A stretch of 64,000 bases of DNA from Leifsonia sp. AK011 (GTDB lineage: Bacteria > Actinomycetota > Actinomycetes > Actinomycetales > Microbacteriaceae). Where the stretch lies: assembly GCF_013410945.1 (NCBI RefSeq), contig NZ_JACCCH010000001.1:682001-746000 (forward strand), given 5' to 3'. The translations under genes were made by a program, and so were the position numbers. Each line of letters starts with the position of its first letter. Position 1 is the first letter of the stretch. The notes below the pieces were generated by a model. The model saw nothing but the letters and a program-made list of their open reading frames with translations. It made no database searches and was not told the DNA's origin. Below, in pieces: positions 1-64,000 of this stretch.

Positions 1-1371
1 CCGTCCGACGGCCTCGGGGGCAGTGACTTCACGGGTACCCTGGCGCTCACGAGCGTGTCGACGACGGGCACCGGCATTCAGACCCTGTGGACATCGCGCC
101 CGAGTGCGCAGCTCAGCGCCGATCCCCTGGATGCCTCGAACCTCGCTAGCGGCGCGACGGTCTGGTGTGACGGCACCACCGTTGTCTCCGGCAACGGCAC
201 GAGCGCCGAGTGCCCGACGTCGATCGCAGACGTCACGGGTCTGCGCTTCCTGCGCGCTGGCGACTTCGAGCCGGAGGATGCCTTCGGCGCGAACATCGTG
301 ATGGTTCCCTCGAGCAACGCCGGCGGTGATGTCTACGTCAACATCACGTCGGGTCGAGCTGACGGGGTCTCGCAGCAGGTTGGACCGGCTTCACGCGCGA
401 TCGAGATCATCGAGTCATCCATTGGTGACTTTGTCTGGGAGGACCTGAACGCGAACGGTATCCAGGACGAGGGTGAGCCCGGGATCGCCGGATTCCCCGT
501 GAGCATCTCGGGAACGGACGTCGACGGAAACGTCGTGTCCCGCAGCACGGTCACCGACGCGAATGGGCGTTACTCGTTCCCGGGCCTGGCAAGCGGCTCC
601 TACCGGGTCACCTTCGACCCCGAGGCGCTGGACTCGAACAGCATGTTCAGCCCGCAGGACCAGGGAACGGATGACACGGTCGACTCCGACGGTGACCCCG
701 TCACGGGCCAGACCGGCATCATCACGCTCCTCCCTGACACCAGTGATCCCACGTGGGACCAGGGTGTGATCATCGATCGCGACGTGCAGCTGAGCGTGGC
801 AAAGCGTCTCGTCTCCAGCACCGAGCCCGACGCGAACCGTAAGGTGACCGTGACGTACGAGATCGTCGTCGCCAATGCCGGCACCGCGTCGAGCGAATAC
901 ACCCTCGAGGACGAGCTCCAGTACGGCGGCGGGATCACTGTGGATGCAGCGACTGTGAGCAACACTGGCCCGGGTGGCATCCCCACCGAAGCCGACTGGG
1001 ACGGTGTCACGCAATACGAGGTCGCGGCCGATGTGCCGATCGCGGGCGAGGCGACCCATACGTATGAGGTCGTGGTCGAGGCGACACTCGCGACGACGGT
1101 GACCGAGGCGTCGGCAGACTGCGTGCTCACTTCGACCGAATCGGGCACGGGCTACCTCAACACCGCGATTCTCACTTTCGAGGACACGGTGGTGGACGAC
1201 AGCGCCTGCGGCGAGCCGCCCGTGACGCCGGTGGGCCCGGTACCTCCGGCGAAGCCGCTCGCCTTCACAGGTGCGGAGGCGCCGATCCTCGGCGCGCTAG
1301 CCGGCCTCGCGCTCGTTCTCGCCGGTCTCGGTTTGTACGTCGCCCGTCGTCGTCGCCGCGAGTCCATCTAG
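1..1371 (+). CDS. Sortase-anchored surface protein with SdrD B-like domain, C-terminal part (5' partial)
   Basis: The frame is open from base 1, so the gene starts upstream; 456 residues are visible. About residues 139-245 form an SdrD B-like (Cna_B-type) domain beginning IGDFVWEDLNANGIQDEGEP, with acidic calcium-site residues. A DUF11/isopeptide-like beta domain follows at about 260-400. The tail has the sorting signal LAFTG at about residue 420, a hydrophobic segment and RRRRRESI, so the protein is probably linked to peptidoglycan by a sortase that accepts an LAxTG motif. Family membership is inferred from motifs. A strong hairpin directly follows the stop. Confidence 0.88.
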   Translation, partial: PSDGLGGSDFTGTLALTSVSTTGTGIQTLWTSRPSAQLSADPLDASNLASGATVWCDGTTVVSGNGTSAECPTSIADVTGLRFLRAGDFEPEDAFGANIVMVPSSNAGGDVYVNITSGRADGVSQQVGPASRAIEIIESSIGDFVWEDLNANGIQDEGEPGIAGFPVSISGTDVDGNVVSRSTVTDANGRYSFPGLASGSYRVTFDPEALDSNSMFSPQDQGTDDTVDSDGDPVTGQTGIITLLPDTSDPTWDQGVIIDRDVQLSVAKRLVSSTEPDANRKVTVTYEIVVANAGTASSEYTLEDELQYGGGITVDAATVSNTGPGGIPTEADWDGVTQYEVAADVPIAGEATHTYEVVVEATLATTVTEASADCVLTSTESGTGYLNTAILTFEDTVVDDSACGEPPVTPVGPVPPAKPLAFTGAEAPILGALAGLALVLAGLGLYVARRRRRESI

Positions 1372-1377
1372 TACCCC

Positions 1378-1410
1378 CGTGGGGGACGTCGCTCAGCGAT
1401 GTTCCCCACG
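1378..1410 (+). terminator. Strong stem-loop after the surface-protein gene
   Basis: A 15-bp stem (1378-1392 with 1396-1410, two G-T pairs) closes on a TCA loop 6 nt after the stop codon. There is no T-run, as is usual for high-GC actinobacterial terminators. Confidence 0.65.
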
Positions 1411-1471
1411 CGGGTGTTCGGCGCGGTTCAAACGCGCGCGTCGTCACCAAACGTCAGCGCGACGCAATCGA

Positions 1472-1477
1472 TAACCT
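1472..1477 (+). promoter_or_regulatory. -10 hexamer TAACCT for the MOSC gene
   Basis: The first base of the ATG at 1484 lies 7 nt after the hexamer, which implies a leaderless mRNA. Confidence 0.5.
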
Positions 1478-1483
1478 GTGGGG

Positions 1484-2152
1484 ATGTCACGCGTCCGCTC
1501 GGTCAACATCGGTGCCCCGCAGCCCAATCCGCACAAGCAGACGCGGGCCACGGGCATCAACAAGCTTCCCCAGTCGGGTGCCGTCGAGGTGCGCGCCCCC
1601 GGACCGAAGGGCATCGGCCTCGGCAGCGGCCTGGTCGGCGACTACATCGGCGACGGTAGGCACCACGGTGGTGACGCGCAGGCCGTGTACTCGTTCACGC
1701 GCGAGGACCTCGACGCGTGGGAGGAGCGGCTGGGGCGCACCCTCACCGACGGGTTCTTCGGTGAGAACCTCACGACCGAGGGCTACGACGTCAACGAGGC
1801 GCGGCTGGGCGAGATCTGGCAGATCGGCGACGCGGTCCAGCTGAAGGTCACGAGTCCGCGGTTGCCGTGCTCGACGTTCCGCGGGTGGGTGGACGAGAAA
1901 GGTTGGCTGCGGACGTTCACCCTTGCGGCCCGGCCGGGGGCCTACCTGAGTGTGGTGCAGCCCGGGTTTATCCGGTCGGGCGATGAGCTCAGCGTCATCC
2001 ATCGCCCGGACCACGATGTGACGATCTCGCTGGTCTACCGCGCCCTCACGACCGAGCGCGAGTTGCTGCCGGGCCTGCTCGCCGCGGGCGACGACCTCGA
2101 CGACGAGACCCGCGAGGCGATCGAGGAGAACGCCAAGTTCGACGCCGGGTAG
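1484..2152 (+). CDS. MOSC domain-containing protein (YiiM-like)
   Basis: 222 residues. MOSC domains bind sulfur carried on a conserved cysteine and act with molybdenum cofactor or in detoxification of N-hydroxylated compounds. The diagnostic HHGGDAQAVY motif is near residue 60 and the conserved cysteine is in PRLPCSTFRG near residue 125. The N-terminus (SVNIGAPQPNPHK) resembles the YiiM group. An in-frame GTG exists 6 nt upstream, but ATG 1484 sits at the leaderless distance from TAACCT. It is a single gene convergent with the next one. The substrate is unknown. Confidence 0.85.
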   Translation: MSRVRSVNIGAPQPNPHKQTRATGINKLPQSGAVEVRAPGPKGIGLGSGLVGDYIGDGRHHGGDAQAVYSFTREDLDAWEERLGRTLTDGFFGENLTTEGYDVNEARLGEIWQIGDAVQLKVTSPRLPCSTFRGWVDEKGWLRTFTLAARPGAYLSVVQPGFIRSGDELSVIHRPDHDVTISLVYRALTTERELLPGLLAAGDDLDDETREAIEENAKFDAG

Positions 2153-2158
2153 CGCAGG

Positions 2159-2944
2159 TCAGGCAGCGCGGGATGCCCGCACTCGGAGCGCCGCGGTCAC
2201 CGCGAGCACCACGACCACACCCACGATCGCCGCTACCCCCGTCACCACCGAGGCCGGCTCGCCGACGAGGCGCCCGACGGCGAGCCAGGACAGCCCCCAC
2301 GCGAGCGTGAGCGACTGCGAGAAGCGTCCGCGGCTGACGAGCGCGAGCAGCACACCCGCGGCGACGGCCACCACGATCACCGTGACCGACCACACCTCCG
2401 GGGGCAGGCCGAACCCGGTGAAGCCGATCGCCACGAGCCACGCCGTGATGTTGGCGGCGGTCGCGACGCAGACCCAGCCGAGATACAGGCCGATCGGCAC
2501 ATCCGTCAGCGCCGCGTCGAGGGCACCGGCCGGCGGGTACTGCACCGCCTGCCGGAACGTCTGGATCAGCACCGCCAGCAGCACGACGATGATGGGCACA
2601 CTCAGCCCCAGCAGGTCGTACTGGATGCTGAGGATCCACAGCCCGTTGAGCACGAGGGATGCCGCGACCCAGTACCCGAGCCGCCGATGCCGCTCAGCGG
2701 AAGCCTGCCGCGGGAGCGCTTGCCACACGGCGTAGGCGAGCAGACCTAGGTAGATGACGGACCACACTGAGAATGCGGGCGTGGCCGGCGCGATGAGGGT
2801 TGCATCGGCCGCGAGCGCCCCGCCCGCGGCATCCTGGATCGGGGTTCCACCCGCGGCGCCGGAGCCGACGAAGGACGCGATGACGGCGAACACGGCGGTC
2901 GAGATGACGACGAACTGACGGAGCACATCCTTGGGCTGGCGCAT
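2159..2944 (-). CDS. TspO/MBR-related tryptophan-rich membrane protein
   Basis: 261 residues with about seven hydrophobic segments. Motifs typical of TspO/MBR proteins occur in order: FSVWSVIYLGLLAYAVW near residue 58, a LNGLWILSIQ segment near 98, and LYLGWVCVATAANITAWL near 152. TspO proteins bind porphyrins or other ligands in the membrane; this one is longer than the usual 150-170 residues, so it belongs to the extended actinobacterial subgroup. ATG 2944 is leaderless (see the -10 entry). It is divergent from the metallopeptidase at 2981, only 36 bp away. Confidence 0.75.
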   Translation of the reverse strand: MRQPKDVLRQFVVISTAVFAVIASFVGSGAAGGTPIQDAAGGALAADATLIAPATPAFSVWSVIYLGLLAYAVWQALPRQASAERHRRLGYWVAASLVLNGLWILSIQYDLLGLSVPIIVVLLAVLIQTFRQAVQYPPAGALDAALTDVPIGLYLGWVCVATAANITAWLVAIGFTGFGLPPEVWSVTVIVVAVAAGVLLALVSRGRFSQSLTLAWGLSWLAVGRLVGEPASVVTGVAAIVGVVVVLAVTAALRVRASRAA

Positions 2945-2950
2945 ACTGCC

Positions 2951-2956
2951 AGCGTA
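2951..2956 (-). promoter_or_regulatory. -10 hexamer TACGCT for the TspO-like gene
   Basis: It lies 7 nt before the ATG at 2944 on the minus strand and sits 12 bp from the opposing TACCGT at 2969-2974, so the two divergent promoters nearly abut. Confidence 0.5.
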
Positions 2957-2968
2957 CGCCGGGCCGGG

Positions 2969-2974
2969 TACCGT
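2969..2974 (+). promoter_or_regulatory. -10 hexamer TACCGT for the metallopeptidase gene
   Basis: It lies 7 nt before ATG 2981, so the transcript is probably leaderless. Confidence 0.5.
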
Positions 2975-2980
2975 GGTGCC

Positions 2981-3853
2981 ATGACGTTCAACGACAACGC
3001 GAAGATCGACACGAGCCGCGTCAGTCGGCGCGGCCGCACCACGGGTATCGCCGTGGGTGGCGGTGGCGCACTCCTCGTTGTCGGTCTGTTCCTGTTGTCG
3101 CAGTTCCTGGGCGTCGACCTGACGGGTCTCGCCGGGGGCACCGGCCAGGACCAGGGGCCGGCCGAGAGCATCGGCGAGTGCACGGGTGCCGATGCCAACG
3201 CCGACCTTGACTGCCGCATTGCGGGCGCGGCCGACTCCCTCGACACCTACTGGTCGGAGGAGCTTCCCACCTTCGGCGTGGACTACCGCACCACGAACAT
3301 CGAGCTCTTCACCGGCCAGGTGAGCACGGCCTGCGGCGGTGCCACGAGCGCGGTCGGCCCGTTCTACTGCCCGCCAGACGAGACCATCTATATCGACACG
3401 AGTTTCTACGACGAGCTGCAGTCGCGCTTCGGGTCGTCCGGCGGCCCGCTAGCCCAGATGTATGTCGTCGCCCACGAGTGGGGTCACCACATCCAGAACA
3501 TCACGGGCATCATGAACGGTCTCGACACGAGCGACACCGGCCCGACGTCCGATGCGGTGCGACTCGAATTGCAGGCCGACTGCTTCGCCGGCGCATGGGT
3601 GGGTGCGGCTCCCGAGATCCGCGACGACCAGGGCGTCGCCTTCCTGGAGCCCGTGACCGACCAGGAGATCGCGGATGCCCTGAGCGCTGCATCCGCCGTG
3701 GGGGACGACCGCATCCAGGAGTCGACCTCCGGCCAGGTCAACCCCGAGGCCTGGACTCACGGTTCGAGCGAGATGCGCCAGCGCTGGTTCACCGCGGGGC
3801 TCGAGGGCGGGCCGAACGCGTGCAACACCTTCGACGCGAACGTCTCGCTGTAG
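2981..3853 (+). CDS. Neutral zinc metallopeptidase, membrane-anchored (YpfJ-like)
   Basis: 290 residues. A short basic N-terminus is followed by one transmembrane helix (about 24-44, GIAVGGGGALLVVGLFLLSQ) that places the catalytic domain outside. The zinc site reads HEWGHHIQ near residue 164, and the third ligand is probably the Glu of LELQADCFAGAW near 195, as in the neutral zinc metallopeptidase family (pfam04228). Length is normal for the family. Substrate unknown. Its stop is 4 nt from the glutaminase ATG, so the two are likely cotranscribed. Confidence 0.88.
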   Translation: MTFNDNAKIDTSRVSRRGRTTGIAVGGGGALLVVGLFLLSQFLGVDLTGLAGGTGQDQGPAESIGECTGADANADLDCRIAGAADSLDTYWSEELPTFGVDYRTTNIELFTGQVSTACGGATSAVGPFYCPPDETIYIDTSFYDELQSRFGSSGGPLAQMYVVAHEWGHHIQNITGIMNGLDTSDTGPTSDAVRLELQADCFAGAWVGAAPEIRDDQGVAFLEPVTDQEIADALSAASAVGDDRIQESTSGQVNPEAWTHGSSEMRQRWFTAGLEGGPNACNTFDANVSL

Positions 3854-3857
3854 CGCG

Positions 3858-4835
3858 ATGACCGACGAGAAGCTGAGCGACGAGCCCCAGGGCAAGACCG
3901 ACCTCAAGGGCGAACCCATTCTCGAAGCCCTGCGTGAGGTTCTCGCCGAGGCCCGGGAGCTCGACGGCGGAGAGGTCGCCTCGTACATTCCCCAGCTCTC
4001 GTCGGCGGATCCCAGCCAGGTCGGTCTCGCTCTCGTCGGCGTCTACGGTCGCACCTTCGAGGCTGGCGACTCGCGCGTGCCGTTCACGATCCAGTCCGTG
4101 TCCAAGCCGTTCGTCTATGCGCTCGCGCTCGAGAAGCTCGGCATCGAGTCCGTCATGGAGAGGGTGGGGGTCGAGCCGAGCGGCGAGCCGTTCAATGCGA
4201 TCAGCCTCGACGCCGACAGCGGGCGGCCGATGAACCCGATGATCAACGCGGGAGCCATCGTCGTGGCATCCCTCGTCTCGGACGACGAGATCCTCGAGGG
4301 TCTCGGGGCGTTCGCGGGGCACCCGCTCGAGGTGGATGACGCGGTGCTCCAGTCCGAGCTCGAGACGGGTCATCGCAACCGAGCGCTCGCCCACCTCGCC
4401 CTTGCCGCCGGCGTGCTCGGTTCCACGGTCGACGAGGCGACGGAGCGCTACTTCCGTCAGTGCTCCCTCATCGTCACGGCCCTGGATGTCGCGACGATGG
4501 CGGCCACGCTCGCCAACGCCGGCCGCAACCCGCTGACCGACGAGCAGGTGGTGAGCGAGACGGTCGCCCGGTGGACCTGCGCGGTCATGGCCTCCTGCGG
4601 CATGTACGACGCGTCGGGGGACTGGCTTGCGCGCGTCGGGCTGCCGGCCAAGAGCGGTGTCGGCGGCGGGATCGTCGCTGTCGACCCTGGGGTCTTCGGC
4701 GTCGGCACGTTCAGTGCCCCGCTCGATGCCCAGGGCAACAGCGTGCGCGGGCGGGCGATGCTCACGTCGCTCTCGCGGAGTTACGGCCTACACGCGTTCG
4801 CGCATCCGACCGTCAAGTTCCAGCCGCCGGAGTAG
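3858..4835 (+). CDS. glsA: Glutaminase
   Basis: 325 residues. It hydrolyses L-glutamine to glutamate and ammonia. This is the serine-dependent beta-lactamase-like fold family: the catalytic S-x-x-K is S80-V-S-K83, and the downstream motifs MNPMINAGAI and KSGVGGGIVAVDPG are typical of GlsA. The start ATG follows the metallopeptidase stop by 4 nt. The last 23 nt overlap the 3' end of the opposing metallopeptidase gene. Confidence 0.93.
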   Translation: MTDEKLSDEPQGKTDLKGEPILEALREVLAEARELDGGEVASYIPQLSSADPSQVGLALVGVYGRTFEAGDSRVPFTIQSVSKPFVYALALEKLGIESVMERVGVEPSGEPFNAISLDADSGRPMNPMINAGAIVVASLVSDDEILEGLGAFAGHPLEVDDAVLQSELETGHRNRALAHLALAAGVLGSTVDEATERYFRQCSLIVTALDVATMAATLANAGRNPLTDEQVVSETVARWTCAVMASCGMYDASGDWLARVGLPAKSGVGGGIVAVDPGVFGVGTFSAPLDAQGNSVRGRAMLTSLSRSYGLHAFAHPTVKFQPPE

Positions 4836-5859
4836 ACGAGGCACCCACCACGAGTCCGTGGACGTAGGTGAGTTTCTCCACGACCGGGGGCTCGAGCGTG
4901 AACGGGTACAGGTCGCGGTGGCCCATCGCGCGGTTGACGCGGTTGAACATGAGTGAGAGCCAGTGCCAGTCGTCGAGCATCCGCTCGATCCCGGCCTCGC
5001 GATAGTCGGTGAGGGGAACCACGTCGTGCTCGACGATCCCGGGCACCCGGCTCGCGTCCAGCACCACCCCTGCTGCAGCCGCTGTCGCGAGCGTTCCCGT
5101 GATGTGCAGGTAGTGCGCGAAGGTCTCCGCGAAGTCCTCCCACGGGTGCATGGTGGCGTACTCCGAGATGAAGGATGCCTCCCACCCCGCTGGCGCACCC
5201 TGCGCGTAGTGGCGGCTTATCGCATCCTGGTAGCTGGCTCGCTCGTCGCCGAAGAGCGCGCGGCATCCATCCCAGGCGGCCTCATCGCGCAGCAGCACCT
5301 GCTGGTAGTAGTGGCCCACCTCGTGGCGCAGGTGCCCGAGCATCGTGCGGTACGGCTCGCCCAGTCGCACCCGCAGTGTCTCGCGGTAGTCATCAACGGT
5401 CTCGGCGAGGTCGAGCGTGATGATGCCGTTGGCGTGGCCGATCATGACGCGAGTGCCGCTGAAGCTCGAGAGCAGGTCGAACCCGAGGCCGCCCTCCTGC
5501 TCGTAGAACGGGGTGATCGGCAGCTCGAGCTCGGCGAGCTGCACGAGGAGTCGACGCTTCGCGATGCCCGTGTCGCGGAGCTTCTCCCACGCGATCGTGT
5601 CGTCCCGCGGAGGCAGGGTGCGGCTGAGGCGACAGGAGAAGCAGCGGGCGGCATCCTCGCTGTCGGCGACGAGCCAGTTGCATCCCCAGTCCCGGTTCGC
5701 GCAGTGACGCCACGTCTCGTCGCCCTCGGTGGCGACGCCGTCCATCGTCTGCAGGAAGCTCAGCGACGAGAAGCGGTAGCCGAGAGTGGCTCCACAGTGC
5801 TCGCATTCGTGCCAATCGAGAAAGGCGAAGCTCGCGCAGTTCGGGCATCGGGGGGTCAC
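4813..5859 (-). CDS. Putative zinc-binding metallopeptidase with N-terminal zinc ribbons
   Basis: 348 residues. The N-terminus has CPNC...CEHC (about residues 5-22) and further Cys pairs up to CFSC near 75, suggesting one or two zinc ribbons. A gluzincin-like site LRHEVGHYYQQ lies near residue 178, with ETFAHYLHI downstream. This architecture matches the putative zinc-binding metallopeptidase family (pfam15887), common in actinobacteria and without a known substrate. No signal peptide is visible, so it is probably cytoplasmic. The GTG start is set by TAGACT at 5867-5872, 8 nt upstream. Confidence 0.8.
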   Translation of the reverse strand: MTPRCPNCASFAFLDWHECEHCGATLGYRFSSLSFLQTMDGVATEGDETWRHCANRDWGCNWLVADSEDAARCFSCRLSRTLPPRDDTIAWEKLRDTGIAKRRLLVQLAELELPITPFYEQEGGLGFDLLSSFSGTRVMIGHANGIITLDLAETVDDYRETLRVRLGEPYRTMLGHLRHEVGHYYQQVLLRDEAAWDGCRALFGDERASYQDAISRHYAQGAPAGWEASFISEYATMHPWEDFAETFAHYLHITGTLATAAAAGVVLDASRVPGIVEHDVVPLTDYREAGIERMLDDWHWLSLMFNRVNRAMGHRDLYPFTLEPPVVEKLTYVHGLVVGASSTPAAGT

Positions 5860-5866
5860 GGTGTGC

Positions 5867-5872
5867 AGTCTA
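5867..5872 (-). promoter_or_regulatory. -10 hexamer TAGACT for the zinc-ribbon metallopeptidase
   Basis: It lies 8 nt before the GTG at 5859 on the minus strand, giving a leaderless arrangement. Confidence 0.45.
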
Positions 5873-5904
5873 GGGCCAGCCGATACGCCCCAGCCCGCAG
5901 CCGT

Positions 5905-5943
5905 GTCAACCCCTCGTCGCGAGAGCAGTCGCGGTCGTACCGT
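5905..5943 (+). promoter_or_regulatory. GTCAACCCCT-box promoter, copy 1
   Basis: Box GTCAACCCCT at 5905-5914, 23-nt spacer, -10 TACCGT at 5938-5943, then ATG 5950 seven nt on. It belongs to the shared promoter family described in the findings. Confidence 0.6.
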
Positions 5944-5949
5944 GGCGTT

Positions 5950-6108
5950 ATGGACAACTCAGACAGCACGCGCGGTATCGATCCTGATCTTCAGCCGGCT
6001 GACGACTCGGCGAACAGCAAGCCGGAGGAGGACACCGCCTCGGGCGGGGCTCCCGAGGAGCCGGACACCGACCCGGAGGTCTACGGCACATCCCCGAAGG
6101 ACGCCTGA
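5950..6108 (+). CDS. Small acidic disordered protein
   Basis: 52 residues, rich in D, E, S and P with one aromatic (Tyr45) and no hydrophobic core, so probably disordered. No family was recognised. It is supported as a gene by a GTCAACCCCT-box promoter placed for leaderless translation from ATG 5950 and by a strong terminator 18 nt after the stop. Two other tiny proteins (11387-11536 and 11646-11852) have the same promoter type and similar composition. Confidence 0.65.
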   Translation: MDNSDSTRGIDPDLQPADDSANSKPEEDTASGGAPEEPDTDPEVYGTSPKDA

Positions 6109-6125
6109 CCCCGGTCCCCACGATC

Positions 6126-6163
6126 CACGATGCCCCGCGTCCCAGCCGACGCGGGGCATCGTG
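6126..6163. terminator. Bidirectional terminator
   Basis: A perfect 16-bp stem (6126-6141 with 6148-6163) has a CCAGCC loop and lies between convergent genes ending at 6108 and 6167. Confidence 0.8.
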
Positions 6164-6166
6164 CTG

Positions 6167-6436
6167 TCAGCTGTCGCGCAGCGCCTCGATGAGGTCGGCC
6201 TTGCGCAGGCGCGAGTATCCGGATATGCCGATCTCGCGGGCGCGGCTCTTGAGTTCCTCGACCGTCCAGTCGTCGTAGTCGCCAGCCTTCCCGCCGCGTC
6301 GGCCTACCGTCGATCGGCCATCGCGGGCGGCCGCATTGGAGATGCGTGCGGCCTTCTGTGCAGAGTTGCCCTCGTCGCGGAGCTTCTCGTAGAGCTCCGG
6401 ATCCTTGAGCGAGGGGTTGGGGTTCGACCGTGGCAT
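6167..6436 (-). CDS. Rho N-terminal/SAP-like domain small protein (DUF7218-type)
   Basis: 89 residues. The first half (PELYEKLRDEGNSAQKAARI) resembles the short DUF7218 segment found in actinobacterial stress loci. The second half (WTVEELKSRAREIGISGYSR) is a Rho_N/SAP-like helix-extended-loop-helix motif that often binds nucleic acid. It lies 28 nt downstream of the SDR gene on the same strand, so it may be cotranscribed with it. Function unknown. Confidence 0.75.
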   Translation of the reverse strand: MPRSNPNPSLKDPELYEKLRDEGNSAQKAARISNAAARDGRSTVGRRGGKAGDYDDWTVEELKSRAREIGISGYSRLRKADLIEALRDS

Positions 6437-6464
6437 GGTGTGCTCCTTCCTTGTGCGGTCCTTC

Positions 6465-7340
6465 CTAGAACGGCCGTCCGCCGGTCACGGGGATAACGCC
6501 CCCGGACATGTACGAGCCGTCGTCCGATGCGAGCAGCACATAGGCCGGGGCCAGCTCGGCCGGCTGCCCGGGGCGACCGAGCGGGGTTTCCTGCCCGAAC
6601 TCCGCGACCTTGTCCGGCCAGTCGGTCGCCGGGATGAGCGGCGTCCAGATCGGGCCGGGAGCCACCGCATTCACGCGGATGCCACGGGGCCCGAGCTCCT
6701 CGGCCATCGCCTTCACGAACGCGACCTGCGCAGCCTTCGTCATCGCGTAGTCGATGAGGCCGGCCGACGGTTCGGCCGCCTGGATCGAACTCGTGACGAT
6801 GATGCTCGAGCCCGCGTCGAGGTGGGGGAGCGAGTACTTCGCGAGCCACAGCAAGCCGTAGAGGTTGGTCTCGAAGACCCGCTGAAACTCCGCCGTCTCG
6901 AGGGTCTCCAAGGAATCGCGGCTCTTCTGGTACGCCGCGTTCGGCACGAGGATGTCGATTCCCCCGAGCTCCGCGACGGTCAGCTCCACCGCTCGGCGAC
7001 AGAACTCCTCGTCGCGTACGTCGCCGGGGATGAGCAGCGCTCGCCGCCCGGCCTCGGTGATCAGGGTGGCTGTGGATGCGGCATCCTCTTCTTCCTCGGG
7101 AAGGTGCACGATCGCGACATCCGCTCCCTCCCGCGCGAAGGCGATCGCGACGGCCCGGCCGATGCCGGAGTCGCCGCCCGTGATGAGTGCCCGCCGCCCG
7201 TGGAGCTTGCCAGCTCCCACGTAGCTCGATTCGCCGTGGTCGGGTGTGGGTGTGGTCTCGCTCGTGAGTCCCGGCTGGCTCATGGGTGTTCCGTCGAAGC
7301 CGTCGGAGGGGTGTTCGGATCGGGGGTCGGTCGCGGACAT
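6465..7340 (-). CDS. SDR family oxidoreductase
   Basis: 291 residues, a short-chain dehydrogenase of the group with a 45-residue N-terminal extension (YhdF/general-stress-protein-39-like). The cofactor motif is TGGDSGIG, followed by PNAA, the catalytic Ser in VTSSIQ, YAMTK as Y-x-x-x-K, and a C-terminal YMSGGVIPVTGG. Substrate unknown. ATG 7340 follows AGGAGAG by 5 nt; an upstream TTG at 7373 overlaps the flavodoxin stop but lacks an obvious SD. It is second in the operon started by the flavodoxin-like gene, under GTCAACCCCT-box copy 2. Confidence 0.88.
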   Translation of the reverse strand: MSATDPRSEHPSDGFDGTPMSQPGLTSETTPTPDHGESSYVGAGKLHGRRALITGGDSGIGRAVAIAFAREGADVAIVHLPEEEEDAASTATLITEAGRRALLIPGDVRDEEFCRRAVELTVAELGGIDILVPNAAYQKSRDSLETLETAEFQRVFETNLYGLLWLAKYSLPHLDAGSSIIVTSSIQAAEPSAGLIDYAMTKAAQVAFVKAMAEELGPRGIRVNAVAPGPIWTPLIPATDWPDKVAEFGQETPLGRPGQPAELAPAYVLLASDDGSYMSGGVIPVTGGRPF

Positions 7341-7369
7341 CGTTCTCTCCTGTCGTTGTCGTGCGGTGG

Positions 7370-7996
7370 TCAAGCGGACGGGCGGGTCGGCAGGTACGGA
7401 TGCTCCTTCAGTACCCCTGCGAGGTGGGTCGCATTCGTTGCCGCGAGCAGGGTGGCGTTCGCCACCTCCTCTGGTGTCTCCTCGAGGTCCCGGTAGTCGG
7501 TGGTCTGCATGGCGCGGCCCACCCAGTAGGTGGCCCCCTGCGACGGGATTGTGAAGCCGACATCCGAGAGTCCCTGAGAGATGTCCGCCACGGCCTTGTG
7601 AGCGCCGTCCTCGTTGCCGACGACGGCAACGACAGCCACCTTGCCGGCGAGGATGGCACGACCCTCGTCGTCGAAGGTGGAGAGTTCGGCATCCAATCGT
7701 TCGAGCACGCGCTGTGCCTCGCTCGCCGCGTGCCCCATCCAGATCGGCGTGGCGACGACGAGGATGTCGGCGTCGAGGATGAGCGAGCGGATGCGCGGCC
7801 AGCCATCCCCGTCGCCCTCGTTTGCGGTGACGCCCGGGGCGATGCCCGCATCCACCGTTCGCACCGACGAGCCGCTCACTCCGAGCGACTCGAAGGTCTC
7901 GAGCAGCTGGTCAGTGAGCAGTTGGGTACTCGACGGTTCGGGCGACGCCTTGAGTGTGCAGACGAGGGCAACAACGGACAGATCTCGGTTCACCAT
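7370..7996 (-). CDS. Flavodoxin-fold NAD(P)H-dependent oxidoreductase
   Basis: 208 residues. VALVCTLKASPEPSSTQLL fits the phosphate-binding loop of flavodoxin/NADPH-dependent FMN reductase proteins, and ADILVVATPIWMGHAASEAQ is the second FMN-contact segment. It is probably a flavin-dependent reductase or quinone/azo-type reductase. ATG 7996 is 7 nt after the -10 TAGCGT, with the GTCAACCCCT box 22 nt further upstream. The SDR gene follows, 29 nt beyond its stop. Confidence 0.82.
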   Translation of the reverse strand: MVNRDLSVVALVCTLKASPEPSSTQLLTDQLLETFESLGVSGSSVRTVDAGIAPGVTANEGDGDGWPRIRSLILDADILVVATPIWMGHAASEAQRVLERLDAELSTFDDEGRAILAGKVAVVAVVGNEDGAHKAVADISQGLSDVGFTIPSQGATYWVGRAMQTTDYRDLEETPEEVANATLLAATNATHLAGVLKEHPYLPTRPSA

Positions 7997-8002
7997 GCTT
8001 CG

Positions 8003-8040
8003 ACGCTACGGACGTTCGTGCCAGCCCACGAGGGGTTGAC
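8003..8040 (-). promoter_or_regulatory. GTCAACCCCT-box promoter, copy 2
   Basis: On the minus strand: box at 8031-8040, 22-nt spacer, TAGCGT at 8003-8008, ATG at 7996. It drives the flavodoxin-SDR operon. Confidence 0.65.
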
Positions 8041-8125
8041 AGTGCGGGCGAATGCCGCAATCCGGCGCCGATGTAGCGGACTGCCGGTATCGGTGTCAAG
8101 CCATTTACAGGGCCTCACGTTCAGG

Positions 8126-8163
8126 GTCAACTGGACACAAGCACCCCCCATCGGGGGTACCGC
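8126..8163 (+). promoter_or_regulatory. Variant GTCAAC-box promoter
   Basis: GTCAACTGGA at 8126-8135, 22-nt spacer, TACCGC at 8158-8163. The spacing equals that of the other copies but only the GTCAAC half is conserved, so membership is tentative. Confidence 0.35.
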
Positions 8164-8178
8164 AGAGGGGACTCAGAC

Positions 8179-8439
8179 ATGACCATCACGCACGCCCGCC
8201 CGATCACCTCGGCACCGGAGCCCGTCGTCTCCCCCCTCCGCGATGGCGTCTACCAGGTCTTGTTCGAAGGACAGGTGCTCGGTTTTGTCGAGCCCGTCGG
8301 TCCGGTGTTTGTGGCGCTCATGGGCCGTACGGCTCACGTGGCGTGCGAGGTGGGCCAGTCGCTCTCGTGGGAGACGAGCGTTCGAATGATCCTGACCGCT
8401 TCGCGCACACCGCGCAGCGCATCACAGACCGTGGCTTGA
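8179..8439 (+). CDS. Hypothetical small protein
   Basis: 86 residues with no recognised family. The central part (DGVYQVLFEGQVLGFVEPVGPVFVA) looks like a small beta-rich domain and the C-terminus is Ser/Arg-rich. The ATG is preceded by AGAGGGGA at about 8 nt. Upstream there is a variant of the GTCAACCCCT-box promoter. It is supported by RBS, promoter position and sensible composition only. Confidence 0.55.
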   Translation: MTITHARPITSAPEPVVSPLRDGVYQVLFEGQVLGFVEPVGPVFVALMGRTAHVACEVGQSLSWETSVRMILTASRTPRSASQTVA

Positions 8440-8462
8440 CATGCGTGAAAGCCCGACTCGGG

Positions 8463-8468
8463 TAACAA
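8463..8468 (+). promoter_or_regulatory. Possible -10 TAACAA for the DUF7882 gene
   Basis: It lies 8 nt before ATG 8476; the last base deviates from TANNNT. Confidence 0.35.
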
Positions 8469-8475
8469 TGTGATC

Positions 8476-8799
8476 ATGGGCACCCTCACTTACGACTCCA
8501 CGCTCGCGGCGGACTTCGACGACCGCACGCTGGCGCACCTCCAGATCGTCATCGGCGCGAAGTTGCGCCGCAACGAGGCCTTCTTCTTCAGCTGGAAGGA
8601 TGACTCGGCCATAGGGGACGGGCGCTCCGTGATCTGGCTGCACCCCTCGATCCCCATCGCGTTCAAGTTCTTCGGAAGCCGACCCCCCTCGCTCAACCGC
8701 GAGTGGGTGGACGAGATGCTTCTCATGGCCAACACTCCGGCGGGCCTCCAGATCACGGCGGAGCCGTCGTCGCTTGCCGCGAACGGAGAGTCCGCATGA
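8476..8799 (+). CDS. DUF7882 family protein
   Basis: 107 residues. The start MGTLTYDS and the sequence EAFFFSWKDDSAIGDGRSVI WLHPSIPIAFKFFGSRPPS resemble the small Microbacteriaceae proteins now grouped as DUF7882 and sometimes mislabelled ATP-dependent DNA ligase; there is no ligase motif. ATG 8476 was preferred over GTG 8470 because family members start MG. The stop overlaps the next ATG (ATGA). Confidence 0.7.
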   Translation: MGTLTYDSTLAADFDDRTLAHLQIVIGAKLRRNEAFFFSWKDDSAIGDGRSVIWLHPSIPIAFKFFGSRPPSLNREWVDEMLLMANTPAGLQITAEPSSLAANGESA

Positions 8800-9005
8800 T
8801 GCGCACGACGATCCTGTACGACGGAGCAGAGTACGTCGTGGCGAAGACGGCCGCAGAGGTGCGGGCAAACCTCGACGAGATCCTCGCCACGGGCAAGCCC
8901 GGGTGGATCGTGGTGAACCACGGTCGGGGCAAGCTGCAGCAGGCCGAGATTCTCGTGTCCTCCGGCATCCCGATCAGCCTCATCGACACGAGCGATTCCG
9001 ACTGA
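8796..9005 (+). CDS. Hypothetical small protein downstream of DUF7882
   Basis: 69 residues (MMRTTILYDGAEYVVAKTAA...), with predicted beta-alpha-beta character (ILATGKPGWIVVNHGRGKLQ). It is not assigned to a family. ATG 8796 overlaps the DUF7882 stop by 4 nt, so the two are translationally coupled, and a strong terminator follows at 9044. It may be a small partner of the DUF7882 protein; this is inference from coupling only. Confidence 0.65.
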   Translation: MMRTTILYDGAEYVVAKTAAEVRANLDEILATGKPGWIVVNHGRGKLQQAEILVSSGIPISLIDTSDSD

Positions 9006-9043
9006 ACCCACTGACCACGCCCGCCAACGGTGCCGCGGGCACA

Positions 9044-9082
9044 ACAAAGGGCGGTGAGCCGAAGCTCACCGCCCTTTGTTTC
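9044..9082. terminator. Intrinsic terminator
   Basis: A perfect 16-bp stem (9044-9059 with 9064-9079) has a CGAA loop and is followed by TTT. It lies between convergent genes ending at 9005 and 9124. Confidence 0.88.
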
Positions 9083-9123
9083 AGCTACTCGAGCTGATCA
9101 GCCTCACTGGGCTGAGTGGTCAC

Positions 9124-9390
9124 TTAGGCGCGACGTGAACCGCGCGTCACCAGGCCGTAGATCAGCAGCACAACGATGGCGCCACCGATGGCAAGAAGCC
9201 ACGTGGTGATGTCGAAGAAGCCCTCGAGGCCAACGCCGAAGATGGCGCTACCGAGGAATCCGCCCAACAGGGCTCCGACGATGCCGAGGATGAGGGTGAT
9301 GACCCATCCGCCGCCCTGTGAACCGGGCAGGATCGCCTTCGCGATCGCCCCTGCTGCCAGCCCCAAAATAATCCAGGCGATGATGCCCAT
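9124..9390 (-). CDS. GlsB/YeaQ/YmgE family stress-response membrane protein
   Basis: 88 residues with three hydrophobic helices. MGIIAWIILGLAAGAIAKAI is the family start, followed by the glycine-rich GIVGALLGGFLG. Members are small inner-membrane proteins induced by stress; the molecular role is unknown. The start at 9390 is chosen over upstream in-frame codons because GGGAGG lies 5 nt before it and because the family begins here. Confidence 0.87.
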   Translation of the reverse strand: MGIIAWIILGLAAGAIAKAILPGSQGGGWVITLILGIVGALLGGFLGSAIFGVGLEGFFDITTWLLAIGGAIVVLLIYGLVTRGSRRA

Positions 9391-9511
9391 GACGACCTCC
9401 CAGTCGATCATCTCTTGCTGTTCCGGGTCTCGGAACCTCAACTACTGAACCACCCTCTGCCCCCCGGACGGGAGGGGTTGTGTCTTGTGGTGGGGGCTGG
9501 TAGAGGGCCTT

Positions 9512-10468
9512 TCACGATCGCAGGAGGGCCAGGAGCGCCGTCATGCTCTTCGAGCCGCCCACTGTCTGGCCCTGCTGGAACTTCTCGAAGACGAGCGGAT
9601 GGATGTAACTGGCCTTCGCCACGGTCGTCGTGTTGCCGAGCATCCCCGCCGCGGCCTCCACGGAGGCACGGATCGCGGCCTGGACCTCCCGCTCGCTCTC
9701 CGGTGTCACGGCGGGCAGTGTCGCTGCCGCAATGGCCGTGGCGTGGAGCGTGCGGAAGTCCTTCGCGCTGAACTGCTCGCCAGCACACAGTCGCACGTAG
9801 GTGTTCACGTCGGAGGTGTGCAGCGGGCGTCGGCGACGGCCATCGGCCCAGGCGAGGAGTCGACTTGCCGGGGCGCGCCCCTCGACGAGTTGGCCGACGG
9901 CGGTCGCGAGGTCGGCGTTCCTCACCGTGATCGAGGCGAGCTGTTTGCTCTTGGCCCTGAACGCGAAGCCCACGGTCGAGCCGTCGACCGTGGCGTGCCG
10001 ACGCAGGAGCGTGCACAGCCCGCGGGAGCCGTAGACGGTCGCGTACTCCTCGCCGCCGATGCGCATGGCGGTCACGTCGAGTATCCGGAACGCGGTGGCG
10101 AGCACGCGGGCGTGAGAGAGCGGCGGCTCCGCGAAGTCCCGCGCCGCGCGGCGCCGGGCGCTCGGGAGAGCCTCGGCGAGATCGAGAGCGCGCTCGAACT
10201 TTGCCTCGTCCTGCGCTTCGCGCCAGGCCGGGTGGTAGATGTACTGGCGTCGGCCCGCCTCATCCAGACCGACCGCGAGGATGTGCGCGGACCTGCTCGG
10301 GGCGATCCAGACGTCGGTCCAGGCCGGTGGGATGGCGAGGGCATCCAGTCGCTTCCTGACGGCGTCGGCAACGCTCGCACCCGTCGGGTCCCGGTAGTCG
10401 AACGAGGTGCCGCGACGGACGCGGCTGATACCCGGCGCCTCGTAGGGCCTGGCTTGGCTGAGTCTCAC
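9512..10468 (-). CDS. DNA topoisomerase IB
   Basis: 318 residues, the poxvirus/eukaryote-like type IB topoisomerase found in some bacteria. It relaxes supercoils through a 3'-phosphotyrosine. The N-terminal domain contains IPPAWTDVWIAPSRSAHILA. The catalytic domain has TAMRIGGEEYA, KDFRTLHAT with the catalytic Arg and His, and the active-site Tyr in TTVAKASYIHP near the C-terminus. The GTG start lies 8 nt after TACATT of a GTCAACCCCC-box promoter, suggesting leaderless, stress-linked expression. Confidence 0.9.
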   Translation of the reverse strand: MRLSQARPYEAPGISRVRRGTSFDYRDPTGASVADAVRKRLDALAIPPAWTDVWIAPSRSAHILAVGLDEAGRRQYIYHPAWREAQDEAKFERALDLAEALPSARRRAARDFAEPPLSHARVLATAFRILDVTAMRIGGEEYATVYGSRGLCTLLRRHATVDGSTVGFAFRAKSKQLASITVRNADLATAVGQLVEGRAPASRLLAWADGRRRRPLHTSDVNTYVRLCAGEQFSAKDFRTLHATAIAAATLPAVTPESEREVQAAIRASVEAAAGMLGNTTTVAKASYIHPLVFEKFQQGQTVGGSKSMTALLALLRS

Positions 10469-10475
10469 GCTCTCG

Positions 10476-10513
10476 AATGTAGGTCGGGTCGCGCGGCGCG
10501 TCAGGGGGTTGAC
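10476..10513 (-). promoter_or_regulatory. GTCAACCCC-box promoter, copy 3
   Basis: On the minus strand: GTCAACCCCC at 10504-10513, 22-nt spacer, TACATT at 10476-10481, GTG start at 10468. Confidence 0.6.
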
Positions 10514-10528
10514 GTGGTGGCAACTGTG

Positions 10529-10638
10529 GGTTGAGTAGCCGCGGGCGAAGCCCCGGCGTTATCGAAACCAAGCCAACGTGATCGATGCTGCGCGTTGGTG
10601 AGGTTTCGATAACGGCCGCTTCGCGGGCCTACTCAACC
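10529..10638. repeat. Inverted pair of GGTTTCGATAAC...CTACTCAACC palindromes
   Basis: Unit 1 (10529-10569) is on the minus strand and unit 2 (10602-10638) on the plus strand. Both have the ends GGTTTCGATAAC and CTACTCAACC around a GC-rich mini-hairpin with a CTTCG-type loop. The 32 bp between them carries CCAACG and CGTTGG arms. It is a REP/BIME-like element also present at 42979-43017. It lies between two minus-strand genes and may end the deaminase transcript. Confidence 0.8.
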
Positions 10639-10649
10639 AGCAGGCGGAT

Positions 10650-11144
10650 CTACCCCCAGAAGCCTTCGTGCACCTCGGCCGCCTCGCGCTCCAGCGCGGG
10701 CCCCGCCACGACGACGGTGCCGCCACCCGCCGCGAACACGTCGCGACTCGGCAGGTCCAGCGTCGGCTCGTCCGAGACGACGGCGACGATCTCGATGAGC
10801 GCCTGTTCGGGCAGGGCGTAGACCATGCGACCGATTCCGGCCCAGTAGATGGCACCAGCGCACATCGCGCAGGGCTCCGTGCTCGTGTACAGGGTGCTGG
10901 TGCGCAGCTCCGTGGCATCCAACACCGCCGCCGCCAGACGGACGAGGTTGGTCTCGGCGTGACCCGTGGGGTCCCGCTCGGTGACGACGCTGTTCAGGCC
11001 GCGGATGACACGCCCATGCGCTGTGACAAGCACGGCTCCGAACGGGTGATTGCCGCCCTGCCGGGCCTCCCACGCTGCGGCGATGGCCTCGCGGAGGTGA
11101 CCCTCGTCGACCGTGGAGACCGCGGTCGGGTCATCCGCCGTCAA
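10650..11144 (-). CDS. Nucleoside deaminase (CDA superfamily)
   Basis: 164 residues. Zinc motifs of the cytidine/deoxycytidylate deaminase fold are present: GHAETN (H-A-E) near residue 62 and TEPCAMCAGAIYW (P-C-x-x-C) near 91. Similarity in length and motifs suggests a guanine-deaminase or TadA-like enzyme; the substrate is not determinable here, and the essential tRNA TadA is probably elsewhere. The probable start is a TTG at 11144 overlapping the upstream stop (TTGA). Confidence 0.82.
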   Translation of the reverse strand: MTADDPTAVSTVDEGHLREAIAAAWEARQGGNHPFGAVLVTAHGRVIRGLNSVVTERDPTGHAETNLVRLAAAVLDATELRTSTLYTSTEPCAMCAGAIYWAGIGRMVYALPEQALIEIVAVVSDEPTLDLPSRDVFAAGGGTVVVAGPALEREAAEVHEGFWG

Positions 11145-11338
11145 CTGCGGTGCTTGGCCGCGAGCTCGCTGAACTGCTTCTCCAGCTCATGCGCCTTCTC
11201 GTCGTCGCGACCGGGGCCAGCGGCGACGTTTCCCGCCTGGGTCGCCAGGGCCTCGAGTCGTGCGTAGTGCTCTGTGTCGCCCTGCCCGTCGTGCTTGAGC
11301 TGCTCGAGGATGGCGCGGTGCTTCTTGGAGATCGACAT
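11141..11338 (-). CDS. Hypothetical small helical protein
   Basis: 65 residues, strongly helical and charged (AILEQLKHDGQGDTEHYARL, KAHELEKQFSELAAKHRS). No family was recognised. It overlaps the deaminase start by 4 nt, suggesting coupling. Confidence 0.65.
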   Translation of the reverse strand: MSISKKHRAILEQLKHDGQGDTEHYARLEALATQAGNVAAGPGRDDEKAHELEKQFSELAAKHRS

Positions 11339-11386
11339 GGGTCGATCGTGGCACAGATCAGACTCCCGGGACAGAGAGAAGGTGCC

Positions 11387-11536
11387 CTACTCGTGGGTGT
11401 CGCGCGGGATCGGTTCGGGCGTGGTGAAACCGTCGGGACCCAGCATGGTGGGGGTCGCGTCCGAGTCCGGATCCGCGGCACTCTTCGACGTCGGTGTGGA
11501 GAGTCCGTTGCCGGGTGAGGTGTTGTTCGTGTCCAT
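11387..11536 (-). CDS. Tiny disordered protein
   Basis: 49 residues (MDTNNTSPGNGLSTPTSKSA...), rich in T, S, P and D, ending GFTTPEPIPRDTHE. It is probably disordered and unassigned. It is supported by ATG 11536 lying 7 nt after TAGCGT of a GTCAACCCCT-box promoter that faces an identical divergent promoter for the next tiny gene. Confidence 0.6.
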   Translation of the reverse strand: MDTNNTSPGNGLSTPTSKSAADPDSDATPTMLGPDGFTTPEPIPRDTHE

Positions 11537-11542
11537 GTCACC

Positions 11543-11581
11543 ACGCTAGGTCGGGGGCTCCCCGGGCCGCGAGGGGTTGAC
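11543..11581 (-). promoter_or_regulatory. GTCAACCCCT-box promoter, copy 4 (divergent with copy 5)
   Basis: Minus strand: box at 11572-11581, 23-nt spacer, TAGCGT at 11543-11548. Only 19 bp separate this box from the plus-strand box of copy 5. Confidence 0.68.
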
Positions 11582-11600
11582 GCCGCCCCGCGAGATGAGT

Positions 11601-11638
11601 GTCAACCCCTCGACCCCGGGGTCGACCTCGCGTAGCGT
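11601..11638 (+). promoter_or_regulatory. GTCAACCCCT-box promoter, copy 5 (divergent with copy 4)
   Basis: Box at 11601-11610, 22-nt spacer, TAGCGT at 11633-11638, GTG start at 11646. Confidence 0.68.
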
Positions 11639-11645
11639 CGACGAC

Positions 11646-11852
11646 GTGGACACCCCGGAGCCCAGCCCTCACGCCGACGAGATGACGGACGACGACAAGC
11701 GCACCGACCAACTCACGCGTGCTCCGAAGTCGGACCCGGAGGATGCGGCTCCCCGCATCACCACGACCCAGCTCGGCGGGGTCACCCGGATCGACGTTGC
11801 CGACACCGCCGCGGTGCGACCGGGCAATCCCGACAAGCAGCACGGATCGTGA
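11646..11852 (+). CDS. Small acidic protein upstream of an oxidoreductase
   Basis: 68 residues (VDTPEPSPHADEMTDDDKRT...), charged and mostly disordered; TQLGGVTRIDVADTAAV may be ordered. Unassigned. The GTG start was chosen because it lies 8 nt after the TAGCGT -10; the longer frame from 11577 would run through the promoter box. GTGA overlap couples it to the oxidoreductase at 11849. Confidence 0.65.
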   Translation: MDTPEPSPHADEMTDDDKRTDQLTRAPKSDPEDAAPRITTTQLGGVTRIDVADTAAVRPGNPDKQHGS

Positions 11853-13306
11853 CGCACGAGGTCGATGCGATCGTCGTCGGCGCGGGCCCGAACGGCCTCG
11901 CGTCCGCGGTGACGCTCGCGCGAGCTGGACTCTCCGTCACGGTCTACGAGCGCGCTGCGACGATCGGCGGGGGTTCCCGCACCCAGGAACTCACCCTTCC
12001 CGGGTTCCACCACGACGTCTGCTCCGCCGTTCACCCACTCGCCCTCGCCAGCGGATTCTTCCGCCGTTTCGAGCTCGCCAAGCGCATCGATCTCGTGGTC
12101 CCTGAGCTCTCCTACGGTCACCCGCTCGACGGGGGACGGGCGGGCCTCGCGTGGCGCGACCTCGACCGTACCGTCGAGGAGTTGGGGCGCGATGGTGCGT
12201 CCTACCGGAGGCTCATGGGTCCCCTCGTCGCGGATGCCGACAGGGTGGCGCAGTTCACGGGGTCAGCGTTGGTGCAGGTGCCGCGGCATCCGATGACGGC
12301 ACTGCGGTTCGGGTGGAAGGCGCTCGAGCAGGGCTCCATCGACTGGAACACCCGCTTCCGCGAGGACCTCGCACCCGCGATGCTCACGGGTGTCGGCGCG
12401 CATGCGATCCGGCCGATGCCGAGCCTCGCGACGGCTGCGGCGTCCCTCTCCCTCGGGGCGTACGCGCACGCCCGCGGCTGGCCAGTGCCGGTCGGCGGGA
12501 GCCAGGCCATCACGGATGCACTCGCCGACGATCTTCGAGCGCACGGTGGCACGATCATCACCGACACCGAGGTGGGTTCGCTCGACGAGCTGCCTCCCGC
12601 CAAGGCCGTGCTCCTGGACGTCAGCCCGGCCTCGCTCCTGGCCATCGCGGGCGACCGGCTGCCCGCGTCCTATGCGCGTCGACTTGAGCGCTTCCGGTAC
12701 GGGAATGCCGCGGCGAAGGTCGACTTCGCGCTCTCGGGGCCGGTTCCCTGGGCCAACCCCGACCTTGCCAACGCCGGCACGGTTCACGTCGGCGGTACGC
12801 GCGCCGAGATCGCCCGCGCCGAGCACGAGGTGGCTGAGGGTCGGCACAGCACCGATCCCTACGTCCTCGTCGCCCAGCCCTCCGTCGGTGACCCCACTCG
12901 CGCGCCCGAGGGAAAGCACGTGCTCTGGGCGTACACGCACGTGCCCGCTGGCTCCACGGTCGACCAGACCGAGGCCGTGACACGGCAGATCGAGAGATTC
13001 GCCCCGGGCTTCCGCGATGTCGTGATCGCGTCGGCGAGCAGGACCGCCGTCGATCTCGAGCACGAGAATCCCAACTACGTGGGGGGCGACATTGCGGGGG
13101 GAGCGGCGAGCTTCGCGCAACTGATTGCCCGCCCCATCCTCTCGACCGACCCGTGGCGCACCCCCGCCGAGGGCATCTACCTCTGTTCATCGTCCACGCC
13201 TCCCGGCCCCGGAGTCCATGGGCTCGCCGGCTACTACGCGGCGCGCAGTGCCCTTCGCGCCACGTTCGGCATCACGGCAGCTCCGCCCCTGGGCCTGGGA
13301 AGGTAG
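11849..13306 (+). CDS. NAD(P)/FAD-dependent oxidoreductase (phytoene-desaturase-like)
   Basis: 485 residues. The N-terminus has a dinucleotide-binding loop, DAIVVGAGPNGLASAVTLAR, followed by VYERAATIGGGSRT, as in the CrtI/amine-oxidase superfamily. The C-terminal FAD segment reads GIYLCSSSTPPGPGVHGLAGYYAA. There are no other carotenoid genes nearby, so the substrate is unknown; the group is often called phytoene-dehydrogenase-like. It is translationally coupled to the tiny gene at 11646 and lies 3 nt before the SRPBCC gene, so it shares their GTCAACCCCT-box promoter. Confidence 0.85.
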   Translation: MTHEVDAIVVGAGPNGLASAVTLARAGLSVTVYERAATIGGGSRTQELTLPGFHHDVCSAVHPLALASGFFRRFELAKRIDLVVPELSYGHPLDGGRAGLAWRDLDRTVEELGRDGASYRRLMGPLVADADRVAQFTGSALVQVPRHPMTALRFGWKALEQGSIDWNTRFREDLAPAMLTGVGAHAIRPMPSLATAAASLSLGAYAHARGWPVPVGGSQAITDALADDLRAHGGTIITDTEVGSLDELPPAKAVLLDVSPASLLAIAGDRLPASYARRLERFRYGNAAAKVDFALSGPVPWANPDLANAGTVHVGGTRAEIARAEHEVAEGRHSTDPYVLVAQPSVGDPTRAPEGKHVLWAYTHVPAGSTVDQTEAVTRQIERFAPGFRDVVIASASRTAVDLEHENPNYVGGDIAGGAASFAQLIARPILSTDPWRTPAEGIYLCSSSTPPGPGVHGLAGYYAARSALRATFGITAAPPLGLGR

Positions 13307-13309
13307 ACG

Positions 13310-13768
13310 ATGTCCGTCACTGTGCACGAGATGAACTGCGACCCCGAGGATGTCTTCGCGGTGCTCGCCGACGGTTGGGTGTTCCCGACGTGGGTGGTCG
13401 GTGCCTCGAGGATGAGGGATGTCGACGACGCCTGGCCCACGGAGGGCAGCAAGCTCCACCACTCCTTCGGCGTCTGGCCGCTGGTCATCAACGACGAGAC
13501 GACCGTGCACGAGTGGGACCCGCCTCACCGGATGGTCATTCGCCCGGCCGGCTGGCCGCTCGGCGAAGCACTCGTGACGATCGAGGCAAAGCCCCGAGGT
13601 GGCGGCTGCGTCGTGCGGATGACCGAAACGGCCGTGCGCGGCCCGAGCACACTCATCCCGAGACCGGTGCTCAACGGGATGCTCCGCGTGCGCAACATCG
13701 AGACGCTCCGCAGACTCGGATACGTCGCCGAGGGCGGCAAGACGAAGCGCGAGCGCGAAGGGGAGTAG
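13310..13768 (+). CDS. SRPBCC family protein (polyketide cyclase/START-like)
   Basis: 152 residues. PEDVFAVLADGWVFPTWVVG and the later WDPPHRMVIR and GCVVRMTETA match the START/Bet v1 lipid-binding fold of SRPBCC proteins. It is third in the operon with the oxidoreductase, so it may bind or present a hydrophobic substrate; this is inference. The C-terminus is charged (KTKREREGE). Confidence 0.8.
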   Translation: MSVTVHEMNCDPEDVFAVLADGWVFPTWVVGASRMRDVDDAWPTEGSKLHHSFGVWPLVINDETTVHEWDPPHRMVIRPAGWPLGEALVTIEAKPRGGGCVVRMTETAVRGPSTLIPRPVLNGMLRVRNIETLRRLGYVAEGGKTKREREGE

Positions 13769-13830
13769 GCCCCGCACCGCTGAATCCGGGCACAAAAAAA
13801 GGCGGGACATAACTCCTGCCATACCCAAAA

Positions 13831-13836
13831 TATAGC
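13831..13836 (+). promoter_or_regulatory. Possible -10 (TATAGC) for helR
   Basis: An AT-rich -10-like stretch lies 6 bp before the rifamycin-associated element, 32 nt upstream of the GTG start. Confidence 0.35.
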
Positions 13837-13842
13837 CCAGCA

Positions 13843-13864
13843 GGGGGCTTGCGGCAAGGCCCCC
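13843..13864. promoter_or_regulatory. Rifamycin-associated element (RAE)
   Basis: 13844-13863 reads GGGGCTTGCGGCAAGGCCCC, flanked by one more G and C. This is the inverted repeat known from actinomycetes upstream of rifamycin-inducible resistance genes, including helR. It lies 3-4 nt before the GTG start. Confidence 0.88.
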
Positions 13865-13867
13865 TCC

Positions 13868-16117
13868 GTGGCGCACACTGGTCGGCCCAACCCGGATTCG
13901 ACGAGTGGAGTCACCCTGTCTGCACGCCCAACACCCAGTGCCTTCGACCTTCCCGAGCGCCTCGCTGCCAAGAACACGCCAGCCCTCATCGCGGCGGACG
14001 AGCGGCACTTCGCCGAGATCGCCCGCAACCTCGACCGCATGACAGCGGAGCTCGCCGCGCGCCTGGACGAACTGCGCCTCGTGCGCGGCGACTCCGGCCG
14101 TGAGGTGGCGGAGCGGGATGACGAGATCCGCCGTCTCTCGTCACGCCTCCGCGCCATCGGCCGTTACGGCATCGACCTCTGCCTCGGTCGTATGGTGCCG
14201 GCCGGTTCGAGCGAGCCGATCTACATCGGCCGTTTCGGACTCACCGACGAGACGGGCAAGCGCCTGCTCATCGACTGGCGCTCGCCGGCTGCTGAGCCGT
14301 TCTTCGGTGCCACGCACGCGCACCCCGACGGTCTCGCGAGTCGTCGCCGCTACCGCTGGACCCTCGGCCGCATCACCGACTACTGGGACGAGGTCTTCGA
14401 GGAGGGGGCGATCGACACGAGCGCATCGCTCGATGACCAGTCGGCTTTCGTCGCGAGCCTCGGCGCGAGTCGGTCACCCCGGATGCGGGACGTGCTGTCC
14501 ACGATTCAGGCCGACCAGGATGCCATCATCCGCGCCGATTCCCGTGGAGCACTCGTCGTGGACGGTGGCCCCGGCACCGGCAAGACGGTCGTCGCCCTCC
14601 ACCGCACTGCATACCTCCTCTACTCTGACGCCAGGGTGAGCGCGGGCGGCGTGCTCTTCGTCGGGCCGAGTACCGCCTACCTCGCCTACGTGGAGGACGT
14701 ACTGCCGAGCCTCGGCGAGGACAGCGTCCAGGTCTGCACCCTGAGGGAGCTCGTCGCAGAGGGTGGGGCCGCAGTGGCCGAGACGGATGCTGCCGTGGCA
14801 TCCCTCAAGTCATCCGCTCGGCTCGTCTCGGCGGTGGATGCCGCCGTCGATCTCGCCGAGCGGGCTCCTCGCGCGGCAACGATCGTGGAGACCCCGTGGG
14901 CTGATGTCCGGATCGAGCCGGCCGACTGGCAGGAGGCCTTCGCCGCCGTCGAGCCCGGCACACCGCACAACCAGGCCCGCGAGCAGGTCTGGCAGGCGCT
15001 CGTGGAGATCGTCGCGGACCGGCTCGGGCTCGAACAGGAGGAGGGGCCCGACGAGTTCGATGCCTACGGTCTGACGCGTCAGGCGTCGGGCGGGCTCGGT
15101 CGCTTGCTGGCCGCTGATGAGCAGGTCGCCGCCGCCCTCTCGCGAGCATGGCCGCTCCTCGGGGCGACCGATCTCATTGCCGGGTTCTGGTCGTCCCCGG
15201 AGTTGCTCCGCAGGGTCGCACCGTGGCTGGACCAGGAGGATGTCGCGAAGCTCCAGCGGCGCACGCCGCAGGCCTGGACCCTCTCCGACCTGCCCCTCCT
15301 GGATGCGGCGCAGCGCAGGCTCGGCGACCCCGATGCCGCCGTGCGGGCTCGCCGCCGGGAGGCCGAGGCCGCCGCCGAGCGCGCGCGGCGTGCTGAGGTC
15401 ACGGCCGACCTGATCGCGAGCGACGACTCCGAGATGCGCGTGATGTCGATGCTCCGAGGACAGGACCTGAGGGCAGCGCTCGAGGAAGAGGCGGAGGCGC
15501 TGCGCGTCGCCCCGGACGCCCTCGCCGGGCCCTTCGCTCACATCGTCGTCGACGAGGCCCAGGAGCTCACCGACGCGGAATGGCAGATGCTGCTGGCCCG
15601 ATGTCCCTCGCGCAGTTTCACCATCGTGGGCGACAGGGCGCAGGCACGGCGGGGGTTCCGCGAGTCGTGGAATGAACGGCTGGAGCGCGTCGGGTTCGGG
15701 CGGGTGGCCGTGGCATCCCTCGGGGTCAACTATCGGACGCCCGCCGAGGTGATGGCGGTGGCGGAGCCGGTAATTCGAGCTGCGCTGCCGGACGCGAACG
15801 TGCCGGTCTCGATCCGCGAGAACGGTGTGCCCGTGATGCGCGCGGATGCCGCGGAGCTCGAGTCCCTCGTCGAGACTTGGCTGCTCGGGCATCCCGAGGG
15901 CATCGCCTGCGTTATCGCGGGGGCCGGATTCGACGCCGCACCGTTCGACCGATTCGATCGCGTCCGCGTGCTCACCCCCGAACTCTCGAAGGGGCTCGAG
16001 TTCGACCTCGTCCTCCTCGTCGAGCCGGAGTCGTTCGGCGACGGTATCGCTGGCGCCGTGGACCGGTACGTGGCGATGACGCGCGCAACGCAGCAACTCG
16101 TGCTGGTGACCGCGTGA
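13868..16117 (+). CDS. helR: RNA polymerase recycling motor ATPase HelR (HelD-like)
   Basis: 749 residues, a UvrD/Rep-like superfamily 1 ATPase. The N-terminal arm is helical (about 20-90). Walker A GGPGTGKTVVALHRTAY is near residue 233, Walker B is HIVVDEAQELTD near 558, motif III is FTIVGDRAQARRG, and the C-terminal motif VAMTRATQQLVLVTA matches motif VI. HelD/HelR proteins pull stalled RNA polymerase off DNA and, in streptomycetes, displace rifampicin. The RAE immediately upstream supports the HelR assignment and predicts rifamycin induction. The GTG at 13868 is the only conventional start upstream of the conserved arm. Confidence 0.88.
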   Translation: MAHTGRPNPDSTSGVTLSARPTPSAFDLPERLAAKNTPALIAADERHFAEIARNLDRMTAELAARLDELRLVRGDSGREVAERDDEIRRLSSRLRAIGRYGIDLCLGRMVPAGSSEPIYIGRFGLTDETGKRLLIDWRSPAAEPFFGATHAHPDGLASRRRYRWTLGRITDYWDEVFEEGAIDTSASLDDQSAFVASLGASRSPRMRDVLSTIQADQDAIIRADSRGALVVDGGPGTGKTVVALHRTAYLLYSDARVSAGGVLFVGPSTAYLAYVEDVLPSLGEDSVQVCTLRELVAEGGAAVAETDAAVASLKSSARLVSAVDAAVDLAERAPRAATIVETPWADVRIEPADWQEAFAAVEPGTPHNQAREQVWQALVEIVADRLGLEQEEGPDEFDAYGLTRQASGGLGRLLAADEQVAAALSRAWPLLGATDLIAGFWSSPELLRRVAPWLDQEDVAKLQRRTPQAWTLSDLPLLDAAQRRLGDPDAAVRARRREAEAAAERARRAEVTADLIASDDSEMRVMSMLRGQDLRAALEEEAEALRVAPDALAGPFAHIVVDEAQELTDAEWQMLLARCPSRSFTIVGDRAQARRGFRESWNERLERVGFGRVAVASLGVNYRTPAEVMAVAEPVIRAALPDANVPVSIRENGVPVMRADAAELESLVETWLLGHPEGIACVIAGAGFDAAPFDRFDRVRVLTPELSKGLEFDLVLLVEPESFGDGIAGAVDRYVAMTRATQQLVLVTA

Positions 16118-16131
16118 CGCGGACGCGATCC

Positions 16132-17001
16132 CTAGACGGATGCCTCGAGCAACACCGGGTACACCTCCGCTGGTTGCTCCTCCTGGGGCACCACGGCCAC
16201 GGGCACCGGCGAGTTCGAGATCACGTCGTAGCTGACGGATCCGAGGAGCAGGTCAGCGAACGCGCCCAGCCCGCGCGAGCCCACCACCACGAGGGAGGCG
16301 GCGCCCGCGAGGCTCCGGATCGCGTCGGCGGCCGGGCCAGCAGCGAGGGACTCGGTCACCTCGATGCTCGGGTGTCGCGCTCGCACCCCTTCGGCGGCAT
16401 CCGCCAGGAGTGTGCGATGCGTATCGATGCGCTCGCCGACCGTGACCGCTGAGACGGCGGCGCTCGTGGTGATCTCGGGCGGGCTGTTCCAGGCGTGGAC
16501 GATGTCGAGGCGCTCCTGGAGTCTGGCCGCCTCGCGTGCGGCGAAGTCGAGAGCGCGTGCCGCAGTCGGGTCGTCGGCCCAGCCGACTTCGACAGTGCCC
16601 GTGGTCGGGCGCCACCCGGCGGGCACGACGATCGTTGTGCAGCGGGACCGACCTGCGACCTGGAGCGCGAGGGTGCTGTGCAGCACGCCGGCTCGCATGG
16701 TCGTGTGGTTGGTGCCGATGACGAGGAGGTCGGCGTGATGCGAGGCGAGGATGAGTTCGTGGGGTGGTGTTCCGCGGCGCAGCACGGTCGTCACGGGCGT
16801 TCCCGGGAGCTGCGCTGTGACCACGGCGCGAGTCAGTTCGAGGAGGGCCTCCGCGGACTGGCGAGCCGTGTCATCCCGCGGGCCGACGACCGTCGTGATC
16901 TCCAGCCGGATGTCGCCCTGCCCGGCCCTCTGGATCGCCCAGTCGATCGCGGCAGCACTCGCTGCTCCTCCGTCGGTGGCGACGATGACTTTCTCGACCA
17001 T
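16132..17001 (-). CDS. Universal stress protein, tandem UspA domains
   Basis: 289 residues, with two UspA domains (about 1-140 and 148-280). The second domain keeps the ATP-binding G-x2-G-x9-G-S pattern (GSRGLGAFADLLLGSVSYDV); the first has a degenerate loop (GTNHTTMRAGVLHSTLAL). ATG 17001 follows GAGGAG by about 7 nt, in preference to an in-frame start at 17022. A DosR-like palindrome lies about 55 bp upstream. Confidence 0.9.
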   Translation of the reverse strand: MVEKVIVATDGGAASAAAIDWAIQRAGQGDIRLEITTVVGPRDDTARQSAEALLELTRAVVTAQLPGTPVTTVLRRGTPPHELILASHHADLLVIGTNHTTMRAGVLHSTLALQVAGRSRCTTIVVPAGWRPTTGTVEVGWADDPTAARALDFAAREAARLQERLDIVHAWNSPPEITTSAAVSAVTVGERIDTHRTLLADAAEGVRARHPSIEVTESLAAGPAADAIRSLAGAASLVVVGSRGLGAFADLLLGSVSYDVISNSPVPVAVVPQEEQPAEVYPVLLEASV

Positions 17002-17054
17002 GGTGCGCTCCTCTGTCCGCAACCTACGATGCCCACCGCGGCCGCGGGCGGACA

Positions 17055-17068
17055 GGGGCTAAGGTCCC
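17055..17068. promoter_or_regulatory. DosR-like palindrome upstream of usp
   Basis: GGGGCTAAGGTCCC matches 12 of 14 core positions of the mycobacterial DosR box GGGACTWWAGTCCC. A TAGGTT hexamer lies 26 nt downstream toward usp. No DosR gene is in the window. Confidence 0.35.
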
Positions 17069-17107
17069 GGGGCGCTGCGGCCGGGAAAGGGCCGAACGGG
17101 CGAGGCT

Positions 17108-17145
17108 GTCAACCCCTCCCCGCTTTCGGCGGGCACACGTAACGT
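17108..17145 (+). promoter_or_regulatory. GTCAACCCCT-box promoter, copy 6
   Basis: Box at 17108-17117, 22-nt spacer, TAACGT at 17140-17145. Unlike most other copies, it is followed by a short leader with an SD sequence. Confidence 0.65.
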
Positions 17146-17180
17146 CGCAGTACTACTGAGCCACAGAGATGGAGGACGCC

Positions 17181-17405
17181 ATGCGCGCCAAGGGTTTGCT
17201 GTTGATCGGTGCTGTTGCGGGGCTCGTCTTCGCCGCCACACCGCAGGGTCGCCGAGCGATCGAGAACGCCAAGGTCAAGCTCGCGGGTGTCTGGGCGAGC
17301 CCGGACGTTCAGCGCACGGTCGCGAACGTCGAAGGTCAGGTGCGCAAGGTGCCCGGTGTCGGCGACAACATCGCTGATGCCATCAAGGGCGCTGGCTCGC
17401 GATGA
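17181..17405 (+). CDS. Small membrane-associated protein
   Basis: 74 residues. A single N-terminal hydrophobic helix (GLLLIGAVAGLVFAATPQG) is followed by an amphipathic region (VEGQVRKVPGVGDNIADAIK) reminiscent of YtxH-like or small stress proteins; not firmly assigned. ATG 17181 was chosen because GGAGG lies 5 nt upstream; the in-frame ATG at 17169 contains that SD inside it. It is coupled by ATGA to the next gene. Confidence 0.7.
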   Translation: MRAKGLLLIGAVAGLVFAATPQGRRAIENAKVKLAGVWASPDVQRTVANVEGQVRKVPGVGDNIADAIKGAGSR

Positions 17406-17617
17406 CCTTCCAGGACCAGCCGGTCGAGGATGGCAGCACCGAGGCCACGGACAACGACAAGCTCGAGGGCATTGTCGAGCAGACCAAACAGGATGTCGCG
17501 GTCGGCTCGATCCCCGGAGGTGACATGCGCGACGTGCTTCTCACGCGAATCTCGGATGCCGGCCTTACTGTCGATGACAAGACCCTCGCGCGCCTGCTCG
17601 AGTCGAGCGAGGGCTGA
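17402..17617 (+). CDS. Hypothetical small acidic protein
   Basis: 71 residues (MTFQDQPVEDGSTEATDNDK...). The disordered acidic N-terminus is followed by GDMRDVLLTRISDAGLTVDDKTLARLL, probably two helices. Unassigned. It is cotranscribed with the small membrane protein at 17181 under the copy 6 promoter. Confidence 0.7.
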   Translation: MTFQDQPVEDGSTEATDNDKLEGIVEQTKQDVAVGSIPGGDMRDVLLTRISDAGLTVDDKTLARLLESSEG

Positions 17618-17688
17618 CTCGCTGCACGTTCGAGCGATTGCTCAGAACGTGAGTTATGCTCTGAGTAAGCTCGTCGAGAGGATTCGCC

Positions 17689-18990
17689 ATTTCCACGTTC
17701 GACCCTCCCGCCGAGGATTCCCCGCGGCCGCAGGCCGACTCGGGTGACCCCGCGGTTCCTGCTGCTCCCGCTCCGGCCACTCCTCCTGCCGCTCCGCGTC
17801 CGGAGTCGACCGGTGCACCGAGCCTCCCGGTAGCGCCTCCGCCCGCCATACAGGTGCCACCGCCTGCGCCGCGAATCGAATCGGCGCCCGCAGAGGCCGT
17901 GCCTGACGAGACTGTTCCTCCGGCCCAGCCAGTGTCGCCCGCTGCTCCTCTCGAACCCTTCGTCTCGCCGTACCAGCAGGCCACGTACCCGCAGCCGGGA
18001 CTTGCCGCTCCGGTGCCCGTGCAGGCTCCGGCCCCCGGTGCCGCAGGGCTCGAGTACGTGCCTGGGGCGCCCGTTCCGCCGCCCGTCGGTCCCCTCGCTG
18101 GCCCGCCGGACCCGCCCAAGAAGGGTCGGCGCATCGGGTGGATCATCGCCGTCATCCTTCTGGCCCTCGCGTTGATCGCGACCGGTGTGGTGCTCGCGCT
18201 CACCCTCACCCGCCTGGAGCGGGCAAACACGGTGATCGACGACCAGGAGCAGGAGATCCAGGAGCAGCAGGATCTCATCGAGAAGAAGGAGACCTTCGGG
18301 CTCGCCGCCGAGGACCTCATGTCCACCGCCGCGCAGTTCGACGGGCTCCCGTACGCGACGCTCGTCGACACGAGTCACCTGACGGAACTCATTCGCGCCG
18401 GGTGGGCGCACCGATGGAACGGCGAGCTCCTCGTGAGCGACGCCGAGAACCTCCGTACGGCGAAGGACGAACTCGCGGCAGTCATCACCGCGGCACAGGG
18501 CGAGGCATCCGCCAACGCGACGGGCACGTTCTACGAGTCGATCACCGACCAGCTTGGCACCGGCTACGTGAAGACCTCGCTCGACACCGCGGACGCGACG
18601 TGCGCACAGGACGTGTGGGGATGCGTCGGCGGGGAGGATCCGTTCACCATCCACTACGACCAGTCCCAGACCGTGTCGGAGCCCTACATGAACGACTGGC
18701 TCCGCACCGGTCTCGCGTACCACGAGTACGCCCACGTTCTGCAGTTCGCCAATCCCGAGCCGACCGAAACGGCCGTAGCCTCCTTCGGCGGCGACTGGGA
18801 GACGATGGCGGACTGCTACGCGCTCACCTTTCTCCCCGGCTGGACCCTCGACCACACGATCTTCGTGAGCGACTTCGAGTACTGGGAGGTCAGCGTCGGC
18901 TACGGCTACACGTGCGACGCGAACCAGGCGCAGGTGGTGCGTGACTGGGCGGCATCCCTCGGCTACACGTACGCCCCGATCTCGCAGTAG
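17689..18990 (+). CDS. Membrane protein with extracellular HExxH peptidase-like domain; apparent ATT start
   Basis: About 433 residues. Order: a proline/alanine-rich cytoplasmic region (1-146), one transmembrane helix (RIGWIIAVILLALALIATGV, about 148-172), a coiled coil (DDQEQEIQEQQDLIEKKE), and an extracellular domain with four or more Cys. H345-E-Y-A-H349 followed by ETMADCYAL at about 371 resembles a gluzincin-type zinc site. No named family was recognised. Upstream of the first GTG (17854) the same frame runs without stop to 17665. The only codon with a good SD (GAGAGG, 6 nt) is ATT 17689. Start at 17854 would delete part of the proline-rich region. Confidence 0.65.
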   Translation: MSTFDPPAEDSPRPQADSGDPAVPAAPAPATPPAAPRPESTGAPSLPVAPPPAIQVPPPAPRIESAPAEAVPDETVPPAQPVSPAAPLEPFVSPYQQATYPQPGLAAPVPVQAPAPGAAGLEYVPGAPVPPPVGPLAGPPDPPKKGRRIGWIIAVILLALALIATGVVLALTLTRLERANTVIDDQEQEIQEQQDLIEKKETFGLAAEDLMSTAAQFDGLPYATLVDTSHLTELIRAGWAHRWNGELLVSDAENLRTAKDELAAVITAAQGEASANATGTFYESITDQLGTGYVKTSLDTADATCAQDVWGCVGGEDPFTIHYDQSQTVSEPYMNDWLRTGLAYHEYAHVLQFANPEPTETAVASFGGDWETMADCYALTFLPGWTLDHTIFVSDFEYWEVSVGYGYTCDANQAQVVRDWAASLGYTYAPISQ

Positions 18991-19004
18991 GCGACTGAGG
19001 GGTG

Positions 19005-19032
19005 TTGACACCCCGCCACGGTGTGCTACATT
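19005..19032 (+). promoter_or_regulatory. Promoter of the LacI-family gene
   Basis: TTGACA at 19005-19010, 16-nt spacer, TACATT at 19027-19032. The predicted start of transcription falls inside the operator at 19035-19048. Confidence 0.75.
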
Positions 19033-19034
19033 CA

Positions 19035-19048
19035 TCGAACCGGTTCGA
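19035..19048. promoter_or_regulatory. LacI-type operator O1
   Basis: Perfect palindrome TCGAACCGGTTCGA between the -10 and the ATG of the regulator gene, consistent with autorepression. Confidence 0.82.
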
Positions 19049-19061
19049 CGGAGAGCAGAGG

Positions 19062-20072
19062 ATGCAAGTGGCAACCATCGGTGATGTGGCTCGTGCAGCA
19101 GGGGTGTCCCGCAGCACGGTGTCCTACGCGTTGTCCGGCAACCGCCCGATCTCCCGCGAGACGCGAGAGCGCATCGACAAGGCCATCCTAGAGCTCGGAT
19201 TCACCGTCAACGCTGGGGCCAGGGCCCTCGCAACCTCCCAGACAATGGCCATCGGCCTGCTCTCCCAGTTCCACCAGGACGAGTTCGCCCCGGCCATGCT
19301 CCAGTACATCCGCTCGGTGTCGGATGCCTCGCGCGAGCTGGGCTACGACGTGCTCTTCGTGACCGACATCGACGGTGCGAACGCCGTGCGCCGCATCACG
19401 TCGTCGAACATGGTCGACGGTGTCGTGCTCCTGGATGTCACGCACGCCGACCCGCGCCTCGACGCGCTGCGCTCGGCGCGCCAACCCGGCGCCCTCGTCG
19501 GCCTGCCAGGGGACACCGAGGGTCTCGACGTGTTCGACCTCGACTTCGGCGAATCCGCGCGGGTGATGGTCGATCACCTCTACAGTCTTGGCCACCGCGA
19601 GATCATCCTCGTGAGCCCACCGCAACACGTCTTCGAGCGCGGCGGCGCATACGGCTGGCGCTTCCGCGACGCTGCAGTCGAACGTGCGGGGCGCTACGGA
19701 ATCCGCATCCACCCCTACTACGGCGAGTCGCAGCAGCCGGCCATCACCGTCAACATCGACGCGATCCTGGATGCCCGTCCCACTGCGACCGCGATGATCG
19801 TGCACAACGACGCCACCATCGCGGCGTTGCCCATGGTGCTCCAGCGCCGCGGAGTGCGAGTTCCTGATGACCTCTCCGTCGTCAGCCTCTACTCACAGGA
19901 CTTCGGCCGAACGTTCTCCCTGCCCTACACGGCGGTGGAGAGTTCGCCCGACAAGTTGGGCCGCCTGGCGGTCCAGCAGTTGGTTCGACGAATCATCGAC
20001 CCCGGTCAGGCAGGACCGGCAGTCGTGAAGTTCATCGCGCCCGAGTTGGTCGATCGGGGGAGCACGGCGTAG
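19062..20072 (+). CDS. LacI family transcriptional regulator
   Basis: 336 residues. The N-terminal helix-turn-helix (ATIGDVARAAGVSRSTVSYA) and hinge (ELGFTVNAGARALATSQT) are typical of LacI/GalR, followed by a periplasmic-binding-like sugar sensor domain with the C-terminal LPYTAVESSPDKLGRLAVQQ. ATG 19062 fits the SD (GGAGAGCAGAGG); the in-frame codon at 19002 lies upstream of the promoter. It probably represses itself, the transporter-glycosidase operon and the secreted glycosidase through the shared 14-bp operator. The inducer sugar is unknown. Confidence 0.93.
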   Translation: MQVATIGDVARAAGVSRSTVSYALSGNRPISRETRERIDKAILELGFTVNAGARALATSQTMAIGLLSQFHQDEFAPAMLQYIRSVSDASRELGYDVLFVTDIDGANAVRRITSSNMVDGVVLLDVTHADPRLDALRSARQPGALVGLPGDTEGLDVFDLDFGESARVMVDHLYSLGHREIILVSPPQHVFERGGAYGWRFRDAAVERAGRYGIRIHPYYGESQQPAITVNIDAILDARPTATAMIVHNDATIAALPMVLQRRGVRVPDDLSVVSLYSQDFGRTFSLPYTAVESSPDKLGRLAVQQLVRRIIDPGQAGPAVVKFIAPELVDRGSTA

Positions 20073-20110
20073 CCCAAAGGCGGGTTACACCGCTTTCAGG
20101 CGGCCCGGCT

Positions 20111-20124
20111 TCGAACCGGTTCGA
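20111..20124. promoter_or_regulatory. LacI-type operator O2
   Basis: The same perfect palindrome as O1, 41 bp upstream of the binding-protein start codon. Confidence 0.82.
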
Positions 20125-20165
20125 TGATTGACCCCGATAGAAAGCACGATTCAGAGAGGAATACC

Positions 20166-21392
20166 GTGATCACTAACACAAAGGGGGTGCGCGCAGCAAC
20201 GGCGCTCATCCTCGGCAGCACACTCATCGGCGGACTTGCGGCTTGCGCACCGACCGAATCCACCGGCGGCGACAACGCCACCTACACACTGTGGGATCCG
20301 TACCCCGACCGTGACGCGTCGTCGACATGGGCCCAGGCCATCGACGCGTGCGCCACCGAGCTCGGCATCACGATCGAGCGCAACTCGGGCAACACCGGCG
20401 ACACCGTCAAGGACCTCACCACCGCCGCGGGCAACCTGCCCGACCTCGCGATGGTCGACAACCCCAAGGTCGGCACCCTCGCCGACGCTGGGTTGCTGAC
20501 CTCCAACGAGGAGACCGGGCTCGACACGTCGGCGATCGAGCCGAACATCCTGTCCGCCGGTGAGCTGGATGGTGCAACCTACGGTGTTCCCGTCGGCGCG
20601 AACACCCTCGGCCTGTACTACAACCCCGAGATCCTCGAGGCTGCTGGTGTGGACATCGCGAGTGTGACCGACTACGCGTCGCTCACGGCCGCGCTCGAGA
20701 AGGTCGTGGCATCCGGTGCCAAGGGCATCACGTTCTCGGCCGTCGGAACCGAGGAGGGAACGTTCCAGTTCCTCCCGTGGTTCTGGGGAGCCGACGCTGA
20801 CCTCACCGAGCTCGACTCGAGCCAGGCCGAGTCGGCGCTCCAGCTCTGGACCGACTGGGTGTCCAAGGGGCTCGCACCCAACTCCGTGCTCTCCAACACG
20901 CAGGGCACGAGCTGGGATGAGTTCATGACGGGCGAGTACGCGTTCGCCGAGAACGGTTCGTGGTTCAAGGGTGCCGCCGATGAGGCGGGCTACCTCTCGA
21001 TCCAGGTCCCGGGCATCGACGGCGGAGCGGCTCCCGCGCCGACCGGTGGCGAGTTCATCACCATCCCCGTCCAGAAGGACACGTCCCGCTACGAGACCTC
21101 GACCAAGATCGTCGAGTGCCTCACCACGGGTAACGCCGGCGCAGACGCGCTCGGCTACGTCGCCCCGACGGCCGAGGGCCAGGCCGCGCAGCTCGAGGCC
21201 GACCCGTCGCTCGAGTTCTGGATCAGCGCCGTTGGCGACGCCAAGCCCCGCACGGCGGACAACCTCGGCATCTCGTACGGCGTCATCTCCGAGCAGCTCT
21301 ACACCGCGGTGCAGAACGCCCTGAGTGGCGTCTCGTCGCCGGCCGATGCGCTGGCGGATGCCCAGGCCGCAGCAGCGGACAAGCTCAAGTAA
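20166..21392 (+). CDS. Sugar ABC transporter substrate-binding lipoprotein (CUT1 type)
   Basis: 408 residues. Lipoprotein signal with lipobox LAAC, lipidated at C27. The mature part is a family 1 extracellular solute-binding protein (YTLWDPYPDRDAS..., GVPVGANTLGLYYNPEILEA). It would capture an oligosaccharide or glycoside outside the membrane. GTG 20166 was chosen over ATG 20124 because AGAGAGGA lies 7 nt upstream and because the signal peptide then has normal length; ATG 20124 overlaps the operator. Confidence 0.92.
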   Translation: MITNTKGVRAATALILGSTLIGGLAACAPTESTGGDNATYTLWDPYPDRDASSTWAQAIDACATELGITIERNSGNTGDTVKDLTTAAGNLPDLAMVDNPKVGTLADAGLLTSNEETGLDTSAIEPNILSAGELDGATYGVPVGANTLGLYYNPEILEAAGVDIASVTDYASLTAALEKVVASGAKGITFSAVGTEEGTFQFLPWFWGADADLTELDSSQAESALQLWTDWVSKGLAPNSVLSNTQGTSWDEFMTGEYAFAENGSWFKGAADEAGYLSIQVPGIDGGAAPAPTGGEFITIPVQKDTSRYETSTKIVECLTTGNAGADALGYVAPTAEGQAAQLEADPSLEFWISAVGDAKPRTADNLGISYGVISEQLYTAVQNALSGVSSPADALADAQAAAADKLK

Positions 21393-21428
21393 CACCCCCA
21401 GCAACACCCCGAGTGCAAGGAGGCACAC

Positions 21429-22430
21429 ATGACAGTCACACAGAGCACCTCTGCAACACAGAGCACCTCTGGCCCGGCTGCGCGTGTCTCCCGGGATGGG
21501 GCGACGAAGCTCGCCGCCCCATCCCGCAGCACGAGGCCGCGCAAGCCGAGGTTCCGTGAGCAGCTCGTCGCCTGGGCATTTATTGCCCCGGTCGTGATCT
21601 ACCTCGTCGTCTTCTACGCCTACCCGCTGTTCCGCAACATCGACCTGAGCTTCCGCGAGTACACCCTGCGGTCGTTCATCGACGGCTCTGCGCCGTTCGT
21701 CTGGTTCGACAATTACGTGCAGGTGCTGAACGACTCCACGTTCGCACCAGCTCTCCTCAACACCGCGGTATTCACGTTCGTCTCGATCGCCTTCCAGTTC
21801 TCGATCGGGCTCCTTCTCGCGGTCTTCTTCTACCGGCACTTCCCCCTCTCGGCCACGCTGCGAGCACTCTTCCTCGTGCCCTGGCTCCTTCCCCTTCTCG
21901 TCTCCGCTTCGGTCTGGGCGTGGATGCTCAACAGCGAGTCCGGAATCGTCAATGCCGCCCTCGAGGCGATCGGCCTCGGGCAGGTCAACTGGCTCACCTC
22001 ACCGCAGTGGTCGATGGTCTCGGTGCTCCTCGCGAACATCTGGATCGGCATCCCGTTCAATCTCGTCATCCTCTACAGCGGCCTCCAGAACATCCCGGGC
22101 GAGGTCTACGAGGCCTCCTCGCTCGATGGGGCGAACGGATGGCAGACCTTCTGGCGCATCACGTTTCCCCTGCTACGACCGGTGTCGGCGATCACGATCC
22201 TCCTGGGCCTCGTCTACACGCTCAAGGTGTTCGACATCATCTGGATCATGACGAGGGGTGGCCCGGGCAATTCGTCCACGACGTTCGCGATCTGGTCCTA
22301 CCGTCTCGGCTTCGGAGGCGGCAGCCCCGAGCTGAGCCCGGCGGCTGCGGTCGGCAACCTGCTGATCATCCTCGCGTTCGTCTTCGGGCTCCTCTATATC
22401 CGCACGCAGCGTCGATTGGCTGACTCATGA
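21429..22430 (+). CDS. Sugar ABC transporter permease (MalF/UgpA type)
   Basis: 333 residues with six transmembrane helices after a Ser/Thr-rich cytoplasmic N-terminus of about 45 residues. The EAA loop reads YEASSLDGANGWQTFWRITF, the contact to the ATPase. The ATG follows AGGAGG by 7 nt. ATGA overlap with the second permease. Confidence 0.94.
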   Translation: MTVTQSTSATQSTSGPAARVSRDGATKLAAPSRSTRPRKPRFREQLVAWAFIAPVVIYLVVFYAYPLFRNIDLSFREYTLRSFIDGSAPFVWFDNYVQVLNDSTFAPALLNTAVFTFVSIAFQFSIGLLLAVFFYRHFPLSATLRALFLVPWLLPLLVSASVWAWMLNSESGIVNAALEAIGLGQVNWLTSPQWSMVSVLLANIWIGIPFNLVILYSGLQNIPGEVYEASSLDGANGWQTFWRITFPLLRPVSAITILLGLVYTLKVFDIIWIMTRGGPGNSSTTFAIWSYRLGFGGGSPELSPAAAVGNLLIILAFVFGLLYIRTQRRLADS

Positions 22431-23245
22431 GAACACGCGGGCGCCTGTGGAAGACGGCGGTCGGCGTCATCCTGACCGGCATCATGCTCTTCCCCCTGTA
22501 CTGGATGGTCAATGTGTCGCTGACACAGCCGACCGCGCTGCGAAAGGATCCGCCGGACCTGTTCCCAGTGAATCCCACCTTCGACGGCTATTCGCGCGTG
22601 CTGAGTGAGCAGTTGCCGTATCTCGCCACGAGCCTCGTGATCGGGTTGGGAACCGTCATCCTGACCGTCGCCCTGTCGGCACCTGCGGCGTTCGCGCTCG
22701 CCAAGCTCCGCCCGCGCGGCGGCACAGGCCTCAACTTCGTGTTGCTGATTGCGCAAATGATCCCCGGCATCATCATGGCGATGGGGTTCTACCTGATCTT
22801 CTTCAACTGGGGCATTCTCGACACCATCCCCGGCCTGATCCTCGCCGACTCGACGCTCGCCGTGCCCTTCGGTGTGCTGATCTTCACCGCCTTCATGGCG
22901 GGGATTCCCGACGAGCTCATGTCGGCGGCGAAGATCGACGGCGCTGGCGCGTGGCGCACCTTCCGGTCGATCGTGCTGCCCATCAGCCGCAACTCGATCG
23001 TGACGGTGTCGCTGTTCGCCTTCCTGTGGTCGTGGTCCGACTTCCTGTTCGCCTCCACCCTCAACCGCTCGAACGGCTTCCAGCCCATCACGATCGGCAT
23101 CTACCGCTACATCGGCAACAACACGCAGGACTGGAACGCGATCATGGCGACTGCCGTCGTCGCCTCCATCCCCGCGGCCGTGCTTCTCGTACTCGCCCAG
23201 CGCTACGTCGCCGCCGGTGTCACGGCCGGCGCCGTCAAGGACTGA
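22427..23245 (+). CDS. Sugar ABC transporter permease (MalG/UgpE type)
   Basis: 272 residues, six transmembrane helices, EAA loop SAAKIDGAGAWRTFRSIVLP. It pairs with the preceding permease. No ATP-binding gene is in the operon, as is usual where a shared MsiK-type ATPase energises several CUT1 importers; that explanation is inferred. Confidence 0.94.
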   Translation: MRTRGRLWKTAVGVILTGIMLFPLYWMVNVSLTQPTALRKDPPDLFPVNPTFDGYSRVLSEQLPYLATSLVIGLGTVILTVALSAPAAFALAKLRPRGGTGLNFVLLIAQMIPGIIMAMGFYLIFFNWGILDTIPGLILADSTLAVPFGVLIFTAFMAGIPDELMSAAKIDGAGAWRTFRSIVLPISRNSIVTVSLFAFLWSWSDFLFASTLNRSNGFQPITIGIYRYIGNNTQDWNAIMATAVVASIPAAVLLVLAQRYVAAGVTAGAVKD

Positions 23246-23267
23246 CCCACTCTCTCGAAGGATCTAG

Positions 23268-24989
23268 ATGCATTTCCCCTCTGACCACCGTTTCGACGTC
23301 AACGAGATCCCGTTCTCCGTTCGGGGCTCGTGGCTCGATGTCTCGCCGGTGGTCGCGCTCCACACGCGCCGCGACGACCTCCACCTCGTGTCGCACCAGA
23401 ACGGCATTCACGGCGTTCTCGCCCTCGTGCCCGAGATCGGCGGGGACCGCGTCGAGACCGACATCGTGGCCACACCCTCGGTGCTGGCCTGGGGTCACGA
23501 GCGCGGACGCATCGAGGTCACCTTCGACGACACATCGACGCTGCGTGTGCGGGGGACCGGTCTCGCCCTTCGGCTGGCGGATGCTACGGCGGGCCTCACC
23601 CCGTTCACCGGCACCTACCTCTTCACCGAGCCGGGCTCCTCGAGTGCGGTCTTCACGTCCTACGAAACGGGTCGTCGCTACCGGGTCACGCCGATCACCG
23701 GATCCCTCACGGTCGACGGCAACGAGGCACTCGGTGCTCGTGCACGTTCGGTCCTCGCCGGTGCCGATGGCAGGGCGTGGGAGATCGCCGTCGAGGAGTT
23801 CACTGCGGCTCACGCCCCGTTCGTGGCATCCGGAACGTTCGATGAGGCGGTGGGGCGCAATGCGGCCGCGTTCGAGGAGTATCTCAACGCCCTGGCCCCG
23901 TGGCGCAGCGAGCGAACGCCCGGCGCCGCACTTGCCGCCTATGTGCTCTGGTCGGCGACAGTGAGCCCGCTGGGGTATCTCGACCGCGAGTCGATCCTCA
24001 TGTCGAAGCACTGGATGGACAAGGTGTGGAGTTGGGATCACGCGTTCAACGCGCTCGCGCTCGCGCCCGGGCTGCCCGAGGTGGCGCTCGACCAGTTCCT
24101 CGCGCCGTTCGACTACCAGGACGACGCCGGTGCTCCGCCCGACTCGGTCACGCACTCGGAGGTGCTCTACAACTACGTCAAGCCACCCATCCACGGGTGG
24201 GCGCTCGCCAAACTTCGCGAGAGGATGCCACGCCCCCTCGATCGCGAACAGCTCCTCGACCTCTACTATCGCCTCACCCGCTGGAGCCTCTTCTGGCTGG
24301 ACTACCGTCGCGTTGACGGTCACGACCTGCCCTACTACCAGCACGGCAACGACTCGGGCTGGGACAATTCGACGACGTTCGACAACGACCGTGTGATCGA
24401 GGCACCCGACCTCGCGGCCTTCCTCATCGTCCAGCTCGATGTGCTGACCGAACTCGCGGGGGAGCTCGGTCTCGACTCGGCGAGGTGGACCACCGAGTCC
24501 GAGCGCCTCAGGGCCGCGCTGCTCGCAACGCTGTGGAGTGGCGAGGACTTCGTCGCGATCTCCCCGTCATCCGGCCGTCGCAGCACCGCCACGAGCCTGC
24601 TCAACCTGCTGCCGATCATCGCGGGGGAGAGGCTTCCCCTCGAGGTGCGCGAGAAGCTCGCGAAGCACATCGAGCGGCACCTCACGGAGTTCGGTCCCGC
24701 GACCGAGATCCCCGGAACCGAGCACTACGAACCGGACGGCTACTGGCGCGGACCGATCTGGGCCCCGTCGACGGTACTCATCGAGTCGGGCCTCCGGTCG
24801 AGTGGATTCGTGGAGCTCGCCGACACCGTGAGCGAGCGGTTCCGCGCACTGTGCGAGAAGTCCGGGTTCGCCGAGAACTTCGACGCCGTCAGCGGAGCTG
24901 GGCTCCGTGACCGCGCGTACTCCTGGACCGCAAGCAGCTATCTGCTCCTCGCCGGGGAAGCGGAGTCCCGGAGGGAGCAAGCCTCCTAG
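23268..24989 (+). CDS. Intracellular glycoside hydrolase, MGH1/GH63-like (alpha/alpha)6 barrel
   Basis: 573 residues with no signal peptide, so it should act on imported sugar. The N-terminal beta domain (about 1-190) precedes an (alpha/alpha)6 barrel. Barrel motifs: MSKHWMDKVWSWDHAFNAL near residue 245, the Asp of GNDSGWDNSTTFD near 365 as a likely general acid, and GYWRGPIWAPSTVL near 490. These match mannosylglycerate-hydrolase-like, GH63 and trehalase-like enzymes; an alpha-glucoside or glucosylglycerate-type substrate is possible but unproven. Last gene of the transporter operon, with a good SD (AAGGA). Confidence 0.83.
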   Translation: MHFPSDHRFDVNEIPFSVRGSWLDVSPVVALHTRRDDLHLVSHQNGIHGVLALVPEIGGDRVETDIVATPSVLAWGHERGRIEVTFDDTSTLRVRGTGLALRLADATAGLTPFTGTYLFTEPGSSSAVFTSYETGRRYRVTPITGSLTVDGNEALGARARSVLAGADGRAWEIAVEEFTAAHAPFVASGTFDEAVGRNAAAFEEYLNALAPWRSERTPGAALAAYVLWSATVSPLGYLDRESILMSKHWMDKVWSWDHAFNALALAPGLPEVALDQFLAPFDYQDDAGAPPDSVTHSEVLYNYVKPPIHGWALAKLRERMPRPLDREQLLDLYYRLTRWSLFWLDYRRVDGHDLPYYQHGNDSGWDNSTTFDNDRVIEAPDLAAFLIVQLDVLTELAGELGLDSARWTTESERLRAALLATLWSGEDFVAISPSSGRRSTATSLLNLLPIIAGERLPLEVREKLAKHIERHLTEFGPATEIPGTEHYEPDGYWRGPIWAPSTVLIESGLRSSGFVELADTVSERFRALCEKSGFAENFDAVSGAGLRDRAYSWTASSYLLLAGEAESRREQAS

Positions 24990-25008
24990 GAGCGTTGATC
25001 ACGGCTTG

Positions 25009-25034
25009 TCACTCGTCCTTCGCGGGACGGGTGA
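25009..25034 (+). terminator. Terminator of the transporter-glycosidase operon
   Basis: A 10-bp stem (25009-25018 with 25025-25034, one G-T pair) has a TTCGCG loop, 20 nt after the glycosidase stop. Confidence 0.55.
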
Positions 25035-25096
25035 GAGTCGTGCCTTGGCGTTCTCGAAGGTGAACAAAACCCCGGAAAATAGCGGTTCTCGAGGGG

Positions 25097-25125
25097 TTGT
25101 TTCCCGTTTGCGCTTCGGGTAAACA
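25097..25125 (+). promoter_or_regulatory. Promoter of the secreted glycosidase gene
   Basis: TTGTTT at 25097-25102, 17-nt spacer, TAAACA at 25120-25125, with two operators immediately downstream. The 326-bp gap 24990-25315 otherwise holds the terminator and an untranslated leader of about 180 nt. Confidence 0.6.
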
Positions 25126-25141
25126 TGTAGCAACGACTTCA

Positions 25142-25155
25142 TCGAACCGGTTCGA
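25142..25155. promoter_or_regulatory. LacI-type operator O3
   Basis: Perfect palindrome TCGAACCGGTTCGA just downstream of the predicted transcription start. Confidence 0.82.
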
Positions 25156-25167
25156 CACATGGACGTG

Positions 25168-25181
25168 GTGAACCGGTTCGA
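25168..25181. promoter_or_regulatory. LacI-type operator O4
   Basis: GTGAACCGGTTCGA, 12 of 14 identical to O1, centred 26 bp from O3. Two adjacent sites suggest cooperative or tighter repression of the secreted enzyme. Confidence 0.7.
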
Positions 25182-25315
25182 TGGGGACCTCAACAGGCTC
25201 GGTAGAGCGGTTCGGGATGCGACGGTGCATCGGGTGGTTCGTTCCATCAATGTCGTCCTTCGCACACGGAAATCAGACTCCACCGGTGTCTCCAGACGAA
25301 AAATGGAGGACGATC

Positions 25316-28300
25316 GTGTCACTCACCACAGCCCATCCCCCGACGCTGCGGCGCTCCCTCGCGCTCGGCATCGCCGCGACCATGGCGGCATCGCTCGGGG
25401 TGGTGTCACTTCCCCAGCTCGCGGACGAGGCGTCCGCGGCTCCCGGCCCCGCCGCGACACTCATCGTGGAGGCCGACCAGCCGTTCCGCGAAGCGACCGT
25501 CATGGCGAGCGGTTCGCTCTACGGAATCGCCAGCGACGGCGTTCCGTCGGACGCTCTCATCGCGCCACTCAAGCCGGACACCTTCGTGCAGATGCCGCCC
25601 GGCGGCACGCAGCAGCCCACAGGCGACACGCTCAACGTGTGGCAGGCCGCCGATCGCGCCGGAGCCGGAGTCGTCGTTCGCCTGGTCGACTACTACCCGG
25701 GATGGCCCTACCAGTTCTCCTGGACCGACACCCAGACCCGTCTCGGTTGGGAGAACGCGGTCCGCGACATCGTCGCCAAGATCGACGCAGCGGGCGCGAC
25801 CAACATCGTCGCCTACGCACCGTGGAATGAGCCCGACATCACCTGGAGGACCCAGAACGGCTCGTTCCTCGACTTCTGGGAGTTCAGCTACAACCTGCTG
25901 AGGGAGATCGCTCCGGATGTTCCGATCCAGGGCCCGAACTACTCCACCGACATCAGCGGCATGCGCGAGTTCCTCGAGTTCGCGAAGGAGACGAACACCG
26001 TCCCCGACGTGCTCGAATGGCACGAGCTCATCTCGCCTGACCGCATCCAGGGTCACGTCAACACCGTGAACGCCTTGCTGGACGAACTGGAGCTCGGTGA
26101 CATCCCGGTCGACATCACGGAATACGCGACGACGGGCGAGGTCGGCATCCCGGGCAAGCTCGTCCCGTACCTCGCCAAGCTCGAGCGCTACGGCATCGAC
26201 CGCGCGGAGCTGCCGTTCTGGAACCAGTCCGGAACGCTCGGCGACCTCCTCACCAGCCGGGGCGGTTCGCCCAACGGCGCCTACTGGATGTACACCTGGT
26301 ACGCCCAGTTCGAGGGAGACATGGTCACGACGACGCCGCCGTCGAATTCGAGCCCACTGGAGGGCGTGGCATCCGTCAACGATGACAAGGACGAGGTCCG
26401 CATCATCGCGGGCGGCAACACCGGCGCGACGTCGATCGTCGTCAACGGGCTCGACCAGCTCAACCTCGGTGACGACGTCAACGTCATGCTCGAATACACC
26501 CCCGCATACGGACGCACGACGCCGACCGCCGGGCCGATCACGATCTCGAACACCACGTACGAGGTCGGCTCCGACGGAAGCATCACCGTGCCGATCGTCA
26601 TGAACCCCGCCTACGGCTACCACATCGTCGTGACCGAGGCGGGTGTCGGAGAGACGCTCGACGGCTCGTATGTCATCACCAACGGAAACAGCGGAATGGC
26701 GCTCGAGCCCAGTGGACCCGCCGACGGCGACCCCGTCGTGCAGAAGCCCACGAGCGGGAGCGACGCCCAGACGTGGAACCTCGTCTCGGCGGGCTCTGGC
26801 CTGTACCGTCTCGAGAACGCCGAGAGCGGCTTCGCGCTCGGCATCCAGGGCGGTGCCACCACGAACGGTGCACTCGCCGTGGCCGCGAGCGGCACTGCCG
26901 AGAACCAGCTCTGGCAGCCCGTCCCCGACAGCACCGGAAAGTACCGTTTCACGAACTACGGCACGGGTCAGACCCTCGGAGTCGTAGGGGCGAGCACGCA
27001 GGATGGCGCATCCATCAACCAGTGGGCTGACGGTGTTGCCTCGACGGGATGCCAGCCCACGACATCCCGGCAGCCCGGCAAGATCGGTACTGCACTCGAC
27101 TTCTGCGGCACCTCGTCCTACGGACAGCTGCCGACGGGCGTCGTGAGCGGTCTGAGCGGTGACTGGTCGATCTCCACGTGGGTCAAGCCGAAGGCGGTCA
27201 CGACCTGGTCGCGCGTCTTCGACTTCGGAACGGGACAGTCGGCCAACATGTTCCTCACGGTGAGCGCCGGCAACGGCCCCCGATTCGCCATCACCTCGGG
27301 CGGAGCGGGCAGCGAGAAGCAGCTCAACTGGACGGGACAGAACCTCCCGCTCGACCAGTGGACGAACGTGACGATCGTGTCGTCGGGCACCACGGGAACG
27401 ATGTACGTCAACGGCAACGCGGTCAGCACCAACACGTCGTTCACGACGAAGCCGTCGGCGCTCGGCCAGACCAACCGCAACTACATCGGTAAGTCGCAGT
27501 ACAGCGACCCCGCCTACAACGGCGCGGTTGACGACCTCGCGATCTACGACCGTGCGCTCTCCGCCCAGGAGGTCGCCACGATCGCAACCGGTCAGGCTGC
27601 CGCGGGAAACGTCGCGAACTACAAGTTCGACGAGACCAGCAACTTCACGACGCTCGTCGACAGCTCGGGCAACAGCCGCAACGGAACCATCGTTGCGGGC
27701 ACCGGCAGCTCGGGCACGGCAACGACCGCGACGGATGCTGCCACCCCCGACCGCTTCTGGACGCTCACCGCGGTGGAGGAGCCGACCGGCCCCGCTGTCG
27801 ACCGGGTCGCGGGCGATGACCGGTTCGAGACCGCAGTGAAGATCTCGCAGCAGTCGTACCCCGACACAGCGCCCGTTGTGTACGTCGCGAACGGTCGGGA
27901 CTACCCCGACGCCCTGTCGGCCGGCCCGGCAGCAGCCTTCCAGGGCGGTCCGCTGCTGCTCGTGACTCCCGGGGGAATCCCCGAGACTGTCGCGGCCGAG
28001 ATTGCGCGGCTGAGCCCTGCGAAGATCGTTGTGGTCGGTGGTGAACCGTCGGTCAGTGCATCCGTGTACACGCAGCTGACGGCGATGACCGACTCGATCA
28101 CGCGTCTGGGCGGTGCAGACCGCTACGAGACATCGCGCATGCTGGCGGAGTACGCGTTCGGTGATTCCGGTGCATCCCTTGCCTACATCGCGACGGGAAC
28201 CAAGTTCCCTGACGCGCTCGCAGCGGGAGGTGCGGCAGGAGCGCAGGATGCGCCGGTGATCCTGGTCAACGGAAGCACCGGAGACCTGGGCACGGCGACG

Positions 28301-28693
28301 GCCGATCTGCTGGGCGATCTCGGGGTGACCGACACGAGGGTCCTCGGTGACGTCAACTCGATCTCGGACGACATGTTCTACGACATCGACCAGCTCACGA
28401 ACGCTGTTCGGCTCGCGGGCTCCAACCGCTACGAGACGGCGCGGGCGATCAACGCCGACGCCTTCGACACGGCAGAGCACGCGTTCCTGTCCACGGGAGC
28501 GAACTTCCCGGACGCGCTCGCGGGCTCGGCATGGGCGGGCAAGTCTGGCTCACCCCTGTACACGGTCTACCCGGACTGTGTGCCCCAGGGTGTGCTGGAT
28601 GACCTGGACGCCCTCGGCGTGACGGGGGTCACACTCCTCGGTGGCCTCCCGTCGCTGTCGGCTTCTGTGGAGAGCCTCACGGCGTGCGGCTAA
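25316..28693 (+). CDS. Secreted multidomain glycoside hydrolase with ricin, LamG and CW_binding_2 domains
   Basis: 1125 residues. Signal peptide about 1-41 (cut near DEASA-APGP). A clan GH-A (beta/alpha)8 catalytic domain (about 45-370, GH39-like) has acid/base E172 in PWNEPD and nucleophile E269 in VDITEYATTGE. A ricin B-type lectin trefoil starts near 451 and is interrupted near 567 by a LamG/concanavalin-like domain; the ricin strand PDRFWTL resumes near 812. Three CW_binding_2 repeats (about 828-1125) hold the enzyme on the wall. GTG 25316 is preceded by GGAGG; upstream in-frame codons overlap operators. It probably releases sugar for the LacI-controlled importer. Substrate unknown. Confidence 0.88.
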   Translation: MSLTTAHPPTLRRSLALGIAATMAASLGVVSLPQLADEASAAPGPAATLIVEADQPFREATVMASGSLYGIASDGVPSDALIAPLKPDTFVQMPPGGTQQPTGDTLNVWQAADRAGAGVVVRLVDYYPGWPYQFSWTDTQTRLGWENAVRDIVAKIDAAGATNIVAYAPWNEPDITWRTQNGSFLDFWEFSYNLLREIAPDVPIQGPNYSTDISGMREFLEFAKETNTVPDVLEWHELISPDRIQGHVNTVNALLDELELGDIPVDITEYATTGEVGIPGKLVPYLAKLERYGIDRAELPFWNQSGTLGDLLTSRGGSPNGAYWMYTWYAQFEGDMVTTTPPSNSSPLEGVASVNDDKDEVRIIAGGNTGATSIVVNGLDQLNLGDDVNVMLEYTPAYGRTTPTAGPITISNTTYEVGSDGSITVPIVMNPAYGYHIVVTEAGVGETLDGSYVITNGNSGMALEPSGPADGDPVVQKPTSGSDAQTWNLVSAGSGLYRLENAESGFALGIQGGATTNGALAVAASGTAENQLWQPVPDSTGKYRFTNYGTGQTLGVVGASTQDGASINQWADGVASTGCQPTTSRQPGKIGTALDFCGTSSYGQLPTGVVSGLSGDWSISTWVKPKAVTTWSRVFDFGTGQSANMFLTVSAGNGPRFAITSGGAGSEKQLNWTGQNLPLDQWTNVTIVSSGTTGTMYVNGNAVSTNTSFTTKPSALGQTNRNYIGKSQYSDPAYNGAVDDLAIYDRALSAQEVATIATGQAAAGNVANYKFDETSNFTTLVDSSGNSRNGTIVAGTGSSGTATTATDAATPDRFWTLTAVEEPTGPAVDRVAGDDRFETAVKISQQSYPDTAPVVYVANGRDYPDALSAGPAAAFQGGPLLLVTPGGIPETVAAEIARLSPAKIVVVGGEPSVSASVYTQLTAMTDSITRLGGADRYETSRMLAEYAFGDSGASLAYIATGTKFPDALAAGGAAGAQDAPVILVNGSTGDLGTATADLLGDLGVTDTRVLGDVNSISDDMFYDIDQLTNAVRLAGSNRYETARAINADAFDTAEHAFLSTGANFPDALAGSAWAGKSGSPLYTVYPDCVPQGVLDDLDALGVTGVTLLGGLPSLSASVESLTACG

Positions 28694-28711
28694 CCCTCCA
28701 GTAGCGCGGCC

Positions 28712-28757
28712 AGTGGCCGCCGCGGTGTCGGAGTCCCCTGACACTGCGGCGGCCACT
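28712..28757 (+). terminator. Terminator of the secreted glycosidase gene
   Basis: An 18-bp stem (28712-28729 with 28740-28757, one G-T pair) has a 10-nt loop, 18 nt after the stop. Confidence 0.8.
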
Positions 28758-28859
28758 GTCGTGTTGTGCGGTCCCTCGTGGGCATCGCGCTGGTTGCGCG
28801 TTGGGCGTCGCGCCTGGTGTGCGTCGGGCGTCGTGCCTGTCGCGCGTCCTGTATGCGCC

Positions 28860-28915
28860 GAGTGTTCCGATATGGCTGCTAAAACCCCGCAAATGGCAGC
28901 CAAATCGGAACACTC
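28860..28915. repeat. GAGTGTTCCGA palindromic element, copy 1
   Basis: 56 bp. Ends GAGTGTTCCGA and TCGGAACACTC; pairing continues inward as ATATGGCTGCTA with TGGCAGCCAAAT. It lies between convergent genes. Confidence 0.85.
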
Positions 28916-28927
28916 AGCGTGAGAGGG

Positions 28928-29266
28928 CTACAGCGCGGCGCAGGTGACGCAACGATCCGCCCACGGGCGAACGTGGAGGCGAGCATCCGGGATCGGGTTC
29001 CCGCACGTCACACACGTGCCGAACGTGCCATCCGCGATGCGCTCCAGCGCACGGTCCACCTCGTCGAGACTCGCCACGGCGGTGGCGTGCATGCTCGTGA
29101 TGCGGGACCAGTCGGATGCCAGGGTCGAGCCTTCAGGGTCGTGCTCGTCGTCCGCCGTGCCATCCGACCGCGCGAATCGGATGCCTGCGAGCTCCTCGCT
29201 CGACACCCCGATGGCGTCGAGTATCTCCGCGCGGCGGGCACGCAGCAGGGCCTCGAACGGATTCAT
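28928..29266 (-). CDS. TraR/DksA-type zinc finger protein
   Basis: 112 residues. A helical N-terminus is followed by a C4 zinc finger, CVTCGNPI...CVTCAAL (C85, C88, C106, C109 approximately), at the extreme C-terminus. The DksA-type DxxDxA coiled-coil tip is not evident, so binding to the RNA polymerase secondary channel is uncertain. A TATCGT hexamer lies about 9 nt before ATG 29266. Confidence 0.8.
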   Translation of the reverse strand: MNPFEALLRARRAEILDAIGVSSEELAGIRFARSDGTADDEHDPEGSTLASDWSRITSMHATAVASLDEVDRALERIADGTFGTCVTCGNPIPDARLHVRPWADRCVTCAAL

Positions 29267-29284
29267 GACCCTCGACGATACGCC

Positions 29285-29656
29285 TCAGCCTGCGGTCGTC
29301 CTGCTGTGGATTGTGACGAGGTAGCCGTCGAGGTCCTGGAACACGAACGTCGTTCCGAACGGACCGTCGAACGGCTCCTGCACGACGGTCGCGCCAGCGG
29401 CGGCCACGGTCGTGTGGAGCTCCGCCGCGTCGGGGTCGTGCAGCCAGAGCGCGACGCCGAGGCCGAGGGGTCCGGCATCCAGGTCGACACCCGGCGCGGG
29501 GTCACGAACGGCGAACGTCGGCTGCGTGTCGAAGACGACCGCGTGCGGCGGCGAGAAGGGTGCGCGGCTGAGCCCGACGACCTCCTCGTAGAACGTGGCG
29601 GCCTTCTCGAGGTCGCGCACCTGAAGTGCGATGAAGTCTGGACCTGTGACGGCCAT
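29285..29656 (-). CDS. VOC family protein (glyoxalase/bleomycin-resistance fold)
   Basis: 123 residues with paired beta-alpha-beta-beta-beta modules: DFIALQVRDLEKAATFYEEV at the start and FVFQDLDGYLVTIHSR at the end (metal-site Glu replaced by Thr-Ile context). Function in resistance or metabolism is unknown. It is divergent from a MarR gene, and two MarR-like operators lie in the shared 56-bp promoter, so it is the likely target. SD AGAGGAGA. Confidence 0.85.
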   Translation of the reverse strand: MAVTGPDFIALQVRDLEKAATFYEEVVGLSRAPFSPPHAVVFDTQPTFAVRDPAPGVDLDAGPLGLGVALWLHDPDAAELHTTVAAAGATVVQEPFDGPFGTTFVFQDLDGYLVTIHSRTTAG

Positions 29657-29670
29657 GGTGAATCTCCTCT

Positions 29671-29714
29671 ATGTCAGTTTCCTTACATCCAAGAGTATGT
29701 CAGGATGCTGACAT
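29671..29714. promoter_or_regulatory. Tandem MarR-type operators
   Basis: Site 1 at 29671-29688 (ATGTCAG-TTTC-CTTACAT, imperfect) and site 2 at 29697-29714 (ATGTCAG-GATG-CTGACAT, perfect) are centred 26 bp apart. Site 2 overlaps the MarR start codon. Confidence 0.65.
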
Positions 29715-30132
29715 GGTCAACACGAACGTCGGCTACGCGCTCAAGCAGGCCCAGTCGCTCCTCCACGTGCGCATGGAGGAGGCGCTGAAACCACTAGGAC
29801 TCACGGTCTCGCAGTACTCGTGTCTCTTCCGACTGCGCCTCGAACCCGGCGTCTCGGCCGCAGGTCTCGCGAGGGCAACCTTCGTCACGCGCCAATCGAT
29901 GAACGCCCTGCTGCAGCAACTCATCGACCGGGGCCTCGTGGCGCGGCCCACTCAGGCCGAGAGCGGGCGCGCTCTCCCCGCCCTACTGACTGATGCCGGC
30001 GCCGAGACCCTCGACGCTGCGCAGACACTCGTCGACGGTGTTCAAGAGCGGATGCTGCGGGGCTTCAGCACCGCGGAGACCGCTGCACTCGAGCAGGCTC
30101 TGGCTGCCTGCATCCGCTCGCTCGAGGAGTAA
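29713..30132 (+). CDS. MarR family transcriptional regulator
   Basis: 139 residues. Winged-helix core LKPLGLTVSQYSCLFRLRL...SAAGLARATFVTRQSMNALL with the wing RGLVARPTQAESGRALP, flanked by dimerisation helices. ATG 29713 fits family length better than the frame from 29671. It probably controls the divergent VOC gene and itself. Confidence 0.9.
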   Translation: MVNTNVGYALKQAQSLLHVRMEEALKPLGLTVSQYSCLFRLRLEPGVSAAGLARATFVTRQSMNALLQQLIDRGLVARPTQAESGRALPALLTDAGAETLDAAQTLVDGVQERMLRGFSTAETAALEQALAACIRSLEE

Positions 30133-30141
30133 CCCGTCGCC

Positions 30142-30197
30142 GAGTGTTCCGAAATGGTCGCCAAAACATCACGAATAACGGCCAAATCGGAACACTC
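30142..30197. repeat. GAGTGTTCCGA palindromic element, copy 2
   Basis: 56 bp between the convergent MarR and DUF1206 genes, starting 9 nt after the MarR stop. Same outer arms as copy 1; inner arms AATGGTCGCC and ACGGCCAAAT pair. Confidence 0.85.
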
Positions 30198-30210
30198 GGT
30201 GACTCAAGCC

Positions 30211-31020
30211 CTACCCGAGCTTCGCGAACCGTGCCCGCAGCACGCTGTAGACCCCGTACGCGATGAAGCCCAGACCCACGACCACCAGGATCACCTTCCC
30301 GAACGGCAGGTCGGCAAGCGCTTTGAGCGCGCCGTCCAGGCCGGATGCCTTCGAGGGGTCGGCCGTGACGGATGCCACGATGAACAGCACCCCCACGACG
30401 AACAGTGCGATTCCGCGAGCAACGTAACCCAGCACGCCGGCTCCCAGCACGACCTTTCCCGTCCTCCCGCCGGGGACGGCGAGGTCCTCCTCGAACCCTC
30501 GGGACAGCCCCTTCCACACCATGTACCCACCGATGCCGCACACGAGCAGCCCGACGGCGACAACAACGATCACGCCTCCGGGCGTCGCCAGGAGCTGAGC
30601 GGTGAAGGATGTCGCCTGCCCAGCGCTGTCGCTGCCCGAGCCCACGGCGAAACCCGCTGCGCCCACCGCAAGCGCAAGGTAGGCCACGCCCTTGCCCACG
30701 CCGATCGCGATCTTCAGCGCGCGGCCCTTTGTGTCACGGTCATTCTCGAGGAACGACCCCAGGAGGTACCAGAGTCCGAGCGCCGCGAGTGCGATCGCGA
30801 TCACCCACAGGAGCACGAGCCCGGCGGGATTCGCGGCGATGGCGGCGAACGCGCCGGACTGGTCCGCACTGCCCCCGCCCGACACCGCGATACCGATCGC
30901 GATGGCTCCGATGATCGCGTTCACCACTCCATTGACCGCGAAGCCCGCCCGCGCGAGGACTCTGGCGGGAGTGGAGTTTCGCGAGTTGTGGGCGGTCTGC
31001 TTGACGTTGGGTGTGTTCAC
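30211..31020 (-). CDS. DUF1206 domain-containing membrane protein
   Basis: 269 residues with six transmembrane helices arranged as three repeats of a two-helix unit (ARAGFAVNGVVNAIIGAIAI, GKGVAYLALAVGAAGFAVGS, LGYVARGIALFVVGVLFIVA), diagnostic of DUF1206. Function unknown. Monocistronic. Confidence 0.88.
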   Translation of the reverse strand: MNTPNVKQTAHNSRNSTPARVLARAGFAVNGVVNAIIGAIAIGIAVSGGGSADQSGAFAAIAANPAGLVLLWVIAIALAALGLWYLLGSFLENDRDTKGRALKIAIGVGKGVAYLALAVGAAGFAVGSGSDSAGQATSFTAQLLATPGGVIVVVAVGLLVCGIGGYMVWKGLSRGFEEDLAVPGGRTGKVVLGAGVLGYVARGIALFVVGVLFIVASVTADPSKASGLDGALKALADLPFGKVILVVVGLGFIAYGVYSVLRARFAKLG

Positions 31021-31112
31021 CGTCCGAGGCTATGGCGGGGGCCAGTTGGGGAGCGAGTGGTTGCCTCGAGGGCAGCGGGGGAGTATGCAGTGCGCGCCCG
31101 CACCTATCGTCG

Positions 31113-31202
31113 CCGTATCCATTTCCGGATACGGAGCCGCAACGGGCGCTGACCTTTGCTTGAACCATGACGTCGCACAGAGCGGCGCTGTGATTCAAGG
31201 AG
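31113..31202 (+). promoter_or_regulatory. Structured leader before the lipoprotein gene
   Basis: An 8-bp hairpin (31113-31120 with 31127-31134) is followed by a second structure, CTTGAA (31159-31164) with TTCAAG (31194-31199) enclosing CACAG/CTGTG. The last arm overlaps half of the AAGGAG SD of ATG 31209. Confidence 0.35.
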
Positions 31203-31208
31203 TTTCCC

Positions 31209-31682
31209 ATGCCCACCTCATCGCGCTCCCGCTACCCGGCGATCCTCGCGTCCGCGCTCGGCCTCACGCTCCTTCTGGCCGGATGCACCGGCACAACCCC
31301 CACCCCGGCCGAGACATCCGCCACAGACTCCACCGGCGGAAACGCAGGGTTCTCGGCGGCCCGGGACGCCTACGACCTGAAGCTTGCGCAGTGCCTGCGC
31401 GATGCCGGCTTCGACGTGAAGGACCCGCAGCCCGGCGAGGGCATCACGGAGTCGATGGAGGGACTCAACGAGGCGGCCGGCGTCTGCATGCGTGAGATCG
31501 GCGACCCGCCCACCCCCGGTGGCAAGGTCGATGACGCCGAGATGCTGAAGGGGATGCTCGAGTGGGCCGACTGCTTCCGCGAGCGGGGCGTCGAGGTTGA
31601 GGAGCCCCAGCTTGGCCAGGCATTCGTACTGCCCGAGGAGGCCACCGAGGCCGACGTCGCCGCCTGCATCCCCCCGGTGTGA
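31209..31682 (+). CDS. Hypothetical lipoprotein
   Basis: 157 residues. Signal peptide with lipobox LLLAGC, lipidated at C26. The mature part has four Cys in a repeating pattern (LAQCLRDAGFDVK, VCMREIG, WADCFRERGVEVEEP, VAACIPPV) typical of small actinobacterial lipoproteins encoded next to ABC efflux systems. It overlaps or nearly abuts the membrane-fusion gene, suggesting one operon with the transporter. Confidence 0.82.
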   Translation: MPTSSRSRYPAILASALGLTLLLAGCTGTTPTPAETSATDSTGGNAGFSAARDAYDLKLAQCLRDAGFDVKDPQPGEGITESMEGLNEAAGVCMREIGDPPTPGGKVDDAEMLKGMLEWADCFRERGVEVEEPQLGQAFVLPEEATEADVAACIPPV

Positions 31683-31693
31683 GGGCCCGACCT

Positions 31694-32818
31694 ATGAGTG
31701 CAGATATCAAGGAGTCCACTGAGACGGCTCACCGACGGCCGCCATCGCGGCGTCGACGTGCGGTGATAGCGGTCTCGGTCGTAGCGATCCTCGCCACTGG
31801 CGCGGTCGTCGCGGCGGCAGTCTTTCTGCGCGAGGGCCCGGCTGATGCCCCTCCACCCGCGGGCGCGGTGTCGACAGAGCCGGTCACCTCGGGCGACATG
31901 GTCGCTGAAACCAAGGTCGTGGGCGCCATTGCTTACGCCCGCTCCGAGGCGATCGCCTCCGGCGTCGCTGGCGTCGTCACCGAACTTCCCAGTGCTGGGA
32001 CCGTGATCGACCCGGGCGGGGTGCTCTACCGAGTCAACACGCTCCCCGTTCTCCTCCTCTCGGGCACGACGCCGGCGTGGAGGGACTTCAGTTCCGACAT
32101 GAGCGACGGGCCCGATGTGCTCCAGTTCGAGCAGAACCTCGCAGCCCTCGGCTTCCTCGAGGAAGAACCGGATGCCACGTTCGACTGGGACACGACGGTT
32201 GCCGTTCGCGCGTGGCAGGTGTCGCTGGGGCTCGAGCCGACCGGTTCGGTCGAGCGCGCGATGCTGCTGTTCTGGAACGGAAGCCTCCGTGTCGACGCCC
32301 CCGCCGCGCGACTCGGGCAGGACGTGGGCCCGGGCTCGGAGCTGTACACGGCGACGAGCGTGGAGAAGGTCGTGGACCTGGCGGTGTCATCATCCGATCG
32401 GTCCCTTGCTGTCGCTGGCAGCGGGGTGACGATCACACTTCCCGACGGTTCGACCGTCGACGGCGCGATTCAGGATGTCGGTTCACCCCAGAGTCGCCCG
32501 AAGGCAGACGGCTCTGGTTCATCCGTGGTGATCCCGGTGCGCATCACCGTCGCGGACCAGGACGCCGTCGCCGACCTCGCACTGGCGAGCGTGACGGTGA
32601 GCTTTGCGAGCACTCTCCGCAGCGACGTTCTCACCGTGCCCGTCGATGCGCTCGTGCCCCTGGATGACACGCACTTCGCCGTGGAGATCCCGCCTTCCGG
32701 CGACTCGGCGGATCGAGAGTTGGTGCCGGTATCGGTGGGCGCCGTCGCCTCCGGGCGAGCGGAAATCAGTGGCGACCGCATCGTTGCTGGCCTCCTCGTT
32801 GTGGTGCCTGCCCGATGA
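31694..32818 (+). CDS. Peptidoglycan-binding/HlyD-like efflux adaptor
   Basis: 374 residues. One N-terminal membrane anchor (AVIAVSVVAILATGAVVAAA), a lipoyl/HlyD-like beta domain, and an inserted peptidoglycan-binding_1-like segment (DVLQFEQNLAALGFLEEEPD, WDTTVAVRAWQVSLGLEPTG). Such proteins link MacB-type permeases to the wall. ATG 31694 was chosen with GAGGG upstream; GTG 31679, overlapping the lipoprotein stop, is possible. ATGA overlap with the ATPase gene. Confidence 0.83.
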   Translation: MSADIKESTETAHRRPPSRRRRAVIAVSVVAILATGAVVAAAVFLREGPADAPPPAGAVSTEPVTSGDMVAETKVVGAIAYARSEAIASGVAGVVTELPSAGTVIDPGGVLYRVNTLPVLLLSGTTPAWRDFSSDMSDGPDVLQFEQNLAALGFLEEEPDATFDWDTTVAVRAWQVSLGLEPTGSVERAMLLFWNGSLRVDAPAARLGQDVGPGSELYTATSVEKVVDLAVSSSDRSLAVAGSGVTITLPDGSTVDGAIQDVGSPQSRPKADGSGSSVVIPVRITVADQDAVADLALASVTVSFASTLRSDVLTVPVDALVPLDDTHFAVEIPPSGDSADRELVPVSVGAVASGRAEISGDRIVAGLLVVVPAR

Positions 32819-33504
32819 GCGCGCTGCTCGATCTCGCCGGGGTCGTGCGGGTGTACGGAACGCCTCCCGTCACCGCACTCGCGGGCATCGACCTCGTTGT
32901 CGAGAGGGGAGAGTTCGTCGCCGTCGTGGGCGCGAGCGGCTCCGGCAAGTCGACACTGCTCAACATCATCGGCACCCTCGACCGGCCGACATCGGGTCGA
33001 GTCTCGATCGCGGGGGTCGACACTCGGAACCTCGATGATGCCGCCCTGTCCGCACTCCGCGCGCGGAGGCTCGGATTCGTCTTCCAACAGTTCCACCTTC
33101 GCGAGGGCGCCACCGCGCGCGACAACGTCGCCGACGGACTCCTCTACACGGGCGTGCCGAGGCGAGAGCGCCAAGCCCGAGCCCAGCACGCCCTGGAGCG
33201 CGTGGGCCTCGGGCATCGTGTCACGCACCGTCCGCACCAGCTCTCGGGTGGGGAGCGGCAGCGCGTGGCCATCGCCAGGGCTGTCGTCGGTGATCCGCCG
33301 CTCCTCCTGGCCGATGAACCGACGGGCAACCTGGACTCGCGCTCGGGCGAGGGGGTCGTCGAACTCCTGCACGAGCTGAACGCCGCGGGCACCACCATCA
33401 TCGTCATCACGCACGACACCGATCTCGCGGCCCGGCTACCTCGCCGGGTCACCATCAGCGACGGCATGGTCGTCTCCGACTCCTCATCGAAGGTGCGCGC
33501 ATGA
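32815..33504 (+). CDS. ABC transporter ATP-binding protein (MacB/LolD type)
   Basis: 229 residues. Walker A GASGSGKST, Q-loop FVFQQFHLREGATARDNV, signature LSGGERQRVAIARA, Walker B LLLADEPTGNLD, H-loop ITHD. The MacB-like QFHL and TGNLD residues place it with the FtsE/MacB/LolD ATPases that power FtsX-like permeases. Confidence 0.94.
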   Translation: MSALLDLAGVVRVYGTPPVTALAGIDLVVERGEFVAVVGASGSGKSTLLNIIGTLDRPTSGRVSIAGVDTRNLDDAALSALRARRLGFVFQQFHLREGATARDNVADGLLYTGVPRRERQARAQHALERVGLGHRVTHRPHQLSGGERQRVAIARAVVGDPPLLLADEPTGNLDSRSGEGVVELLHELNAAGTTIIVITHDTDLAARLPRRVTISDGMVVSDSSSKVRA

Positions 33505-34706
33505 AGCGCACAACGCCCGACCGAGTGGACAAGTCACGACTCCGGTTCGTGGATCTCCTCGCTCTCGGATCAGCGGGAGTCGTCGCGAAACCCGCGCGAG
33601 CGGTCTTGTCAGCGCTGGGGATCGCGATCGGGGTCGCGGCGATGGTCGCGGTGCTCGGTATCTCGTCCTCGAGCCAGGCCAAGCTGGACGAGCGCCTGTC
33701 CGAGCTCGGCACGAACCTCTTCAGCGCTACGTCCGCGCCTCCGGTCTCCGGCGACGCGATCCCCCTTCCCGCCAATGCATCCGCGCGAGCTGATCGCCTC
33801 TCGGGCATCGAGGGATCCGCTGCGGTGGGGGATGTCTCGGGCGTTGGCGTCTATCGCAACGAGCTGGTCGATCCGGGCCGCACCGGCGGGCTCACCGTCA
33901 CGGCGGCGGACCTCACCCTCCTGGACGTCGTCGGGGGCACGGTCCGTTCGGGAAGCTGGCTGAACGCGGCCACGGCCACCCTTCCCTCGGCCGTGCTCGG
34001 CGCGGCGGCGGCGGAGCGCCTCGGTGTCACCGAGGCGGGAACTCTCGTCTGGATCGGCGACCAGAACGTGCTCGTCACGGGGATTCTCGACCCGATCCCG
34101 CTCGCGCCGGAACTCGATTTCGCCGCCTTCATCGGCATGCCAGCGGCAGAGCACGATTACTCCTTCAACGGAAGCCCAACCCGCCTCTACCTCCGCGTCG
34201 ACGAAACGAGAGTGCGCGAGGTGAGCTCGCTCATTGCGCCGGCAGTGCAGCCCGGGGCGGCGGGCTCGGTCGCGGTCACCCGACCCTCGGATGCGCTCGC
34301 GGCAGTCGATGCCGTGGATGACACATTCACGGGGATGCTCGTGGGCCTCGGTTCCATCTCGCTCCTCGTCGGCGCCATCGGAGTGGCGAACACCATGATC
34401 ATCTCGGTGATCGAGCGGCGTCGGGAGATCGGGCTCCGCCGTGCGCTGGGTGCCACCCGTCGTCACATCAGGCTCCAGTTCGTCATTGAGGCTCTCGTGC
34501 TCTCCGGCCTCGGCGGAGTCGCTGGAGCTCTGATCGGTTCCCTGGCGACCGCGGTCGTGGCGGCCATCAGCGACTGGCCGGTGGTCGTTCCGCTGCCCGT
34601 GCTGGGCGCTGGGGTGGCATCCACACTCGTGGTGGGCGCCCTTGCAGGCCTCTACCCCGCAATGCGAGCCGCTGCGACCTCCCCGAACACGGCCCTCAGC
34701 AGCTGA
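33501..34706 (+). CDS. ABC transporter permease (MacB/FtsX family)
   Basis: 401 residues. One N-terminal helix (AVLSALGIAIGVAAMVAVLG), a periplasmic MacB-like domain, and three C-terminal helices with the family motif IGLRRALGATRRHIRLQFVIEA. It completes the lipoprotein-adaptor-ATPase-permease operon, probably exporting a peptide, lipid or drug. Substrate unknown. Confidence 0.92.
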   Translation: MKRTTPDRVDKSRLRFVDLLALGSAGVVAKPARAVLSALGIAIGVAAMVAVLGISSSSQAKLDERLSELGTNLFSATSAPPVSGDAIPLPANASARADRLSGIEGSAAVGDVSGVGVYRNELVDPGRTGGLTVTAADLTLLDVVGGTVRSGSWLNAATATLPSAVLGAAAAERLGVTEAGTLVWIGDQNVLVTGILDPIPLAPELDFAAFIGMPAAEHDYSFNGSPTRLYLRVDETRVREVSSLIAPAVQPGAAGSVAVTRPSDALAAVDAVDDTFTGMLVGLGSISLLVGAIGVANTMIISVIERRREIGLRRALGATRRHIRLQFVIEALVLSGLGGVAGALIGSLATAVVAAISDWPVVVPLPVLGAGVASTLVVGALAGLYPAMRAAATSPNTALSS

Positions 34707-34716
34707 CGCCTCCGCC

Positions 34717-34771
34717 GAGTGTTCCGAAAGTCCCGCAATAGGGCCAGCCAAAGCGGCACTATCGGAACACT
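34717..34771. repeat. GAGTGTTCCGA palindromic element, copy 3
   Basis: 55 bp. The outer arms are conserved; the inner sequence differs from the other copies but still pairs (AGTCCCGC with GCGGCACT). Located 10 nt after the ABC permease stop. Confidence 0.82.
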
Positions 34772-34845
34772 GGGCGGAGAAGCAACGCCGCAGGGGAGCC
34801 TGCGCCCGTTTCCAGCGCCCGCTAGATGCTGAGAGGCTCTATCCC

Positions 34846-35433
34846 ATGGGTGACATCGATTGGGCGTCAGGAGAATGGACGACGCCGCCGGTTCATTTCG
34901 AGACCAAGGATGACGGGCTGTATGTCACCGCTCGTAAGGGCAGTGACGCGTGGCGAATCACCTCGTACGGGTTCATCCACGACTCCGAGCACGCACTTCT
35001 CGCACCCTTCGAGCAGGCCAGCGCAGTCGAGGTGTCGTTCCGCCTGAACTTCGCGGCCCAGTTCGATCAGGCCGGCGTCTTCATCCGGCACGACGAAACA
35101 TCGTGGATCAAGGCTGGGATCGAATGGAGCGACGGACAGGAGAGTGTGGGCGCTGTCGTCACGCGAGGCGAATCGGACTGGTCGCTTTCTCCCACGCCGG
35201 GGTGGGACGGACGGTTGGTCACCATGCGCGCCAGCCGATCAGGGAACGCCCTCACGATTCGCGCGAGGGTGGATGACGAACCGTGGGTCCTCGTGCGAGT
35301 CGCGCCACTCGATCCGGATGCTGTCGTCTCCGCGGGACCGTTCTGCTGCGCCCCGACGCGCGACGGCCTGACGGTGCATTTCACGTCATGGCGCACTACA
35401 GCTCCGGATGCGAGCCTGCATCCGGAGAGTTGA
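34846..35433 (+). CDS. DUF1349 domain-containing protein
   Basis: 195 residues. The pattern WRITSYGF...FDQAGVFIRHDETSWIKAGIEWSDG is typical of DUF1349, a concanavalin-like beta-sandwich related to the YetI-like proteins. No signal peptide. Function unknown. ATG 34846 follows GAGAGG by 9 nt; the longer frame from 34642 runs into the upstream permease gene and repeat. Palindromic elements flank it on both sides. Confidence 0.82.
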   Translation: MGDIDWASGEWTTPPVHFETKDDGLYVTARKGSDAWRITSYGFIHDSEHALLAPFEQASAVEVSFRLNFAAQFDQAGVFIRHDETSWIKAGIEWSDGQESVGAVVTRGESDWSLSPTPGWDGRLVTMRASRSGNALTIRARVDDEPWVLVRVAPLDPDAVVSAGPFCCAPTRDGLTVHFTSWRTTAPDASLHPES

Positions 35434-35566
35434 TGCGTCGTTCGCTCTACCGACGCACCGGGAGAGGTCTACGCGAGGGACTCGTCGAACGGGTACGAGC
35501 CGGCGGTCATGACAGTCGGCGAGTTCCAAGAGATGGTTCGCCGTGACTGTGCTCGATTTGCTGAAT
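35434..35566 (+). pseudogene. Possible gene remnant after DUF1349
   Basis: In the DUF1349 frame, immediately after its stop, 43 codons read on to TGA 35566 with protein-like composition (APGEVYARDSSNGYEPAVMT, VGEFQEMVRRDCARFAE). A start ATG would encode only MTVGEFQEMVRRDCARFAE. It may be a truncated neighbour cut by repeat copy 4. Weak evidence. Confidence 0.2.
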
Positions 35567-35596
35567 GACGAGGTGCTTGCCGCGGCGCGAGTTCGC

Positions 35597-35651
35597 GAGT
35601 GTTCCGAAATGGTCGCTAAAACAGCCACAATGACAGCCATATCGGAACACT
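35597..35651. repeat. GAGTGTTCCGA palindromic element, copy 4
   Basis: 55 bp between the DUF1349 gene and the opposing tRNA genes; arms as in copies 1 and 2. Confidence 0.85.
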
Positions 35652-35671
35652 GGGCGGAGGAGTCAAACAAA

Positions 35672-35747
35672 TGGTGGCTCCGACGGGCGTCGATCCCGTG
35701 ACCTCACGATTTTCAGTCGTGCGCTCTACCAACTGAGCTACAGAGCC
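35672..35747 (-). tRNA. tRNA-Phe (GAA)
   Basis: 76 nt including encoded CCA. Acceptor GGCTCTG pairs with CGGAGCC, anticodon loop CTGAAAA, T arm GGGATCGACGCCC. Confidence 0.96.
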
Positions 35748-35785
35748 GTACAAGTACGGCGCCTGGCGAGAGATGCCGAACCTTG

Positions 35786-35859
35786 CGACCCTGACCGGAC
35801 TTGAACCGGCGACCTCCGCCGTGACAGGGCGGCGCGCTAACCAACTGCGCTACAGGGCC
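35786..35859 (-). tRNA. tRNA-Asp (GTC)
   Basis: 74 nt without encoded CCA. Acceptor GGCCCTG, anticodon loop CTGTCAC, T loop GGTTCAAGTCC. Confidence 0.96.
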
Positions 35860-35883
35860 TAGCTATTTTCGTTCTGTGTTTTG

Positions 35884-35956
35884 TGACCCCAACGGGATTC
35901 GAACCCGTGTTAACGCCGTGAAAGGGCGCCGTCCTAGGCCACTAAACGATGGGGCC
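35884..35956 (-). tRNA. tRNA-Glu (TTC)
   Basis: 73 nt without encoded CCA. Acceptor GGCCCCA, anticodon loop CTTTCAC, T loop GGTTCGAATCC. First gene of the Glu-Asp-Phe cluster. In the 203 bp between it and 36160 no further feature was seen. Confidence 0.96.
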
Positions 35957-36159
35957 TCGAAGTTCAGAACTTCTTAGCTACCGAGGGTCAAGCATAAGGG
36001 GGTGGGCATGAAATGCCAAACCGCACCGAGATCGCGAGGCGAGAACTGGGAATCGCGCGAAAAAGGTCAAATGTCCCCGGCATCCGCGAAGCCCGCAGGT
36101 AGCTTCAAGTAGTCATCGAACCCTGCCGACGAGGGTGACTGACGCGATACGGGGATTTC

Positions 36160-37398
36160 ATGAACAGTACTCGCGCCCAGACGCGCACAGCGGGAGCGAC
36201 GCGCGCCCGATTGAGGCTGTTCGCGTTCCTCGCTGTGACGGCCCTGCTCGCGACATCCGACCTCGCTACCAGGCCAGCATCCAGCGCTTTCGCCGTCGAT
36301 TACCCGACCTGGGACGACGTCGCCGCCGCCCGCAACAACGAGGCCGCAGCCGCCAACCAGATCGCCGCGATCGAGGCACTTATCGGCCAGCTGACGACGG
36401 AGTCCGAGCGAGCCCAGGCGGATGCCACGGCCAAGGGCGCACGATGGGGTGAGCTCGACTCCCGCTACCAGGCCGCCGCGGGCAAGGCCCAGACCCTCCT
36501 CGACCAGGCCGAGGCCGCCAAGGTCGCTGCTGCCGACTCCGGCCAGCGCGCCGGACAGATGGCGGCCCAGCTCGCCCGCGCCGGCGGCTCCGACATCACC
36601 GCCACCCTCCTCGCGGGCAACGAGGACCCCGACTCCCTCCTCTACGGGCTCGGGATGTCAGGCCGCATAGCCGAGCAGACGAACGCGCTCTACGAACGCG
36701 CGGTACTCGATCGCAACACGGCACGTGCCCTCACCGACCAGGCCGATGTCGCCCGTGACGAGCTCGAGCAGCTGAAGATCGCTGCGGAGGCGGCGTTCGT
36801 GGAGGCTCAGGCCGCCTCGGAGAAGGCGGCAGCGGCGGTCGTCGCGCAGCAGGAGAACCAGGCCCGCCTCGCGCAGCAGCTGGTTGTGCTCAAGGAGCGC
36901 CGCGCTGCGACCGAGGCCGACTACCAGAAGGGCGTCGAGGAGCGCGCGAAGGCGGGCATCGGGCTGCCTGCGGGTGCGATCAGCGCCGCGGGTTGGGCCA
37001 AGCCGGTCGCCGGGCGCGTGACATCCTCGTTCGGTCCCCGCGTTCCCCCGACGGGTGGTGCGTCGAGCTACCACCAGGGCACCGACTTCGGCGCCGGTTG
37101 TGGGTCGCCCATCTACGCTGCCGCGGCGGGCACGGTCGTCTACGCCGGCTGGAACGGCGGCTACGGCAACTTCGTGCTCATCGACCACGGTGGCGGAGTC
37201 GCCACGGCGTACGCGCACATCGTGGGTGGAGGCACGTTCGTCGGGTACGGTCAACAGGTGGCTCCCGGTACCCACATCGCCAACGTCGGCACCACGGGTA
37301 CCTCCACGGGCTGCCACCTGCATCTCGAGGTCCGCATTGGCGGCACCGCGCGGGATGCGGTTCCATTCTTTGCCGAACGCGGCATCACTCTCGGCTAG
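36160..37398 (+). CDS. Secreted M23 peptidase with coiled-coil N-domain (paralog 1)
   Basis: 412 residues. Signal peptide about 1-45, then a conserved block DYPTWDDVAAARNNEAAAAN and a long coiled coil (about 50-270), then an M23/LytM endopeptidase domain. Zinc ligands are visible in SYHQGTDFGAGC (H, D) and GCHLHLEVR (H-x-H). The coiled coil probably docks to a cell-division regulator, as in EnvC/RipA-type hydrolases; this is inference. It is cotranscribed with paralog 2, 9 nt downstream. Confidence 0.9.
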   Translation: MNSTRAQTRTAGATRARLRLFAFLAVTALLATSDLATRPASSAFAVDYPTWDDVAAARNNEAAAANQIAAIEALIGQLTTESERAQADATAKGARWGELDSRYQAAAGKAQTLLDQAEAAKVAAADSGQRAGQMAAQLARAGGSDITATLLAGNEDPDSLLYGLGMSGRIAEQTNALYERAVLDRNTARALTDQADVARDELEQLKIAAEAAFVEAQAASEKAAAAVVAQQENQARLAQQLVVLKERRAATEADYQKGVEERAKAGIGLPAGAISAAGWAKPVAGRVTSSFGPRVPPTGGASSYHQGTDFGAGCGSPIYAAAAGTVVYAGWNGGYGNFVLIDHGGGVATAYAHIVGGGTFVGYGQQVAPGTHIANVGTTGTSTGCHLHLEVRIGGTARDAVPFFAERGITLG

Positions 37399-37407
37399 CA
37401 GGGAACC

Positions 37408-38613
37408 ATGACCAGATCCTCCAGAATAACCAGGTTCGCCGCGGTCGCTGCAGTGCTCGCGACCGTTGTGGCAGGTGGCATCCTGGGCGTTGCTTCGCCC
37501 GCCGCCTTCGCCAAGGACTACCCGAGCTGGGACGACGTCGCCTCCGCCCGCAACAACGAGGCGGCGACCCAGGCGCGCATTGCCGAGATCCAGGCACTGC
37601 TCGGTGGGCTCAAGGCGGAGGCCGAACGCACCGCCGCCGACGCCAAGGCCAAGGGTGAGGTGTGGGCGGCCGCCGACCAGAAGTTCCAGGAGCAGGCGTA
37701 CAAGACCGCCAACCTGCAGAAGCAGGCGGATGCCGCGAACCTCACCGCCACGCAGTCCGAGCAGCAGGCCGGCCAGTGGGCCGCCCAGCTCATGCGCGGC
37801 GGCGGGCAGGACCTCACGGCCAACCTCCTCGTGTCGGGCGACGCCGACAACCTCCTCTACGGCCTCGGCATGTCGAGCAAGATCTCCGACCAGGCCTACG
37901 CGATCTATGAGCGCGCGCTGCTCGACCGCAACACCGCGCAGTCGCTGAGCGACTCTGCCGAGGTCGCGCGAGTCGAGCTTGAGGCTCTCAAACTCAAGGC
38001 GGAGAAGCTCTTCGTCGAGGCGCAGACCGCGTCCAACGCTGCGGCGGCGGCACTCGCCGAGCAGCAGAACAACGAGGCGACACTCCAGCAGCAGCTCGTT
38101 GTGCTCACGGAACGCCGGGCCGCGACCGAGGCCGACTACCAGGCAGGCGTTCGCGAGCGCTTCGGTAGCGGTGCCAACCTCGACGTCGGCGAGATCAGCG
38201 ACACCGGGTGGGTCAAGCCGGTATCCGGCCCGATCACGGACAACTTCGGCCCGCGCATCGCCCCGACCGCGGGTGCGTCGACGTACCACCAGGGAACGGA
38301 CATCGGCGCGAGCTGCGGCCAGAAGATCTACGCCGCCACAGGCGGCACCGTGGCCTACGCCGGGTGGAACGGCAGCTACGGCAACTTCGTGCTCATCGAC
38401 CACGGCGGAGGGGTCGCCACCGCGTACGGTCACATCGTCGACGGCGGCATCCTGGTCGGTATCGGGCAGCACGTCGACATCGGCCAGAACATCGCCCTCG
38501 TGGGCACGACGGGCGCGTCGACGGGGTGCCACCTCCACCTCGAGGTGCGTATCAACGGCGCGGCGATCGACGCGGTGCCGTTCTTCTCCGGCCAGGGCAT
38601 CTCGCTCGGCTGA
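37408..38613 (+). CDS. Secreted M23 peptidase with coiled-coil N-domain (paralog 2)
   Basis: 401 residues with the same layout as the preceding gene: signal peptide ending SPAAFA, block KDYPSWDDVASARNNEAATQ, coiled coil with DNLLYGLGMSSKISDQAYAI, then M23 with TYHQGTDIGASC and GCHLHLEVR intact. It is a tandem duplication. The two catalytic domains are close to identical, whereas the coiled coils have diverged more. Confidence 0.9.
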   Translation: MTRSSRITRFAAVAAVLATVVAGGILGVASPAAFAKDYPSWDDVASARNNEAATQARIAEIQALLGGLKAEAERTAADAKAKGEVWAAADQKFQEQAYKTANLQKQADAANLTATQSEQQAGQWAAQLMRGGGQDLTANLLVSGDADNLLYGLGMSSKISDQAYAIYERALLDRNTAQSLSDSAEVARVELEALKLKAEKLFVEAQTASNAAAAALAEQQNNEATLQQQLVVLTERRAATEADYQAGVRERFGSGANLDVGEISDTGWVKPVSGPITDNFGPRIAPTAGASTYHQGTDIGASCGQKIYAATGGTVAYAGWNGSYGNFVLIDHGGGVATAYGHIVDGGILVGIGQHVDIGQNIALVGTTGASTGCHLHLEVRINGAAIDAVPFFSGQGISLG

Positions 38614-38686
38614 CCCCGCCCCGGAGGCCTCACCGACGACGCTCTTAGTCGCTCAGGATGTTCTCCCCTGTGCAATTCTCCCGCGT

Positions 38687-38731
38687 GTTGCTACTGTTGC
38701 CTCTGTTATCAGTGTTAACAACGTGACTCGG
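38687..38731 (+). promoter_or_regulatory. Five GTT/GTG repeats at 9-bp period before the NlpC/P60 gene
   Basis: GTTGCTACT, GTTGCCTCT, GTTATCAGT, GTTAACAAC and GTGACTCGG follow one another without gaps, ending 8 nt before ATG 38740. Consistent with a phased binding site overlapping the promoter. Confidence 0.45.
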
Positions 38732-38739
38732 GGGAGCAC

Positions 38740-39945
38740 ATGTCCAGGCCGCATCATCGTCACCTCAGAGCGCTCGGCGCTGCCGTCGCGCTCGGACTTG
38801 TGCTGAGCGTCGGTGTCGCCGCGGCCGCAGGAGCCGACGACTACCCGTCCTGGGATGACGTGCTCGCCGCCCGTTCGGACGAGGCGGCCACCAACAGTGC
38901 CATCAGCGAGATCGAGGGAATCCTCTCCGACCTCGAGACCGAATCGGCGGAACTCGGTCGCCAGGCCCAGCTCAAGGCCGAGGAACTCAACTCCGCGAAG
39001 GTGGCGCTCGAGAACGCGACCGCCAGGGCCACGAGCCTCGCGGATGCCGCGGCCGCTGCCGAGAAGCGCGCCCTGGTCTCCAGCCAGCAGGCCGGCCAAC
39101 TCATCGCCCAGCTCGCACGCACGGGGAGCGGCAATCTGAGCGTGGCCCTCATGGCGAGCCCCGACGCGGAGGACCTGCTCGGCTCGCTCGGCACGGCAGG
39201 CAAGGTGGCCGAGCGTGCCACAACGCTCTACGAGCAGGCGACGCAGGACCGCAATCGCGCTGAAGCGATGACCGCTCAGGCGAAGGTCGCGGAGACGGAG
39301 CGCAAGACGTTGTCCGCTGCGGCGGAGACCGCCCTCGCCAGCGCCCAGGAGGCAGCGGATGCGGTGCAGGCACGCATCGCGGAGAAGCAGGCGGCATCCG
39401 ACCAGCTCTATGAGCAGCTCGCGACACTCAAGGGCACCACCAAGGATGTCGAGAACCGCTACATGGCGGGGCTGACCCAAGAGCAGGAGCAGGCCGCCCA
39501 GCCGCCCGCTCCGCCCGTCACGGGCCCGGCACCCAACCCGACGCCTCCGGCACCCGACGCGTCAGCAGCCTCCGGAGCGATTGCCTTCGCCTACGCGCAG
39601 CTCGGCAAGCCCTACGTCTTCGGCGGCTCCGGCCCCTGGGGTTGGGACTGCTCCGGCCTGACCAAGGCGGCGTACGAGTCGGTGGGCGTCTACATCGGCG
39701 CGCACCTCGTCTCGAGCCAGTACTACACGATGGCAGGCGCTGGCCGGCTCGTCCCGCTGGGCGCGATGGCCCCCGGTGACCTCATCTACTACGCCGACGG
39801 CGGGTACCCGGGCAGTTTCTACCACGTGACCATGTACGTGGGGGACGGCATGATGATCGAGGCCCCGCGCGAGGGTGTGCCCGTGCGTGTCACCCCGGTG
39901 AGGTACTACGACGCGCTGCCGTACGCGGGTCGCCCGACCGGGTAA
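38740..39945 (+). CDS. Secreted NlpC/P60 peptidoglycan endopeptidase with coiled-coil N-domain (paralog 3)
   Basis: 401 residues. The N-terminal half matches the two M23 paralogs (DDYPSWDDVLAARSDEAATN, SSQQAGQLIAQLARTGSGNL). The catalytic half is different: a proline-rich linker (about 245-275) leads to an NlpC/P60 domain with the Cys in WGWDCSGLTKAAY and His in SFYHVTMYVG. It cleaves D-Glu-type stem peptide bonds by family precedent. It has its own promoter region, 126 bp after paralog 2. Confidence 0.9.
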   Translation: MSRPHHRHLRALGAAVALGLVLSVGVAAAAGADDYPSWDDVLAARSDEAATNSAISEIEGILSDLETESAELGRQAQLKAEELNSAKVALENATARATSLADAAAAAEKRALVSSQQAGQLIAQLARTGSGNLSVALMASPDAEDLLGSLGTAGKVAERATTLYEQATQDRNRAEAMTAQAKVAETERKTLSAAAETALASAQEAADAVQARIAEKQAASDQLYEQLATLKGTTKDVENRYMAGLTQEQEQAAQPPAPPVTGPAPNPTPPAPDASAASGAIAFAYAQLGKPYVFGGSGPWGWDCSGLTKAAYESVGVYIGAHLVSSQYYTMAGAGRLVPLGAMAPGDLIYYADGGYPGSFYHVTMYVGDGMMIEAPREGVPVRVTPVRYYDALPYAGRPTG

Positions 39946-39986
39946 GAACGACGGCTCGCTGTAACCGACGTCCGGGACGGACGCCG

Positions 39987-40039
39987 GCGCTGGCGACGCG
40001 GCGAAGGCCAGAAATGGCCTTCGCTCCTAGCGTCAGCGC
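39987..40039. terminator. Terminator between convergent genes
   Basis: Inner perfect 10-bp stem (40001-40010 with 40015-40024) with a GAAA tetraloop, enclosed by an outer GCGCTG...ACGC stem pairing with GCGTCAGCGC. Confidence 0.72.
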
Positions 40040-40062
40040 GCCTACGCAGGTCGTCCGACTGG

Positions 40063-40500
40063 CTAGCCAGCCGCCTTCTTCACCAGGGCGCGGAGCTTCT
40101 TCTCCGCGGCATCCGTCATCTCGAGAATCGCGTACGAGCTCGGCCACATCTCGCCGTCATCGAGTGCGGCATTCTCGTCGAAGCCGATCGAGCCGTAACG
40201 CGTGTTGAACTTCGACGCCGGCTGGTAGAACACGATGTTCTTGCCGTCCTTGGCGTAGGTCGGGAATCCGTACCAGGTCTTGGGGTCGAGGTGCGGTGCC
40301 ACCTCGGAGACGATCAGGTGCAGGCGCTCAGCGATGATCCGGTCCGTGCCCGTCAGCTTCTCGATCTCGGCCAGGCACGCCTCGAACTCCTTCGCCTTCT
40401 TGGCGGAGCCCTTGACGCCCTTCATCTCCTTGAGCTCGGCGGCGCGCTGCTTCATCGCCTCGCGCTCGGCGTCGCTGAAGCCGGTCTTGGTGTCGCCCAT
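40063..40500 (-). CDS. DUF1801/YdhG-type iron-chaperone-like protein
   Basis: 145 residues. A lysine-rich helical N-terminus precedes a YdhG/frataxin-like DUF1801 domain (LDPKTWYGFPTYAKDGKNIV, GSIGFDENAALDDGEMWPSS). Members are often annotated iron chaperone on weak grounds. SD GAAGGGA. Confidence 0.8.
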   Translation of the reverse strand: MGDTKTGFSDAEREAMKQRAAELKEMKGVKGSAKKAKEFEACLAEIEKLTGTDRIIAERLHLIVSEVAPHLDPKTWYGFPTYAKDGKNIVFYQPASKFNTRYGSIGFDENAALDDGEMWPSSYAILEMTDAAEKKLRALVKKAAG

Positions 40501-40582
40501 GGTCAGTCCCTTCGGTGATTCGTTGACTTCACACTAGGGATGCCGCGAGCATGCCGCTTCTCGAATACTGCTGCGTCGAGCA

Positions 40583-41065
40583 CTAGCCCTTGTAAGCGGC
40601 GAGCCCTGCCTGCACGACCGCGTCGGCCTCGGCCGCACCCTGCCAGCCGTCGACCTTGACCCACTTGCCGGGCTCGAGGTCCTTGTAGTGGGTGAAGAAG
40701 TGCTCGATCTCCTTCTTCGTGAACTCCGGAATGTCGTCGAGGTCCTGGATATGCGACCAGCGCGGGTCCTTCGCCTGCACGCAGATCACCTTGGCGTCGC
40801 TGCCACCGTCGTCCGTCATGTTGAAGACCGCGACGGGACGCACCGAGATTCCAACGCCCGGGAAGGTGGGGGCGTCGAGCAGGATGAGCGCGTCGACCGG
40901 GTCACCGTCGAGGCCGAGCGTGTGCTCGAAGAAGCCGTAATCGGTCGGGTACTGGAACGTCGTGAAGAGGTAGCGGTCGAGGAACACGCGACCGGTCTCG
41001 TGGTCCACCTCGTACTTGTTGCGGCTGCCCCGGGGAATCTCAACGATGACGTCGTAGGCGGTCAT
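40583..41065 (-). CDS. ppa: Inorganic pyrophosphatase
   Basis: 160 residues, family I soluble pyrophosphatase. Signature [17 protein letters not shown] and the metal site [12 protein letters not shown] (D-x-D-P-x-D) are intact, with [15 protein letters not shown] and [15 protein letters not shown]. It hydrolyses PPi to drive biosynthesis. SD AAGGAG. Divergent from tilS. Confidence 0.96.
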
Positions 41066-41103
41066 GGTGGGGTCTCCTTGAGGTGAGGGGCGGGATGCTG
41101 CAA

Positions 41104-41109
41104 TAACGT
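41104..41109 (+). promoter_or_regulatory. -10 hexamer TAACGT for tilS
   Basis: It lies 7 nt before ATG 41116, a leaderless arrangement. Confidence 0.5.
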
Positions 41110-41115
41110 TAGCGG

Positions 41116-42192
41116 ATGCCCCAGCGCCCCCGCCTCACGCCCGCGATCGCCGACATCCGGCGTGCAGTGCGCGAGTTGCTGCCGGAATCTCCTCTCCGCG
41201 ACATCCCAAATGCAGGCGATGCACGGCCCGACGTGCACGCACGCCCCGAGCTGGACAATCCGGCCTCTGGATCTCCTGCATTTGTGCACGGGGGGCTCGT
41301 GTTGGTTGCGCTCTCCGGGGGCCCCGACTCCCTCGCGCTCGCCGCGGCCGTCGCCTTCGAGGCGCCCCGCGCGGGCCTGAGCGCCGGTGCTGTGATCGTC
41401 GACCACGGCCTCCAACCCGAGTCGGCGGATGCCGCGGCGCAGGCAGCACGCCAGGCCACCGATCTCGGTCTCGACCCCGTCCTGGTGCTACCCGTCACGG
41501 TGGGCACCGTGGGTGGCCCGGAGGCCGCTGCCCGCACAGCCCGCTACACCGCCCTCGAGCAGGCCGCGCGCGAGACCGGCGCGTCCGCCGTCTTGCTCGG
41601 CCACACCCTCGACGACCAGGCCGAGACGGTCCTGCTCGGACTCGCACGGGGGAGTGGGGCGGCAAGCCTTCGTGGCATGGACGCGGTGACCGGGCTGTAC
41701 CGCAGACCGCTGCTGGGCATCCGTCGCTCGACAACGGTGCAGGCGTGCGCGGATGCCGGACTCGAGCCGTGGCACGACCCCCACAACGACGACCCCGCGT
41801 ACACCCGGGTGCGTGTGCGCCAGGCGGTGCTGCCGCTTCTTGAGCGTGAGCTCGGCCCTGGCATCCCGGAGGCGCTCGCCCGCACCGCGGAGCAGCTGCG
41901 CGAGGACTCCGATGCGCTCGACCACTTCGCCGAGGAGATCGCGGAGGACCTCGCCGAGCATTCCGAGGCCGGAATCGCCCTGCCCGTGAAGGCGCTCGCC
42001 GCCAACCCCGCCGCCCTGCGCCAGCGCCTCATCCGACTGGCCGTCGCGAGCGAGTTCCACGTATCGCTCAGCCGCGCCCAGACCCTCGAGGTAGCGCGCC
42101 TCGTGACCGAGTGGCACGGTCAGTCTGGCGTCGACCTGCCCGGGGTTAGGGTGGAGCGGCGGGACGGTTACCTGCACTTCACCGCGAGCTAA
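41116..42192 (+). CDS. tilS: tRNA(Ile)-lysidine synthase
   Basis: 358 residues. It converts the wobble C of the AUA-reading tRNA-Ile to lysidine with ATP. The PP-loop is S67-G-G-P-D-S; [19 protein letters not shown] and [16 protein letters not shown] are the usual downstream motifs. Residues about 30-58 ([20 protein letters not shown]...) are an extra segment between the normal N-terminal helix ([14 protein letters not shown]) and [11 protein letters not shown]. They are encoded by a palindromic repeat also found upstream of lysS. Likely still functional since the frame is intact. A GTG at 41284, inside the element, is an alternative start. Confidence 0.93.
41204..41286. repeat. TCCCAAATGCAGG palindromic element inside tilS
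   Basis: 83 bp with TCCCAAATGCAGG at one end and CCTGCATTTG at the other, read in frame within tilS. Same ends and length as the element at 51777-51859. Confidence 0.7.
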
Positions 42193-42201
42193 GGAACGCT
42201 G

Positions 42202-42753
42202 ATGGAATTCTCCGACGTCGAGAACGACCTCGCCGAGATCCTCCTCACCGAAGAGGAGATCCACGCCAAGATCGAGGAGCTCGCCCGAGCCATCGAGGCC
42301 GACCACCAGGGCGAGAAGATCCTGCTCGTGGGTGTTCTGCGTGGTGCCGTCATGGTGATGGCGGACCTCGCGCGTGCCCTCAAAGTCGACATCGAGATGG
42401 ACTGGATGGCCGTCTCGTCGTACGGCGCCGGCACCCAGTCGAGCGGTGTCGTGCGCATCCTCAAGGACCTCGACTCCGACCTCACGGGTCGTCGGGTGCT
42501 CATCGTCGAGGACATCATCGACTCCGGTCTCACCCTCTCGTGGCTGCGCGCCAACCTCGAGAGCCGTGGTGCGAAGACCGTCGAGATCTGTGCCCTTCTC
42601 CGCAAGCCCGACGCGTTGAAGGTCGAGGTGGATGTCACGTACATCGGTTTCGACATTCCCAACAAGTTCGTCGTGGGCTACGGCCTCGACTACGCGGAGC
42701 AGTACCGCAACCTGCGCGGTGTAGCGGTGCTCGCGCCGCACGTCTACGAGTAG
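42202..42753 (+). CDS. hpt: Hypoxanthine phosphoribosyltransferase
   Basis: 183 residues. The PRPP-binding motif VLIVEDIIDSGLTLSW and the early LLVGVLRGAVMVMADLARAL loop identify a purine phosphoribosyltransferase; the C-terminus YGLDYAEQYRNLRGVAVLAP fits Hpt. It salvages hypoxanthine and guanine to IMP and GMP. Follows tilS by 9 nt. Confidence 0.95.
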   Translation: MEFSDVENDLAEILLTEEEIHAKIEELARAIEADHQGEKILLVGVLRGAVMVMADLARALKVDIEMDWMAVSSYGAGTQSSGVVRILKDLDSDLTGRRVLIVEDIIDSGLTLSWLRANLESRGAKTVEICALLRKPDALKVEVDVTYIGFDIPNKFVVGYGLDYAEQYRNLRGVAVLAPHVYE

Positions 42754-42787
42754 AGGTCCCTCGGCCGCTGCCGTGTCTCGGGGCTGC

Positions 42788-42863
42788 GGGGCGGGCCTGC
42801 GCCAGCAGGTCTCTGCCCGTAGACGCCCACCACGCCGGAGACCTGCTGGCGCAGGCCCGCCCC
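42788..42863. repeat. 76-bp conserved-loop hairpin A
   Basis: Perfect 26-bp stem (42788-42813 with 42838-42863) with a 24-nt loop. The 7 bp next to the loop (AGGTCTC/GAGACCT) and the loop are shared with hairpin B. It starts 35 nt after hpt, so it could also end the hpt transcript. Confidence 0.88.
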
Positions 42864-42887
42864 TCCGCACTTGCGCGGTCGTGGCTC

Positions 42888-42971
42888 GCACGAACGTTGC
42901 GGAGGAGGACGCGCCGCCCAGCGCCGCTCCGGAGCAACGACTGCCGCGTGTCATCCTCCGCAACGTCGTGC
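42888..42971. repeat. Long imperfect hairpin C
   Basis: Ends GCACGAACGTTGCGGAGGA and TCCTCCGCAACGTCGTGC pair over 18 bp with one bulged A, and pairing continues inward with small bulges (84 nt in all). Sequence unrelated to hairpins A and B. Confidence 0.75.
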
Positions 42972-42978
42972 GGTGGTG

Positions 42979-43017
42979 GGTTTCGATAACGCCGGGCTTC
43001 GCCGCGGCTACTCAACC
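42979..43017 (+). repeat. GGTTTCGATAAC...CTACTCAACC palindrome, single copy
   Basis: 39 bp, almost identical to the minus-strand unit at 10529-10569 apart from two missing bases in the internal hairpin. Confidence 0.82.
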
Positions 43018-43134
43018 AACGGACCGACCAACCAACGGACCAACCAGCGCCTACCCATCCTCTCCAAAGGCCTGGGACGGGATGCACCCCCTGCCGTGCC
43101 ACGGGCGGTACCTCCCTGCCGCGACATGTACGGA

Positions 43135-43210
43135 GGGTGGGCCCTGTCTTGAGAGGTCTCCGGTGTGGTGGGCGTCTACGGGCAGAGACCTCTCAAGACA
43201 GGGCCCACCC
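43135..43210. repeat. 76-bp conserved-loop hairpin B
   Basis: Perfect 26-bp stem (43135-43160 with 43185-43210) with a 24-nt loop. In inverted orientation to hairpin A: the loop differs from A at one base, the outer 19 bp differ at about ten positions, all compensated. Confidence 0.88.
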
Positions 43211-43228
43211 GGAGCCCCGCAACACCGA

Positions 43229-43277
43229 AGCGTCAAGCGCTGTGTTCTCCGCTTCGCTTGACGCTACGCGTCAAGCG
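43229..43277. repeat. Triple GCGTCAAGCG repeat upstream of ftsH
   Basis: AGCGTCAAGCG at 43229-43239, its inverse at 43255-43265, and the direct form again at 43268-43277, so alternative hairpins can form. Confidence 0.6.
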
Positions 43278-43308
43278 AACGTGCAGCCCGCGCACAGTAG
43301 TCGCCCGG

Positions 43309-43314
43309 TAGCCT
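43309..43314 (+). promoter_or_regulatory. Probable -10 TAGCCT of ftsH
   Basis: It predicts a start near 43321 and a leader of about 47 nt carrying the SD GGGGCGGA. Confidence 0.45.
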
Positions 43315-43367
43315 TGCTGGAAGTTTCTCAAGCAGGAAGGTGCCGCGCCTCGTGGGGGCGGAATGAC

Positions 43368-45377
<2,010 letters not shown>

Positions 45378-45388
45378 CGCCCGCACTG

Positions 45389-45958
45389 ATGGCCTTCGAT
45401 TCACTGGGTATCGAGACGGCCGTAGCCGGAATCCTCTCCGCGATCGGTGAGGACACCGGCAGGCCGGGTCTCGCGGACACGCCGAAGCGCGTGGCGCAGG
45501 CCTACGCCGAGTTCTTCTCCGGCGTCGGCGTCGACCCCCGGATGCATCTTGCCGAGGCTGTCGACGTCGAGCCCGGGCAGCGCGGCGAGCTGGTACTTCT
45601 CCGTGGGCTGGACTTCCGTTCCGTCTGCGAGCACCACCTGTTGCCGTTCCTCGGCACGGCGCACGTTGCCTACGTCCCGGGCGATCGCATCGTCGGTCTG
45701 GGCAGTCTCGCGCGCGTCGTCGAGACGCTCGCGTCTCGCCCGCAACTGCAGGAGCGCCTCACGGAGGAGATCGCGGATGCCATCTCCGACGGCCTTGGTG
45801 CTGCGGGTGTGCTCGTGGTGCTCGACGCGGTGCATGGTTGCGTCACCACGCGCGGACCCCGCCAGGTGAACAGCTCGACCGTGACGATGGCCTCCCGCGG
45901 AACCCTCGCAGACCCGGCGCAGCGCGCCGAGGTCACAACCCTGATCGGGGCTGCATGA
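45389..45958 (+). CDS. folE: GTP cyclohydrolase I
   Basis: 189 residues. Makes dihydroneopterin triphosphate from GTP, the first step of folate synthesis. Zinc ligands in RSVCEHHLLPFLG (Cys81 and His) and HGCVTTRGPRQ (Cys) are intact, with IVGLGSLARVVE. ATG 45389 lies 11 nt after ftsH; ATGA overlap with folP. Confidence 0.96.
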   Translation: MAFDSLGIETAVAGILSAIGEDTGRPGLADTPKRVAQAYAEFFSGVGVDPRMHLAEAVDVEPGQRGELVLLRGLDFRSVCEHHLLPFLGTAHVAYVPGDRIVGLGSLARVVETLASRPQLQERLTEEIADAISDGLGAAGVLVVLDAVHGCVTTRGPRQVNSSTVTMASRGTLADPAQRAEVTTLIGAA

Positions 45959-46740
45959 CGTTCATCCTGGGAATCCTCAACGTGACACCCGATTCGTTCA
46001 GCGATGGCGGGCGGTTCGATTCAGTCGCTGAGGCGGTGGCGGAGGGCATCCGCCTACGGGACCTCGGGGCCGACCTCGTGGACGTTGGTGGCGAGTCGAC
46101 GCGTCCGGGCGCTGCTCGAGTGAGCGTCGAGGAGGAGCAGGCACGCGTCATCCCCGTGATCCGCGGGCTCGTCGCGGCCCGGGTGGAGGTGAGCGTCGAC
46201 ACCATGAACTCGAGCACCGCACTCGCAGCGGCGGATGCCGGGGCATCCATCATCAACGATGTCTCCGGTGGTCTCGCCGACCCCCGCATGCTGCAGGTCA
46301 TCGCGAACACGCGCCTCACCTACATCGCCTCGCACTGGCGTGGCCCGAGCGACTCAGACGCGAAGTACGGCGACGTGGTCGAGGATGTGCGCAACGAGCT
46401 GCGGTACCGGCTGGCCGAGATGGCCGTGTACGGGATCGACCCCGGGCGCGTCATCCTCGATCCCGGGCTCGGTTTCGCGAAGGATGCGGAGCACAACTGG
46501 CAGCTGCTGTCGCGGCTCGAGGAGCTCGAGACGCTGGGGCAGCCTCTCCTCATCGGGGCATCGCGCAAGCGGTTCCTCTCGAAATGGGGCACGAGCCCCG
46601 AACAGCGGGATCCCGCGACCGCTGTCATCAGCGCGCTTGCCGCCCAGGCCGGAGCCTGGGGCGTGCGGGTGCACGACGTCGAATCGACCCGCCGCGCCCT
46701 CGAGGTGCAGGCGGCCTGGAAGAGCGGAATCGCACGATGA
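45955..46740 (+). CDS. folP: Dihydropteroate synthase
   Basis: 261 residues, TIM barrel. Motifs LNVTPDSFSDGGRF, DLVDVGGESTRPGA, NDVSGGLADP, DPGLGFAKDAEHNW and the C-terminal VHDV. Condenses dihydropterin pyrophosphate with p-aminobenzoate; the sulfonamide target. Coupled to folE and folB by ATGA overlaps. Confidence 0.96.
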   Translation: MTFILGILNVTPDSFSDGGRFDSVAEAVAEGIRLRDLGADLVDVGGESTRPGAARVSVEEEQARVIPVIRGLVAARVEVSVDTMNSSTALAAADAGASIINDVSGGLADPRMLQVIANTRLTYIASHWRGPSDSDAKYGDVVEDVRNELRYRLAEMAVYGIDPGRVILDPGLGFAKDAEHNWQLLSRLEELETLGQPLLIGASRKRFLSKWGTSPEQRDPATAVISALAAQAGAWGVRVHDVESTRRALEVQAAWKSGIAR

Positions 46741-47135
46741 ATCCTCTGGACGAGATCACCCTGACCGGCCTGCGGGCCAACGCTTTCCACGGCGTGCTCG
46801 AGCAGGAGCGCCGCACCGGCCAGGTCTTCATCATCGACGTGACCGTGTTTCTGCCGTTGGCGGATGCCGCCTCCGGTGACGACCTCGATCGCACCATCCA
46901 CTACGGGGAGCTGGCCGAGCGCATCGTCGCCGCGGTGGAGAGCGACCCCGTCGACCTCATCGAGACGGTTGCCGAGCGTGTGGCGCAGATCGTGCTCGAC
47001 TACGAGCTCGCCGTGTTCACCAAGGTCACTGTGCACAAGCCGAGTGCGCCCATCGCGGTGCCGTTCGACGACGTGTCGGTCACCATCAATCGCGGTCGCG
47101 CGCCGAGTGCGGGGCCGGTCGGGTTCAGCGCGTGA
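46737..47135 (+). CDS. folB: Dihydroneopterin aldolase
   Basis: 132 residues. LTGLRANAFHGVLEQERRTG, FIIDVTVFLP and TIHYGELAERIV are the family signatures. Cleaves dihydroneopterin to hydroxymethyl-dihydropterin and glycolaldehyde. Overlaps folP (ATGA) and folK (GTGA). Confidence 0.95.
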   Translation: MNPLDEITLTGLRANAFHGVLEQERRTGQVFIIDVTVFLPLADAASGDDLDRTIHYGELAERIVAAVESDPVDLIETVAERVAQIVLDYELAVFTKVTVHKPSAPIAVPFDDVSVTINRGRAPSAGPVGFSA

Positions 47136-47602
47136 CGCCCCGCGTCGTCATCGCCTTCGGCAGCAATCTCGGTGATCGGGCCGAGACGATCGTGGCTGCC
47201 GCGCGCGAGATCGCGGACCTGCCGGGCATCGAGCTGACCGCTCTCTCGTCCCTGCATGAGACGCCGGCCCTCAAGCCTCACGGCGTGGATTTCGCCGCGC
47301 CCGCATATCTGAACGCGATCGCGATCGTCGAGACCGACCTCGACCCTCACGAACTGCTCGCGCGACTCCGCGAGATCGAGCAGCAGCACGGTCGCGTGCG
47401 CGAGGAGCGTTGGGGTGACCGCACCCTCGACCTCGACATCATCGATGCGGACGGCATGGCCGTGACGACGGATGACCTCACCCTGCCGCATCCCCGGGCC
47501 CACGAACGGGCCTTCGTGCTCGAACCCTGGCTCGAGGTCGACCCGGAGGCGGTGCTCTCGGGCCGACGCGTGAGCGACCTCCTTGCGGAGGCACCTCGAT
47601 GA
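47132..47602 (+). CDS. folK: HPPK, 6-hydroxymethyl-dihydropterin pyrophosphokinase
   Basis: 156 residues. AFGSNLGDR at the start, EQQHGRVREERWGDRTLDLDI and LPHPRAHERAFVLEPW are the pterin- and ATP-binding signatures. GTG start overlaps folB stop. Completes folE-P-B-K. Confidence 0.96.
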   Translation: MTPRVVIAFGSNLGDRAETIVAAAREIADLPGIELTALSSLHETPALKPHGVDFAAPAYLNAIAIVETDLDPHELLARLREIEQQHGRVREERWGDRTLDLDIIDADGMAVTTDDLTLPHPRAHERAFVLEPWLEVDPEAVLSGRRVSDLLAEAPR

Positions 47603-48081
47603 CCAGGACCAAGCCGCTCCATCTCGTTCTGCTCGCCCTCTTCGGCGGCACGATCGCGTGGTTCGTCGAGACGCTCCTCGCGTCGACGGGTCGCGCCGTG
47701 GTCATCCCGCCGGTGACGCTGAGCTTCGCGCTCGCCCTCATCGGCGCGATCGTGGTCGTGATGGCTCTGCCGGTGCGACGGGTCGCGCGGCGGGTCGAGG
47801 GCGCCCGCGTCGACCCCTTCTACGCGACGCGCGTGGTCATGCTCGCGAAGGCGTCGAGTCTCAGCGGCGCGCTCCTCGGCGGCGGAAGCCTCGGCATCAC
47901 CGCCTACCTCCTGAGTCGCTCCGTGGTGCCCGGGGTAGGCTCGGTGGGGCTGGCGATCGCGGCCGCGGTCGGTGCCATCGTGCTGCTGGCCTGCGGTCTC
48001 GTGGCCGAGCAGATGTGCGCGATTCCGCCCGATGACGACGACTCCAACGAGGGTCGTCCCAACCCCGGAGGCCTCTCGTGA
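47599..48081 (+). CDS. DUF3180 membrane protein
   Basis: 160 residues with four transmembrane helices in two pairs; the loop RRVEGARVDPFYATRVVMLAKASSL is the DUF3180 hallmark. Always found next to folK in actinobacteria; function unknown. ATGA overlaps on both sides. Confidence 0.9.
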   Translation: MTRTKPLHLVLLALFGGTIAWFVETLLASTGRAVVIPPVTLSFALALIGAIVVVMALPVRRVARRVEGARVDPFYATRVVMLAKASSLSGALLGGGSLGITAYLLSRSVVPGVGSVGLAIAAAVGAIVLLACGLVAEQMCAIPPDDDDSNEGRPNPGGLS

Positions 48082-48557
48082 CTCTCGAACTGCCCGACAC
48101 GCAGTGGCGGCGGGTATCGCCGAAGTACATCGTGGTCGACCTCGTCGGCACCCTCGTCATGGGGATCATCGTCGTGGGTGGAGCGTCGATCGCCCCGGCA
48201 GTGAGTGGCAACGTGTGGCTGTGGTTCATCCCCGGGTCCCTCGCCGTCGTGTTTCTCGTGACCCTCGCGATCACCCCGCGGCGTGTTCGTGCGATCGGGT
48301 ACCAGCTGCGGGAGGATGACCTGCTGTTTCGCCGGGGCATCCTGTTCCAGCGTTTCGTGTCGGTGCCCTACGGGCGGATGCAGCTGGTCGACGTCAATCG
48401 TGGGCCGCTCGCCCGCGCGGTCGGTCTCAGCGAACTCAAGTTCGTGACCGCGGCGGCCGCGACGGGTGTGACGGTGCCGGGGCTACCCGAGGCGGAGGCT
48501 GAGGAGCTGCGCGACCGCCTCGTCGGACTCGCCGAGAGCCGTCGGGCCGGGCTATGA
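48078..48557 (+). CDS. PH domain-containing membrane protein (YdbS-like)
   Basis: 159 residues. Two N-terminal helices (about 20-40 and 46-66) and one bacterial PH (bPH2) domain with the signature LLFRRGILFQRFVSVPYGRMQLVDVNRG. Paired with the next gene like YdbS/YdbT of Bacillus. Role at the membrane unknown. Confidence 0.9.
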   Translation: MTLELPDTQWRRVSPKYIVVDLVGTLVMGIIVVGGASIAPAVSGNVWLWFIPGSLAVVFLVTLAITPRRVRAIGYQLREDDLLFRRGILFQRFVSVPYGRMQLVDVNRGPLARAVGLSELKFVTAAAATGVTVPGLPEAEAEELRDRLVGLAESRRAGL

Positions 48558-50122
48558 CGGACCTTCCCCCGCCCGAATCGCCAGCGCCGGCACCGCCGCC
48601 CACGGGCGTCACGGAACCCGGGAAGGATCGCCTCGCCGACGGCGAGTGGCACCGCCTCCACCCCGCGACCCCTCTGCTGCGCGGCGGCATCGCCTTCGTC
48701 GCGATCCTCGGTGTGATCGTGGTCAACCTGCGCGACATCGTGATCGACATCGTCTTCGGCGGGCCCGACTTCGAGGAGGACTACAACCCGGTCACGTTCA
48801 TCCTCGAGCACGACTTCCTCGGCTGGGTGATCCTCGCGATCATCGGGGGATTGCTCCTCACGATCGCGGGGTTCTGGTTGTCGTGGCGGATGCATACCTT
48901 CCGAATCACCGATCAGCTCGTGGAGGTGCGCAGCGGCATCCTGTTCCGCACGCACCGCCGCGGGCGGCTCGACCGCATCCAGGGCATCAACATCGTGCAC
49001 CCGTTCCTCGCCCGGCTGGTCGGGGCGGCGAAGCTCGAGGTCTCGGTCGCGGGGGAGGACGCCAACATCCCGCTCGCCTACCTGGGTTCCTCGGCTGCCG
49101 ACGAACTGCGCCGCGAGATCCTGCTGCTGGCGTCGGGAACTCGACAGACGGATGCCACGGCGCCAGCAGCCGCGAGCTCCGGCTCCCTCGTCAGTGACCG
49201 CGTCAACGACCTGCTCGCACCCGAACTCGACCCGACGCTCGCGCCCCCGGAGTCGGTCGTGAAGATCCACCCGGGTCGCCTCGTGGGGTCGCTCCTGCTT
49301 AGTGTGAGCACGATCGTGGCGATCGCTGTCGTCGCCGTGCTCATCACGTTCGGGGTCCGGCTCGGAAGCGGCGTCGTCGTGCTGGGTCTCATCCCCGCCG
49401 TGATTGGCTATGCGAGCTTCTACTTCTCGCGCATCACGCGGTCGCTGCGCTACAGCATCGCGTCCACTCCCGACGGCGTCCGAGTCGGATTCGGACTGCT
49501 GTCGACGAGCAACGACACCCTGCCGCCCGGGCGCATCCACGCGGTGATGGTCAGCCAGCCGCTGCTGTGGCGTCTCACCGGATGGTGGGAGATCAAGATC
49601 AACCGGGCATCCACCTCCTCTGCGCAGGGCGCCGCGGGCCAGGCGAACACCACGATCCTCCCGGTCGGCACGATGGCCGATGTGCGCAAGGTGCTCGAAC
49701 TCGTGCTGCCCGGCATGCTCGACGACCTCGATCTCGTGGAGCGCTCGATCGTGTCGCGCGGCGACGACGACTTCACCACATCGCCGCGGCGGGCGGCGAT
49801 CGTGCGCTGGTTCTCGTGGCGGCGCAACGGCTTCACGCAGACGTCGAACGCGGTGCTCCTGCGACGGGGAGCGATCTGGCGTGACCTTGTAGTCGTGCCC
49901 AAGGCGCGGATGCAGAGCATCGCGCTCACGCGCGGGCCCCTCGGTCGTCGCCTGCGTGTCGCGCGAGTGCGGGTTCACACCGTGGCTGGCCCCATCTCCG
50001 CCTCCGTGGGCGCGATCGATCAGAACGACGCCGTCGAGTTCTTCGAGTCGCTCGCGCGAGAGGCCGTGGCCGCTGGCCAGGCCGACCGCAGCCACCGGTG
50101 GCGCGAGGAGGGCACGCCGTGA
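48554..50122 (+). CDS. Multi-PH domain membrane protein (YdbT-like)
   Basis: 522 residues. Pro-rich N-terminus, four hydrophobic helices, and three bPH2 repeats, each with an RxGxxFRxxxRVxxxRIQ-type core: VRSGILFRTHRRGRLDRIQG near 125, GFGLLSTSNDTLPPGRIHAV near 315 and LRRGAIWRDLVVVPKARMQS near 436. Coupled to the YdbS-like gene and the DUF2520 gene. Confidence 0.9.
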   Translation: MTDLPPPESPAPAPPPTGVTEPGKDRLADGEWHRLHPATPLLRGGIAFVAILGVIVVNLRDIVIDIVFGGPDFEEDYNPVTFILEHDFLGWVILAIIGGLLLTIAGFWLSWRMHTFRITDQLVEVRSGILFRTHRRGRLDRIQGINIVHPFLARLVGAAKLEVSVAGEDANIPLAYLGSSAADELRREILLLASGTRQTDATAPAAASSGSLVSDRVNDLLAPELDPTLAPPESVVKIHPGRLVGSLLLSVSTIVAIAVVAVLITFGVRLGSGVVVLGLIPAVIGYASFYFSRITRSLRYSIASTPDGVRVGFGLLSTSNDTLPPGRIHAVMVSQPLLWRLTGWWEIKINRASTSSAQGAAGQANTTILPVGTMADVRKVLELVLPGMLDDLDLVERSIVSRGDDDFTTSPRRAAIVRWFSWRRNGFTQTSNAVLLRRGAIWRDLVVVPKARMQSIALTRGPLGRRLRVARVRVHTVAGPISASVGAIDQNDAVEFFESLAREAVAAGQADRSHRWREEGTP

Positions 50123-50835
50123 CCGCGGCCGGCCGGCTCGGGGTCGGCATCATCGGTGCAGGCCGCGTAGGGCCCGTGCTCGGGGCTGGTCTCTCGGCGG
50201 CCGGGCATGCCATCACGGGCATCGCGACCCTCACCGAGTCCAACCGCGAGCGCGCGCAGGCGATGCTTCCGGATGCCCCGATCCTTGAGATCCCTCAGCT
50301 CATCGAGCGCAGCGAACTTGTGCTCCTCGCCATCCCCGAGTCGCAGATCGAGGCGCTCGTCGCCGGTCTCGCCGCGACCGGTACGTGGCAGCCGGGCCAG
50401 CTCCTGATGCACACCGCGGCCGGTCTCGGCTACGGGGTGCTCCAGCCGGCGACCCTGCAGGGCGTGATTCCGCTCGCCGTGCATCCGGCGATGTCCTTCA
50501 CGGGGACGAGCATGGACCTCGTGCGACTGCGGGAGAGCTTCTGTGCGGTGACCGCCCCGACCCCGGTTCTGCCCATCGCCCAGGCACTCGTCGTCGAGCT
50601 CGGCGCGGAACCCTTCGTGGTGGCCGAGGCCGATCGTGCCGCGTACGCGGAGGCGATTTCCACAGCCACGAGCTTCTCCTCGGAGATCGTCCGCCAGTCG
50701 ATCGACCTTCTCGCCGGCATCGGTCTCGAGGCCCCCGGTGCCGTCATTGCGCCGCTCGTGCGTTCGGCCGTCGAGAACGCGCTGCACTCGCCCCCGACGG
50801 CGGCGCAGTTCCCACCGGACCCCGACTTCCCTTGA
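50119..50835 (+). CDS. Rossmann-like/DUF2520 protein
   Basis: 238 residues. N-terminal NAD(P)-binding motif GVGIIGAGRVGPVLGAGLSA and C-terminal DUF2520 helical domain (AVHPAMSFTGTSMDL..., AEADRAAYAEAISTATSFSS). The fold resembles ketopantoate reductase and ProC, and the gene lies directly upstream of panC, so a role in pantothenate synthesis is plausible but unproven. GTGA overlap with the previous gene. Confidence 0.88.
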   Translation: MTAAGRLGVGIIGAGRVGPVLGAGLSAAGHAITGIATLTESNRERAQAMLPDAPILEIPQLIERSELVLLAIPESQIEALVAGLAATGTWQPGQLLMHTAAGLGYGVLQPATLQGVIPLAVHPAMSFTGTSMDLVRLRESFCAVTAPTPVLPIAQALVVELGAEPFVVAEADRAAYAEAISTATSFSSEIVRQSIDLLAGIGLEAPGAVIAPLVRSAVENALHSPPTAAQFPPDPDFP

Positions 50836-50842
50836 GTGCCCC

Positions 50843-50848
50843 TACGAT
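50843..50848 (+). promoter_or_regulatory. -10 hexamer TACGAT for panC
   Basis: It lies 7 nt before GTG 50855, so panC may have its own leaderless transcript in addition to operon readthrough. Confidence 0.5.
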
Positions 50849-50854
50849 CGACAG

Positions 50855-51715
50855 GTGACTGCTCCACTTCCTCGTGTCATCACCACCGTTGCTGAGATGC
50901 GCGAAGCGATCGCGGCCGAGCGCGCCGCCGGTCGCACGGTGGCCCTGACCCCCACGCTCGGCGCCCTCCATGACGGGCACATCTCCCACGTCATTCGAGC
51001 GGCAGAACTCGCGGATGTCAGGGTCGTCTCGATCTTCGTCAATCCGACGCAGTTCACCCAGGCCGAAGACCTCGAGAAGTACCCCCGCACCCTGGACGCG
51101 GATGTCGCGCGCCTCGCCGAGCACGGCGTCGACCTGGTGTTCGCGCCCAGTGTCGACGAGATGTACCCGACGGGCCCTACCGGTGTCACCGTTCATGCGG
51201 GAGAGGTGGGCAACACGTTTGAGGGCAAGTCGCGCGTCGGCCACTTCGACGGCGTGCTGACCGTGGTCGCCAAGCTGCTCGGCATCGTCACGCCCGACAT
51301 CGTGACCTTCGGCCAGAAGGATGCCCAGCAGCTCTTCCTCGTGAAGCGCATGGTCACCGACCTCAACTTTGCGACCCGCGTCGAGACCATCGAGACCGTG
51401 CGCGAGCCGGACGGACTTGCCATGTCCAGCCGCAACCGGTTCCTCGCACCGGGGGAGCGGCGGGCGGCGCTCGCGCTCTCGGCTGCGCTGGAGGCCGCGG
51501 CATCCGCGAGCGATCGTGGGATCGACTCCGCGCTCGCCGCAGCACAGGGTGCCCTCGCCGGGACACCCCTCGTCGAGCTCGACTACTTCGCGGTCGTGCA
51601 TCCCGATACGTTCCGCCCCGTCGACGACGACTACCGCGGTCGTGCGATCGCGATCGTGGCCGCCCGCGTCGGCACCACCCGTCTCATCGACAACGAGTCG
51701 CTGCGCATCGGCTGA
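50855..51715 (+). CDS. panC: Pantoate-beta-alanine ligase
   Basis: 286 residues. Nucleotidyl-transferase motifs TPTLGALHDGHISHVIRA (HxGH), VSIFVNPTQF, PDIVTFGQKDAQQLFLVKRM and DGLAMSSRNRFL (KMSKS-like) are intact. Joins pantoate and beta-alanine. GTG 50855 matches family length and the leaderless -10. Confidence 0.95.
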   Translation: MTAPLPRVITTVAEMREAIAAERAAGRTVALTPTLGALHDGHISHVIRAAELADVRVVSIFVNPTQFTQAEDLEKYPRTLDADVARLAEHGVDLVFAPSVDEMYPTGPTGVTVHAGEVGNTFEGKSRVGHFDGVLTVVAKLLGIVTPDIVTFGQKDAQQLFLVKRMVTDLNFATRVETIETVREPDGLAMSSRNRFLAPGERRAALALSAALEAAASASDRGIDSALAAAQGALAGTPLVELDYFAVVHPDTFRPVDDDYRGRAIAIVAARVGTTRLIDNESLRIG

Positions 51716-51776
51716 GGCCCAGCCCCGGCACCTCGTCCGCATCCTCTCTACCGGACACGATCCTTTACCCGACACA

Positions 51777-51859
51777 TCCCAAATGCAGGAGATAAGCCGC
51801 TGAGCGGCGCTATCGCCTGCCAGTCGGCACCTCATAGCCGCGACTTCCTGCATTTGGGA
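51777..51859. repeat. TCCCAAATGCAGG palindromic element upstream of lysS
   Basis: 83 bp with 14-bp inverted ends (TCCCAAATGCAGGA and its complement). Same family as the element in tilS. Confidence 0.75.
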
Positions 51860-51920
51860 CCGCGAGAGCGAGGGTAGGAGCCCGCTCCGGCTGAGGCGCT
51901 GTGCCAGCAGTGCTGAACGG

Positions 51921-51926
51921 TACCAT
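51921..51926 (+). promoter_or_regulatory. -10 hexamer TACCAT for lysS
   Basis: GTG 51935 lies 9 nt downstream, near-leaderless. The alternative in-frame TTG 51926 overlaps the hexamer itself and is rejected. Confidence 0.45.
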
Positions 51927-51934
51927 TGACCCTC

Positions 51935-53437
<1,503 letters not shown>

Positions 53438-53464
53438 CACAGATTAGGTAGGTAGGCTGCGCCC

Positions 53465-53608
53465 ATGAGTGACCTGAAGCTGCCCGGCGAGGACGACAAG
53501 AAGAAGGGCGAGATCTCCACCGGCCGGATCGTGATCTGGTTGGTGGTCGCGGGTGTCGGCCTGTATCTGGTGATCTCGGGCGTCGTCGGCATCATCGCTA
53601 AGGGTTAA
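53465..53608 (+). CDS. Small membrane protein
   Basis: 47 residues: charged N-terminus (MSDLKLPGEDDKKKGEIS) then one helix (RIVIWLVVAGVGLYLVISGV). Start ATG 53465 is 27 nt after lysS. No family recognised; first of three tiny membrane genes in a row. Confidence 0.65.
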   Translation: MSDLKLPGEDDKKKGEISTGRIVIWLVVAGVGLYLVISGVVGIIAKG

Positions 53609-53610
53609 GA

Positions 53611-53700
53611 GTGGATCGGCGCACTTCGCGACTTGTCACCTCGGTCGCACTCGTCGGCATCATCGTGCTCGTGGCGATCGTCTGGTTCATCACCAGGTAG
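53611..53700 (+). CDS. Tiny single-helix membrane protein
   Basis: 29 residues, VDRRTSRLVTSVALVGIIVL then VAIVWFITR: a basic start and one transmembrane helix. GTG start 2 nt after the previous stop, preceded by a weak SD (TAAGAG). Below usual annotation length; support is position and composition. Confidence 0.4.
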   Translation: MDRRTSRLVTSVALVGIIVLVAIVWFITR

Positions 53701-53719
53701 TCGGCTGTACTCTGGTGGC

Positions 53720-53896
53720 ATGCCCCAGGAGTATTGGCTCAACGCCCTGTTTTCGGTCACACCGACCATCCTGCTCGGGCTCGTCTTCTGGTTCGTGATG
53801 CGTTCGATCATCCGGGCCGACCGCACGGAGCGCAGCGCGCGAGCCAAGATCGAGATCGAGGAGCGCGCGAAGCTGGGCCTCCCCCCGAAGGACTAG
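53720..53896 (+). CDS. Small membrane protein
   Basis: 58 residues. One helix (NALFSVTPTILLGLVFWFVM) followed by a basic/acidic amphipathic tail (ADRTERSARAKIEIEERAKL) ending in GLPPKD. Commonly found downstream of lysS in related genomes by recollection; function unknown. Confidence 0.75.
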   Translation: MPQEYWLNALFSVTPTILLGLVFWFVMRSIIRADRTERSARAKIEIEERAKLGLPPKD

Positions 53897-53904
53897 CGGG
53901 CGCG

Positions 53905-54882
53905 TCAACCGCGCGGCTTGAGCCGGATGGGCGGCAGCTGCGGGGCGGGCAATGGGTTGCCGTCGTAGCCGTTCAGGATGCCGAACCGGCCCGGGTGCAC
54001 CGACAGCCCCGCCTGCCACTCGTCGCGGAATCGCTGGATCTCGTCGTGGTCGCGACCGATGAAGTTCCACCACATCACGATCTGCTCGCCGAGCGGGGTG
54101 CCTCCGATGAGCAGGAGCCGGGCATCCGTCTGCGCCACGAACGTGATCGAGTCCGTGCCCGACGGCAGGTAGCCGAGGTGCGAGACGGGAACGGATGCGC
54201 CGTCCACCGTGACATCCCCGGCGTCCACGAGAACGCCGTGTTCATGGCCGCGCTCCACCGGTACGGTCACGGTCGCGCCGGCCGGAATGTCGAGCTGTGC
54301 GCCCACGAGCTCGGTGAACACCCGGGCCGGCGAGCTCACCCCCGCGAGTGACCCGATGAAGACGCGCGCGGTCGCCTCCCCAAGAGCGAAGGGTTCTGGC
54401 GCGACGTTCTCGAAGAAGGGCTCGCGGTGGCGGGCGCTGTCGGGGAGGGCGATCCAGAGCTGGGCGCCGTGGAGCACCACGGGGTCCGGGCTGGGCACCG
54501 AGACCTCCGAGTGCGCGATGCCGCGCCCGGCGGTCATGAGGTTGAGTTCGCCCGGGTTGATGATCGCGTGACTGCCCACGGTGTCGCGGTGCTCGATGCG
54601 CCCGGAGAAGAGCCAGCTCACCGTCTGCAGGCCGGTGTGCGGATGCGGCGGAACATCCATCTCGACGGCTTCCGGCCCGTAGTGGTCGACGAAGCACCAC
54701 GCGCCGATGAGACTCCGGGCGCGCTGCGGCAGTGTGCGCCGAACGCCCATCGCACGCGGTCCGCCGAGCGGCACATCGCGCGGCTCGAGAATCTCGACGG
54801 TGCGACCGGTGGGGTCCGGTGTCTCGTCGCTGGCGTCCTCCCGAACGAGTAGCTCCAGCGGATCCTTCTCGAGGTTGCTCAC
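53905..54882 (-). CDS. Pirin family protein
   Basis: 325 residues, bicupin. Metal-site motifs PHPHTGLQTVSWLFSGRIEH and the GELNLMTAGRGIAHSE segment are typical pirin; the C-terminal cupin has LLLIGGTPLGEQIVMWWNFI. Some pirins are quercetinases or regulators of metabolism; activity here is unknown. The GTG start lies 7 nt after TAGGTT, giving it a leaderless promoter inside the 3' end of the aminotransferase gene's intergenic gap. Confidence 0.9.
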   Translation of the reverse strand: MSNLEKDPLELLVREDASDETPDPTGRTVEILEPRDVPLGGPRAMGVRRTLPQRARSLIGAWCFVDHYGPEAVEMDVPPHPHTGLQTVSWLFSGRIEHRDTVGSHAIINPGELNLMTAGRGIAHSEVSVPSPDPVVLHGAQLWIALPDSARHREPFFENVAPEPFALGEATARVFIGSLAGVSSPARVFTELVGAQLDIPAGATVTVPVERGHEHGVLVDAGDVTVDGASVPVSHLGYLPSGTDSITFVAQTDARLLLIGGTPLGEQIVMWWNFIGRDHDEIQRFRDEWQAGLSVHPGRFGILNGYDGNPLPAPQLPPIRLKPRG

Positions 54883-54886
54883 GCCA

Positions 54887-56125
54887 CTAACCTAAGGCCA
54901 CGAGCTCGGTCATCAGGCGGTCGGCGTCGGCGCGCGAGAACGGCAGGGGTGGCCGGATCTTGAGGGTGTCGTTGGCCGGCCCGGATGTCGCGACCAGCAC
55001 CCCGCGCTCGCGCAGCGCGTTGACCGTGGCGAGGGCGCGCTGCTCCGACTCGAGGCGTGCTCCGAGGAACAGTCCGACACCGCGCACCTCCTCGAACAGC
55101 CCGGTGCTCGTGAGTCCTGTGAGCAGGTACGCGCCCACGTCGCGGGCGTTGTCGATGAGCTTCTCGTCGCGCAGCACGTCGAGGGTCGCCTGCGCCGCCG
55201 CGATCGACACGGAGCTGCCCCCGAACGTGTTGAAGTACCTCGACCGTTCGTTGAACGCATCGACCAACTCGTGCCGAGCCATCATGGCGGCGATGGGATG
55301 CCCGTTGCCCATCGGTTTGCCGACCGTTACGATGTCGGGGGCGAGACGGTACCGATCAAAGCCCCACATCCCGCGTCCCAATCGCCCGAAGCCGGGCTGC
55401 ACCTCGTCGGCGATGAACAGCCCGCCGGCCTCGTGCACGGCGGTCACGGCATCCGCGAAGCCCTCCACCTCGGGCCAGGCGCCATCGGAGGCGAAGATCG
55501 TGTCGACGATGAGGGCGGCTGGGCGGATGCCCGCTGCCTGCAGCTCCGCAATGGCGCCGCGCACCGACACACCGAGGTCGCCCTCCACGGGGACGGTGCG
55601 CACCCACGGAGCGAGTGACTCGGGGCCGCCCAGCGAGGGCGAGATCGCCGCGATTTCGGTGGTCACCCCGTGGTAGGCGTTCTCCGTGACGATGATGCCT
55701 GTGCCACCGGTCGCGATCTTGGCAACCTTCAGGGCGAGGTCGTTCGCCTCAGAGCCGGTGCACGTGAACATGACGTTGTCGATGTGGGGCGGCAGCGTGC
55801 TGAGGAGATCCTCGGCGTACGCGACGGTCGGTTCGGCGAGGTAGCGCGTGTGCGTGGTGAGGGTCGCGGCCTGTCGGGCGATCGCGTCGGCAACTCGGGG
55901 GTGCGAGTGCCCCACGGAGGGGACGTTGTTGTACGCATCGAGGTACTCCCGACCGTCGGCATCCCACACGCGAGTGCCTGCACCTCGCACGAGCTGCAGC
56001 GGATGCCCGTAGAACAGGCGATACGCGGACCCCATCGCGCGGGCGCGGCGCTCCACCAGGTCACGCGTAGCCGCGTCGAGTTCGGGTGTGCGAGCGGGGT
56101 CGAAGTACGCGGTGGGGCCAGCCAT
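54887..56125 (-). CDS. Class III aminotransferase, phospho-lyase-like (AGXT2L/EtnppL type)
   Basis: 412 residues, PLP-dependent fold type I. PLP motifs: CTGSEANDLALKVAK, GGLFIADEVQPGFGRLG and the Schiff-base Lys in DIVTVGKPMGNGHPIAA. The sequence RLFYGHPLQLVRGAGTRVWD near the start matches the AGXT2-like group, whose members include ethanolamine-phosphate and 5-phosphohydroxylysine phospho-lyases. It sits directly downstream of an APH-fold kinase, the same pairing as eukaryotic hydroxylysine kinase and its phospho-lyase, so a phosphorylated amino alcohol substrate is inferred. ATG is 7 nt after TAGGCT. Confidence 0.85.
   Translation of the reverse strand: MAGPTAYFDPARTPELDAATRDLVERRARAMGSAYRLFYGHPLQLVRGAGTRVWDADGREYLDAYNNVPSVGHSHPRVADAIARQAATLTTHTRYLAEPTVAYAEDLLSTLPPHIDNVMFTCTGSEANDLALKVAKIATGGTGIIVTENAYHGVTTEIAAISPSLGGPESLAPWVRTVPVEGDLGVSVRGAIAELQAAGIRPAALIVDTIFASDGAWPEVEGFADAVTAVHEAGGLFIADEVQPGFGRLGRGMWGFDRYRLAPDIVTVGKPMGNGHPIAAMMARHELVDAFNERSRYFNTFGGSSVSIAAAQATLDVLRDEKLIDNARDVGAYLLTGLTSTGLFEEVRGVGLFLGARLESEQRALATVNALRERGVLVATSGPANDTLKIRPPLPFSRADADRLMTELVALG
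54889..54894 (-). promoter_or_regulatory. -10 hexamer TAGGTT for the pirin gene
   Basis: It lies 7 nt before GTG 54882 on the minus strand and overlaps the last codons of the aminotransferase gene. Confidence 0.5.
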
Positions 56126-56131
56126 GCGCTA

Positions 56132-56137
56132 AGCCTA
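56132..56137 (-). promoter_or_regulatory. -10 hexamer TAGGCT for the aminotransferase gene
   Basis: It lies 7 nt before ATG 56125, in the 41-bp gap after the kinase gene. Confidence 0.5.
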
Positions 56138-56166
56138 GGGACGCGCGCGGTCGGGGAGCAGCGACA

Positions 56167-57048
56167 TCACTGCTCGAAGAGCTCGTTCAACAACCGCCGC
56201 TGCACGAGCCGCGCCGACACGAGGTGCGGAAGCAGCGCGCGTTCCTCCGGCAGCAGGGGCACAACCGACTCGAAACCGTCAACGAAGGGCAGCGCGGCCT
56301 CCGAGGGGCTCGACCCCATCGGCAGGTACGCGAGCGCGACCCCGAGGTCGTTCACGCGCCCGCTGTGCACAACATCGCCGAAATCCAGGATGCCCGTGAC
56401 GTAACCGTCATCGCTGGTGTCCACGAGGAGATTGCCGGGGTGGAAGTCGTTGTGGATCACCTGCTGTGGCATCCGCTCGAGCGCGGGCAGCACGTCGATC
56501 TCGAAGCGGTCGATGATCTCGAGCATGGCGGGCGCGTCGACGGCGAGTTCGCGGAGTGCGGGCAGTCGCTGCAGGTCCCACGCGAGCTCCCGCCCGGATG
56601 CCGCGTGCCCGAACCCGCGCAGGGCGAGGTTCAACCGCCCGAGCATCCGCCCGGTCGCCCTCAGTTGCGCGTGCGTCGGCTCCGTACCGCGCGCGAGCGT
56701 GCCATCCATCCACGCGAAGACGCGTGCCGCGCGGCCGTCGACCGCGACCCACGCGGACCCGCCGCGTGAGGGCACGACCCGCTGGAGTGGGAGCCCTGGG
56801 TCCGCGGCCGCCGCGTGAGCGAGTGCGGCGAGCTGCAGGTCGATCAGGGCGTGATCGTCGCCAGGGTGCGCGACCTTGAGCACGTACGGGAGGCCGTCCG
56901 AGTCGAATCGGAACGTGTCATCCCGCTCCGTGTCGAGTCGCTCGAGCGTGTGGGGCGTGAGACCCCACTCGGCCTCGAGGAGGTCCACCGCCGCGTCCTC
57001 GGGCATGCGGTCGAACGGCTCCACGAGCTCCGTGAGCAGGCGGTGCAC
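56167..57048 (-). CDS. APH-family kinase (hydroxylysine-kinase-like)
   Basis: 293 residues, aminoglycoside phosphotransferase/choline kinase fold. The catalytic loop VIHNDFHPGNLLV (H-N-D-F-H-P-x-N) and the metal Asp in GILDFGDVVHSGRVNDLGVA are intact, with a nucleotide-binding lobe PYVLKVAHPG. Given the neighbouring phospho-lyase, it probably phosphorylates an amino alcohol or hydroxylated amino acid rather than an antibiotic. GTG start 12 nt after the small membrane gene. Confidence 0.85.
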   Translation of the reverse strand: MHRLLTELVEPFDRMPEDAAVDLLEAEWGLTPHTLERLDTERDDTFRFDSDGLPYVLKVAHPGDDHALIDLQLAALAHAAAADPGLPLQRVVPSRGGSAWVAVDGRAARVFAWMDGTLARGTEPTHAQLRATGRMLGRLNLALRGFGHAASGRELAWDLQRLPALRELAVDAPAMLEIIDRFEIDVLPALERMPQQVIHNDFHPGNLLVDTSDDGYVTGILDFGDVVHSGRVNDLGVALAYLPMGSSPSEAALPFVDGFESVVPLLPEERALLPHLVSARLVQRRLLNELFEQ

Positions 57049-57060
57049 GTCTCGCGCCGC

Positions 57061-57216
57061 TTACAGCCCGGGCAGGACGAACTGCACGAGCGCCACGATC
57101 GTGCCGGCACCCACGACGAGCACCACGAGCGCGATGATGAGCACCCAGGTCAGAACCTTGTTGTTGCGCAGCTTGCCAAGAAATCCCACCGGCTTGTTGT
57201 TGTAGTCGTCGCTCAT
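57061..57216 (-). CDS. Small membrane protein
   Basis: 51 residues: MSDDYNNKPVGFLGKLRNNK, then one transmembrane helix (LTWVLIIALVVLVVGAGTIV). ATGA overlap with the XRE regulator gene shows it belongs to that operon. No family recognised. Confidence 0.72.
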   Translation of the reverse strand: MSDDYNNKPVGFLGKLRNNKVLTWVLIIALVVLVVGAGTIVALVQFVLPGL

Positions 57217-57452
57217 GGCCGAGAGCCTACTGTGAGCAGGTCTCCCACTTCACACTCCAGCGCCTCGCAGATCGCCAGCAGCGTGGAGAACCGGATGGCA
57301 CGCGCCCGATCGTTCTTCAGTACCGACAGATTCACGACGCTCACGCCAACGAGCTCGCTCAGTCTCGTGACGGTCATCCCGCGTTCCGCGAGCAGCTCGT
57401 CGAGGCGGCAGTGGATGCCCGTTGGCCCCTCCGCTGCGTCGTCGTCGGTCAT
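57213..57452 (-). CDS. XRE-type helix-turn-helix regulator (YozG-like)
   Basis: 79 residues. RLDELLAERGMTVTRLSELV and GVSVVNLSVLKNDRARAIRF form the HTH; the C-terminus ICEALECEVGDLL is the usual Cro/C1-type small regulator ending. Such regulators are commonly paired with DUF2975 membrane proteins. ATGA overlaps on both sides. Confidence 0.9.
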   Translation of the reverse strand: MTDDDAAEGPTGIHCRLDELLAERGMTVTRLSELVGVSVVNLSVLKNDRARAIRFSTLLAICEALECEVGDLLTVGSRP

Positions 57453-58075
57453 ACGAGCCCCTCCGTGTCGCGCTGCATCCGTTGTCCGATCTCGAAGGCC
57501 GCGCCCACCACGGCGAGCGCGAGTCCCCACGCGATCGGCGCGGGGTCGAACTGCACGAGGAAGGGTGGGAGGGCATCCGTTCCGAGCTGTGCGGCGACCT
57601 CCGCGTGGGCGACGCCGAGAAGCGCAGGGTTCACGAAGCCGACCACGATAGCCAGTATGGCGACGACGCCGATGCCCCACGACGCGGACGTGACGAACGG
57701 TTGCCCGAGGAACACTCGGAGGGCGAGCCAGGCGACGACTGCACAGACAGCGATCGACAGGAGCGAGGCGATGATGGCCGCAGCGACGAGCGACACGCGG
57801 GCGGCGGTCGCGAGCCCCACGACCGTGAGGGTGACCGAATCGTAGTTCGCGGATGCCACGGCCTCGAGCCCCTCGGTGAACGCTGGTGTCATCGGCTCCG
57901 CGAGCGGTACTCCAGCCATCGTCACGGCCTCGTCGCCGAGGAGCGACGCGATGCGTGTGATCAGGAGCACCACTTCGACGACCGCGATGGCCGCGGCACC
58001 CCCGGCGATGAACCCGAGGATCACCTTCTGGGCGAGCGATCCCGCTCGACGTCCACGTTCCTCTGCCGTCGTCAT
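57449..58075 (-). CDS. DUF2975-like membrane protein
   Basis: 208 residues with four transmembrane helices and the C-terminal EIGQRMQRDTEGLV that is shared almost exactly with the next gene (NRLQRETEGLV), so the two are diverged paralogs. Start ATG 58075 overlaps that gene's stop. Probably membrane sensor or effector for the XRE regulator; inferred from pairing only. Confidence 0.78.
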   Translation of the reverse strand: MTTAEERGRRAGSLAQKVILGFIAGGAAAIAVVEVVLLITRIASLLGDEAVTMAGVPLAEPMTPAFTEGLEAVASANYDSVTLTVVGLATAARVSLVAAAIIASLLSIAVCAVVAWLALRVFLGQPFVTSASWGIGVVAILAIVVGFVNPALLGVAHAEVAAQLGTDALPPFLVQFDPAPIAWGLALAVVGAAFEIGQRMQRDTEGLV

Positions 58076-58683
58076 CAGACCAGTCCCTCCGTCTCGCGCT
58101 GCAGTCGGTTCCCGGCAACGAACGCCGCGGACAGTGCGCCCAGTGCTGCGATGGCGAAGGGCACCACGAGCGCGATGGGGATGGCCGTGTTCTCGGGGTA
58201 CTCGCCAGCGAGGGCGGATGCCGCGCCGTTGGCCCCCATCGTGCTGAACAACCACGTGAGGATCCACCCGATCGCGACCACGAACGTGAGCGTGCCGACG
58301 AGGCCGACATTGGCGGTGCTAAAAGCGCGGCCGCGGATGATGTTGCGGATCGCGAGCGACACGCACACGATCGCGGTCACGACGGCAAGGGCGTAGATGA
58401 CTTCGGCGGCGATGAGCGAGAAGACCGTGATGGGCGCCATGTCGCTCGCCAGGATCTCGACCTGCTGCGGCACGACGGCCACCGGCGAGCCGCCGGGGCC
58501 GACGGGGAGCGTTGCGGGGGTGTCTGCGAAGGCCACGGTGACCGGGACATCCCTGTTCGGCACGATCCGGATGATGCGGATCACGGCCTGCACGATCGTC
58601 ACGACACCCGCGACGGCCCCGAGCACGACGGTGATGATGAGTGCCACCCGGTCGGCTGGCTTGGGCTGGAGTGTTGATGTCAT
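58075..58683 (-). CDS. DUF2975-like membrane protein, first gene of XRE operon
   Basis: 202 residues, four transmembrane helices with a large extracytoplasmic loop (about 45-85) and RNIIRGRAFSTANVGLVGTL, typical of DUF2975. SD AGGAGAG 6 nt before ATG 58683. The operon runs to at least 57061 with overlapping genes. Confidence 0.8.
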   Translation of the reverse strand: MTSTLQPKPADRVALIITVVLGAVAGVVTIVQAVIRIIRIVPNRDVPVTVAFADTPATLPVGPGGSPVAVVPQQVEILASDMAPITVFSLIAAEVIYALAVVTAIVCVSLAIRNIIRGRAFSTANVGLVGTLTFVVAIGWILTWLFSTMGANGAASALAGEYPENTAIPIALVVPFAIAALGALSAAFVAGNRLQRETEGLV

Positions 58684-58693
58684 CGTTCTCTCC

Positions 58694-58725
58694 TATCGAT
58701 TATCGATAACAACGATAAACGTTAT
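58694..58725. promoter_or_regulatory. TATCG/CGATA inverted-repeat cluster
   Basis: Overlapping palindromes (ATCGATTATCGAT, TATCG-N7-CGATA, ATAAC-N10-GTTAT) fill the AT-rich 30 bp just upstream of the operon start; probable operator for the XRE protein with the -10 inside it. Confidence 0.5.
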
Positions 58726-58746
58726 GCCCACGCCTGGCAAGGGATA

Positions 58747-58764
58747 GTCACGCCGACGGCGAAC
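58747..58764. promoter_or_regulatory. ClgR-type operator upstream of clpC
   Basis: GTCACGCCGACGGCGAAC fits 17 of 18 positions of the corynebacterial ClgR consensus WNNWCGCYNANRGCGWWS as recalled. It lies 28 bp upstream of the -10. Confidence 0.55.
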
Positions 58765-58791
58765 AGCGGACTTTTCGGCGCCCCCCGTGGT

Positions 58792-58797
58792 TAGTCT
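58792..58797 (+). promoter_or_regulatory. Probable -10 TAGTCT of clpC
   Basis: It predicts a leader of about 40 nt with the SD AGGGAG before ATG 58843. Confidence 0.45.
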
Positions 58798-58842
58798 CTT
58801 CATAACGCGCCACCCACATCAGACGCGTGCAGGGAGTCAAGA

Positions 58843-61326
<2,484 letters not shown>

Positions 61327-61342
61327 AACTAACGCAGTAGCG

Positions 61343-61377
61343 AAGGGGCGGTGGGAGACATCCCGCCGCCCCTTTGT
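61343..61377 (+). terminator. Intrinsic terminator of clpC
   Basis: 14-bp stem (61343-61356 with 61361-61374, one G-T pair), GACA loop, followed by TTTGT. Confidence 0.85.
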
Positions 61378-61388
61378 CGTGCGCGGGG

Positions 61389-61394
61389 TACCCT
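61389..61394 (+). promoter_or_regulatory. -10 hexamer TACCCT for the alpha/beta hydrolase
   Basis: It lies 7 nt before ATG 61401 and only 12 nt after the clpC terminator. Confidence 0.5.
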
Positions 61395-61400
61395 CTCCCC

Positions 61401-62177
61401 ATGGACCCAGAGAGCAGGCCGATGGCGTTCTACGCCGGTCTGCCCTACAGCGATCGGGACGCTGATCTCAGACTCGATGTGCTCGCGCCGCCGCGGGAAC
61501 TGGGCGCACCTCTTCTCCCCGTCGTCATCTACTTCCATGGTGGTGGATGGCACGAGGGTGACCGTGGTGCTGCAATGCATCCCTGGCTGAGCCCCCAGTT
61601 GGCGAGCCGCGGCTATGTCGCGATCTCAGTCAGCTACCGGCTGAGCGGCACGGCCCGCTGGCCTGCGCAGTACGAGGATGCCCGAGACGCGCTGCTCTGG
61701 GTAACCGACCACGCGGTCGATTTCGGCGGCGATCCCGCCCGCGTTGGCGTCTGGGGGTTCTCCGCCGGTGCGCATCTTGCCGCCCACCTCGCGGTCAGGG
61801 AGCCGGGCCTGGTGAAGGCAGCAGCGCTCGCTGCGTGCCCGGTAGAACTCCAAGCGCCGGGCAATGGAGTGGATAACGAAGTGACGTGGTTGGTGGGTGC
61901 CTCCCCCAGCGCGGACGTCCTTGCGGACCTGAGTCCTCTCACTTGGGTCACCCCGAGGTCGGCCCCCGCGCTGATCGTTCACGGCACCGATGATCAGGTC
62001 GTGGACTTTTCCCAGGGGTTGACGTTTCGTGACGCTTTGCGGGCAGCAGGCGCACGCGTGGAATTGCTCGACATTCCCGGCGCGGGCCACGAGTGGGCGG
62101 ACCGTCCAGCGCAACCGGAAGACCAGCATGGCGACTTCGGAATGGTGGCCGCGCAGTTCTTCGACGCTGTTCTCTGA
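61401..62177 (+). CDS. Alpha/beta hydrolase (BD-FAE/esterase-like)
   Basis: 258 residues. Oxyanion motif VIYFHGGGWHEGD, nucleophile Ser in GVWGFSAGAHLA, Asp in IVHGTDDQVVDF and His in IPGAGHEW complete the triad of the BD-FAE/lipase group (pfam20434). No signal peptide. Substrate is probably a small ester. The longer frame from 61374 is rejected because it starts inside the terminator. Confidence 0.87.
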   Translation: MDPESRPMAFYAGLPYSDRDADLRLDVLAPPRELGAPLLPVVIYFHGGGWHEGDRGAAMHPWLSPQLASRGYVAISVSYRLSGTARWPAQYEDARDALLWVTDHAVDFGGDPARVGVWGFSAGAHLAAHLAVREPGLVKAAALAACPVELQAPGNGVDNEVTWLVGASPSADVLADLSPLTWVTPRSAPALIVHGTDDQVVDFSQGLTFRDALRAAGARVELLDIPGAGHEWADRPAQPEDQHGDFGMVAAQFFDAVL

Positions 62178-62200
62178 GCCGACTTCCACCAGTGCGGGAG

Positions 62201-62206
62201 TACCGT
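62201..62206 (+). promoter_or_regulatory. -10 hexamer TACCGT for argA-like gene
   Basis: It lies 7 nt before GTG 62213. Confidence 0.5.
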
Positions 62207-62212
62207 GGGGGT

Positions 62213-62716
62213 GTGAGTGACTTCAGCGTCCGGGCGGCGCGCACCAGTGACATCCCGGGCATCCAGGCCCTCGTCGAACCCCTCGCCCAGCGACGCATCC
62301 TGCTCGGCAAGGATCGTGTCACCCTCTACGAGGCCGTGCAGGAGTTCCGGGTCGCGGAGGCGGCGGACGGTGACCTGATCGGATGCGGCGCCCTCCACGT
62401 CATGTGGGAGGACCTGGGCGAAGTCCGCACCCTCGCCGTTCGCGAGGACCGCCTCACGACGGGCGTCGGACACGCGATCCTCGAGCGCATCGAGACGGAT
62501 GCCCGTGCCCTGGGCCTCAGTCGCCTCTTCTGTCTCACCTTCGAGACTGCGTTCTTCGGTCGCCACGGCTTCGAGGCGATCGGGGAGCGGATCGTGGAGC
62601 CCGAGGTCTTCGCGCAGCTCGCGCTCTCGCCCGACGAGGGTGTCGCGGAGTTCCTCGACCTCTCCCGCGTCAAGCAGAACACCCTCGGCAACACCCGGAT
62701 GCTCAAGCAGCTGTGA
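62213..62716 (+). CDS. argA: Amino-acid N-acetyltransferase (GNAT), ArgA-like
   Basis: 167 residues. GNAT core with IGCGALHVMWEDLGEVRTLA and acetyl-CoA loop TTGVGHAILERIE. The whole length, including VTLYEAVQEFRVAEA near 40, FETAFFGRHGFEAIG near 115 and VKQNTLGNTRMLKQL at the end, closely follows the short mycobacterial ArgA (Rv2747 type) that makes N-acetylglutamate for arginine synthesis. GTG start set by the leaderless -10. Confidence 0.85.
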   Translation: MSDFSVRAARTSDIPGIQALVEPLAQRRILLGKDRVTLYEAVQEFRVAEAADGDLIGCGALHVMWEDLGEVRTLAVREDRLTTGVGHAILERIETDARALGLSRLFCLTFETAFFGRHGFEAIGERIVEPEVFAQLALSPDEGVAEFLDLSRVKQNTLGNTRMLKQL

Positions 62717-62718
62717 CC

Positions 62719-63492
62719 ATGATCGGCAGCGTCTCCCTCGGTCTTCCCGGTGGGATCGACCACGGCCTGCTTCGCGAGCTGGCTCCGCTCATCGAACGCC
62801 TCGGGTTCCGCGCTCTGTGGCTCAACGACACGTCGCACGGCGACTCGCTCGCGGGGCTCGCTGTCGCGGCATCCGTCACGAGCACGCTCACGCTGGCGAC
62901 GGGTGTCATCCCGCTCGACCGTCGGCCAACCGCTACGCTCACGGGCGAAATAGCTCGACTGCCCGCCGAACGACTCGAGATCGGCATCGGCTCCGGTGGC
63001 GCGCACGCTGCGCTTCACCGGGTGCGGGAGGGCATCGACGTGCTTCGCGCCGCGACCGACGCGACCATCCTCGTTGGTGCGCTCGGTCCTAAGATGCGTG
63101 CACTGGGGGCCGAACACGCCGACGGCCTCCTCCTGAACTGGCTGACTCCACCCGCTGCCGCCGATGCTGTCGCCACCCTGCGGTCCACCGCTCCGCACGC
63201 TCGCGCCGCCCTCTACGCTCGCACGATCGTGGCGACGGATGCCCGCCCCACCCTCGAACGCGAAGCCGCTACCTACGCGTCCTATCCGACCTACGCGGCG
63301 AACCTCGCACGCATCGGTGCGGACATCCTCGACACCACGATCGACGGCACCCTCCCCGGCGCGCTCCGCGCCCGCGTGACCGAGTATCTGGCGTCGGTCG
63401 ATGAGCTCGTGCTGCGTGCGATCGTGGCGAACGACTCGGACCTTCCGGACTTCGTGGCGGCCGCGGCATCCGCCCTGCACGCTGAGCAGTAG
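62719..63492 (+). CDS. LLM class flavin-dependent oxidoreductase
   Basis: 257 residues, TIM-barrel luciferase-like fold. LSL-type start (GSVSLGLPGGIDHGLLRELA), SSVTSTLTLATGVIPLDRRP and LEIGIGSGGAHA are the family segments; probably F420- or FMN-dependent. It is shorter than the usual 300 residues. ATG 62719 was chosen; GTG 62713 overlaps the argA stop. Confidence 0.83.
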   Translation: MIGSVSLGLPGGIDHGLLRELAPLIERLGFRALWLNDTSHGDSLAGLAVAASVTSTLTLATGVIPLDRRPTATLTGEIARLPAERLEIGIGSGGAHAALHRVREGIDVLRAATDATILVGALGPKMRALGAEHADGLLLNWLTPPAAADAVATLRSTAPHARAALYARTIVATDARPTLEREAATYASYPTYAANLARIGADILDTTIDGTLPGALRARVTEYLASVDELVLRAIVANDSDLPDFVAAAASALHAEQ

Positions 63493-63535
63493 CGGGACAC
63501 GCGCGCGGCCTTCCGCGTTAGGCAGAACCCGCGCT

Positions 63536-63541
63536 TAGCCT
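63536..63541 (+). promoter_or_regulatory. -10 hexamer TAGCCT for the last gene
   Basis: It lies 7 nt before ATG 63548. Confidence 0.5.
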
Positions 63542-63547
63542 TGGCAT

Positions 63548-64000
63548 ATGTCGACGTTGAGGAATCCGGTCGGCCCCCAGCCAGCGAGCGTGTACTGGCG
63601 TCGTCGCCTGGTGGTGGGCCTGGGTCTGCTCGCCGTGATTCTCATCGTCGTGCTCATCATCGTCCGGCCCGACTCTGGCACTCCAACGCCGACACCGGCC
63701 CCCTCCGGTTCGTCGAGCGCGGCGCCCAACCCCGACTCGAGCGCTCCCGCCGACGCGGCGTCGGGCTCCGGTGACGTCGCCTGTGATCCGACCAAGCTCA
63801 CTCTCGAGCCCGTGACTGACGCGACCGAGTACCAGGCGGATGGCACTCCCCAGCTGTGGTTCACGGTCAAGAGCACGATGACCGAGCCGTGCACGCTCTC
63901 CGTCGGATCCGACGTCCAGGAGTATCGCATCACGAGCGGGGACGAGCTGATCTGGTCGTCGCGCGACTGCCAGACCGACCCGGTCGCGGCCACCACCGTG
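63548..64000 (+). CDS. Membrane-anchored protein with Ser/Pro-rich linker (3' partial)
   Basis: 151 residues visible; the stop lies beyond the window. A basic N-terminus (VYWRRR) and one transmembrane helix (LVVGLGLLAVILIVVLIIVR) are followed by a Thr/Pro/Ser-rich linker (about 42-76) and a folded extracytoplasmic domain (VACDPTKLTLEPVTDATEYQ) with a beta-sandwich look. Two Cys in TMTEPCTLSV and SSRDCQTDPV may form a disulfide. Family not recognised. Confidence 0.75.
   Translation, partial: MSTLRNPVGPQPASVYWRRRLVVGLGLLAVILIVVLIIVRPDSGTPTPTPAPSGSSSAAPNPDSSAPADAASGSGDVACDPTKLTLEPVTDATEYQADGTPQLWFTVKSTMTEPCTLSVGSDVQEYRITSGDELIWSSRDCQTDPVAATTV

Follow-up and report, generated by a model that had tools for sequence, protein, structure and literature searches.

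The hpt–ftsH intergenic region of Leifsonia sp. AK011 contains two hairpins, A and B, belonging to a family of palindromes with a fixed anatomy: one conserved loop and a 26-bp stem, whose letters turn over almost freely while the arms match. The window analyzed here (a stretch of 64,000 nucleotides) holds both hairpins, which are two of the eight copies found in the source genome. The reading favored here, with a probability of roughly 0.5, is that of a mobile palindrome of about 80 nt, similar to REP sequences and Rickettsia palindromic elements (RPEs), which would spread by insertion and whose arms would regain their match in place, in part through template switching.

Hairpins A and B and the anatomy of the family

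Coordinates are those of the window:
42202..42753, + strand: hpt (phosphoribosyltransferase), a host gene
42754..43367, + strand: hpt–ftsH intergenic region of 614 nt, with A, B and other repeats
42788..42863, + strand: hairpin A, 26-bp perfect stem and 24-nt C-rich loop TGCCCGTAGACGCCCACCACGCCG; member of the covariance-model family
42788–42813 and 42838–42863: arms of hairpin A, GGGGCGGGCCTGCGCCAGCAGGTCTC
42814..42837, + strand: conserved loop of hairpin A, kept in all copies
42894..42966, no strand assigned: palindrome of another family between A and B, arms TTGCGGAGGANGACRCG, about 10 copies in the genome
43135..43210, − strand: hairpin B, geometry as A and inverted relative to it
43135–43160 and 43185–43210: arms of hairpin B, GGGTGGGCCCTGTCTTGAGAGGTCTC
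43161..43184, − strand: conserved loop of hairpin B

The identical geometry, 26-bp perfect stems, 24-nt loops and compensated outer-stem differences described in the initial annotation proved exact on rechecking. All 26 stem pairs are Watson–Crick in A and likewise in B, the loops differ by a single base (CACGCCG in A, CACACCG in B), A and B share all 7 inner pairs, and 10 of the 19 outer ones differ, every one compensated on the other arm. This resemblance is not due to chance, since the loop with a paired stem recurs eight times in the genome and is present in 36 of the 400 genomes searched from the taxonomic family. Hairpin A starts 34 nt past the hpt stop codon, and B lies about 157 nt upstream of the ftsH start codon. 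In seven hairpin-free members of the genus in which hpt and ftsH were both recognized, the gap between the two genes is 103–140 nt, versus 614 nt in the window. Thus, to judge from this comparison, most of the region is inserted sequence, and A and B are insertions.

The TTGCGGAGGANGACRCG-arm repeats represent a second, stem-conserved family, with arms 50 nt apart start to start; many copies also occur in genomes G002, G003, G007, G009 and G015, and the repeat is present between hpt and ftsH in G002. A third palindromic repeat family in the window comprises imperfect palindromes at 34710–34779, 28856–28919 and 30136–30203, which share GCCGAGTGTTCCGA...TCGGAACACT and differ in their inner arms.

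A loop-pattern scan of the source genome returned seven hairpins, and a covariance model trained on ten copies recovered the eighth and matched further copies in four members of the genus (G002, G003, G004 and G020). Four matches of this model in G003 (L040, L042, L043 and L044, at 1501) belong to a different palindromic repeat, whose stem (GTGAGGTGCCCASTTCGGTGGGT) is conserved and whose loop varies. A second, loop-centered model with free stems was run on the taxonomic family to which Leifsonia, Herbiconiux and Salinibacterium belong: a search of 300 genomes gave 33 positives and then one of 400 gave 36 (in 17 of 85 genera), with 1 to 14 copies per positive genome; the E-values of these home-built models are rough. 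One distant match appeared outside the taxonomic family, in an order-level sample. A pattern scan of named records added Cryobacterium, Homoserinimonas, Planctomonas, Terrimesophilobacter and others to the three genera above, and the loop pattern alone has scattered matches in unrelated GC-rich genomes that may be chance. The initial annotation would have been overturned by a lack of further copies or by copies without perfect stems; further copies with paired stems exist. Its statement that it knew of no described element with this loop also held for Rfam and the open-access literature searched, which misses most subscription journals: in a scan of the window with Rfam 15, only three tRNAs exceeded the gathering threshold, and the hairpins match no known structured RNA there.

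Among 55 distinct well-formed copies, the pairing frequency drops between pairs 26 and 27 from 0.78 to 0.29, roughly what chance would give. In 51 of these copies, pair 20 (counted from the loop) is a G:C pair with its G in the same arm; the loop-adjacent pairs are partly conserved and the remaining stem letters close to free. The conserved loop reads YGCCCRWRGAYGCCCRCCRMACCS on the C-rich strand and measures 24–25 nt (38 nt in one genus, whose loop holds an additional small hairpin that covaries), and the foot consensus is weak (G-rich, ..TC). On the G-rich strand, enlarged loops (L261, L262 and L263, in G196, G245 and G071) include a mini-hairpin of 7 bp whose own loop is GAA, and the pairs of this mini-stem covary from genome to genome as well. 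Of the stem cells in the first 17 copies, 98.2% are paired; shuffling lowers this to 60%, and sliding the arms by 1–3 columns to 47% or less. A change in each arm was counted for 123 cells. The earlier proposal that pairing itself is kept or restored was borne out.

Genomic context and mobility

Compensated stem changes are commonly read as proof that an RNA is functional, and the strong covariation would suit a structured RNA (a 3′-UTR stabilizer, a terminator or an antisense RNA) with a stem under selection for folding. The position of many copies fits as well: with gene calls from a home-made codon-bias method, 35 of 75 copies lie no more than 100 nt downstream of a same-sense stop codon, versus 13% of random intergenic positions. 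Conversely, 20 of the 75 face a convergent stop, and the orientation of the element differs between genera at the same locus (DDAH–rocD, ribBA). A cis-regulatory RNA would call for constant orientation and position beside one class of genes; orientation relative to genes is mixed, which makes a cis-acting RNA less likely, and the host genes are diverse housekeeping genes with no common pathway. Several copies are intragenic, in frame and without breaking the reading frame, at the start of rocD (several genera), in mrpA (G310, G671) and in a membrane oxidoreductase gene (G229, G741). No T-run (U-run) follows the stem on either side in the copies aligned for anatomy, and an intrinsic terminator was rejected for this reason. 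In addition, only one G.U occurs among the 260 cells of the first set. A structured RNA is therefore considered unlikely. Of the explanations that the initial annotation had offered, the structured RNA is not favored, given the mixed orientation, the in-frame copies and the missing U-run.

The preferred mobile palindrome is consistent with how copies are distributed. At the gnd locus in Leifsonia, G127 has a second hairpin that is absent from G236, the insert being about 95 nt. In G097, non-orthologous sites hold about 10 copies whose arms are near-identical down to two shared mismatches; this appears to reflect recent spread. Where two copies lie within 1 kb of each other, their C-rich strands mostly point towards each other. 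With respect to the features of MITEs, insertion is seen at hpt–ftsH and gnd, the arms are not conserved, and no exact target-site duplication was found or could be resolved at these two sites.

Dispersed palindromes near gene ends and closely spaced inverted pairs are also what canonical REP sequences moved by a resident RAYT (Y1) transposase would produce. However, the RAYT domain PF01797 (Y1_Tnp) was detected in 3 of 300 genomes and in none of the 33 hairpin-positive ones, the stem is 26 bp as against the 5–13 bp of GTAG REPs (PMC3733652), and the stem sequences are not conserved, so that this explanation is most improbable. The initial annotation had called for a search for a linked REP-type transposase, and the 33 positives have none; the copy number and orientation that it also wished to see established are those given above.

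No other mobiliser was found. In G097, nearly identical HNH/DUF222 genes lie beside hairpins (L075, L076, L128, L130, L133) within arrays of a dispersed repeat, GGTCCCTGAGCTTGTCGAAGGGAC. These genes were rejected as the mobiliser, given that they sit inside arrays of another repeat and that outside G097 only distant homologues occur, a few kb away from single hairpins in G260 and G212. A phage or plasmid origin was dismissed for want of a viral, phage or convincing plasmid match. A protein-coding origin of the loop was likewise set aside, as its variation follows no codon-position pattern and two reading frames are used, and an apparent link to purine synthesis (hpt, guaA, guaB) fades once the other host genes are named.

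In-place re-matching of the arms

Orthologous copies, identified by their flanking genes and DNA, allow changes in the arms to be followed with divergence. Between G101 and G713, whose flanks are 92–97% identical, five well-registered loci show 9 one-arm and 0 both-arm changes (the pairs L102/L255 and L086/L256 are out of register and were left out of the count). At 87–91% flank identity, pairing is intact in G196/G071 (4 both-arm, 0 one-arm changes) and in G127/G051 at DDAH–rocD (9 both-arm, 1 one-arm), and G229/G741 differ by one both-arm change (C:G to G:C) and no one-arm change. At about 75%, 10–17 pairs have changed on both sides with pairing kept. At ribBA, the arms of G215 equal those of G101/G713 save for three compensated pairs, and the loop is inverted.

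Template switching between the arms of an inverted repeat is documented to homogenize the arms and to invert the spacer (PMC8604942), and a role in creating and maintaining perfect stems has been proposed for it (PMC8794818). Both products, the homogenized arms and the inverted loop, were found here at one site, as expected of an inverted repeat maintained by template switching. The series from one-arm to both-arm changes and the clean loop inversion, matching these documented products, make a mutational contribution to covariation likely; selection is also possible. Of the alternatives raised in the initial annotation, active restoration has gained the best support, from one-arm changes in close relatives, both-arm changes at greater distance and the ribBA inversion. 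Template switching as a main agent would rest on time series at a few loci and on that one inversion.

A different account is that each copy arrives with its own arms through serial independent insertions, with no restoration in place, and that shared sites are hot spots. Several genera share the same few sites, orientations differ, and arms at sites shared between genera are as unlike as those of random copies (identity 0.61 versus 0.60), with loops 0.81 identical. As the inter-genus arms are no more alike than random ones, old inheritance with saturation and repeated hot-spot insertion cannot be told apart at that distance. Within genera, both-arm changes in the same copy with alignable surroundings (G196/G245/G071, G229/G741, G000/G003, and G215/G101 at ribBA) are left unexplained by independent insertion, and the account is judged rather improbable as a whole.

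The mismatches that do occur are not symmetrical between the strands. Across 80 distinct copies, of which related ones are not fully independent, reading the mismatches on the G-rich strand gives 87 with a G (G.T 46, G.A 21, G.G 20) and 25 with a C (p = 3e-9); counted by copy, the bias is 46 versus 10. The order of these mismatches on the G-rich strand is approximately the order of mismatch stability in nucleic acid duplexes. It thus seems to be folding of the G-rich strand that matters. Split by context, the counts are 36:7 for copies in which the C-rich strand is sense to the neighboring gene, 10:6 for those with a sense G-rich strand and 11:7 away from gene ends; the bias is strongest in the first context and weak elsewhere, which leaves a transcription-linked mutation bias as a possible cause. 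A preference for wobble-type mismatches on one strand would again suit a structured RNA, but in the 35 copies that follow a same-sense stop the favored strand is antisense to the neighboring gene. Selection on a fold could also yield one-arm changes followed by two-arm changes and could explain the mismatch bias.

Under the preferred mobile-palindrome reading, a mutation would enter one arm first, and the match would later be restored in place, at least partly via arm-to-arm template switching, which would occasionally invert the loop as well. A putative protein would recognize the loop and the fixed length in a folded single strand, which would most likely be ssDNA of the G-rich strand. A more far-reaching version, put forward tentatively, is that the element is read as a folded single strand by its loop and helix length, the 26-bp arms being a sequence-free ruler rewritten by arm-to-arm copying, and that the mover is a new kind of enzyme.

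Relation to known palindromic elements

Near-perfect compensation in inserted palindromes of both orientations, some of them inside genes, indicates that covariation need not mean a functional RNA. The family offers dozens of natural replicates at different ages, and hence a test bed for the rate at which template switching rewrites bacterial inverted repeats. It represents a REP-like element with an unusual loop-centered anatomy and no known mobiliser.

Stem sequence is also largely free in the attC sites of integrons, which are recognized as a folded strand and whose conserved boxes lie in the stem. The present element resembles attC in the free stem and in the folded-strand recognition proposed for it, but its conserved part is the 24-nt loop, not stem boxes, and no array was seen. 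Among REP sequences, CGTC repeats have stems of 8–9 bp and loops of 4–5 nt and are without a known transposase (PMC3733652). Like the GTAG and CGTC repeats (including RPEs), the hairpins are small dispersed palindromes, mostly near gene ends and in inverted pairs, and they share with CGTC repeats and RPEs the in-frame intragenic copies and the lack of an identified transposase. Unlike GTAG repeats, they have no GTAG tag at the foot and a stem well beyond the range of that class; unlike CGTC repeats and RPEs, they combine the 26-bp stem with a loop of 24–25 nt and carry no CGTC tag. They depart from REPs and RPEs in general in that the loop is conserved and the stem sequence free, with no constant GTAG or CGTC tag seen and a low copy number (1–14). 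With template-switch quasipalindromes they share re-matched arms and a loop inverted with the arms intact (PMC8604942, PMC8794818), whereas the known template-switch inverted repeats are single loci and the present element is a repeat family with a conserved loop and a fixed stem length.
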